From the NCBI GenBank assembly GCA_011051715.1, contig DRKP01000190.1, positions 1 through 43,019 on the forward strand: a DNA stretch of 43,019 nucleotides. The letters are read 5' to 3'. The stretch is from Sedimenticola thiotaurini (lineage in GTDB: Bacteria > Pseudomonadota > Gammaproteobacteria > Chromatiales > Chromatiaceae). The notes under the pieces are model-generated. The model had not been told where the DNA came from and ran no database searches. It worked only from the letters and a program-made list of their open reading frames with translations. Shown one piece after another: positions 1 to 43,019 of this stretch. The position numbers were made by a program, and so were the translations under genes. Within the stretch, counting starts at the first letter, position 1. Each line of letters begins with the position of its first letter.

Positions 1-2030
1 ACTTTGCCCTGTTCGGTAAACTTGATGGCGTTGTTGCACAGGTTGAGCAGTACCTGCCGCAGCCGCAGGGAATCTCCATGGAGGGCGTCCGGTGTATCAG
101 GCGCGACGTCGAACAAGAGTTCCAGTCCTTTGGAGCTGGCCTGGTGCCCGATCACGCTGGCCAGGTCGTCGAGCATGTCGTGGAGCAGGAAATCGTGCCG
201 GTCCAGTTCCATCTTCCCTGCCTCGATCTTGGAGAAGTCGAGCAGCCCGTTGATCAGGCCGAGCAGGGTGTTGGAAGCCTTCTGGGCCTTCTCCAGGTAA
301 CTGCGCAGTTTCGGCTCCGGCCTCTGCTGCAGCGCCAGATGGTTCATCCCCAGGATGGCGTTTAGGGGGGTCCTGATCTCATGGCTCATGTTGGCGAGGA
401 AGGTTGACTTGGCCTGGTTGGCCGCCTTCGCCGCCGATACCGCCGCGTTGAGCCTGGCCTCGTCCTCCTTGCGCTGGGTGATGTCCTGGAACACGGTCAC
501 GCTGCCCACCACTTCACCGCCTTCCAGCATCGGGGTCGAGATGAGGGAGACCGGAATCCTGCGGCCCTCCTTGCTGATGAATATCTGGTCGTCCGAGGCA
601 TAGGCTTCACCCCTCTTCATGGCTTTCATCACTTTGCAGCTGTCTGCAGGGAGGTGGTTGCCCTCCTCATCCTCGTAGTGGATGGCGTCGTGCATCGGCA
701 TGATAGACAACTCCATGGGCGACCACCCGAGCAGCTGTTCCGCCTTGGGATTGAGGAAGGTGCAATACCCCCACTGGTCGAGGGCATAGACCCCTTCGCC
801 CATGGATTCGGTGAGGCTCTGCAGGAAGCGGCGGCTGTTGCGCGCCTCTTCCTGGATCGCCTTTTGCAGGGTGATGTCGGTGTTGATGGAGATCAGGCGG
901 GTTACCTCTCCGACCTCGTTCTTGACCGGGACGATGGTGGTGGAGACCCAGTAGATGGCGCCGTGCCTGGTCCGGTTGCGCAGTTCGCCTCGCCATGCCT
1001 TGCCGGATTTCAGCGTCTGCCACAGGTCGGCGTAGAATTTCTTGTCGTGGTACCCGGAATTGACCACCTGGTGAGTCTTGCCGATCAGTTCGCTGCGATC
1101 GTAACCGGAGGTCTTGCAATAGAGGTCGTTGACATAGGTGATGCGGCCGTCGACATCGGTCTTGCTGATCATGATGTGCTGGTAGATCGCCTCCAGGTCC
1201 CGCTCCAGGTCCCAGTCCAGCCTTTCGGTTTCCCGCACCAGGTTGGCGATCACCCGGGTCAGGCGGTCGAAACCGTTCTCGTCATCTCCGATCTCGTTCT
1301 TGCCCCGCCGCCGCAACAGGCTGTTGGCGGTCTTTCGCAGCTGCGACAGCGCCTCCTGCTGGAGCCCGGTCTGACGGTTCAGGGCGGCATTGGTGGAGGC
1401 GAGGGCGTCGCTCTTCTGCCGATGCATCTTTTCGTTGTGGAGTGAACGGGCGAGCACACGGTGATAGGCACGTGTTCCGCTGGCGGCGATCACTGTGTAG
1501 AGCAGGGTGGTGGCACCGATAACGGCGCATTGAAAGTTGAACTGGATGAACTGGGCGACGGTGTAGGGGACCACCAGCATGAACAGATAGAGCAGTGCCA
1601 GCTGCAGGTTGGCGGCCAGGCTGAGGATCGCGCCCGCGGCGGTTGCCACCAGTACCATGCCGATGATCAGGCGGCCCGGCCAGTCGGCGGCGAAGAACAG
1701 TACGGGCGTCACCATCGACCAGATCAGGGCGGTACCCAGGACCCCCATTGTATATCGTTGCTGCCACGCCTCTATGGTGCAGCGTCCGCGGTCTTCGTGA
1801 TAGAGCCGGGAGTCCCACATGCGCATCAGCGGCAGCACCACCATCACCGAAACCAAGGTCAGCAGCCGGGTGTGTGGTACCGAGTTCCACATCAGGGCGC
1901 TGAACAGGGTTGCGTTCAGGATAACCGCCAGCATCGAACGGGGAATGTTCGAATACAGGATGTCGAGCATCGCCGCCCGGTCCGATGCCAGGGAGGCGTC
2001 GTTGTCGATCAGTTTGCCGAAAATCTCCAT
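1..2030 (-). CDS. Membrane sensor histidine kinase with two PAS domains (3'-truncated by window edge)
   Basis: Reading the minus strand from ATG at 2030 (GGAG 6-7 nt upstream) gives an open frame that runs off the window start, so the C-terminus is missing. About six hydrophobic segments fill residues 30-190, followed by a coiled linker rich in Lys/Arg/Gln. Two PAS domains follow at about 280-390 and 400-525; the second ends in the usual DITQRK. The H-box MSHEIRTPLN places the phospho-accepting His at residue 550, and the N-box LLNLCNNAIKF is read just before the edge, so the ATP-binding domain is only partly present. Such kinases autophosphorylate in response to a membrane or PAS-sensed signal; many of this architecture carry receiver domains further on, which cannot be seen here. 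The signal is unknown. It is divergent from htpG and shares a 209-nt intergenic region with it. Confidence 0.9.
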   Translation of the reverse strand, partial: MEIFGKLIDNDASLASDRAAMLDILYSNIPRSMLAVILNATLFSALMWNSVPHTRLLTLVSVMVVLPLMRMWDSRLYHEDRGRCTIEAWQQRYTMGVLGTALIWSMVTPVLFFAADWPGRLIIGMVLVATAAGAILSLAANLQLALLYLFMLVVPYTVAQFIQFNFQCAVIGATTLLYTVIAASGTRAYHRVLARSLHNEKMHRQKSDALASTNAALNRQTGLQQEALSQLRKTANSLLRRRGKNEIGDDENGFDRLTRVIANLVRETERLDWDLERDLEAIYQHIMISKTDVDGRITYVNDLYCKTSGYDRSELIGKTHQVVNSGYHDKKFYADLWQTLKSGKAWRGELRNRTRHGAIYWVSTTIVPVKNEVGEVTRLISINTDITLQKAIQEEARNSRRFLQSLTESMGEGVYALDQWGYCTFLNPKAEQLLGWSPMELSIMPMHDAIHYEDEEGNHLPADSCKVMKAMKRGEAYASDDQIFISKEGRRIPVSLISTPMLEGGEVVGSVTVFQDITQRKEDEARLNAAVSAAKAANQAKSTFLANMSHEIRTPLNAILGMNHLALQQRPEPKLRSYLEKAQKASNTLLGLINGLLDFSKIEAGKMELDRHDFLLHDMLDDLASVIGHQASSKGLELLFDVAPDTPDALHGDSLRLRQVLLNLCNNAIKFTEQGK

Positions 2031-2152
2031 GTCCACTCCAGTGGGCCGGACCGGGAAGGGATGCCGGCCTGCTACTGGGTCTGGATCGGCTGCCGGGGGG
2101 AATAGTTGATAGGAAATGAGACAATCACCGGTCCGGTATCGTCACCGGAGGA

Positions 2153-2180
2153 TTGAAATCCTTCGGCGGGGCCCCAACAT
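2153..2180 (+). promoter_or_regulatory. Sigma32-type heat-shock promoter of htpG
   Basis: TTGAAA at 2153-2158 and CCCCAACAT at 2172-2180 are separated by 13 nt, matching the sigma32 pattern (CTTGAAA, 13-14 nt, CCCCATnT) with small deviations in the -10 region. It lies about 60 nt ahead of htpG, a classic sigma32 regulon member. lon in this window has the same arrangement. The match is read by eye; the transcription start is inferred. Confidence 0.65.
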
Positions 2181-2239
2181 TACCCCGGGTTCTGTACAAT
2201 TAATGATACTAATCATGTACTTGGAGGCGTGAAACGGCC

Positions 2240-4267
2240 ATGACAGTAGATGCCCACAAAGAGACAATGGAATTCCAGGCCGAGGTGAGCCAGATCCTCA
2301 ATCTGGTCATCCGGTCGCTCTACAGCAACAAGGAGATCTTCCTGCGCGAACTGATCTCCAACGCCTCGGACGCGGCAGAGAAGCTGCGCTTCGAGGCCCT
2401 GACCGACGATGCCCTCTACGAGGATGATCCCAACCTGCGCATCCGCATCTCGGTGGACCGGGAGAAGCGGACCATCACCGTCTCCGACAACGGGATCGGC
2501 ATGAGCCGCCAGGAGGTGATGGAGAACATCGGCACCATCGCCAATTCGGGGACCCGCCGCTTCCTCGAGTCGCTCACCGGCGACCAGGCCCAGGACAGCC
2601 AGATCATCGGCCAGTTCGGCGTCGGTTTCTATTCCGCCTTCATCGTCGCCGACCGGGTGACCCTGACCACCCGTCGCGCCGGGCTGGGGCCGGAGCACGG
2701 CGTGCGCTGGGAGTCCACCGGCGAGGGGGCCTACACCATCGAGACCGTCGAGAAGGCCGGTCGTGGTACCGACGTCACCCTGCACCTGAAGGAGGAGGAG
2801 GACGAGTTCCTCGAGCCCTACCGTCTGCGCAGCATCATCGGAAAATTCTCCGACTATGTCTCCATCCCGGTGGAGATGCCGAAGGCCCGGCCGGAGGCGG
2901 AGGAGGAGAAGGAGGAGAGCGGGGAGACCGAGTGGGAGCAGGTGAACAAGGGCACCGCCCTGTGGATGCGCAACAAGTCCGAGATCTCCGACGACGAATA
3001 CAAGGAGTTCTACAAGAGCATCGCCCACGACTTCGAGGACCCGCTCACCTGGATCCACAACCGGGTGGAGGGCAGCAACGAGTACACCTCCCTGCTGTTC
3101 ATCCCCGGCCACGCGCCGTTCGATCTGTGGGACCGGGAACAGAAGCACGGCGTCAAGCTCTACGTGCGGCGGGTGTTCATCATGGACGAGGCGGACAAGC
3201 TGATGCCCCACTACCTGCGCTTCGTCAAGGGCGTGGTGGACTCCGACGATCTGCCGCTCAATGTCTCCCGCGAGCTGCTGCAGCACAACCGCAAGATCGA
3301 CAGCATCCGATCGGCCAACGTCAAGCGGGTGCTGGGCGCGCTGGAGAAGCTGGCCCGGGACGATGCGGAGAAGTACCAGACCTTCTGGAAGGAGTTCGGC
3401 AATGTCATGAAGGAGGGGCCGGCGGAGGACTTCGCCAACCGGGAGAAGATCGCCGGTCTGCTGCGTTTCGCCAGCACCAAGTCGGAGGGGGAGGCACAGA
3501 CCGTCTCCCTGGACGACTATATCGAACGCATGCACGAGAAACAGGAGAAGATCTACTACATCACCGCCGACAGCCATGCCGCCGCGCTGCACAGCCCGCA
3601 CCTGGAGGTATTCAGGAAGAAGGACGTGGAGGTGCTGCTGCTCAGCGACCGGGTGGACGAGTGGCTGGTCTCGCACCTGACCGAATACAAGGGCAAGCAC
3701 CTGCAGTCGGTGGCCAAGGGGCAGCTCGACCTGACGGAGCTGGAGGACAAGGAGGCACAGGAGCAGCTGCAGCAGCAGGCCGAGGAGCACAAGGCGCTGC
3801 TGGAGCGGATCAAGGAGACCCTGGGCGAGCGGGTGCAGGAGGTCCGGGTCAGTACCCGCCTCACCGACTCCCCGGCCTGCCTGGTGGTGGGTGAGTATGA
3901 CATGAGCCCGAACCTGGCCCGGGTGCTGAAGCAGATGGGCCAGAAGGCGCCGGAGACGAAACCGGTGCTGGAGATCAATCTCACCCACCCGCTGGTGGAA
4001 CGGCTGGAGGCGGAACAGGACGAGACCCTGTTCGGCGACCTGGCATGGATCCTGTTCGATCAGGCCGCCCTGGCCGAAGGTGGCCAGCTGGACGATCCCG
4101 CCAGCTTCGTGCGTCGTCTCAACAAACTGGTGCTGAACCAGCCGGCCCCCGCCCGCCGCGGGGGGCGGAAGAAGGGCGCCGCCGGCAAGACGGCGGGGAG
4201 GAAGAAGAAAAAGAGTACGGACGAGCAGGTGTCTTCGGACAGCGAAGGCGGCAACGGCGGGGATTGA
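2240..4267 (+). CDS. htpG: Chaperone protein HtpG (Hsp90 family) with an added charged C-terminal tail
   Basis: ATP-dependent cytosolic Hsp90 chaperone that remodels client proteins together with the DnaK system. The N-terminal ATPase domain shows [11 protein letters not shown] (catalytic Glu37, Asn41), [14 protein letters not shown] and [11 protein letters not shown]. The middle domain follows after an acidic linker, and the C-terminal dimerisation domain ends near residue 633 ([10 protein letters not shown]). At 675 residues it is about 40 longer than typical bacterial HtpG. The excess is a low-complexity tail from residue 635: first Arg/Lys-rich ([20 protein letters not shown]), then Ser/Asp/Glu/Gly-rich, ending GGD. 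The tail is in frame and not a sequencing run-on, because the stop is clean. Start ATG 2240 has GGAGG at 2223-2227, a rather long 12-nt spacing. Transcription is probably sigma32-dependent. Confidence 0.97.
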
Positions 4268-4280
4268 CGCCGGGGCAGAG

Positions 4281-4304
4281 GGGCGATCCCGCCGTGGATC
4301 GCCC
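4281..4304 (+). terminator. Hairpin after htpG (possible terminator without U-tract)
   Basis: GGGCGATCC at 4281-4289 pairs perfectly with GGATCGCCC at 4296-4304 around a 6-nt loop, starting 13 nt after the htpG stop. No T-run follows, so it may be a 3'-end stabiliser or a weak or factor-dependent terminator. Confidence 0.45.
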
Positions 4305-4331
4305 ATAAGTCCCTTGTATTCGCATATTTAG

Positions 4332-5066
<735 letters not shown>

Positions 5067-5089
5067 TCGTCCCAGGTACTGTGTGGATG

Positions 5090-5127
5090 GATGAAAAAAA
5101 CCGGGCAATTGCCCGGTTTTTTTCATC
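5090..5127. terminator. Bidirectional rho-independent terminator after adk
   Basis: A perfect 38-nt palindrome with an A7-ACCGGGC-type left arm and a GCCCGGT7 right arm centred on AATT. The T-run on one strand and the A-run (T-run on the other) make it functional in either direction. It ends adk transcription 24 nt after the stop codon. Confidence 0.9.
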
Positions 5128-5172
5128 GATTACAATGACTTTTCGCCGGCGTCTGGTATTATTAGGATATTC

Positions 5173-5181
5173 TGATATAAT
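5173..5181 (+). promoter_or_regulatory. Extended -10 promoter for the thioredoxin gene
   Basis: TGATATAAT contains a perfect TATAAT (5176-5181) preceded by the extended -10 TGn. No good -35 hexamer lies 17 nt upstream, which fits an extended -10 promoter. It is 45 nt ahead of the GTG start and directly after the adk terminator. Confidence 0.55.
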
Positions 5182-5226
5182 TCCACGATCCGCATTTTTC
5201 GAACCGCAATCTACAGGGGGCTGACC

Positions 5227-5595
5227 GTGGCCATTATCGAGCTGACCAAGGACAATTTCGAAGAGACCGTGAGCAACAACGACTTCGTCATTGTCGACTT
5301 CTGGGCCCCCTGGTGCGGCCCGTGCCGTTCCTTCGCTCCGACCTATGAAAAGGTGTCGGAAGAGTTTCCCGACATCGTGTTTGCCAAGGTGAACACCGAG
5401 GAGGAGCAGGAGATCGCCATGCATTTCCAGATCCGCTCCATTCCGACCCTGATGATCTTCCGGGAAAAGGTGATCATCTTCAGCCAGCCGGGTGCCCTGC
5501 CCGAGGGGGGATTCCGGGAGCTGGTGCAGAAGGCCGGTGAACTGGACATGGCGGAGGTCCACCGTCAGATCGCGGAGGAGAGTGCGAAGGCCTGA
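5227..5595 (+). CDS. Thioredoxin-family protein
   Basis: Single thioredoxin fold with the canonical active site WCGPC (Cys30, Cys33) in DFWAPWCGPCRSFAP and the cis-proline loop SIPTLM (Pro73). There is no signal peptide, so it acts as a cytosolic disulfide reductase. At 122 residues it is slightly longer than TrxA (109); the C-terminal extension is a charged helix (MAEVHRQIAEESAKA). The start is GTG at 5227 with AGGGGG upstream. It is a single-gene unit between two terminators. Whether it is the main thioredoxin or a paralogue with a dedicated partner cannot be told from this window. Confidence 0.93.
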   Translation: MAIIELTKDNFEETVSNNDFVIVDFWAPWCGPCRSFAPTYEKVSEEFPDIVFAKVNTEEEQEIAMHFQIRSIPTLMIFREKVIIFSQPGALPEGGFRELVQKAGELDMAEVHRQIAEESAKA

Positions 5596-5632
5596 TGGTC
5601 CTGTTTTTCCTGCCCGAAGGCAGGGGATGAAT

Positions 5633-5658
5633 AAAACCGGCCGGCAGGCCGGTTTTTT
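5633..5658 (+). terminator. Rho-independent terminator after thioredoxin gene
   Basis: AAAACCGGCC (5633-5642) pairs with GGCCGGTTTT (5647-5656) around GGCA and is followed by further Ts. It lies 38 nt after the stop codon. Confidence 0.88.
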
Positions 5659-5730
5659 CACTTGTGGAGGCCGTACACGGGCCCCTCCATATCGTTCCGG
5701 CACCAGCCGGGATTCATGCCAGCGAACTGT

Positions 5731-5760
5731 CTGGATCCCGGCCTTCGCCGGGATGACGGG
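5731..5760 (+). repeat. dRS3-like short palindromic repeat, copy 1
   Basis: CTGGATCCCGGCCTTCGCCG followed by GGATGACGGG. The GGATCCCGGC / GCCGGGATgacg arms form a small hairpin. The organisation resembles the GGGAAT/ATTCCC repeats called dRS3 in Neisseria, but the family assignment is by resemblance only. Confidence 0.75.
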
Positions 5761-5800
5761 CTGTTCGGGGGCTCTTCACGTTCCCTGCGCCATTGCAAGT

Positions 5801-5942
5801 TGGGCAATTGTTACTCCCGCCAAGGCGCCAAGGCGCAAAGAGCGCCAAGCGGTTTATTCACCCTTCGATCGAACTGGTCACTGCGAATCAGGATCCTTTG
5901 TGATCTTTGCGTCCTCCGCGCCTTTGCGAGTGGGAAATTGTT
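5801..5942. repeat. Interspersed inverted-repeat element with CGCCAAGGCGCAAAGA arms
   Basis: The left half (about 5815-5850) contains CGCCAAGGCGCAAAGAGCG. The right half (about 5898-5932), read on the other strand, contains CGCGGAGGACGCAAAGATC, so the element is an imperfect inverted repeat of about 120 nt. It is bounded by near-identical direct repeats TGGGCAATTGTT (5801-5812) and TGGGAAATTGTT (5931-5942). Similar 'CGCCAAGGCGC' modules are common in proteobacterial intergenic DNA. It contains no gene. Confidence 0.6.
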
Positions 5943-5962
5943 TATCCGTCGTTATCGTTACT

Positions 5963-6034
5963 CCGTCATTCCGGCGCAGGCCGGAATCCATGACATTCGA
6001 CCGCATCGATCCCGGCCTGCGCCGGGATGACGGG
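5963..6034. repeat. dRS3-like repeats, copies 2 and 3 in inverted orientation
   Basis: CCGTCATTCCGGCGCAGGCC (5963-5982) continuing into GGAATCCATG is a minus-oriented copy. GATCCCGGCCTGCGCCGGGA (6008-6027) plus TGACGGGT is a plus-oriented copy 15-20 nt later. The pair can fold as one larger stem. Confidence 0.75.
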
Positions 6035-6245
6035 TTGTTCCGATATTCCCTGGGGATCAGCCAAACAGGCCCATATTCGTGATTCCGGAGTTGGATGTAG
6101 GTGGCCCGTTGCATAGAATGATCCGCCTCGATTTTCGAACAGCCTGCTGTTTCCCAGTGCTTGCGTCGCCGTTGATCATCCAGTGTGTCATGAGCCGTAT
6201 CCCTGACAGCCCGGGTCGGGGAAAACTCCGGTTCCCGGTGGACTG

Positions 6246-6271
6246 AAAAATACAGCGTGGCTGTATTTTTT
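6246..6271 (+). terminator. Strong terminator-like hairpin with no assigned gene
   Basis: AAAAATACAGC (6246-6256) pairs perfectly with GCTGTATTTTT (6260-6270) around a GTG loop, and another T follows. It is rho-independent in form. Nothing recognisable is transcribed into it from the left except repeat DNA and the unexplained stretch 6070-6245, so it could end a small RNA or stop stray transcription ahead of the next gene. Confidence 0.7.
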
Positions 6272-6445
6272 CACAACTCTGACGTTATTATTGATCGAGT
6301 AAAGTCGGGGGAACGGAATCATGCGTCAAACCCGGTCTGCGATCCTCCAGCCGATAGGGAACGGATTCGGAATCATGGCAGACATGGGGAGCCGCTGAAC
6401 AACCGGTCCATCCCAGCAGGGACCGGGCTCCAGCCGGTCGCCTCA

Positions 6446-6473
6446 TGGATTCCGGCCTGTGCCGGAATGACGC
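6446..6473 (+). repeat. dRS3-like repeat, copy 4
   Basis: TGGATTCCGGCCTGTGCCGG followed by AATGACGC: same core as the copies at 5731, 5963 and 6008, here in the ATTCCGG subtype. Confidence 0.75.
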
Positions 6474-6626
6474 AGTGCGGTTTGCGCACGGATTCCCGAG
6501 GGATGATGCGGCTGTGTGATCGTGATATCAGTGGATTTTCCGAGCCGGGCCTGGCCCGAATCGATGCGGGTCTGTACCAATTGCACCAGTGATTCATGGC
6601 TGGTCACAAACCAAACGAAGGTGTCT

Positions 6627-7223
6627 ATGGTGAAGAAAAAAACGACAGGCAGGAAGAAGAGCGCAGGAAAAAAGACCGTTGCGATGAAAATCGAACCCAG
6701 GGGAAGCGGTGCCGGGAAAACGACCCGCAAAAAAGGTGTCACCAAAAAGAAAGTCGCCACGAAGAAGCGGACCGTAAAGAAAACTCCCGTGACCGGGCGG
6801 AAAAAAACCGTGGCCACGAAGGCCAGGGTGTCTCCACCACAGGAAGCACCGGCCCGTCGTGGCCGGCCGGTATCGGTGGAGGTGTTGCAGAGGCGCCTCG
6901 GAGCCGCACAGGAGGCGCTGCGCCAGGAGCGTGACAGGCGCCGGCAGCAGGCGAGGAGCGCACGGGAGCGGCTGGCCGAGGCGCAGGCGGAGAAGAAACG
7001 CCTGAAGAGCGAGTTGGCCAGGGCCCGCCGGGAATTGGCGCAAATGGCTGCAGCAAGAAAAACCGAGGAGCGGGAGGCCCGTCGGCAACAAAAGATGGAA
7101 CAGGCGCGGGACGAGGCGGTGGCCGCCTTCCTGAAGAAATGGGAGAAGAAGTATCTGGCGAAGCAGGTGGCAGCCGGCGGAAAACGGCGTCGGAAGCGGA
7201 CCGTGCGGAAGAAGAGGGGATGA
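6627..7223 (+). CDS. Histone-H1-like Lys/Arg-rich protein with an AT-hook-like motif and coiled coil
   Basis: A 198-residue, extremely basic protein. Residues 1-68 are a low-complexity Lys/Thr/Arg/Ala region (KKKTTGRKKSAGKK, KKKVATKKRTVKK) like the tails of histone H1, bacterial H1-like proteins and AlgP. Residues 77-81 read RRGRP, the core of an AT-hook. Residues about 84-165 form a long charged helix with heptad character (coiled coil), and residues 186-197 are again almost all Lys/Arg. I chose ATG 6627 because GAAGG lies 5 nt upstream and the basic region begins there; an upstream in-frame extension to 6516 has ordinary composition and would be untypical. Nucleic-acid binding, possibly as a nucleoid protein, is inferred from composition. 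It precedes the yqiB homologue by 103 nt. No characterised orthologue is recognised. Confidence 0.8.
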   Translation: MVKKKTTGRKKSAGKKTVAMKIEPRGSGAGKTTRKKGVTKKKVATKKRTVKKTPVTGRKKTVATKARVSPPQEAPARRGRPVSVEVLQRRLGAAQEALRQERDRRRQQARSARERLAEAQAEKKRLKSELARARRELAQMAAARKTEEREARRQQKMEQARDEAVAAFLKKWEKKYLAKQVAAGGKRRRKRTVRKKRG

Positions 7224-7326
7224 TGCGGTCTCCCGGAAACTCTGTGAACAGGGATGTTCCAGCCACCGTCTCTCTTGCCGCAGGCCGACGGCTGTGGCCG
7301 CAGCCGGCCAGTCGGAGGGATGACCG

Positions 7327-7830
7327 ATGAGAGCTCCCGGCTATCCGTGGGAGTTGAAGGCCCTGTTCGATGGTCGTCCCACCGTTGGCTGGTTGATGGA
7401 TCTCTGTGAGGAGAACTACCGCCACCTGCTGCGCCTGGCACCCGCCGTCCGTACCCTGGAGGGCCGCTGCGTCTCCCGCATGGATGGCAGCATGGATCTC
7501 CATCTCGATGTACTGGAGCAGACCCCCTACACCACCCTGGTCCACCTGACCTATTTCTTCGCCGGTTCCGACACCCGGCTGCCCGATCCCGACGCCCGGG
7601 TCAGGGTCTACCACGATTCGCGCCAGGTCGAGGTGGTGGACCTGCGTCAACGGGCGCTGCCGCTGAACATGGGGATCGACCGGCCGACCATGGCCCAGAA
7701 GTGGCGGGTCAACATGTTTCTCTCCAAGTGGCTCTCCTATTGTGTCGGGCAGGGCCACCGTTTCGGATCATCCGAGGCGGCTGTCACCATGCCGCCCGCG
7801 TCGGACCTGGACCTCTCCCACACCTGCTGA
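7327..7830 (+). CDS. yqiB: DUF1249 family protein, YqiB-like
   Basis: A 167-residue protein of unknown function resembling E. coli YqiB: an N-terminal LMDLCEENYRHLLRLAP segment, a central beta-rich part (YTTLVHLTYFF, ARVRVYHDSRQVEVV) and the conserved end KWRVNMFLSKWLSYCVGQGH. There is no signal peptide or membrane segment, so it is presumably cytosolic. ATG 7327 follows GGAGGG with 7 nt spacing; an ATG at 7320 is out of frame. The C-terminus extends about 20 residues beyond YqiB. In E. coli yqiB lies with nudF and cpdA, but here those neighbours are absent: it stands between the basic protein gene and iscR. Confidence 0.85.
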   Translation: MRAPGYPWELKALFDGRPTVGWLMDLCEENYRHLLRLAPAVRTLEGRCVSRMDGSMDLHLDVLEQTPYTTLVHLTYFFAGSDTRLPDPDARVRVYHDSRQVEVVDLRQRALPLNMGIDRPTMAQKWRVNMFLSKWLSYCVGQGHRFGSSEAAVTMPPASDLDLSHTC

Positions 7831-7872
7831 ATTGCCCGCCAGAATGGGATTTGTTCCCGCTCCAAACAATTC

Positions 7873-7902
7873 TTGACAAAATTCATGGGTTAATGCTAGG
7901 TT
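7873..7902 (+). promoter_or_regulatory. Promoter of iscR
   Basis: TTGACA (7873-7878) and TAGGTT (7897-7902) with an 18-nt spacer and an extended -10 TGC immediately before. It is about 50 nt upstream of the start codon, and the operator at 7907-7925 lies just downstream, over the probable transcription start. Confidence 0.6.
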
Positions 7903-7906
7903 TAAT

Positions 7907-7925
7907 ACCAAGTAATGCACTTGGT
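7907..7925. promoter_or_regulatory. Probable IscR/Rrf2 operator
   Basis: Perfect dyad ACCAAGT-aatgc-ACTTGGT, embedded in TTAATACC...GGTAATTAA so that symmetry extends to about 7901-7931. The outer ATACC/GGTA(A)T resembles the ends of type 1 IscR sites (ATACCnGACT...AGTCnGGTAT), though the inner half-site bases differ. Its position between the -10 and the iscR start suggests autorepression. Binding by IscR itself is inferred. Confidence 0.6.
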
Positions 7926-7953
7926 AATTAAGAGCCAGAGAGAGACCTGAACT

Positions 7954-8433
7954 ATGAGACTTTCCACGAAAGGGCGGTACGCCGTCACCGCGATGCTGGA
8001 CCTGACATTGCAGGGCGGTGATGGTCCGGTGACCCTGGCAGAGATATCGGAGACGCAGGGTATTTCTCTCTCCTATCTGGAGCAGCTGTTCGCCTGCCTG
8101 CGCGCCAAGCAGCTGGTTCGTGGCGTGCGCGGCCCCGGTGGCGGGTATTACCTGGGGCGCCCGGCGGAGGAGATCTCCATCGCCGATATCATCTGTGCCG
8201 TGGACGAATGGGTCGAGTTCACCCGCTGTGGCGGAAACCGGGACTGTCGTGACGGCAAACGCTGCCTGACCCACAATCTGTGGGACGATCTGAGTAACGA
8301 GATCTTCAATTTCCTCAGCAATATCAACCTGGCCCAGCTGGTGGAGCGGGGTGGGTTGAAGGAGGGGGGCTGCATCCGGGAGAAGCAGAAGGAGGCCACC
8401 CTGCCGGGCGGCAGTGGCAGCCAGGCTGCCTGA
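7954..8433 (+). CDS. iscR: Iron-sulfur cluster regulator IscR (Rrf2 family)
   Basis: Transcription factor that senses cellular [2Fe-2S] status. The first 70 residues are the winged helix, nearly identical to E. coli IscR ([39 protein letters not shown]). The cluster ligands Cys92, Cys98 and Cys104 fall at exactly the E. coli positions, followed by His107 (CLTHNLW). The 159-residue length is normal. In E. coli and many relatives iscR heads iscSUA-hscBA-fdx; here no isc gene follows, only a convergent kinase gene 71 nt on, so the regulator is physically separated from any assembly operon. A dyad at 7907-7925 probably mediates autoregulation. It could belong to an IscR-like paralogue, but the ligand spacing argues for IscR proper. 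Confidence 0.93.
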
Positions 8434-8504
8434 TCCCCCTGCCCCGGGGGCCCCGGCCGCAATAGGGATTTCCCCAGATGGCGGGTAGTTCCCGTCTGCG
8501 TATC

Positions 8505-10442
8505 CTATGAAAGAGGGATCCGGACCCTGACCCGGGTGCCCGTCGTGTCGGAGCGGATCCGGATGTCCCCGCCATGGGCCTCCACCATGCGCCGCACGAT
8601 GGGCAGGCCCAGACCCGTCCCCTGGGGCTTGCTGGTGAAGAAGGGGGTGAACAGTCGCTCCAGCGCCTCGTCCGGGATCGGTTCGCCGCCATTGATGACC
8701 TCCAGCACCATCAGCTGACCGGCATCGTCCCGCGCCAGCCGCCACTCGATTTCACTCCCCTCCGGCGCCGCCTCCACCGCGTTGTTGGCCAGGTTGATCA
8801 GGACCTGGGTCAAGCGGTCCCGGTCGCCCATGACCAGGCACCGGTCGGTCTCCAGCCGTACCAGGAAGCGCACCCCCCGTTCCTCCGCGATCTCCTGATG
8901 GCTGGCGACGAAGCGACTCAGGAACTCTCCCATCTCGATCGAATCCAGCTCCAGTTTCAGTGGCTTGGCGTAAAGCAGGATCTCGTCCAGAAGACGGGCG
9001 ATACGGGCGGCCTCCTCGTGGGCGAGCCGCGTCCGCTTGCGGGCCCCTTCCGGCAGCTCGCTCTGTTGCAGGTATTCGATCGCCATGATGACGGTGGAGA
9101 GGGGGGTGCGTATCTCGTGGGCGATGCCGGAGACGAAGGTGCCGATGGCGGCCAGCCGGTCGTGCTCCGCCAGCTTCACGGTACGGCCGAAGCTGTGGGT
9201 GATCAGCTTGGCGATATTGCTCAACAGTTCCAGGTGCTCCTGCGTATAGGCGCCGGTGCGGGTGGTGGCAAACGCCAGCACCGCCGGGACCGGGCTCTGC
9301 CCGGTCACCGGCAGAAAGATGGCATCGCCCAGACCCAGGTTCATCATGTGATTGAGGAACTCGTACTGGGGATTGTTCTCGGCGGTGCGCTTCATGTCGG
9401 GAATGTGCAGCACCTGGTCGTTCTCCAGGGCCTGCTGCAACAGCGTGTTGCGAAAGCGGAATCGGCTGCGGCCGGTCATCACCGGCTTGCCGTCGCGGTA
9501 GCTCTTCTCCAGGATGATGGTGCCACCCTCGCCGCTGACGAACAGGGCGCCGACCCAGTCCAGTGGCAGCAGGGCGGGAAACTGCTCGGCTACGAAACAG
9601 AGGGTCTCGTCCAGATCCGATCCCTGCTGGATGCGGTCGATCAGCTGGAAGATGGCATGCAGCCGGGAGGAGAGCTGGTTGAAGGCATCGCTCATCCGGC
9701 CCAGCTCATTGTCGCCGGTGACCGAAACCTGATAGCCGAAGTCGCCCTGGGCCACGTGCTGGAAGCCGCTGGCCGCCCGGCCCAGGGGGCGCAGAATGGC
9801 GATGAAGAACCAGGCAAAGATGCCCAGCGTGAGCACCGTCACGGTCGCCAGGGTGAGCCATTGCAGCCTGTTGACCTGCTCCAGGCGGTTGTCCACCTGC
9901 AGCTGGATCTGGTTGCGCAGGGCGTCGAGGGCCCGGCTCAGTGCCATGTGGTTGGCGGTGATGAAGGCCGCGGCACGGGCCAGATCGGTATTCCCCTGAT
10001 CCATGCCGAGGGCCCGCCCGATACCCGACCTGAATTCGGCCCAGGTCTCCTCCACCGTCGCCACGGCGGCGTGGACCGAGGGCTCGAGGGTGGGGCGGAA
10101 GGGCTCGTCCAGGGCGGTCAGGGCGGTGGAGAAGTTCTCGCTCATGAAGCCGTTGGTGATCTCGTCGAACAGCTGCAGCTGGTCGTGCAACTCCTGGTAG
10201 TAGACCTTCAGGTCCCGCTGTTTCGCCCCGGCATCTGCAGGGGGATTCATGGCGTAGTTGACGCCGAGATTGACGATGCTGCGGGCGGTGTGTTCCAGCC
10301 GTGCGGTGATATTCAGCAGCATGTTGTAGCCGCGCTGCTCCTCCAGGGCCATCTGGTTGACCAGAAAGACACCGAAGAACAGGAGGACGATCAGCAGCAG
10401 GGCGGCGCCGATCTGCAGTTTCAGGGAACGGAGCAGGGCCAT
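8505..10442 (-). CDS. Membrane sensor histidine kinase with HAMP and GAF-like domains
   Basis: A 645-residue kinase starting at 10442 (MALLRSLKLQIGAALL). There are two transmembrane helices at about 11-30 and 197-218 with a roughly 165-residue helical periplasmic sensor between them. Then come a HAMP linker (about 215-268), a GAF-like domain (about 278-415), and a HisKA domain with GIAHEIRTPLS (His442). The ATPase domain shows LINLANNAVEA and FTPFFTSKPQGTGLGLPI. The G1 box reads INGGEPIP rather than DNGxGI, a variant seen in some NtrB/PilS-like kinases. No response regulator gene is adjacent, so its partner is unknown. The frame stays open upstream to 10595, but that part is Pro/Gly-rich and lies over the prmB start, so the helix-starting Met is preferred. 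It is convergent with iscR and divergent from prmB. Confidence 0.92.
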   Translation of the reverse strand: MALLRSLKLQIGAALLLIVLLFFGVFLVNQMALEEQRGYNMLLNITARLEHTARSIVNLGVNYAMNPPADAGAKQRDLKVYYQELHDQLQLFDEITNGFMSENFSTALTALDEPFRPTLEPSVHAAVATVEETWAEFRSGIGRALGMDQGNTDLARAAAFITANHMALSRALDALRNQIQLQVDNRLEQVNRLQWLTLATVTVLTLGIFAWFFIAILRPLGRAASGFQHVAQGDFGYQVSVTGDNELGRMSDAFNQLSSRLHAIFQLIDRIQQGSDLDETLCFVAEQFPALLPLDWVGALFVSGEGGTIILEKSYRDGKPVMTGRSRFRFRNTLLQQALENDQVLHIPDMKRTAENNPQYEFLNHMMNLGLGDAIFLPVTGQSPVPAVLAFATTRTGAYTQEHLELLSNIAKLITHSFGRTVKLAEHDRLAAIGTFVSGIAHEIRTPLSTVIMAIEYLQQSELPEGARKRTRLAHEEAARIARLLDEILLYAKPLKLELDSIEMGEFLSRFVASHQEIAEERGVRFLVRLETDRCLVMGDRDRLTQVLINLANNAVEAAPEGSEIEWRLARDDAGQLMVLEVINGGEPIPDEALERLFTPFFTSKPQGTGLGLPIVRRMVEAHGGDIRIRSDTTGTRVRVRIPLS

Positions 10443-10576
10443 CGGCTGGATTATAGGCGGAAAACCCCTCGCTGGGCCGGCGCAGTGGCAAATACCCTGC
10501 TGCCGTACCCTTAACCCCGGGCCACGAAATCGGCTATCATCACCGTTTCCACCGGGCGGCGCCGGAACCGAGACAC

Positions 10577-11494
10577 ATGCACCAGGAGACGGCAACCCTG
10601 CTGACGATCCGTGACCTCGTGCGCTGGGGGGCGAGTCGCTTCAATGAGGAGGGACTGTTCTTCGGCCACGGTACCGACAACGCCCTGGACGAGGCCTATA
10701 CCCTGGTGCTGTCGGCGCTGCATCTCGCCGACGGCGTCCCGGACGCCTACCTGGGTGCGCGGTTGACCGATCGCGAGCGGGAGCAGGTGCTGGCGCTGCT
10801 CAGGCGGCGTATCGACGAGCGGATTCCAGCCGCCTACCTGACCAACCGGGCACGTTTCGCCGGCCTCGATTTCTACGTCGACGAGCAGGTACTGGTGCCC
10901 CGCTCGCCGATCGCCGAGTTGATCGAGGCGGGGTTCACCCCCTGGCTGCAGCCGGAGGCGGTGACCCGGGTGCTGGATCTCTGCACCGGCAGCGGTTGCA
11001 TCGCGATTGGCTGCGCCCATGCCTTCCCAGACGCCAGCGTGGATGCGGTGGACCTCTCCCCGGGGGCGCTGGAGGTGGCCCGTGTGAACATCGTGCGTCA
11101 CCGGCTGGAGGATCGGGTCGAGCCGATCCAGTCGGACCTGTTCCAGGGGCTGAAGGGGCGCCGCTACGATCTGATCGTCAGCAATCCACCCTATGTCAGC
11201 CGGGACGAGTATCATCAGCTGCCCGACGAGTATCATCGTGAACCGGCACTGGGGCTGGAGGCGGGTGACGAGGGCCTCGACCTGGTGGCGCGGATCCTGG
11301 CCGGGGCGGCCGATCACCTGGAGCCGGATGGCATCCTGGTGGTGGAGGTGGGCAGCAGTGCCGAGGCGCTGCTGCAGCGTTATCCGCAGGTACCGTTCCT
11401 GTGGCTGGATTTCGAGCGCGGCGGTGACGGTGTCTTTCTGCTCACCGCAGAGCAGTTGAACGATTGCCGGGCGGCATTTCGGGAGGACGACTGA
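10577..11494 (+). CDS. prmB: Ribosomal protein L3 N5-glutamine methyltransferase PrmB
   Basis: Uses S-adenosylmethionine to methylate a Gln side-chain amide of ribosomal protein L3. The N-terminal helical domain has the PrmB-specific [20 protein letters not shown]; the Rossmann domain has the SAM-binding [12 protein letters not shown] (about 135-146) and the catalytic SNPPYVS, which contacts the target glutamine. Its 305 residues match the E. coli enzyme (310) closely. The [10 protein letters not shown] segment separates it from PrmC/HemK. It is the first of three closely spaced genes (5 nt to the next). Confidence 0.95.
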
Positions 11495-11499
11495 ACACT

Positions 11500-11823
11500 A
11501 TGGCACTACAGCGTGCACGATCGGCTGAGGAGTATGCGGAGTGGGTCAAGCAGGCCCGCTTCGAGGTGCAGGATCTTCGTGACTGCCTGCTCTACGACAT
11601 GGAGGAGATCGGCGAGATGGGGCGCTTTCCGGCCTTCCTCGATCCCCTCGCGCAGGGCATCGAGTCGGTCTACGATGCCATGTGCCGCGGCGAGTACAGT
11701 TTCGGGCGCGAGGATCTGCCATTCATGGAGATCGCGGAGATGAACGCGGATCAGATCCCGTTCATGGTCCTGCTCAAACAGATCAACGAGACCCATCGCA
11801 AGGGTCTGGACGTGGAAGAGTAG
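11500..11823 (+). CDS. Small acidic conserved-looking protein of unknown function
   Basis: A 107-residue, mostly helical, acidic protein with no signal peptide or membrane span (MALQRARSAEEYAEWVKQAR, DMEEIGEMGRFPAFLDPL, MEIAEMNADQIPFM). ATG 11500 follows the prmB stop by 5 nt, with GGAGG at 11482-11486, and its own stop is 3 nt before hemN, so the three are almost surely co-transcribed. Codon use resembles the neighbours. I do not recognise the family; the context (L3 methyltransferase, coproporphyrinogen oxidase) does not give a function. Confidence 0.82.
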   Translation: MALQRARSAEEYAEWVKQARFEVQDLRDCLLYDMEEIGEMGRFPAFLDPLAQGIESVYDAMCRGEYSFGREDLPFMEIAEMNADQIPFMVLLKQINETHRKGLDVEE

Positions 11824-11826
11824 TCG

Positions 11827-13212
11827 ATGGACCAGTCCCTCATCTTCGATCTCGACCTGATCAACAAGTACGACCGGGCCGGCCCGCGCTACACCTCCTA
11901 TCCCACCGCGCCCCAGTTCCACGAGGGCTTCGGTGAGGCCGCCTACCGGGAGGTTGCGGCGCGCAGCAATGCCAGCGGACGACCGCTCTCGCTCTATTTC
12001 CATATCCCGTTCTGCGATACCGTCTGCTTCTATTGTGCCTGCAACAAGATCGCCACCAAGGACCGGGGCATGGCCGCCGGCTACCTGCAGCGGGTGCACC
12101 GGGAGATCGCTCTGCAGGGCGCCCTGTTCGACCGTGGACGCCGGGTGGAACAGCTGCACTGGGGGGGTGGCACCCCCACCTTCATCAGCCATGAGCAGAT
12201 GCGTGAACTGATGGCGGTCACCCGCGAGCACTTCGATCTGGCGGACGACGAGAGCGGGGAGTTCTCCATCGAGATCGATCCGCGCGAGGCCACCGCCGGG
12301 AGCATCGCCCTGTTGCGCGAGATCGGTTTCAACCGGCTCAGTCTTGGGGTGCAGGATCTGGATCCAAAGGTGCAGCAGGCGGTCAACCGCATCCAGTCGG
12401 AGGCGGAGACCATGGCGGTGATCGACGCCGCCAGGGACAACGGCTACCGTTCGGTCAGCATCGACCTGATCTACGGCCTGCCGTTGCAGACGGCGGAGAG
12501 CTTCATCCGCACCCTGGACCGCATCATCGAGGTGGGTCCGGACCGCCTGTCGGTGTTCAACTATGCTCACCTGCCGGAGCGGTTCAAGCCCCAGCGGCGG
12601 ATCAATGCGGTCGATCTGCCGCGCCCGGCGGAGAAGCTGGAGATCCTGAGAACCACCATCGAACACCTCACCGACGCCGGTTACGTCTACATCGGCATGG
12701 ACCACTTTGCCCGGCCCGACGACGAGTTGGCCATCGCCCAGCGGGAGGGCACCCTGTACCGCAATTTCCAGGGCTACTCGACCCATGCCGAGTGTGACCT
12801 GGTCGCCATGGGCGTCACCTCGATCAGCATGATCGAGCCGACCTACAGCCAGAACGTGCGTGGCCTGGAGGAGTACTACCAGCGGCTCGACGAAGGGCAT
12901 CTGCCGGTGTTCCGGGGTATCGAACTGACCCGGGACGACCGCATCCGGCGCGACGTGATCACCCGGCTGATCTGCAACTTCGTGCTCGATTTCGCCACCC
13001 TGGAACGGCGCTGGGGGATCGATTTCAGGGACTATTTCGGCGACTCCCTCGCCCGGCTCGAGGGGATGGAGGCCGATGGTCTGCTGGAGACCGATGCCGA
13101 CGGCATCCGCGTGCTGCCGCGGGGCAGGCTGCTGATCCGCAATATCTGCATGGTGTTCGACCGTTATCTCCCGCCGGTGGAGGAACAGAAGAGTTTCTCC
13201 CGGGTGATCTGA
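11827..13212 (+). CDS. hemN: Oxygen-independent coproporphyrinogen III oxidase
   Basis: Radical-SAM enzyme that decarboxylates coproporphyrinogen III to protoporphyrinogen IX without oxygen. The [4Fe-4S] ligands are in FHIPFCDTVCFYCAC: Cys63, Cys67 and Cys70, with the extra Cys72, as in E. coli HemN (62/66/69/71). The N-terminal YTSYPTAPQF, the GGGTPTF SAM motif and the C-terminal HemN domain are all present, and the 461-residue length is full. This combination points to true HemN rather than the HemW paralogue. ATG 11827 lies 3 nt after the preceding stop. FNR, which controls hemN in many bacteria, is encoded in the same window, but I see no FNR box near this operon. Confidence 0.96.
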   Translation: MDQSLIFDLDLINKYDRAGPRYTSYPTAPQFHEGFGEAAYREVAARSNASGRPLSLYFHIPFCDTVCFYCACNKIATKDRGMAAGYLQRVHREIALQGALFDRGRRVEQLHWGGGTPTFISHEQMRELMAVTREHFDLADDESGEFSIEIDPREATAGSIALLREIGFNRLSLGVQDLDPKVQQAVNRIQSEAETMAVIDAARDNGYRSVSIDLIYGLPLQTAESFIRTLDRIIEVGPDRLSVFNYAHLPERFKPQRRINAVDLPRPAEKLEILRTTIEHLTDAGYVYIGMDHFARPDDELAIAQREGTLYRNFQGYSTHAECDLVAMGVTSISMIEPTYSQNVRGLEEYYQRLDEGHLPVFRGIELTRDDRIRRDVITRLICNFVLDFATLERRWGIDFRDYFGDSLARLEGMEADGLLETDADGIRVLPRGRLLIRNICMVFDRYLPPVEEQKSFSRVI

Positions 13213-13244
13213 GATTCCCCGGTGGGGTCTTCCCCAAGGTGGCT

Positions 13245-13275
13245 CCGGACAGGCGGTCATTTTGGCCGCTGCCGG
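13245..13275 (+). terminator. Possible terminator hairpin after hemN
   Basis: CCGGaCAgGCGG can pair with CCGCTGCCGG (two one-base bulges) around TCATTTTGG; it begins 32 nt after the hemN stop. There is no T-run after the stem, so the assignment is weak. Confidence 0.3.
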
Positions 13276-13426
13276 AACGACGGGTACAGGCTCGTTCGGG
13301 GTTGGGAGGAGGGGCTGCAACGGGAGGGGCCGCTCCGGGAGGTCGTCCGTGCCCGTTCCCGGCGGAAAGTCCCGGGGCGGCGATGACCGCTTGGCCGGGT
13401 TAATAGAAGAGGCGCCGCAGCCATTG

Positions 13427-13432
13427 TATAAT
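13427..13432 (+). promoter_or_regulatory. -10 element of the tRNA-Leu promoter
   Basis: Perfect TATAAT ending 25 nt before the tRNA. The -35 region (around 13404, TAGAAG) is poor, so only the -10 is supported. Confidence 0.5.
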
Positions 13433-13457
13433 GATCGTTTGTCCGGCGTGCCGGCAA

Positions 13458-13542
<85 letters not shown>

Positions 13543-13655
13543 ATACCGGGGTGGGTGGTCCGGACCGGTGACCGGCCGGCCGGTCGCCGGAGTGTTTTTT
13601 GATCTCGTAACAGATGGACAGATGGCTGGCTGCGGGCCGGCGAGGGCTTATTTTA

Positions 13656-14987
13656 ATGCAAGTTTCGGTTGAATCGAGTGAGGGTCTTGAGCGGCGGATG
13701 ACGGTGGAACTGCCGGCCGAGAGGGTGACGGAGGCGATGGAGAAGCGACTCCGGGAGATCGCCCGCAACGCCAGGCTGGACGGCTTCCGGCCGGGCAAGG
13801 TGCCCCTTTCGGTGGTGCGCAAGCGCTTCGGTGGTCAGGTGCAGCAGGAGGTGTTCGGCGACCTGGTCCAGTCCAGCTACTTCGAGGCCATCTCCAGCGA
13901 GAACCTGAATCCCGCCGGCGAACCCACCATCGAGCCGCTGGAGAAGGCGCCGGAGGAGGGGATGGGGTACGTGGCCGTGTTCGAGGTGATGCCGGAGTTC
14001 GAACTGGCAGAGTTGTCCGGGGCGGTGATCAGACGGCCGGTGGTCGAGGTGACGGATGCCGACGTGGAGCGGATGGTGGAGAAGCTGCGCAAGCAGCGTA
14101 CCACCTGGAACCAGGTCGAGCGGGAGGCCCGGGGGGGCGACCAGGTCGATATCGACTTCAAGGGCTACATCGACGATGAGCCGTTCGACGGTGGCACCGC
14201 GGAGGGCGTACCGCTGGTGCTGGGTTCCGGCTCCATGATCCCCGGGTTCGAGGAGGGGCTGATCGGTGCCAAGGCCGGCGAGGAGCGGACCCTGGAGGTG
14301 ACATTCCCGGAGGACTACCGGGTTGATAGCCTGGCCGGCAAGCAGGCAAGATTCGAGGTCAGGGTCAACTCCGTGTCGGAACCGGTGGTGCCGGAGGTGG
14401 ACGAGGAGTTCGCCCGGGCCTACGGCGTCACGGAAGGGGGCGTGGAGGCCTTTCTGCAGGAGATCCGGTCCAATATGGAGCGGGAGCTGGCGGACAAGAT
14501 CCACAGTCAGCTGAAGGAGCAGGCGATGGATGCGCTGCTGGCGGCCAACCCGATCGAGGTGCCCCGTACCCTGGTGAAGCAGGAGGCCGAGGCGCTGCAG
14601 CGGCAGACCCGCGAGAACATGGCCCAGGGCGGCCAGGCCAGCAATCTGGAACTGCCGCTGGATCTGTTCGAGGAACAGGCCCGGCGGCGGGTGGCGCTGG
14701 GGCTGATCATCGGCGAGGTGCTGCGCAGCAACGACATCAAGGTGGACCGCGACCGGGTGCGCGAGAAGGTGGAGCAGTTCGCCCAGTCCTACGAGTCCCC
14801 GCAGGAGGTGATCGACTACTACTATGCCGATCCCAAGAACCTGGGTCCGGTGGAGAACGTGGTGCTGGAGGACCAGGTGGTGGACTGGGTGATGGAGCAG
14901 GCGAAGGTGGAGGAACAGCCGGCCAGCTTCGACGAGATCATGAATCCGCCGCCGAAGGGAGAGGAATCCGCCGCAGCGGAGACGTGA
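13656..14987 (+). CDS. tig: Trigger factor (ribosome-bound chaperone, PPIase)
   Basis: Binds at the ribosome exit tunnel and shields nascent chains. The N-terminal ribosome-binding domain carries the signature GFRPGKVP (about residues 44-51; the FRK of E. coli reads FRP here). The FKBP-type PPIase domain follows (about 150-245; [33 protein letters not shown]), then the helical substrate-binding C-domain. The 443-residue length is standard. ATG 13656 ([14 protein letters not shown]) was chosen over an upstream Met at 13614, because family members begin at MQVS and GAGGG lies 9 nt upstream. It is followed by clpP after 62 nt, the usual tig-clpPX order. Confidence 0.96.
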
Positions 14988-15049
14988 CGCAGGCCCCGGG
15001 CGGCGACCGAATCAACCGATGTTCATCCAACGTAAAGGAATCCTTCCTG

Positions 15050-15697
15050 ATGGCCGATAGCAAGCACATGAGTGCACTGGATACCCGCAATCTGGGGCTG
15101 ATCCCGATCGTGGTGGAGCAGACCGCCCGTGGCGAACGCTCCTATGATATCTACTCCCGGCTGCTGAAAGAACGGGTCATCTTCCTGGTGGGGCCGGTGG
15201 AGGACCACATGGCCAATCTGGTGGTGGCCCAGCTGCTGTTCCTGGAGTCGGAGAACCCGGACAAGGACATACACATCTATATCAATTCGCCGGGCGGCTC
15301 GGTCAGCGCCGGCCTCGCGATCTACGACACCATGCAGTTCGTCCGCCCCCATGTCAGCACCATGTGCGTGGGACAGGCGGCCAGTATGGGGGCGCTGCTG
15401 CTGGCCGGTGGCGAGACGGGCAAGCGCTACTGCCTGCCCAACTCCCGGATGATGATCCACCAGCCACTGGGCGGCTTCCAGGGGCAGGCAACGGACATCG
15501 AGATCCATGCCAAGGAGATCCTGCTGCTGCGCGACCGCCTGAACCAGATCATGTCCCACCACACCGGCCGGCCGCTGGAGCAGGTGGCCCAGGACACGGA
15601 ACGCGACAATTTCATGAGTGGTGAGGAAGCGGTCAAGTACGGCCTGATCGACAAGGTGCTGGAGCAGCGCCCGGCGGCGCCCGGCAGCGAAGAGTGA
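15050..15697 (+). CDS. clpP: ATP-dependent Clp protease proteolytic subunit
   Basis: Serine peptidase that forms the tetradecameric chamber working with ClpX or ClpA. The catalytic triad is Ser112 (GQAASMGA), His137 (MMIHQPLGG) and Asp186 (TERDNFMS). The 215-residue length includes the short propeptide of the family. ATG 15050 has AAGGAA 9 nt upstream; an ATG at 15068 is a possible alternative. There is no obvious promoter between tig and clpP, so read-through is likely, while clpX seems also to have its own promoter. No sigma32-type site was seen directly upstream, unlike lon and htpG. Confidence 0.97.
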
Positions 15698-15762
15698 CCC
15701 CCGGGCACGCGGCCGGACGGGGGCGCGGACCGGCGGCGTGGTACTGCACCCCTCCGGGAACC

Positions 15763-15790
15763 TTGCGAATGGACCGGATTCAGATATTAT
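15763..15790 (+). promoter_or_regulatory. Candidate sigma70 promoter for clpX
   Basis: TTGCGA (15763-15768), 16-nt spacer, TATTAT (15785-15790), about 80 nt ahead of clpX in the clpP-clpX gap. A GC-rich hairpin (CCCCCG/CGGGGG, 15698-15723) begins directly after the clpP stop. Confidence 0.5.
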
Positions 15791-15868
15791 GGGGTGCAAC
15801 CGGGACGGAACCGCCTGCCGGAAGGTGGTCTGGACCGCTTCCCGGGCGGTGACATCGAGGAAGATTCT

Positions 15869-17140
15869 ATGAGTGAAGACAAGACAAGGGACGACGACGG
15901 CAAGTTGCTCTACTGTTCCTTCTGTGGCAAGAGCCAGCATGAAGTGCGCAAGCTGATTGCCGGCCCTTCCGTCTTCATCTGCGACGAGTGCGTCGAGCTG
16001 TGCAACGACATCATCCGTGAGGAGATGCAGGAGGGCGGGGCGGATGCCCGGACCAGCCTGCCGAATCCCCATGAGATCAACCAGATGCTCGATCAGTACG
16101 TGATCGGTCAGGCGCGCGCCAAGAAGGTCCTGTCGGTCGCGGTCTACAATCACTACAAGCGGCTCGACTTCGGCAGCAAGAAGGACGATGTCGAGATCTC
16201 CAAGAGCAATATCCTGCTGATCGGTCCCACCGGCTCGGGCAAGACCCTGCTGGCCGAGACCCTGGCGCGGATGCTCAACGTGCCCTTCACCATTGCCGAT
16301 GCCACCACCCTGACCGAGGCGGGATACGTCGGCGAGGACGTGGAGAACATCATCCAGAAGCTGCTGCAGAAGTGCGACTACGATGTGGAGAAGGCCCAGA
16401 CCGGCATCGTCTACATCGACGAGATCGACAAGATATCGCGCAAGTCGGACAACCCCTCCATCACCCGCGATGTCTCCGGCGAGGGGGTGCAGCAGGCCCT
16501 GTTGAAGCTGATCGAAGGCACCGTCGCCTCGGTGCCGCCCCAGGGCGGTCGCAAGCACCCCCAGCAGGAGTTCCTGCAGGTGGACACCTCCAACATCCTG
16601 TTCATCGTCGGTGGTGCCTTCGCCGGTCTGGAGAAGGTGATCCGCAACCGTTCGGAGAAGGGTGGCATCGGTTTCTCGGCCGAGGTACACAGCAAGGACG
16701 AAGACCGCAAGCTGGGCGAGGTGCTGGTCGACGTCGAACCGGAGGACCTGATCCAGTACGGCCTGATCCCCGAGTTCGTCGGCCGCCTGCCGGTGGTGGC
16801 GACCCTGGAGGAGCTGGACGAATCGGCCCTGGTGCAGATCCTGACCGAGCCGAAGAACGCGCTGGTCAAGCAGTACAGCCGGCTGTTCGAGATGGAGGGT
16901 TGCGAGCTGGAGTTCCGCGAGGACGCGCTGCGCGCCATCGCCCGCCGTGCCATGGAGCGCAAGACCGGCGCCCGCGGCCTGCGTACGGTGATGGAACAGG
17001 TGCTGCTGGACACCATGTACGACCTGCCCTCGATGGAGGACGTCAGCAAGGTCGTGGTGGACGAGTCCGTCATCGTCGGCGAGAGCGAGCCCTATATCAT
17101 CTACGAAGGCGGCGAGAAGCAGCTGGCCGCATCGGACTGA
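15869..17140 (+). CDS. clpX: Clp protease ATP-binding subunit ClpX
   Basis: AAA+ unfoldase that recognises tagged substrates and feeds them to ClpP. The N-terminal zinc domain has Cys16, Cys19, Cys38 and Cys41. Walker A GPTGSGKT is at residues 119-126, pore loop GYVGED at about 152-157 and Walker B IVYIDEID at 180-187. Its 423 residues match E. coli (424). ATG 15869 has GAGGAAG 5 nt upstream. It follows clpP by 171 nt. Confidence 0.98.
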
Positions 17141-17205
17141 ATGACCGCCCCGCAACCGTCCCCGGCCCGCCGTCCCGACGGAACGCCGCCGGAGGCGGAA
17201 TGGGG

Positions 17206-17232
17206 TTGAAATATTCACGGTCATCCCCATTT
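17206..17232 (+). promoter_or_regulatory. Sigma32-type heat-shock promoter of lon
   Basis: TTGAAA (17206-17211), 13-nt spacer, CCCCATTT (17225-17232): an almost ideal sigma32 promoter in the 253-nt clpX-lon gap. Spacer length is identical to that at htpG. lon is a classic sigma32 target. Confidence 0.78.
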
Positions 17233-17393
17233 CACCCTCGCAGACCAGAATCCGGGCCGGGTGTCGAGGCCCCGTTCCGTCAAGTTTCAGATTTCCCGCT
17301 GTTTCCCCTGACCCTTCCTGCCACCTGGCATGAATGGCTGCCCGTAACGGCCCGATCGGCGGGAGATCATATCCATTATCAGGAGAGCCCTCC

Positions 17394-19841
<2,448 letters not shown>

Positions 19842-19934
19842 GGGGGCCGGTGGCGGCCGATCCACGATTGCCTCCGGATCGACCGTCGCCGATCGGACAG
19901 TCCTGCGCAACCGGCCTGCCCGGGCCGCTTTACC

Positions 19935-19963
19935 TTGACCGGGATTCGGCCCACTGGTATAAA
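19935..19963 (+). promoter_or_regulatory. Sigma70 promoter of hupB
   Basis: TTGACC (19935-19940), exactly 17 nt, TATAAA (19958-19963), about 90 nt ahead of the HU start codon. It is the best sigma70 match I found in the window. Confidence 0.78.
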
Positions 19964-20059
19964 TTGAGCCCGTTTTTTTACTCACCGAACAGAACAGTGG
20001 CCGTAGCATACAGAGTATCGAAGGGCGGCTGTTCGTCACCGAAGGGGAGATACCTGAGA

Positions 20060-20332
20060 ATGAACAAAACTGAACTGGTCGAGGCGATGGCAGAGGCTGC
20101 CGACATCTCCAAGGCGGCTGCCGGTCGCGCGCTGGACGGCATGATCGCGGCGATCACCCAGGCGCTGCAGGATGGTGACCAGGTGGCCATCGCCGGGTTT
20201 GGCACCTTCTCCGTCCGGGAGCGTGCCGCCCGTACCGGGCGTAATCCCCAGACCGGTGAAACCATCGAGATCAAGGCCTCCCGCAACCCGGCGTTCAAGG
20301 CTGGCAAAGGCCTCAAGGATGCCGTAAACTAA
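20060..20332 (+). CDS. hupB: DNA-binding protein HU (beta type)
   Basis: Small dimeric nucleoid protein that bends DNA. Its 90 residues match the family exactly: [15 protein letters not shown], the [20 protein letters not shown] arm region and the terminal [15 protein letters not shown]. The position after lon is the standard location of the beta-type gene. ATG 20060 has GGGGAGA upstream. Its stop is only 13 nt ahead of tRNA-Val and there is no terminator between, so HU mRNA and the two tRNAs are probably one primary transcript. Confidence 0.98.
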
Positions 20333-20345
20333 CCCGCTTTCCCCA

Positions 20346-20421
20346 GGGCGCTTAGCTCAGCCGGGAGAGCATCGCCCTTACAAGGCGAGGGTCGCAGGTT
20401 CGATCCCTGCAGCGCCCACCA
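20346..20421 (+). tRNA. tRNA-Val (anticodon UAC)
   Basis: A 76-nt gene. Acceptor GGGCGCT/AGCGCCC, D-arm TAGCTCAGCCGGGAGAGC, anticodon stem TCGCC/GGCGA around CTTACAA (anticodon TAC), T-arm GGTTCGATCC, encoded CCA. It lies 13 nt after hupB and 6 nt before tRNA-Asp. Confidence 0.96.
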
Positions 20422-20427
20422 GGATCC

Positions 20428-20504
20428 GGAGCGGTAGTTCAGTTGGTTAGAATACCGGCCTGTCACGCCGGGGGTCGCGGGTTCGAGTCCCGTCCGCTCC
20501 GCCA
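20428..20504 (+). tRNA. tRNA-Asp (anticodon GUC)
   Basis: A 77-nt gene. Acceptor GGAGCGG/CCGCTCC, anticodon stem CCGGC/GCCGG around CTGTCAC (anticodon GTC), T-arm GGTTCGAGTCC, discriminator G as expected for tRNA-Asp, encoded CCA. Confidence 0.96.
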
Positions 20505-20515
20505 GAACGACGACG

Positions 20516-20550
20516 AGCGGGGTATCTGCGAGGATACCCCGCTTTTTTTT
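20516..20550 (+). terminator. Rho-independent terminator of the hupB-tRNA-Val-tRNA-Asp unit
   Basis: AGCGGGGTATC (20516-20526) pairs with GATACCCCGCT (20533-20543) around TGCGAG, running into eight Ts. It is the only terminator between hupB and ppiD. Confidence 0.92.
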
Positions 20551-20649
20551 CGGCTCAGAGGTTTCCGAGGGGCGGATCGCATGGTCGTCGCCGTTGCCGG
20601 ACAGGCGGCCGGCCGGATCCGCTGAGTTCACAGATTCGCGAGACAGAGA

Positions 20650-22563
20650 ATGCTTCAGGACATCAGAGAACGCGCCCAGGGCTGGATCGCCTGGTTCATC
20701 GTCATCCTCATCAGCGTGCCCTTCGCGCTGTGGGGCATTCAGTCCTACCTGGGTGGAGGTTCGGAACCGGTGGTCGCCAAGGTCGACGGCCAGGAGATCA
20801 CGGAACGCGATTTCGATGTGGCCTATCGCAACTTTCGCGAGCGTCTGCGCCAGCAGCTGGGCAAGGACTACCGGCCGGAACTGCTGGACGAGAAGCTGCT
20901 GCGGAAACAGGTGCTGGATGCCATGATCCGGGATCGCCTGATCATGCAGGCATCGGAGAAGATGGGCCTCTCCGCCGGCGACGATCTGGTACGGGCCGCC
21001 ATCATGGCCATTCCCTCGTTCCAGGTGAATGGCCGCTTCGATCAGCAGGCCTATGAGCGCAGTGTCCGTTCCCGTGGACTGACACCGGCGGGCTTCGAGG
21101 CCCAGATGCGCCAGGCGCTGATCAGCGAGCAGCTCTCGAAGGCGGTCAGGAACTCGGAATTTGCCACCGCCTCGGAGCTGCAGACGCTGGTCCGCCTGCG
21201 CCTGCAGAAACGGGACGTCGACTACCTTCTGCTGCCTGTCGACCGCTACCTGGACCAGATCCAGCCGGGCGACGACGAGTTGCGTCGATACTATGACGCG
21301 AACCAGGAGGCGTTTCGCTCCCCGGAGCGGGTCAAGCTGGAATACATCGAGCTCGATGCGGAGAACATCGCCAAGACCCTGAGCGTGGACGACGAGACCC
21401 TGCGGGGGTTCTACGAGCAGCGCAAGAGCGAATACATCACCCCCGGCCAGCGCCGCGCCAGTCATATCCTGATCACGGTGGACGAGGCGGCGCCGAAAGA
21501 GGTGGTGGAGGAGGCCAGGAAGAAGGCGGAGGATATCCTGCGGCGGTTGCGCGATGGGGAGGACTTCGCCACCCTGGCCAGGGAACTGTCCCAGGATCCC
21601 GGATCCGCCTCCGCCGGCGGTGATCTCGGCTATTTCGAGAAGGGCGTGATGGACAAGGCGTTCGACGACGTGGTCTTCGCCATGCAGGAGGGCGACATCG
21701 AGGGTCCGGTGCGCACCCCGTTCGGTTTCCACATCATCAGGCTGACCGGTATCCGGCCGGAACAGGGCCGGTCGTTCGACCAGGTGCAGGACGAACTGAG
21801 GCAGGCCTACCTGAAGAACGAGGCGGAGCGGCTGTTCTATGAATACGCCGAACGGCTGGCCGACCTGGCCTACGAGGATCCCGGCAGCCTGCAGCCGGCG
21901 GCCGATGCCCTGGGGGTGAAGACCCGGACCAGTGACTGGCTCACCCGCGACGGTGGTGAAGGGATTCTGGCATCGCCCAAGGTGATTGGTGCTGCGTTCA
22001 GCGACGATGTGCTGCTGGAGGGGAACAACAGCGAACCGATCGAGATCTCGCCGGAGAAGATCGTGGTGCTGCGGGTGACCGACCACGAAGAGGCGGCAGT
22101 GCGGCCATTCGACGAGGTCAGGCAGGAGGTGGCCGATCGCCTGCGGCGCCAGCAGGCGGCGGAGAAGGCCAGGGAAGAGGGCACCGCCCTGCTGGCGCGC
22201 CTGCGCGCCGGCGACAGCCTGGAGCAGGTGGCGCAGGAGGCGGGCGTCGAGGTCGTCAGCAGGGAGGGCGTGGAGCGCGATGCCCGCGATCTGCCGGCGG
22301 CCCTGCGCAGGCAGCTGTTCCGCCTGCCCCATCCCGGCGAGGGGAAGCCGGTCTACGGTGACGCGGCGCTGCCGAACGGGGACTTCGCCGTCATCGCCCT
22401 GCGGGCGGTCCGGGACGGAACCATGGAGGATGCAGGCAGCATCGGTGGCGAGGAGATGCTGCGCCGTGCCCTGGAGCGGTCACGCGGGGAGGCCTACTAT
22501 CGCCACCTGATCGAGAACCTGCGCGCCCGCGCCGACGTGGAGATCACGAAGAAGGAGGGCTGA
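20650..22563 (+). CDS. ppiD: Periplasmic folding factor PpiD (SurA_N/parvulin domain, membrane-anchored)
   Basis: Inner-membrane-anchored chaperone facing the periplasm that helps proteins emerging from the Sec translocon. One N-terminal transmembrane helix (about residues 12-31, WIAWFIVILISVPFALWG) has no cleavage site. A SurA-like helical chaperone region follows (about 40-260), a single parvulin domain at about 268-367 (RRASHILI, SAGGDLGYFEKG, FGFHIIRLTG), then a C-terminal chaperone part. Length 637 matches E. coli PpiD (623). Position after hupB is the conserved one; it has its own start region behind the tRNA terminator. The final gene before the convergent fabI, 48 nt apart. Confidence 0.95.
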   Translation: MLQDIRERAQGWIAWFIVILISVPFALWGIQSYLGGGSEPVVAKVDGQEITERDFDVAYRNFRERLRQQLGKDYRPELLDEKLLRKQVLDAMIRDRLIMQASEKMGLSAGDDLVRAAIMAIPSFQVNGRFDQQAYERSVRSRGLTPAGFEAQMRQALISEQLSKAVRNSEFATASELQTLVRLRLQKRDVDYLLLPVDRYLDQIQPGDDELRRYYDANQEAFRSPERVKLEYIELDAENIAKTLSVDDETLRGFYEQRKSEYITPGQRRASHILITVDEAAPKEVVEEARKKAEDILRRLRDGEDFATLARELSQDPGSASAGGDLGYFEKGVMDKAFDDVVFAMQEGDIEGPVRTPFGFHIIRLTGIRPEQGRSFDQVQDELRQAYLKNEAERLFYEYAERLADLAYEDPGSLQPAADALGVKTRTSDWLTRDGGEGILASPKVIGAAFSDDVLLEGNNSEPIEISPEKIVVLRVTDHEEAAVRPFDEVRQEVADRLRRQQAAEKAREEGTALLARLRAGDSLEQVAQEAGVEVVSREGVERDARDLPAALRRQLFRLPHPGEGKPVYGDAALPNGDFAVIALRAVRDGTMEDAGSIGGEEMLRRALERSRGEAYYRHLIENLRARADVEITKKEG

Positions 22564-22611
22564 CCCCCTCTCCCGCCGCTCTCCGGTGCCGGGCGGGCGG
22601 CGCCGCCGCTC

Positions 22612-23388
22612 TCAGGCGAGGCCGAGGATGTGGTAGCCGGCATCGACGTAGAGCACGTCGCCGGTGATGCCCGAGGCCAGGTCGGAGCAGAGAAAGGCGG
22701 CGGCATTGCCGACCTCGTCGATGGTGACGTTGCGCCGCAGCGGGGTCTTCTTCTCCGCCTCCGCCAGCATCCCCTTGAAGCCGGAGATACCGGCCGCCGC
22801 CAGGGTCCGGATCGGCCCCGCGGAGAGGGCGTTGACCCGGATCCCCTCCGGCCCCAGTGAGTCGGCGAGGTAGCGGGTGTTGGCCTCCAGGCTGGCCTTG
22901 GCCACCCCCATCACGTTGTAGTTGGGCACCGTTCGCACCGCTCCCAGGTAGGTCATGGTGAGCAGGGCGCCGTTGCGTCCCTGCATCATCTCGCGTCCGC
23001 CCTTGGCCAGGGCGGCGAAGCTGTAGGAGCTGATGTCGTGGGCGATGGCGAAGGCCTCGCGGGTGACCGAGTCGACATAGCTCCCCTCCAGCGCCTCGCG
23101 CGGAGCGAAGCCGATGGAGTGGACGGTGCCGTCGAGACCGTCCCACACGTCCCCGAGCTCCCGGAACAAGTCGTCGATCTGCTGGTCAGATGCAACATCC
23201 AGTGGCAGCACGATCTCCGAATCCAGCTCGGCAGCCAGCTTCTCCACCCGGGGACGCAGTTTCTCGGTCTGGTAGGTGAAGGCCAGTTGCGCCCCCTCCC
23301 GGTGCATCGCCTTCGCCGTGCCCCAGGCGATGGAGCGGTTGCTGGCGACGCCGGTGATCAGGATGCGCTTGTCTTGTAAGAAACCCAT
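22612..23388 (-). CDS. fabI: Enoyl-[acyl-carrier-protein] reductase (NADH)
   Basis: Catalyses the last reduction of each fatty-acid elongation cycle. Short-chain dehydrogenase fold with the FabI-type nucleotide motif [11 protein letters not shown] and the catalytic Tyr157/Lys164 in YNVMGVAK, plus Tyr147 in MTYLGA. 258 residues, close to E. coli FabI (262). ATG at 23388 is preceded by GAGGAC. Its promoter must lie in the 62-nt gap shared with the divergent solute-binding protein gene. It follows ppiD convergently, as in Pseudomonas. Confidence 0.97.
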
Positions 23389-23450
23389 GGGAAGTCCTCG
23401 GTCGATATGGTTAAAATGCAGCTTCCCCGATTATCTTTCCATGGAACCTG

Positions 23451-25649
23451 ATGCACAAGGCCGACAGCCCGCGTTCACTGCCGACGCCATTCAGGTTCTT
23501 CCTCCTGCTGCTCACCGGGTTGCTGCTGACGGGCTGCAGCGAAGGTCCATGGAACAATCCCTACCGCGCCTCCGAATCGGGGCGTAGCATCGTCTACAGC
23601 TCCTTCTCCGAGCGCCCCAAGCACCTGGATCCGGCGCGGGCCTACAGCTCCAACGAGTACGGCTTCATCGCCCAGATCTATGAGCCGCCACTGCAGTACC
23701 ATTTCCTGAAGCGTCCCTACCAGCTGGTCCCGCTGGCGGCCACCGGGCTGCCGCGTGTCACCTACCTGGACGAGAGCGGGCGGCCCCTGCCGGACGATGC
23801 GCCGGTGGAGCAGATCGCCTTCAGCGACTACGAGATCCGCCTGCGGCCCGGGATGCGCTACCAGCCCCATCCCGCCCTGGCCCGGGACGGGGAAGGGCGC
23901 TACCGCTATCATCGGCTCGACCGGGCGGTCATCGACCGCCTCAATACCCTGCAGGACCTGCCTGCAACCGGCACCCGCGAGGTGGTGGCGGACGACTTCG
24001 TCTACCAGATCAAGCGGATCGCCTTCCCGCCGCTGAATTCCCCCATCGCCGGGGTGATGCAGGAGTATATCGTCGGCTTCGGGGACTTCGCAGAGCGGAC
24101 CGGTGCCGCCTACCAGGCGCTGAAGCGGAAGCAGGGGGGCAAACCCTGGCTGGACCTGCGTGACTATGAGCTGTCGGGGGTGAAGGTGCTGGACCGCTAT
24201 CGCCTGCGCATCCGGCTGAAGGGCAAGTATCCCCAGTTCCGCTACTGGCTGGCGATGCCCTTCTTCGCGCCGATGCCGTGGGAGGCGGAGCGCTTCTACC
24301 ACCAGCCCGGCATGGAGCGCCGCAACATCAGTCTCGACTGGTATCCGATCGGCAGCGGCCCCTTCATGCTGGGGGAGAACAACCCCAATCTGCGCATGGT
24401 GCTGGAGGCCAATCCCAACTACCACGGCGAGGCCTACCCCGAGGACGGCGATCCGGGCGACGCCGAGGCGGGGCTGCTGCGGGATGCCGGCAAGCGCATG
24501 CCGTTCATCGAGAAGGCGGTCTACAGCCTGGAGAAGGAGTCGATCCCCTACTGGAACAAGTTCCTGCAGGGCTACTACGATACCTCCGGCATCTCCTCCG
24601 ACAGCTTCGACCAGGCGGTGCAGTTCTCCGACCAGGGCGACCTGGCCCTGACCGACGCCATGCAGGCGAAGGGCATCTCACTGCAGACCGCGGTGACCGC
24701 CTCGGTGTACTACATGGGTTTCAACATGCTCGACCCCGTGGTGGGCGGGGAGTCGGAGCGGGCCCGGCTGCTGCGCCGGGCGATCTCCATCGCCATGGAC
24801 TTCGAGGAGTACATCGCCATCTTCAACAACGGCCGCGGCGTGGCCGCCCAGGGACCGATTCCGCCGGGGATCTTCGGCAACGAGGAGGGAAGGGAGGGGA
24901 TCAATCCCTACGTCTACGACCTGGTGGACGGCAGGCCCCGGCGCAAGCCGCTGGAGGAGGCACGCCGGCTGCTGGCCGAGGCCGGTTACCCGGGTGGCCG
25001 CGACCGCACCACCGGCAAGCCCCTGATCCTGTACTACGACACCACCTCCGCCGGGCCGGACGGCAAGGCCCGGCTGAACTGGATACGCAAGCAGTTCGCC
25101 AAGCTGGGAATCCAGCTGGTGATCCGCGCCAGTGACTATAACCGCTTCCAGGAGAAGATGCGCAAGGGAACCGGCCAGATCTTCATGTGGGGCTGGAATG
25201 CCGACTATCCGGACCCGGAGAACTTCCTGTTCCTGCTCTACGGACCGAACGGCAAGGTGGAGCATGGTGGCGAGAATGCGGCCAACTACAGCAACCCCGA
25301 GTTCGACCGCCTGTTCGTGGCGATGAAAAACATGGAGGACGGTCCCCGGCGACTCGAGATCATCCGCCGCATGGTGCGGATCCTGCGCCGCGACGCCCCC
25401 TGGGTGTGGGGCTTCTTCCCCAAGTCGTTCGCCCTCTACCACGCCTGGTACCGCAACGTGAAGCCCAACCTGATGGCCAACAACACCCTCAAGTACCGGC
25501 GGGTGGATCCGCGGCTGCGCGACGACCTGCGGCGGCAGTGGAATCCGCCCATCGTCTGGCCGATCCTGCTCGGCCTGCTGCTGCTGGTGGTGTCGGCGAT
25601 CCCGGCGGTCAGGGTCTACCTGCGCCGGGAGGGGAGCAGCGCGCGATGA
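23451..25649 (+). CDS. Family 5 (peptide-type) ABC transporter solute-binding lipoprotein with C-terminal membrane helix
   Basis: A 732-residue extracytoplasmic binding protein. The N-terminus is a lipoprotein signal with lipobox LLTGC (Cys29 lipidated). The mature part is an SBP_bac_5-type domain (FSERPKHLDPARAYSSNEY, DWYPIGSGPFML, WGWNADYPDPENFLF). Unusually, after the normal C-terminal end there is a hydrophobic helix (about residues 706-724, PILLGLLLLVVSAIPAV) followed by basic residues, so it may be anchored at both ends. It is about 130-200 residues longer than DppA or OppA. The stop overlaps the next start as ATGA, making translational coupling likely. Substrate is probably peptides or peptide-like compounds, by family; the exact ligand cannot be read. 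Confidence 0.9.
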   Translation: MHKADSPRSLPTPFRFFLLLLTGLLLTGCSEGPWNNPYRASESGRSIVYSSFSERPKHLDPARAYSSNEYGFIAQIYEPPLQYHFLKRPYQLVPLAATGLPRVTYLDESGRPLPDDAPVEQIAFSDYEIRLRPGMRYQPHPALARDGEGRYRYHRLDRAVIDRLNTLQDLPATGTREVVADDFVYQIKRIAFPPLNSPIAGVMQEYIVGFGDFAERTGAAYQALKRKQGGKPWLDLRDYELSGVKVLDRYRLRIRLKGKYPQFRYWLAMPFFAPMPWEAERFYHQPGMERRNISLDWYPIGSGPFMLGENNPNLRMVLEANPNYHGEAYPEDGDPGDAEAGLLRDAGKRMPFIEKAVYSLEKESIPYWNKFLQGYYDTSGISSDSFDQAVQFSDQGDLALTDAMQAKGISLQTAVTASVYYMGFNMLDPVVGGESERARLLRRAISIAMDFEEYIAIFNNGRGVAAQGPIPPGIFGNEEGREGINPYVYDLVDGRPRRKPLEEARRLLAEAGYPGGRDRTTGKPLILYYDTTSAGPDGKARLNWIRKQFAKLGIQLVIRASDYNRFQEKMRKGTGQIFMWGWNADYPDPENFLFLLYGPNGKVEHGGENAANYSNPEFDRLFVAMKNMEDGPRRLEIIRRMVRILRRDAPWVWGFFPKSFALYHAWYRNVKPNLMANNTLKYRRVDPRLRDDLRRQWNPPIVWPILLGLLLLVVSAIPAVRVYLRREGSSAR

Positions 25650-26623
25650 TGGCCTATATCGTACGGCGGGTGCTCTATGCCATCCCCATCCTGATCGGGG
25701 TCAACGTACTCACCTTCCTGCTGTTCTTCGTGGTCAACTCGCCGGACGACATGGCGCGCATGCACCTGGGCATGAAGCGGGTGACGCCGGAGGCGATCCA
25801 GACCTGGAAACAGGAGCGTGGTTACGACCGGCCGCTGCTCTACAACGACGCCGCGGAGGGGGTCGGCCGGCTGACCGACACCATCTTCTTCCAGAAGTCG
25901 CTGAAGCTGTTCCAGTTCGACTTCGGCAGCTCGGACAGCGGCCGCGACATCGGCTACGACATCTCCCAGCGCATGTGGCCGAGCCTGGCCATCGCCATCC
26001 CGGTGCTGTTGGTGGGGCTGCTGGTGAACATCACCTACGCCCTCCTGATCGCCTTCTTCCGCGCCACCTATATCGACTTCTGGAGCGTGGTTCTGCTGGT
26101 GGCGATGATGTCCATCTCCGGCCTGTTCTACATCATCGGCGGCCAGTATCTGGTGAGCAAACTGCTGCACCTGGTACCGATCTCCGGCTACGACACCGGC
26201 TGGGCCGCGGCCAAGTTCCTGGTGCTGCCGGTGGTGATCGGCGTGGTCGGCGGCGTCGGCGCCGGCACCCGCTGGTACCGCACCCTGTTCCTGGAGGAGA
26301 TCGACAAGGACTACGTTCGCACCGCCCGTGCCAAGGGGTTGTCGGAGCCACGGGTGCTGTTCCGCCACGTGCTGCGCAACGCCCTGATCCCGATCCTCAC
26401 CGGCGTGGTGGTGGTGCTGCCGCTGCTGTTCATGGGCAGCCTGATCACCGAGTCCTTCTTCGGCATCCCCGGTCTGGGCAGCTACACCATCGACGCCATC
26501 AACAGCCAGGACTTCGCCATCGTGCGGGCGATGGTGTTCCTCGGCTCGGTGCTCTACATCCTGGGGCTGCTGCTGACCGACATCTCCTACACCCTGGTCG
26601 ACCCGCGGGTGCGCCTGTCATGA
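25646..26623 (+). CDS. Peptide-type ABC transporter permease (DppB/YejB-like)
   Basis: 325-residue inner-membrane permease with about six hydrophobic segments. It begins MMAYIVRRVLYAIPILIGVN, typical of DppB/OppB/YejB proteins. The cytoplasmic EAA loop that contacts the ATPase is visible (YVRTARAKGLSEPRVLFRHV, about residues 220-240), as is the conserved end of the family (ESFFGIPGLGSY, DPRVRLS). ATG 25646 overlaps the stop of the binding-protein gene by 4 nt (ATGA), and its own stop overlaps the next gene in the same way. Confidence 0.94.
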   Translation: MMAYIVRRVLYAIPILIGVNVLTFLLFFVVNSPDDMARMHLGMKRVTPEAIQTWKQERGYDRPLLYNDAAEGVGRLTDTIFFQKSLKLFQFDFGSSDSGRDIGYDISQRMWPSLAIAIPVLLVGLLVNITYALLIAFFRATYIDFWSVVLLVAMMSISGLFYIIGGQYLVSKLLHLVPISGYDTGWAAAKFLVLPVVIGVVGGVGAGTRWYRTLFLEEIDKDYVRTARAKGLSEPRVLFRHVLRNALIPILTGVVVVLPLLFMGSLITESFFGIPGLGSYTIDAINSQDFAIVRAMVFLGSVLYILGLLLTDISYTLVDPRVRLS

Positions 26624-28016
26624 GCGGAGAGCTGGTCGTCCTCTGGACCGATGCCCTGATCTTCCTGCTGCTGGTGGTGGCGGTCGGTTTCGGTGTCTAT
26701 GCCGCGGGCCGGCCCCACCTGCGCGGGCCCTGGGGTGCGGTGGTCCGCAGCCGGGTGGGAATGGGCACCCTGGTCGTACTGGCCTTCTACGTCGCCGTGG
26801 GGCTGCTCGACTCGATCCATTTTCAACCCGGGGACGGCAACGGGGGGCCGGCGGGCGCCGAGGTGGTGAGCCTGTTCGACACCCTGGTCGGAGGATTGCG
26901 GGCGCGCCAGGAGAAGAGCTATTCGGCACCCCTGGCCACCCGTCTCTATACCAAGGAGAACATCGAGCTGCCGGATGGGCGGACGGTGCGTGACTATCCG
27001 CGCCTGCGCTATGGTGGCGCCCATCTGCAGGATCCGGAGAGTGAACGCCTGCCCGACCTGCTGCGCCTCAGCGCCGTCGGCATCGTCAAGGGGCTGGTGG
27101 TCAGCCTGGTGGTGGCCAATGTCCTGATCATGCTGCTGGCCGGCCGCAACCGCAGCGACTATGGCAGCCAGGCGCGACAGCTGCTGCGCGGCCGTACCGG
27201 GATCCCCTGGCGGGTGGCCCTGGGCATGACCACCCTGATGCTGGTGCTGGTGTTCTGGAGTGCCGAGCTGGCCGCGAAGTATCACCTGCTGGGTACCGAC
27301 AAGGTGGGGGAGGACGTCTTCTACCAGGCCCTGAAGAGCATCCGCACCGGCCTGGTGATCGGCACCCTCACCACCCTGGTGATGCTGCCGGCGGCGATCC
27401 TGCTGGGGATCATGGCCGGCTATTTCCGCGGCTGGGTGGACGACCTGATCCAGTACACCTACACCACGCTCAACTCCATCCCCGGTGTGCTGCTGATCGC
27501 CGCCGCCATCCTGATGCTGCAGATCTACATGAGCAACCATGCCGACGAGTTCAACAGCCTGGTGGAGCGGGCCGACCTGCGGTTGCTGTTCCTCTGCATC
27601 ATCCTCGGCGTCACCAGCTGGACCGGCCTGTGCCGGCTGCTGCGCGGCGAGGCACTGAAGCTGCGCGAGGTGGACTATGTACAGGCGGCCACCGCCCTCG
27701 GGGTGGGGCACATGACCATCATCACCCGCCACATCCTGCCCAATGTGCTGCACATCGTGCTGATCTCGGTGGTGCTCGATTTCTCCGGCCTGGTACTGGC
27801 CGAGGCGGTGCTCTCCTACGTCAACATCGGCGTCGATCCGACCATGAACAGCTGGGGCAACATGATCAACAGCGCCCGCCTGGAGATGGCGCGCGAGCCC
27901 ATCGTCTGGTGGTCGCTGGCGGCGGCGATGATCTTCATGTTCGTGCTGGTACTGGCCGCCAACCTGCTGTCGGACGTGGTGCAGGATGCCTTCAATCCGC
28001 GCTTGAGGAACCGCCG

Positions 28017-28020
<4 letters not shown>
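26620..28020 (+). CDS. Peptide-type ABC transporter permease (DppC/YejE-like, long N-terminus)
   Basis: 466-residue second permease. The C-terminal half (about 240-460) is a standard BPD_transp_1 domain with the EAA loop VDYVQAATALGVGHMTIITR and ending DVVQDAFNPRLR. The N-terminal 240 residues are longer than in DppC (about 300 residues in total): two extra hydrophobic segments at about 10-30 and 45-65, a soluble stretch with YTKENIELPDG, then another helix at about 150-170. This resembles the YejE kind of permease, where a periplasmic insert precedes the core. ATG 26620 overlaps the previous stop (ATGA) and the stop overlaps the GTG of the ATPase gene. Confidence 0.92.
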
Positions 28021-30062
<2,042 letters not shown>

Positions 30063-30186
30063 GAGCGGCGCCCCCGCCGCGAACGGCACCGGTGACAGGA
30101 AACGGCCGCCAGGGCACCGCTGCCGGCAGAAGTTCCAACCGCCGCGAACCAGCCGGGCCCACTTCCCTGCACCAGCGGCCGGGTTG

Positions 30187-31851
30187 CTACAGCGACTGCT
30201 CGGCGACGTCGAGGTAGACGCGGATCTTCTGCCCCGGCTGCAGGTACTTGCCGGGCAGGCTGTTCCAGCGGCGCAGGTCGGCGACGGTGGTGTTGAAGCG
30301 CTGGGCGATGCGGGAGAGGGAGTCCCCCTTCCGCACGCGGTAGTAGAGCGAGCTCTGGGTGTTGACCGGTGACCGGGTGTCCGGGGCGGTGAGAGGCGCC
30401 CGGCGGCTGCCACCCTGCGTCTGCACCCAGACCACCAGCGTCTGGCCCGGCCGCAGGGTATCCCTGGGTGAGATCCCGTTCCAGGCCGCCAGCCGCTTGT
30501 GGCTGACGCCGTAGCGGCGGGAGAGGTCCCACAGGGTGTCCCCACGCCGCACCCGGTGGGTCACCCGGGTCCCCTGGCGGGAGGTGTTTTGCAGGCGTTT
30601 GCGTCGCTCGTCCTCGGACAGTACGTAGTGGTCCGCCGGCTTGCTGGAGAGGGGGATCAGCAGATGGCGCCCGGCCCGGATCCGGCTTCCCTTCAGATGA
30701 TTGACCTGCTGCAGCACCGCCACCGTGGTGCCGTGGCGGCGGGCGATTCCACCCAGGCTGTCCCCTTTCCGGATCCGGTAGCGCGTCCAGCGCAGACGCT
30801 GTTCCGGGTCGAGCCGGGCCAGCTGCTCGCTGAACCGCTCCACGGCGGTGACCGGCAGGTTGATGTGGTGCGGGCCCTCCGGGTCCGTGGCCCAGCGGTT
30901 GAAGCCGGGATTCAGGCGGTAGAGCTCGTCGATGCTGATGCCCGCCATCTCCGCCGCCAGCGCCAGGTCCAGCTGGGCCTGGGTGTCGATGCTGGCGAAA
31001 TAGGGTTCGTTCGGCATCTCCTCCAGGGTGATGCCGTAGCGCTCCGGTTCCCGGACCACGGCGGCGATGGCCAGCAGGCGGGGCACGTAGTCGCGGGTCT
31101 CCCGTGGCAGCCGCAGGGACCAGAAATCGGTGGGCCGGCCCTTCTTCCGGTTGCGCCGGATCGCCTTGCCGACGGTGCCGGCGCCGGAATTGTAGGCCGC
31201 CAGGGCCAGCTCCCAGTCGCCGTCGAACCGGTCCGCCAGCTGCTGCAGGTAGTCGAGGGCGGCGCGGGTGGCGGCGACCACGTCACGCCGTCCGTCGTAC
31301 CACCAGTTCTGCTTCAGACCGAACATGCGCCCGGTGGAGGGGATGAACTGCCACAGGCCGGCGGCCCGGCCGGGGGAGTAGGCGAACGGCTGGTAGGCGC
31401 TCTCGACGATGGGCAGCAGGGCCAGCTCGGTGGGCATCCGGCGCCGCTCCAGCTCCTCGGTGATGAAGAACAGGTAGGGGCGGGCGCGCTGCTCCACCCG
31501 TTGCAGGTATTCCGGGTGGTTACGGTACCACTCGATCTGGGCGGCGACCCGTGGGTCGTCGGTCATCGGCAGGGAGAAGCCCTGGCGCAGGCGCTGCCAC
31601 AGGTCGGCCGGCGGCGCCGGCTCCGCTTCCTGCGAGGAGGGTTCCGGTTCCGCCTGTGCCGGTTCCACGGTCCGATGCGCCAGGGCGGATGCCCGTGGCC
31701 GCTCCGGTGTCTCCCGTTGCGGTCCCGGGGCGGTGTCCGGTACCGCCGCCGGCTGCGACTCGGAGCGTGTCTGCGGCATGCCGCTGCATCCCGCCAGGGT
31801 GGTCAGAATGAGTCCGGAAAGGAGGATGGAGGAGATCCTGGGCAGAGGCAT
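30187..31851 (-). CDS. mltD: Membrane-bound lytic murein transglycosylase D (LysM repeats)
   Basis: Outer-membrane lipoprotein that cleaves peptidoglycan glycan strands. Lipobox LAGC (Cys22) follows a short signal from Met at 31851. A Pro/Glu/Ala-rich linker runs to about residue 85. The SLT domain (about 135-260) has catalytic Glu150 in PIVESAYQPFA, then GLWQFIPSTG and AYNSGAGTV. Three LysM modules at about 355, 430 and 500 (YRIRKGDSL, HRVRRGDTL, YRVRKGDSL) anchor it to peptidoglycan. Length is 554; E. coli MltD (452) has two LysM. The frame is open upstream to 32016, but the lipoprotein start is clearly preferable. It is divergent from the YafS-like gene; gloB, which lies between them in E. 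coli and Pseudomonas, is absent. Confidence 0.95.
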   Translation of the reverse strand: MPLPRISSILLSGLILTTLAGCSGMPQTRSESQPAAVPDTAPGPQRETPERPRASALAHRTVEPAQAEPEPSSQEAEPAPPADLWQRLRQGFSLPMTDDPRVAAQIEWYRNHPEYLQRVEQRARPYLFFITEELERRRMPTELALLPIVESAYQPFAYSPGRAAGLWQFIPSTGRMFGLKQNWWYDGRRDVVAATRAALDYLQQLADRFDGDWELALAAYNSGAGTVGKAIRRNRKKGRPTDFWSLRLPRETRDYVPRLLAIAAVVREPERYGITLEEMPNEPYFASIDTQAQLDLALAAEMAGISIDELYRLNPGFNRWATDPEGPHHINLPVTAVERFSEQLARLDPEQRLRWTRYRIRKGDSLGGIARRHGTTVAVLQQVNHLKGSRIRAGRHLLIPLSSKPADHYVLSEDERRKRLQNTSRQGTRVTHRVRRGDTLWDLSRRYGVSHKRLAAWNGISPRDTLRPGQTLVVWVQTQGGSRRAPLTAPDTRSPVNTQSSLYYRVRKGDSLSRIAQRFNTTVADLRRWNSLPGKYLQPGQKIRVYLDVAEQSL

Positions 31852-32054
31852 TGGGTTCCCGCAGGCAGCAGGCCGCGCTGGTGCGGCAGTCCGTGGAAAT
31901 ATACGCAATGACCACCGTTTTTTCCAGGAACCGGGCACCAGTCCGGAAAATGGGAACGGCGGTCTGTCCGGGCGCGGCCGGTTCCGCGCCCCGCCATCGG
32001 GATGGAGTGGTACCATCGGGGAGGATTCTGAATCACCGGGACACGGGACAGCGG

Positions 32055-32813
32055 ATGACGGACAGCTCGCTACAGCGGAACCGGGGCTTGCGGGACTGGT
32101 TGGGGCAGCTCCCCGGTGCCTGTGTGCGCGAGGAGGAGAACCGCTGTCTGGAGGAGCTGCTGGAGGAGCTGTTCGGCTACTACCTGGTACGGGTCGACGT
32201 CTGTGGCTGGGATGGCGTGGTGCTGGAGGGAAGCCGGATCCGGATGCAGCTGGGAATCACCTGCCCCGGGCAGTCCGGCGGTGGTCTTCCGGTGGTCCAT
32301 GCCCGGAGCGAACAGCTGCCGATCGCCTCCGACAGCATCGACGTGGTGTTGCTGCAGCACACCCTCGATTTCTGTGCCGACCCCCACCAGGTGCTGCGCG
32401 AGGCGGAGCGCATCCTGATTCCAGAGGGCAAGTTGATCGTGGTGGGCTTCAATCCCTGGGGACAGTGGGGACTCTGGCGGCTGCTCGCCCGCTATGGTCG
32501 CCACCAGCCCTGGCGGGGGCGCTTCCTCTCCCGCGGCCGGCTGCACGACTGGCTGGCCCTGCTCGGTTTCGACCTGGCCCGGAGCCACTGGCTCTTCTAC
32601 CGTCCGCCCCTGGGCCAGCGCTGGCTGATGGAGCGGCTCGCCTTTCTGGAGCATCTCCGGCCGAACTGGCTGTCGCCCCTGGCGGCGGTCCACGTGACGC
32701 TGGCGGTGAAGCGGGTCTCCACCTTGACGCCGATCCGCCCGGCCTGGAAGATTGCCTCCCCGCTGCTGGGCGGGCGACGCATCGAACCGACGACGAGAGC
32801 CGGCCGTGGATGA
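32055..32813 (+). CDS. yafS: YafS-like SAM-dependent methyltransferase
   Basis: 252-residue class I methyltransferase-like protein. The core is recognisable from [20 protein letters not shown], the [20 protein letters not shown] segment and [11 protein letters not shown], which characterise the group encoded beside rnhA in many gammaproteobacteria (E. coli yafS). The glycine-rich SAM motif I is degenerate (VRVDVCGW), so activity is not certain. The substrate is unknown. ATG 32055 was chosen because the [17 protein letters not shown] start fits; upstream sequence overlaps the mltD promoter region. Its stop lies within rnhA (8-nt overlap). Confidence 0.85.
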
Positions 32814-33243
32814 CAGGGTGGAGATCTTTACCGATGGGGCCTGCAGGGGTAACCCCGGCCCGGGTGGCTGGGGGGTGTTGCTGCGCTATCGGGGCCACGA
32901 GAAGGAGCTGTTCGGAGGCGAACCGGAGACCACCAACAACCGCATGGAGCTGCGGGCGGTGATCGAGGGGCTGCGGGCGCTGACGCGACCGTCCCGGGTG
33001 CGCGTGACCACCGATTCCCAGTACGTCAGGAACGGCATCACCCGCTGGATCCACAACTGGAAGCGCAATGGCTGGAAGACCAGCGCCCGCAAACCGGTGA
33101 AGAACGATGACCTGTGGCGGGCGCTGGACCGGGAGGTGGCCCGCCACGATATCGAATGGGCCTGGGTGCGGGGCCACAGCGGCCACGCGGAGAACGAGCG
33201 TGCCGACCAGCTGGCCAACCGCGGCATCGATGAGAGGTCCTAG
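32806..33243 (+). CDS. rnhA: Ribonuclease HI
   Basis: Degrades RNA in RNA-DNA hybrids, removing R-loops and primers. All active-site residues fall at the exact E. coli positions when GTG 32806 is taken as start: Asp10 ([11 protein letters not shown]), Glu48 (NNRMELRAV), Asp70 (TTDSQYV), His124 (RGHSGHAEN) and Asp134. 145 residues, ten fewer than E. coli at the C-terminus. The GTG lies inside the last codons of the methyltransferase gene, so translation is coupled. In E. coli rnhA and dnaQ are divergent; here they are co-directional, separated by a 172-nt repeat-containing spacer. Confidence 0.97.
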
Positions 33244-33342
33244 ATCTTAGGTTTTAGGTTATAAGTTCCAGGAAAGATATTGATTTAACAGTATAATAAG
33301 GTTGATTGTTAATGCATTTTCAGAAATGTGATTCGGGTTTTT

Positions 33343-33404
33343 CCTCGGCCCTCGGCCCTCGGCCCTCGGCCCTAGGCCCTAGGCCCTAGGCCCTAGGCCC
33401 TAGA
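33343..33404. repeat. Heptanucleotide tandem repeat (CCCTCGG)n(CCCTAGG)n
   Basis: About 8.9 uninterrupted 7-nt units: a partial CCTCGG, three CCCTCGG (33349-33369), four CCCTAGG (33370-33397) and a terminal CCCTAGA. The switch from C to A at position 5 of the unit happens once. The 5' side of the spacer (33241-33300) is AT-rich and contains TTAGGTTTTAGGTTATAAG (33247-33265), itself built on a heptamer. The tract ends 11 nt before the dnaQ start. Confidence 0.9.
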
Positions 33405-33415
33405 TCCTGAATTCA

Positions 33416-34132
33416 ATGCGTCAGATCGTCCTCGATACCGAGACCACCGGCCTGGAGCCGGAGCAGGGGCACCGCATCATCGAGATCGGCTGTGTCGAGA
33501 TGGTGGACCGCCGGCTGACCGGCAACAATTTCCACCAGTACCTGCAACCCGACCGCGAGATCGACCAGGGCGCCATCGAGGTGCATGGCATCACCAACGA
33601 GTTCCTGGCCGAGAAGCCCCGCTTCCGCGACGTGGTGGCCGATTTCATGGGCTACGTGGAGGGGGCGGAGCTGATCATCCACAATGCCCCCTTCGACGTC
33701 GGCTTTCTCGATCACGAGCTGGCGTTGCTGGGAGGGGAGTGGCCGCGCATCGGCGACTGCTGTTCCGTGATCGATACCCTGGTGATGGCCAAGCGCCTGC
33801 ATCCCGGCCAGCGCAACAGCCTGGACGCCCTGTGCCGGCGCTACGACATCGACAACAGCCACCGGGAGCTGCACGGGGCGCTGCTCGATGCCGAGATCCT
33901 GGCCGATGTCTATCTGGCCATGACCGGTGGGCAGACCGCCCTGATGCTGGCGGAGGATCCGGCCGAGGCGGGCGGCAGCGAGACGATCCGGCGCCTTCCC
34001 GCGGAGCGGCCGGCGATCCCGGTGATTCGTCCCTCGACGGAGGAGCAGGAGCGCCATCGGGCGCGACTGCGGGCGATCGACGAGGCCAGCGGCGGGGGCT
34101 GCCTGTGGCTGCAGGCGGAGGCGGATTCCTGA
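33416..34132 (+). CDS. dnaQ: DNA polymerase III epsilon subunit (3'-5' proofreading exonuclease)
   Basis: DEDDh exonuclease that proofreads for Pol III. Active-site residues: Asp7 and Glu9 (VLDTETTGLE), Asp94 (HNAPFDVGF), His153 and Asp158 (LHGALLDAE), equivalent to E. coli 12/14/103/162/167. A clamp-binding-type motif QTALML follows at residues 173-178 (QTSMAF in E. coli), then the tail that binds the alpha subunit. 238 residues versus 243. ATG 33416 has no convincing Shine-Dalgarno; the sequence just upstream is the heptamer tract plus CTAGATCCTGAATTCA. A TATAAT at 33292-33297 is a possible -10 with a poor -35. Confidence 0.96.
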   Translation: MRQIVLDTETTGLEPEQGHRIIEIGCVEMVDRRLTGNNFHQYLQPDREIDQGAIEVHGITNEFLAEKPRFRDVVADFMGYVEGAELIIHNAPFDVGFLDHELALLGGEWPRIGDCCSVIDTLVMAKRLHPGQRNSLDALCRRYDIDNSHRELHGALLDAEILADVYLAMTGGQTALMLAEDPAEAGGSETIRRLPAERPAIPVIRPSTEEQERHRARLRAIDEASGGGCLWLQAEADS

Positions 34133-34187
34133 AAGGAGGCCCTGCCGGCGGGGGGATCATCCCCTCCATCCCCGGGGGGCGGCGGTC

Positions 34188-34946
34188 TCAGGTCGACTGG
34201 CGGCGGCTGCCCCTGTTGGCGTCCCGGTCCAGGATGCCACGCAGACGGTCGATGTCGAGCAGCTGGATGTGCTTGCGCTCCACCTTCAGCAGGCCCTCCT
34301 CCTGGAACCGGGTGAACAGGCGGCTGACGGTCTCCACCGCCAGCCCCAGGTAGCTGCCGATCTCGTGGCGTGACATGCTGAGGTAGAAGTCGGAGGGGGA
34401 GAAACCACGGCGCTTGAACCGCTTGGAGAGGCTCAGGAGGAAGGCGGCCAGCCGCTCCTCGGCGTTCTTCTTGCCGAGCAGCGTGAGCATCTCCTCGTCG
34501 TGGCCGATCTCGCGGCTCAGCAGGCGGTACATCTGGTGCTGCAGGCTGGGGATGCGGGTGCTCAGCTCCTCGAACTCGCCGAACGGGATCTCGCACACCG
34601 CCGAGGTCTCCAGCACCTTGGCGGAGCAGTTGTGGCGCTCGTTCTCGATCGCGTCCAGACCGATCAGCTCGCCCGGCAGATGGAACCCGAGCACCTGTTC
34701 GCCACCCTCCTCGCTGGGGGCGTAGGTCTTCACCGAACCGGTCTTGACGATATAGAGGGCCTGGAACGGGCTGCCCTCGCGAAACAGGTGGTCGCCCCGG
34801 TGCAGGGGGCGGTTGCGGCGGACGATCTGGTCCAGCTTCTCCACGTCCTCCTGCTCCAGCCCCATGGGCAGGCAGAGTGTCGCCAGACTGCAGCTCCTGC
34901 AGGCAATCTTGATGGTCTCGAAAGAGATGACTTTTCTGCCTGTCAC
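34188..34946 (-). CDS. fnr: FNR/ANR-type oxygen-sensing transcription regulator
   Basis: Crp-family regulator active under low oxygen when a [4Fe-4S] cluster is bound. The cluster ligands are all present: CRSCSLATLC supplies Cys16, Cys19 and Cys25, and HNCSAKV supplies Cys107. A cyclic-nucleotide-like beta-roll and dimer helix follow. The recognition helix has ExxSR (VETVSRLFTRFQ), the set that reads TTGAT half-sites. I place the start at the GTG at 34946 (252 residues): Cys spacing then matches Pseudomonas ANR, whereas the longer frame from GTG 34994 would begin 3 nt from an FNR box. It is convergent with dnaQ and divergent from pyrG. Paired FNR boxes upstream suggest autoregulation. Confidence 0.93.
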   Translation of the reverse strand: MTGRKVISFETIKIACRSCSLATLCLPMGLEQEDVEKLDQIVRRNRPLHRGDHLFREGSPFQALYIVKTGSVKTYAPSEEGGEQVLGFHLPGELIGLDAIENERHNCSAKVLETSAVCEIPFGEFEELSTRIPSLQHQMYRLLSREIGHDEEMLTLLGKKNAEERLAAFLLSLSKRFKRRGFSPSDFYLSMSRHEIGSYLGLAVETVSRLFTRFQEEGLLKVERKHIQLLDIDRLRGILDRDANRGSRRQST

Positions 34947-34996
34947 ACGATCACCCGATAAAGTTCCCTGAGGTTGAACGTATTGTGCAGTCACTG

Positions 34997-35010
34997 TTGA
35001 TCTGCATCAA
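34997..35010. promoter_or_regulatory. FNR box 1
   Basis: TTGATCTGCATCAA, a perfect TTGAT-N4-ATCAA consensus site 50 nt upstream of the assigned fnr start, in the fnr-pyrG divergent region. Confidence 0.85.
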
Positions 35011-35018
35011 GTTCCTTT

Positions 35019-35032
35019 TTGACCTGTGTCAA
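35019..35032. promoter_or_regulatory. FNR-type box 2
   Basis: TTGACCTGTGTCAA, symmetric TTGAC-N4-GTCAA, a variant also used by Dnr/NnrR-type relatives. It starts exactly 22 bp from box 1, so the two sites lie on the same DNA face. Confidence 0.65.
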
Positions 35033-35064
35033 TTTTGGTTCGATGTCCAGTATCCCACCGGTGA

Positions 35065-37676
<2,612 letters not shown>

Positions 37677-37702
37677 CCGCCGGCCCGGCCGCACCCGTGG
37701 GA

Positions 37703-37756
37703 CCCGGTCCCTGCCCGGGGATCCGGCCACCAATAGTAGCGGATCGAGGGACCGGG
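37703..37756 (+). other. Nested inverted repeat in the kdsA-eno spacer
   Basis: Outer arms CCCGGTCCCT (37703-37712) and AGGGACCGGG (37747-37756) are perfectly complementary. Inside them GATCCG (37720-37725) pairs with CGGATC (37740-37745). It begins 26 nt after kdsA and has no T-run. It may be an mRNA 3'-end structure or repeat remnant. Confidence 0.6.
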
Positions 37757-37900
37757 CCACGAGACTTCCCGGACGACCGTGGTTCCGGCAGGGGAGGGAT
37801 GCTCCGGCGCCTGCAGCAGGGGGCCGGGGGAACCTGCCGGTGATCCGGTCTCGTCAGTGGCCCGTGTCCTTGTCGTGTTCTTTTGCGGCCCGATCTCCAA

Positions 37901-37934
37901 TGGTCGGATATCGGTGCCGACCAGGTTGTTTTTT
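37901..37934 (+). terminator. Terminator- or attenuator-like hairpin 30 nt ahead of eno
   Basis: TGGTCGG (37901-37907) pairs with CCGACCA (37917-37923); GGTTG then separates the stem from TTTTTT (37929-37934). It could end the pyrG-kdsA transcript, but its closeness to the eno start also allows a leader role. The 5-nt gap before the T-run weakens the call. Confidence 0.45.
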
Positions 37935-37942
37935 CGCCTTAG

Positions 37943-39241
<1,299 letters not shown>

Positions 39242-39252
39242 TCGGCCCGGGT

Positions 39253-39356
39253 TCAGCCGCGGATGAACGCGAATCCACGCAGATGGAAAATCCGGGGGGC
39301 AATCCAGGGATCGAGTGGGTCGTTCTTCCCATCCATCTGCGTCCATCCGCGGCTGA
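39253..39356. repeat. Palindromic intergenic repeat with CCGCGGATG arms
   Basis: Left arm TCAGCCGCGGATG, an 11-nt insert, then ACGCAGATGG (39253-39286). The right arm (39333-39356), read on the other strand, is TCAGCCGCGGATGGACGCAG plus ATGG, so 23 bp pair apart from the left insert. The element begins 11 nt after eno and ends about 70 nt before ftsB. Similar CCGCGGATGAACGC repeats occur in many proteobacteria. It contains no gene. Confidence 0.7.
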
Positions 39357-39424
39357 TGACCCCTGGCCGCGATCTGCCGCAAAGCGCCTTTGGTCGGGTA
39401 TGGTGGCACCGGTGAACGCGACCG

Positions 39425-39751
39425 GTGGCGGGTGACGCGGTGCCGGGTCGGATCGCCGCCGGCGTCCTGATCGGGGTCCTGGTCCTGATCCTGCTGATCC
39501 TCCAGTACCGTCTCTGGGTCGGGGAGGGCAGCCTCGCGGAGGTCCACGCCCTGCGCCAGCAGATCGAACAGCAGAGGGCGACCCTGGAGCGGCTGCGCCA
39601 GCGCAATCAGGCGTTGCAGGCGGAAGTGGAGGATCTGAAGGGGGGGCTGGAGGCGATCGAGGAGCGGGCCCGCAGCGAGCTGGGCATGATCCGGGAGGGT
39701 GAGATCTTCTACCAGGTGATCGAGGATGAGCCGGAGGCGGGGAAGCCGTGA
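39425..39751 (+). CDS. ftsB: Cell division protein FtsB
   Basis: Small bitopic divisome protein that works with FtsL and FtsQ. A single transmembrane helix (about residues 9-28, IAAGVLIGVLVLILLILQYRL) leads into a periplasmic coiled coil (QQIEQQRATLERLRQRNQAL) and the conserved GLEAIEERARSELGMIREGE, EIFYQV end. 108 residues from GTG 39425; GTG 39440 (VPGRIAAG) gives 103, the E. coli length, and is equally possible. The position between eno and ispD is the conserved one. Its stop overlaps the ispD GTG (GTGA). Confidence 0.94.
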   Translation: MAGDAVPGRIAAGVLIGVLVLILLILQYRLWVGEGSLAEVHALRQQIEQQRATLERLRQRNQALQAEVEDLKGGLEAIEERARSELGMIREGEIFYQVIEDEPEAGKP

Positions 39752-40479
39752 CCCGTCCTCTTTTCTGGGCCGTGATCCCGGCCGCGGGGGCGGGCCGGCG
39801 CATGGGCGGGCCGATCCCGAAACAGTACCTGCAGCTGCAGGGGCGCACCGTCCTCGATCACGCCATCGGCCGGCTGCTCTCCGTCGGCCGGATTCGGGGC
39901 GTCCGGGTGGCCCTCTCGTCGCAGGACGAACACTGGCAGGAGAGCCGTTTCGCGGCCGATGCCCGGGTCGTCCGGGTGGCCGGCGGGGTGGAGCGCTGCC
40001 ATTCGGTACGCAATGCCCTGCACGACCTTGCCACCGGACCGGCGGCCGCCACCGACTGGGTGCTGGTGCACGATGCAGCCCGCCCCTGCGTGCGGCCGGA
40101 GGACATCGAGCGGCTGATGGACCGGCTCGACGGTCACCCGGTGGGCGGGCTTCTGGCCAGTCCGATCCATGACACCGTCAAGCAGGTGGACGAGGGAAAC
40201 CGGGTGCGGGCGACCCTTCCCCGGGAGTCCCTCTGGCGTGCCTTCACCCCGCAGATGTTCCGCATCGGGGTCCTGCTCGATGCCCTGGAACAGGCCCTTT
40301 CGGCCGGCCGCCTGGTGACCGACGAGGCGGGCGCCATGGAACTCGCCGGTCTTGCCCCCCTGCTGGTGGAGGGCAGCCCGGACAACATCAAGATCACCCG
40401 CCCCGGGGACCTGGCGCTGGCCGGCTTCCTTCTCCGGCAGCAGGAGATTCAGGACACGACCGGGGCCGGGGAATCGTAG
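39748..40479 (+). CDS. ispD: 2-C-methyl-D-erythritol 4-phosphate cytidylyltransferase
   Basis: Third enzyme of the MEP isoprenoid pathway, joining MEP and CTP. The nucleotide-binding loop AAGAGRRMGGPIPKQYL is at about residues 11-27; HDAARPCV, the ATLPRESLWRAFTPQ segment and TDEAGAMEL are typical, as is the C-terminal GSPDNIKITRPGDLALA. 243 residues. The start is GTG 39748 overlapping the ftsB stop. ispF, usually next, is displaced by a gene on the opposite strand. Confidence 0.96.
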   Translation: MTRPLFWAVIPAAGAGRRMGGPIPKQYLQLQGRTVLDHAIGRLLSVGRIRGVRVALSSQDEHWQESRFAADARVVRVAGGVERCHSVRNALHDLATGPAAATDWVLVHDAARPCVRPEDIERLMDRLDGHPVGGLLASPIHDTVKQVDEGNRVRATLPRESLWRAFTPQMFRIGVLLDALEQALSAGRLVTDEAGAMELAGLAPLLVEGSPDNIKITRPGDLALAGFLLRQQEIQDTTGAGES

Positions 40480-40480
40480 C

Positions 40481-40495
40481 GGTCGGACCCCGACC
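40481..40495. other. Small hairpin between convergent ispD and DsrC-like genes
   Basis: GGTCGG (40481-40486) pairs with CCGACC (40490-40495) across a 3-nt loop, beginning directly after the ispD stop. It may serve as a shared 3' structure; no T-run on either strand. Confidence 0.35.
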
Positions 40496-40508
40496 CCGGG
40501 CCCCTGTT

Positions 40509-40853
40509 TCAGTGGACGCTGCCGAACGACAGGTCCAGTGAATAGGCCGGCAGCGGGATGCCGGCGATCTTGCAGGCCTGGACCACCGGCCCGCGCGGGA
40601 ACAGGGTGTAGAGGTAGCGTTTTCCCCCCTGTTTCCTGAACTCGGCCACCATCGCCTTCAGCACCAGGCGGGCGCTGCAGCTGGTGCCGACCTGCTCGCA
40701 GTGGTTGCGCAGGAAGTGGATCACTTCCCAATGGGCATCCGTCAGTTCGATGTTCTCTTCGCGGGCCAGCTGTCGCGCCTGTTCCTCGGTCCATTCATGA
40801 AAACTCTCCGGCGGTGTGCTGCTCTCTGTCGCATAGGGGTCTGGTATCGGCAT
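40509..40853 (-). CDS. DsrC/TusE-family protein lacking the terminal cysteine (RspA-like)
   Basis: 114-residue member of the sulfur-carrier family of DsrC and Tus[50 protein letters not shown]. DsrC has two conserved C-terminal cysteines (CysB in QAC(R/K)IAG and the penultimate CysA 11 residues later); TusE keeps CysA. Here CysB is present (Cys94), but the CysA position is Ser105, and nine further residues follow (LDLSFGSVH). So it cannot carry persulfide in the TusE way or form the DsrC disulfide. Variants without CysA have been grouped separately (RspA, proposed regulatory role), to my recollection. Met at 40853 has GAGAGAG upstream. It faces ispD 29 nt away and is divergent from ispF. Confidence 0.87.
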
Positions 40854-41176
40854 GTCTCTCTCATCCTCTGGTTCCGGTTGACTGGTACGACCATCTCGAT
40901 CTGTTATTCTTGCTGCAGGGGTCCGGTTGCGTGGAACGTCCCCGCCACTGGACCGGAGGCGCCTTGTCATCGTTCTCACCGCCGGTCGCCGGTTTCCGCA
41001 TCCGCGGTGAAGCGGCTGACCGCGACGCTGTGCCGCTTCCCGTCAGGGCAGTGGAATCGTCGTCGTTCCGGGCTCCTGGTGGTCGCCGGGGAGGGTGGGG
41101 TGCACCGCTCCCTAACCAAAACCTAGACCATATTCCGGAAAATAACATACTTGATTGGTAGGGTATTTCCACGGGC
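40854..41176. other. Intergenic region between DsrC-like gene and ispF
   Basis: 323 nt with no gene. A weak inverted repeat (TCCGGT 40922-40927, ACCGGA 40952-40957) and an AT-rich stretch just ahead of ispF with TATTCCGGAAAATA are visible. TTGACT at 40878 and TATTCT at 40905 are too far apart (21 nt) for a good promoter. I see no strong promoter or known regulator site. Confidence 0.5.
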
Positions 41177-41659
41177 ATGAGGATAGGACAGGGATACGAC
41201 GCTCACCGGCTGGTCGCCGGCCGGCCGCTGGTGCTCGGCGGTGTGACCATTCCCCATGACCGGGGACTGGAGGCCCACTCCGATGGCGATGTGCTGATCC
41301 ATGCCCTGTGCGACGCCCTCCTGGGCGCCGCCGGTCTCGGTGACATCGGTCACCACTTCCCCGACAGCAGCAGCGAGTACGAGGCGATCGACAGCCGGAT
41401 CCTGTTGCGCCGGGTGCGGGAGCTGCTGAAGGAGACGGCCCTGCTGCCGGAAAACGTGGACGCCACCATCATCGCCCAGGCACCGAAGCTCGCCCCCTAT
41501 ATCGATACCATGCGCATCCGTATCGCCAGCGACCTGCACATCGACGCGGTTCGGGTCAATATCAAGGCCACCACCACCGAGGGCATGGGTTTCGCCGGTC
41601 GCGGCGAGGGCATCGCGGCCACTGCGGTGGTCCTGCTGCGGGAGACCGGTGACCGCTGA
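41177..41659 (+). CDS. ispF: 2-C-methyl-D-erythritol 2,4-cyclodiphosphate synthase
   Basis: Fifth enzyme of the MEP pathway. Zinc ligands Asp8, His10 and His42 (GQGYDAHRL, DVLIHALCDAL) and the GLGDIGHHFPDS loop are intact, and the C-terminal NIKATTTEGMGFAGRGEGIAA is the family signature. 160 residues, normal. ATG 41177. The last codons overlap truD by 11 nt. Confidence 0.97.
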   Translation: MRIGQGYDAHRLVAGRPLVLGGVTIPHDRGLEAHSDGDVLIHALCDALLGAAGLGDIGHHFPDSSSEYEAIDSRILLRRVRELLKETALLPENVDATIIAQAPKLAPYIDTMRIRIASDLHIDAVRVNIKATTTEGMGFAGRGEGIAATAVVLLRETGDR

Positions 41660-42707
41660 GGTGGAGGCGGAGGGGTGTGTCTCCGCCACCACTCTTCCCT
41701 GTGCCCATGGCGGTGCCGCCGGCAGCGGCATGATCCGGGAGCGACCGGAGGATTTCCTGGTCGATGAGATCCTGCCGATGGAGCCGGATGGCAGCGGGGA
41801 GCACTGCCTGCTGCGGATCGAGAAGCGCGGCAGCAATACCGACTGGGTGGCGGGAGTGCTGGCGCGGCATGCGGCGGTGCCCCGGCGCGACGTCGGTTAT
41901 GCCGGCAGGAAGGATCGCCACGCCGTCACCCGGCAATGGTTCTCGGTGCGCCTGGCCGGCCGGCCCGAGCCCGACTGGCGGGCCCTGGAGGGGGAGGGGT
42001 TGCGTATCCTGCAGCTGGCCCGGCATGGCCGCAAGCTGCGCACCGGTGCCCTGCGCGGGAACCGCTTCCGGCTGCGTGTCACCCATGCGGTCGTCGATCG
42101 GGAGCTGTTGCAGCAACGGCTTCTGGCGATCCGGGAGCGGGGCATCCCCAACTACTTCGGTGAGCAGCGCTTTGGCCGTGATGGCGGCAATCTGGAGCAG
42201 GCACGGCGCCTGTTCGCAGGTGAGCTGCACCGCCCGGGACGGAACAGGCGTGGTCTCTACCTCTCCGCTGCCCGTTCCCTGCTGTTCAACCGGGTGCTGG
42301 CCCGGCGGGTGCTCAGCGGCGACTGGGACCGCCCGCTGGCCGGCGACTGGCTGGCGCTGGCGGGGAGCCGCTCCGGCTTCCTGGCGGAACAGGTGGACGG
42401 GACGTTGCTCCGGCGCTGCCGGGAGATGGACCTGCACCCCACGGGGCCGCTCTGGGGCCGGGGTGAGACCATGGTCGGCGCCGAGGCGCGGCGGCGGGAG
42501 AGCGAGGTGCTGGCCCCCTGCCGCAGCTGGACCGAGGGCCTGGAGCGGGCCGGTCTGACGCAGGAGCGGCGGCCGCTGCGGGCGGTGGTCGGGGAGCTGG
42601 AGTGGGCGTTGGAAGAGCAGGCGCTGGTGCTCTCGTTCACCCTGCCGAAAGGGAGTTACGCCACCTCCCTGCTGCGCGAAGTGATCGATTACGGGGTCCC
42701 TGGGTAA
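41649..42707 (+). CDS. truD: tRNA pseudouridine(13) synthase TruD
   Basis: Isomerises U13 in tRNA-Glu. The catalytic Asp89 lies in YAGRKDRHAVTRQW. Also present are the N-terminal IRERPEDFLVDEILP, HGRKLRTGALRGNRF and the PNYFGEQRFGRDGGNL motif. 352 residues (E. coli 349). GTG 41649 lies inside the end of ispF, so translation is coupled. surE and pcm, which usually follow, are not in the remaining 312 nt. Confidence 0.96.
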   Translation: MTAEVEAEGCVSATTLPCAHGGAAGSGMIRERPEDFLVDEILPMEPDGSGEHCLLRIEKRGSNTDWVAGVLARHAAVPRRDVGYAGRKDRHAVTRQWFSVRLAGRPEPDWRALEGEGLRILQLARHGRKLRTGALRGNRFRLRVTHAVVDRELLQQRLLAIRERGIPNYFGEQRFGRDGGNLEQARRLFAGELHRPGRNRRGLYLSAARSLLFNRVLARRVLSGDWDRPLAGDWLALAGSRSGFLAEQVDGTLLRRCREMDLHPTGPLWGRGETMVGAEARRRESEVLAPCRSWTEGLERAGLTQERRPLRAVVGELEWALEEQALVLSFTLPKGSYATSLLREVIDYGVPG

Positions 42708-42769
42708 TCCTTGAACGGGTCCCTTCCCGTCCTTATGGCGCGGGTTGGAATCGATGACATTCATCCATC

Positions 42770-42797
42770 TGGATCCCGGCCTGCGCCGGGATGACGG
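42770..42797 (+). repeat. dRS3-like repeat, copy 5
   Basis: TGGATCCCGGCCTGCGCCGG followed by GATGACGG, the same core as the copies near 5.7-6.5 kb, 36 kb away, which confirms it is dispersed. Confidence 0.78.
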
Positions 42798-42829
42798 TAT
42801 TAACCCGGCAACCTAATATATCGTGTTCA

Positions 42830-42927
42830 GCCGTGCTGTGTGCGTTCGCGGCAAGGCGTCGAAACGCCGCTGTAGCACTTCTACAGCCAGTTTCGACAAC
42901 GCAGTCCGCGGGCGCGCACAGCACGGC
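42830..42927. repeat. 98-nt long-stem palindromic element downstream of truD
   Basis: Outer arms GCCGTGCTGTG (42830-42840) and CACAGCACGGC (42917-42927) are perfect complements. Inside, TCGAAAC pairs with GTTTCGA and CTGTAG with CTACAG around a 4-5 nt loop (CACTT), giving one long interrupted hairpin. No open frame or T-run. It looks like a large REP/MITE-type element. Confidence 0.7.
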
Positions 42928-42983
42928 CTATCATTTTATTTCAATAGGTTAGGAGCCTCAGGCATCTCCCCTCCCGGCGTTGC

Positions 42984-43019
42984 GTGCCTTGCCAAGGGAA
43001 CCACCCTTGCCTGCGGCAC
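42984..43019. repeat. Hairpin at the window end
   Basis: GTGCC (42984-42988) and GGCAC (43015-43019) enclose the perfect stem CAAGGG-AACCA-CCCTTG. It may be part of the same repeat cluster as the preceding element; it could extend beyond the window. Confidence 0.5.

Follow-up and report, generated by a model that had tools for sequence, protein, structure and literature searches.

Excerpts of one published account (PMC7349173) describe negative autoregulation of the Escherichia coli fnr gene via an FNR site that spans the transcription start. Excerpts of a second source (PMC3688515) place this site at -0.5 and the site of the E. coli ndh gene at -50.5, with both sites repressing. According to the same excerpts, the FNR sites of repressed E. 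coli promoters range from upstream of the -35 element to the transcription start, and 19 of the 23 activated promoters have a site at -41.5 ± 4. The conserved FNR operator that we describe here upstream of a chromatialean fnr gene is of this already known kind of control, and its paired, clade-specific form appears to be new; the open-licence literature yielded no earlier description of a paired fnr operator, which in itself is weak evidence. The region is probably an fnr operator-promoter wired for negative autoregulation, which has been doubled in one clade.

The fnr locus and its product

The window (the whole 43,019 nt stretch of DNA that was analysed) carries fnr on the minus strand with pyrG as its divergent neighbour, and the layout described in a first-pass annotation of this DNA, including both possible fnr starts and the distances involved, proved to be correct. 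The features used in this study are as follows, with positions counted from the first nucleotide of the window.

34188..34946, minus strand: fnr coding sequence, 252 aa, GTG start at 34946 (NCBIfam PRK11161 and alignment with solved FNR)
34951..34956, minus strand: Shine-Dalgarno-like GGGTGA for GTG 34946 (duplex energy)
34975, minus strand: predicted transcription start, plus or minus a few bases, placed from the position of the -10 hexamer
34982..34987, minus strand: -10-like hexamer, CACAAT, separated by 17 nt from TTGATG in the proximal box
34992..34994, minus strand: in-frame GTG of a longer fnr reading, judged unused (reading frames of relatives)
34997..35010, minus strand: proximal FNR box, TTGATGCAGATCAA on the fnr strand, centred at about -28.5, with a first half that doubles as the putative -35 element
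35019..35032, minus strand: distal FNR/Dnr-type box, TTGACACAGGTCAA on the fnr strand, centred at about -50.5 (motif match)
35197..36846, plus strand: pyrG (CTP synthase), ATG at 35197, 164 bp from the distal box

The fnr product scored 295 bits against the NCBIfam model PRK11161 (Fnr), above the cut-off of 228, and its best solved relatives were FNR-type regulators (E = 1.5e-70), aligned along the length of the protein, with the three N-terminal cysteines, the central cysteine and the recognition helix all kept. By sequence, the product can be identified as FNR, the 4Fe-4S oxygen-sensing regulator of the Crp/Fnr family, with all four cysteines in place. Among the named organisms of the open genome set, the closest relatives came from the Solemya velesiana gill symbiont, Candidatus Sedimenticola endophacoides and Sedimenticola, and more distant ones from purple sulphur bacteria, including Thiocystis and Marichromatium. 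Within the family, fnr was present in 174 of 194 genomes, and the analysis covered 154 loci, each from a different genome, which were lined up on the DNA preceding the first cysteine codon; the 20 remaining genomes had the weakest and mostly unlisted matches, and one of these genomes (G006) was read separately, with the extra loci described below. The CxxCx5C motif was present in all 154 loci.

The genome also encodes a second FNR-like protein (L002, G000:C7:13838-14497), which is 42% identical to the fnr product and has CxxCx5C in its reading. This protein could use the same boxes as FNR, which counts against an explanation by FNR only. The L002 gene immediately precedes a ccoN-like oxidase gene, and the box TTGATCCACATCAA lies between the two.

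Translation start of fnr

The fnr reading frame can be extended to GTG 34994, which is in frame with GTG 34946, and the first-pass annotation had favoured the shorter version. This choice is strongly supported by the relatives, as a start codon was found at the position equivalent to GTG 34946 in 141 of the 154 loci and was the first possible start in 93 of them, and in 82/154 the frame does not remain open as far as the position of GTG 34994. The predicted Shine-Dalgarno duplex with the 16S tail was also stronger for 34946 (-7.9 kcal/mol) than for the longer start (-5.1 kcal/mol). The longer start is further disfavoured because the predicted transcript would start downstream of 34994. The comparison thus settles the choice of the fnr start codon.

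Paired FNR boxes upstream of fnr

The two FNR boxes reported in the first-pass annotation, TTGATCTGCATCAA at 34997-35010 and TTGACCTGTGTCAA at 35019-35032, are 22 bp apart, and both match TTGAN6TCAA perfectly. No other sites of this type were present in the window, where 0.26 were expected and two or more were obtained in 4 of 100 shuffles. The 3.39 Mb genome contained 34 TTGAN6TCAA sites, versus 18 for the reversed-pattern control, and the next-closest pairs of sites were 39 and 139 bp apart, making the fnr pair the only one this tight; simple arithmetic gives an expectation of about 0.007 for pairs this close among 34 random sites. Since the two boxes are the only sites in the window, and no other pair in the genome is closer than 39 bp, we regard the pair as real and not as a product of chance.

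Proximal boxes with at most one mismatch were found in 140 of the 154 family loci, with two boxes in 12 loci, one in 128 and none in 14. The paired boxes were always exactly 22 bp apart (12/12), even though both the 8 bp linker between them and the spacing to the start codon (43 to 53 nt from the box) are variable. The first-pass annotation had placed both boxes on the same face of the helix, and this is borne out by a spacing of approximately two helical turns that is invariant in the paired loci.

In a phylogenetic tree, all 12 paired loci were located in one clade of 22 rows (support 100/98), which also contains nine rows of the Sedimenticola group and L070, each having a single box. The history of the pair on this tree requires three gains or losses, and is compatible with one gain followed by two losses. 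In the nine Sedimenticola-group loci (L010, L057-L059, L061-L065) the only box, the proximal one, has degenerated by a single base to either TTGATCCAGAGCAA or TTGATCCAGGGCAA. As these loci combine a one-mismatch proximal box with the lack of a distal box, the system is not indispensable, and the 14 loci without a box likewise count against the autoregulation proposed below. A search for traces of a decayed distal box at -22 in 124 single-box loci gave none above 5/8 matches. Eleven extra loci from 10 genomes, one from the same family and nine from the same class, had a box with no or one mismatch in 6/11 cases, and showed no clear common architecture.

FNR-type sites were also noted elsewhere. 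The site preceding a HemN-like radical SAM gene (G000:C63:7307-7320) matches the proximal fnr box at every base. The regions upstream of ccoN-like genes contain a near-invariant second site, TTGACATTTGTCAG or a close variant thereof, in 8/10 cases, located about 105 nt after the FNR box; it was carried by L208, L265, L266, L267, L268, L269, L272 and L274, with L266 having no FNR box.

Promoter geometry

Information content, counted from the first base of the proximal box, showed further conservation at positions 23-28, in the form of a second block, C-A-N-A-A-T. For counting, we used the 136 of the 140 box-bearing loci that are distinct over 60 bases, and 94 of these have a -10-like hexamer 17 nt past the first TTGAT half of the proximal box, compared with a mean of about 2 and a maximum of 10 loci in 200 shuffles, and with 9 loci for the next best offset in the real sequences. 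This count is lowered by at most one by L012, one of the 128 single-box loci, in which the perfect box that was scored lies 41 bp upstream of a one-mismatch box, so that the -10 was sought at the wrong box. The hexamer reads CACAAT or CAAAAT in all 12 paired loci. TTGATC or TTGATG followed by 17 nt and CANAAT has the spacing of a σ70 promoter, and the proximal box is therefore predicted to carry the -35 element. The promoter in the window is weak, with 8/12 consensus bases matched, and a simple consensus promoter scan of the window did not find any fnr promoter. Because the match to the consensus is weak and the plain scan missed the hexamers, identification of the promoter rests on their conservation.

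In 23 loci of a purple sulphur bacterial clade, a different promoter (TTGtaa..17..TAcAAA) was found just upstream, and only 3/23 have kept a strict -10 at the old place. The box is kept in these loci and now begins at about -1 to +4, so that it still overlaps the promoter. The upstream promoter pattern originally matched 24 loci, but one of these, the paired locus L054, was dropped as a chance match. A 28 nt TTG...TTAnAA block is present in 23/23 of the purple sulphur loci, and ends 11 nt before the box in 17/23. This block, cTTGtaaTctgncatgGaTCnGGTTAcAAAa, is conserved about 40 nt upstream of the fnr box in L107 and the 22 others (L013, L016, L020 etc.). Its GATCnGGTTA part is over-conserved for a spacer and is partly palindromic, and hence may be bound by another regulator.

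Proposed autoregulation of fnr

Autoregulation of fnr, as put forward in the first-pass annotation, is supported by the conservation of the box, and a sign can now be proposed for it. We propose repression because the proximal box covers the putative -35 element. Furthermore, the box has kept its place where the promoter has shifted, and there is overlap between the two in either arrangement, so that the box is best read as a repressor site. The centres of the boxes, at about -28.5 and -50.5, do not coincide with the activating position of -41.5, making negative autoregulation the most likely reading.

In the proposed mechanism, fnr would be transcribed from a weak σ70 promoter consisting of TTGATG, 17 nt and CACAAT, with its start at about 34975 and its -35 element formed by the first half of the proximal box. 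At low oxygen, dimers of [4Fe-4S]-FNR would bind to the proximal box and exclude RNA polymerase, and this repression would hold FNR at a set level. The clade-specific second box, located two turns upstream on the same face (about -50.5), would probably add a second FNR dimer, which may cooperate with the first and allow for stronger repression.

A role for nitric oxide was suggested in the first-pass annotation, based on the Dnr-like half-sites of the distal box. This would make the region a dual-input operator, in which the proximal box serves FNR and the distal box serves an NO-responsive Dnr, with fnr expression also following denitrification. The own genome offers several observations in its favour, as the TTGACN4GTCAA class has six members (one for the control), three of which are located upstream of nosZ, of the cytochrome c gene of the norC/norB pair and of a cytochrome c/cytochrome-d1 operon, with the nosZ site differing from the distal fnr box by a single base, while the hemN and ccoN boxes are of the TTGAT type. 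In addition, contig C172 carries a Dnr-like gene (L212:3549-4292), with DNR (3dkw, E = 1.4e-36) as best solved match. These TTGAC boxes and the Dnr-like gene give the Dnr idea a better foundation than it had from the sequence of the window on its own. However, next to the distal fnr box itself, the remaining two of the six sites are at a contig edge and at a place without an identified gene, and the TTGAC half-site is not conserved in the relatives, with the distal box having TTGAT in 9/12 paired loci. In genomes G016 and G067, the distal box is of the TTGAT type although the nosZ sites are of the TTGAC type, and covariation of the distal box with the denitrification boxes was not found across the relatives. 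The Dnr reading is also weakened by published Dnr motifs, which in the available parts of PMC1274295 and PMC5398030 have the same TTGAT consensus as the FNR box. We therefore consider a dual-input operator to be unlikely, and are slightly more doubtful still that the doubled operator is split in this particular species, with FNR occupying the box at the -35 element and Dnr the one at -50.5. If such a split were true, nitric oxide would tune the oxygen sensor, in a family with a fixed fnr operator and a replaced promoter. The contig with the Dnr-like gene also contains a gene for a hemerythrin-domain protein (L212:1138-1704), with the FNR-type site TTGACAAACATCAA near the start of the open frame.

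Positive autoregulation, with FNR activating fnr from one of the boxes, appears improbable. FNR boxes commonly have an activating role, as in the 19/23 activated E. coli promoters with a site near -41.5 given in the excerpts of PMC3688515, and activation from a distal site is possible via the α subunit of RNA polymerase; however, the conserved -10 places the fnr boxes at -28.5 and -50.5, and not at -41.5 or -61.5, and a class II position of the -10-like hexamer, 32-40 nt from the start of the box, was found in only 5/136 loci. Class II activation of fnr was rejected on account of this geometry.

Finally, an effect on pyrG, raised in the first-pass annotation, was not supported, and it is very improbable that the boxes serve pyrG, either by itself or together with fnr: in the window, as in many relatives (seen in 67/154), the two genes form a divergent pair, but the box is near-fixed before fnr while its distance to pyrG spans 135 to 1136 nt, it is still present in 6/9 loci where no pyrG start was found despite at least 1200 nt of upstream sequence, and the pyrG strand lacks a sharp -10 peak (best offset 12/135, versus 94/136 on the fnr strand). 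Control of pyrG by the boxes was rejected in view of the varying distance and the missing promoter peak.

Comparison with known systems

Negative autoregulation by FNR thus remains the preferred reading of the region, which has two aspects of wider interest. Throughout a whole family, an operator has been retained even though its target promoter was rebuilt, and the same operator has been doubled in one clade at an exact two-turn spacing, which makes cooperative repression by FNR and cross-talk with nitric oxide directly testable.

The distal box is similar to Dnr/Anr denitrification boxes, as it resembles the boxes that this genome has at nosZ and norC and those of the nir type, but it differs from these in being part of an fnr promoter, and in that most relatives do not conserve the TTGAC half-site. 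It shares its -50.5 position with the FNR site of E. coli ndh, although ndh is a respiratory gene with one tabulated site in the excerpts of PMC3688515. The closest parallel is E. coli fnr itself, where the FNR site likewise overlaps the fnr promoter and is repressing, according to the excerpts of PMC3688515 and PMC7349173. In contrast to the site at -0.5 in E. coli, the site described here is located on the predicted -35 element, and is accompanied in one clade by a second site 22 bp upstream.

Follow-up and report, generated by a model that had tools for sequence, protein, structure and literature searches.

What a DsrC-family protein can do without the terminal catalytic cysteine is the question raised by a gene lying between ispD and ispF in a 43,019-nucleotide stretch of Sedimenticola thiotaurini DNA (contig DRKP01000190.1; hereafter the window). 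Translation bore out what the initial annotation had read at this locus, namely a retained Cys-94, a Ser-105 at the CysA position, nine residues beyond it, and a placement between ispD and ispF with 323 nt upstream; the strand, which that annotation had not given, is minus (Table 1). The 114-residue product scores 94.5 bits against Pfam DsrC (cut-off 24.9) and 94.2 bits against TIGR03342, the TusE/DsrC/DsvC family model (curated cut-off 53.5). Its score of 80 in the TusE equivalog model is far under the cut-off of 191. The two-Cys ending of DsrC (C-x10-C-x end) is absent: a Ser stands where CysA would be, and the chain runs on for nine more residues. The penultimate Cys of TusE is absent too. 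The start codon at 40853 agrees with most close orthologues, which have MP at the same place.

Table 1. Features of the window discussed in the text.
Feature	Position	Strand	Details	Basis
Near-perfect operator copy (AATACCAAGTAATGCACTTGGTAATTA)	7904..7930	plus	24 bp upstream of the IscR-like gene	Top match of the independent matrix
IscR-like Rrf2 regulator	7954..8433	plus	C-x5-C-x5-C-x2-H ligand pattern	Rrf2 superfamily over cut-off
ispD	39748..40479	plus		Homology and synteny
DsrC-family CDS with FG tail	40509..40853	minus	114 aa; stop 40509-40511	Translation, Pfam, NCBIfam, orthologues
C-terminal extension LDLSFGSVH, residues 106-114	40512..40538	minus		D107 and S109-H114 invariant in 31 genes
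Ser105 codon, CysA-equivalent position	40539..40541	minus		31 aligned genes: S 22, A 4, T 5
Cys94 codon, CysB-equivalent position	40572..40574	minus		Alignment: C in most relatives, S/A/L/M in others
Conserved promoter element	41118..41168	minus	Operator dyad plus -35/-10-like hexamers about 17 bp apart (hexamers inferred)	Model R1 match
Predicted IscR-type operator dyad AATACCCTACCAATCAAGTATGTTATT	41138..41168	minus	One of the training sites of R2	Model R2, E 7e-5 in window
ispF	41177..41659	plus		Homology and synteny

A scan of public genomes returned 80 loci, about 55 of which end in DxSFGSVH or DxSFGSVM (50-82% identity). Carriers of this ending, the FG tail, include Sedimenticola, Thiodiazotropha, Solemya symbionts, Thiolapillus, Arenicellales, Sulfuricella and others. 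Asp-107, Phe-110, Gly-111 and Ser-112 are invariant in an alignment of 22 diverse members; across 31 full-length genes Asp-107 and the whole of Ser-109 to His-114 are unchanged, yet all of their codons vary synonymously. dN/dS in close pairs is mostly 0.03-0.10, indicating purifying selection. The CysA position is Ser, Ala or Thr in the 31 genes and Asn, Gly, Val or another residue in more distant tailed proteins, and three relatives (L058-L060) have a Cys there together with the tail. Most members keep Cys-94; many tailed proteins have Ser, Ala, Leu or Met in its place. Because CysA has been replaced by various residues in different lineages, it is the conserved SFGS tail that defines the family, and the particular Cys-to-Ser swap described in the initial annotation is not its defining event. 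In a tree computed from 83 core columns with the tail excluded, a 100/95 branch separates 56 tailed proteins plus L140 from the two-Cys DsrC and one-Cys TusE proteins. The invariance of the tail and the recovery of the clade without it thus identify the extension as an old, selected feature of one clade, which the loss of CysA accompanies.

A DsrC-like group that keeps CysA and has a short extension (NDC[VI]D...; L133, L135, L137-L139 and L144-L146) is placed by the tree close to the base of the tailed clade. A general C-terminal tag was rejected as an account of the tail since a search of the 3.39-Mb genome for its C-terminal DNA pattern gave a single occurrence. A phage or viral origin found no support either: a scan of viral contigs detected no relative, and a phage collection gave one match (44% identity, an unannotated record).

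The gene runs towards ispD and away from ispF, convergent with the one and divergent from the other. Ten public loci outside the source genome share this site, as do several whole genomes from its lineage; other relatives have ispD next to ispF. The Thiodiazotropha copy adjoins polA, and others adjoin trmB/thiG or rpoH (names read from neighbouring translations). The suggested insertion into the MEP locus therefore describes one lineage and fails elsewhere in the clade, and it says nothing about the function of the protein. Conserved neighbours were also dropped as a guide to function, since a comparison of 53 tailed loci revealed recurrent neighbours only within lineages. Similar intergenic sequence occurs at about 42823-42935 of the window and about 10480-10610 of L005 (frames ...SFDNAVRGR...), apparently a dispersed repeat.

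Distribution was surveyed in 369 genomes of the class, in which a genome was called tail-positive when a match reached the tail columns of the profile. dsrA is present in 44 of at least 49 tail-positive genomes and in 78 of the 320 others (Fisher p 7e-19, uncorrected for kinship and hence confounded). Among genomes with any DsrC-family match, the odds linking tail and dsrA are 4.3-fold (p 0.003), the tail calls being lower bounds. The source genome itself contains three further DsrC-family genes, which are a canonical two-Cys DsrC within a dsr operon (L001), a protein with the penultimate Cys only (L004) and one with neither Cys (L002), the last on a contig that also has dsrA in divergent orientation. 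The 114-residue protein is therefore an extra paralogue and not the sole one; the canonical dsrC that the initial annotation proposed to look for elsewhere in the genome is present, and its product is available for the sulfur-carrying job.

The upstream regions of FG-tail genes share a long element (motif log-likelihood 175 versus 56-69 in shuffled sets), composed of an inverted repeat near ATAACCnAGTAnnTACTnGGTTAT followed by -35/-10-like hexamers, which stays with the gene at unrelated sites. A scan with the sigma-70 consensus found no promoter. The upstream region had been taken as a sign of insertion; it does matter, though for its candidate IscR-type operator. Model R1, built from FG-tail promoters only and run over seven genomes, placed sites upstream of dsrA in four of them (G000, G003, G010 and G016) and upstream of the L004-type DsrC paralogue in G000, G007, G010 and G030. 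R1 sites also precede mrp, sodB, sufB, an IscA-type gene, moaA and rpoH (named from translations), and in three genomes weak matches immediately precede Rrf2 genes. Genome G000 has two dsrA copies (contigs C16, C139, C52 and C179), each broken at contig ends. Both of their 5' ends have an operator match upstream, one of them weak (E 1.3).

The training set of a second model, R2, includes some R1-found sites, which makes its E-values, rough like all the motif E-values here, partly circular as well, and we therefore relied on sites outside that set. These comprise the copy at 7904-7930 of the window, a second dsrA copy, cysE-iscR, a rhodanese/siroheme-synthase pair, sufB and rpoH in G010, the L004-type gene in G003 and an iscR-like gene in G030, further suf and DsrC promoters being among them. 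Across 611 kb from 66 other FG-tail loci, every R2 match but one (L183) lies just upstream of the FG-tail gene (L035-L039, L046, L048 and L167, with L035, L036 and L167 outside the training set). Control loci around TusE/DsrC genes (181 kb) gave one match, which precedes the gene for a two-Cys DsrC in an organism from a sulfur cave. The R2 operator was not found before the gene in Sedimenticola selenatireducens/hydrogenitrophicus, in Thiolapillus-type organisms, in Sulfuricella or in most of the distant tail genes. The operator link is thus confined to the clade of the window and its near relatives, and IscR-type control would not be universal among tail genes. At L256 (about 1004, contig C63) the operator is flanked by a siroheme-synthase-type gene and a rhodanese gene that diverge from each other; DsrAB has siroheme as its cofactor.

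Both strands of the 43-kb window were also searched with an independent matrix made from ten FG-tail promoters of other genomes. The palindrome at 7903-7930 ranked first at 26.7 bits, and the FG-tail gene's own promoter came next at 15.3. Given a maximum of 16.2 (mean 11.3) in 60 random sequences, the latter site does not by itself reach significance here; its spacing is 21 bp versus 19 bp in the training sites.

The product of the gene at 7954-8433 scores 191.8 bits against TIGR02010 (IscR), under the cut-off of 207.55, and is for this reason termed IscR-like; its ligand pattern is that of IscR. A second IscR-like gene, linked to isc, is located on contig C59. The operator precedes IscR-like genes, cysE-iscR, suf, mrp and sodB, the sharing expected of a regulon. 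The common dyad therefore points to an IscR-type Fe-S regulon that includes dsr genes, and the gene content suggests that either IscR-like protein may bind it. Literature searches pairing IscR with dsrA and RspA with DsrC retrieved no report of such regulation. In a pyrite study of A. vinosum, dsrA, Alvin_1508 and rpoH went down and iscR went up together (PMC11267869), a pattern that is no more than a lead.

The AlphaFold2 model consists of a DsrC core with a pLDDT of about 90 and a disordered tail (residues 105-114, under 50). Foldseek ranked highest the DsrC of A. vinosum, a DsrC-family protein of A. baumannii and DsrC in complex with DsrAB (1yx3, 7syb and 2v4j_C), which establishes the DsrC fold. 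Fur, PerR and LexA were matched too weakly (E 6-10) to serve as evidence for DNA binding. The initial annotation's proposal that the persulfide chemistry of DsrC and TusE is lost is supported, since a protein without CysA cannot work like either of them. The FG-tail protein is probably a regulator or binding partner in the sulfur-oxidation pathway rather than a sulfur carrier. As an explanation of the whole, we lean, by a modest degree, towards a non-sulfur-carrying, RspA-like partner or regulator in the Dsr system of reverse-Dsr sulfur oxidisers. Such a protein would have kept the DsrC fold and exchanged the persulfide-carrying Cys for a flexible but unvarying SFGSVH tail. With fold and tail together it may dock on DNA or on a partner from the Dsr or Tus proteins (DsrAB, DsrEFH), and docking would tune sulfur-oxidation capacity without carriage of sulfur, as proposed for RspA. 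Its gene has a promoter of its own, with a putative IscR-type operator that also serves the dsr operon, the second DsrC paralogue and genes of Fe-S assembly, and its synthesis would thus follow Fe-S status in step with that of the Dsr machinery. A more ambitious and tentative version, doubtful as a whole, has an IscR-type Fe-S regulator setting the level of dissimilatory sulfur oxidation by direct control of the dsr operon and two DsrC-family paralogues; the 114-residue protein would then be a dedicated non-catalytic adaptor, and its SFGSVH tail a peptide that binds a partner and thereby ties Dsr activity to the supply of Fe-S or siroheme.

Of the regulatory or decoy role put forward in the initial annotation, the regulatory or partner half fits the data, and no evidence was found for the decoy. 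A competitive decoy or brake would occupy the DsrC site on DsrAB/DsrEFH, its tail filling the channel for the DsrC arm, and block turnover when Fe-S status is poor. The retained fold, the lost reactive Cys, the conserved tail and the operator shared with the dsr operon are all compatible with this, but co-induction with dsrAB would be odd for a simple inhibitor, and we consider the idea unlikely. Slightly less probable still is a redox or metal sensor in which Cys-52 and Cys-59, with Cys-94, make up a disulfide or a metal site, the state of which the tail passes on to a partner: Cys-52 and Cys-59 occur in nearly all members of the window's clade, even where residue 94 is Ser or Ala, but they are absent or shifted in Sulfuricella-type and distant proteins that still have the tail. 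It is improbable that the protein carries sulfur after all, via Cys-94 or Cys-52/Cys-59 in place of CysA. The retention of Cys-94 in most members and the presence of both Cys and the tail in L058-L060 would suit a carrier; against it stand the many replacements of Cys-94 in tailed proteins and the finding that the persulfide of A. vinosum DsrC forms only at the penultimate Cys (PMC3397948). The initial annotation had named two ways in which it might be wrong, an error hiding the normal Cys and this being the only DsrC/TusE copy, and neither holds. A sequencing error or frameshift is ruled out, and a decaying pseudogene deserves practically no credence, by the same ending in about 55 independent loci under purifying selection.

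For the RspA-like partner or regulator that we prefer, the tail motif separates a whole non-carrier clade, the genes of which can be re-annotated and would then stop counting as evidence for Dsr sulfur flow. The shared operator connects Fe-S homeostasis with dissimilatory sulfur oxidation in a concrete way that can be tested, in free-living bacteria and in symbionts of animals.

Among known systems, the FG-tail protein resembles A. vinosum DsrC (PDB 1yx3) in fold (Foldseek E 6.6e-5, 40% identity over 83 columns), and reverse-Dsr DsrC in family model, co-occurrence and an operator shared with the dsr operon. It differs from reverse-Dsr DsrC in having no CysA, in its nine-residue tail and in being encoded by a separate gene outside the dsr operon. 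With E. coli-type TusE it has in common the DsrC fold and a small single-domain build; TusE, however, needs the penultimate Cys that the FG-tail protein is without, and the score of the latter is far under the TusE equivalog cut-off. The nearest named concept would be RspA. Venceslau et al., in a 2014 review, are said to describe this 'regulatory sulfur-related protein' as a member of the DsrC superfamily in which the conserved Cys are not needed and for which a regulatory role is proposed. Set against RspA so defined, the FG-tail clade has no CysA and a variable CysB. A Cys-less paralogue of the L002 type lies at L006 (contig C16, 1-3690) in a gene group divergent from dsrA, with the operator in the divergent region. 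Other genomes have a similar dsrA-divergent arrangement, and the RspA first described could be an L002-type paralogue. Two further accounts list DsrC relatives without assigned roles, namely extra TusE/DsrC/DsvC genes of A. vinosum (Alvin_0028, 0345, 0732 and 1508; PMC3368242) and homologues without the two Cys in the S. velum symbiont (PMC4287430). Such genes belong with ours to one class of extra, non-operon DsrC relatives, and the passages on them make no mention of the tail, the clade or the operator (PMC3368242, PMC4287430). The tail-defined clade and the shared operator are the new contributions made here.
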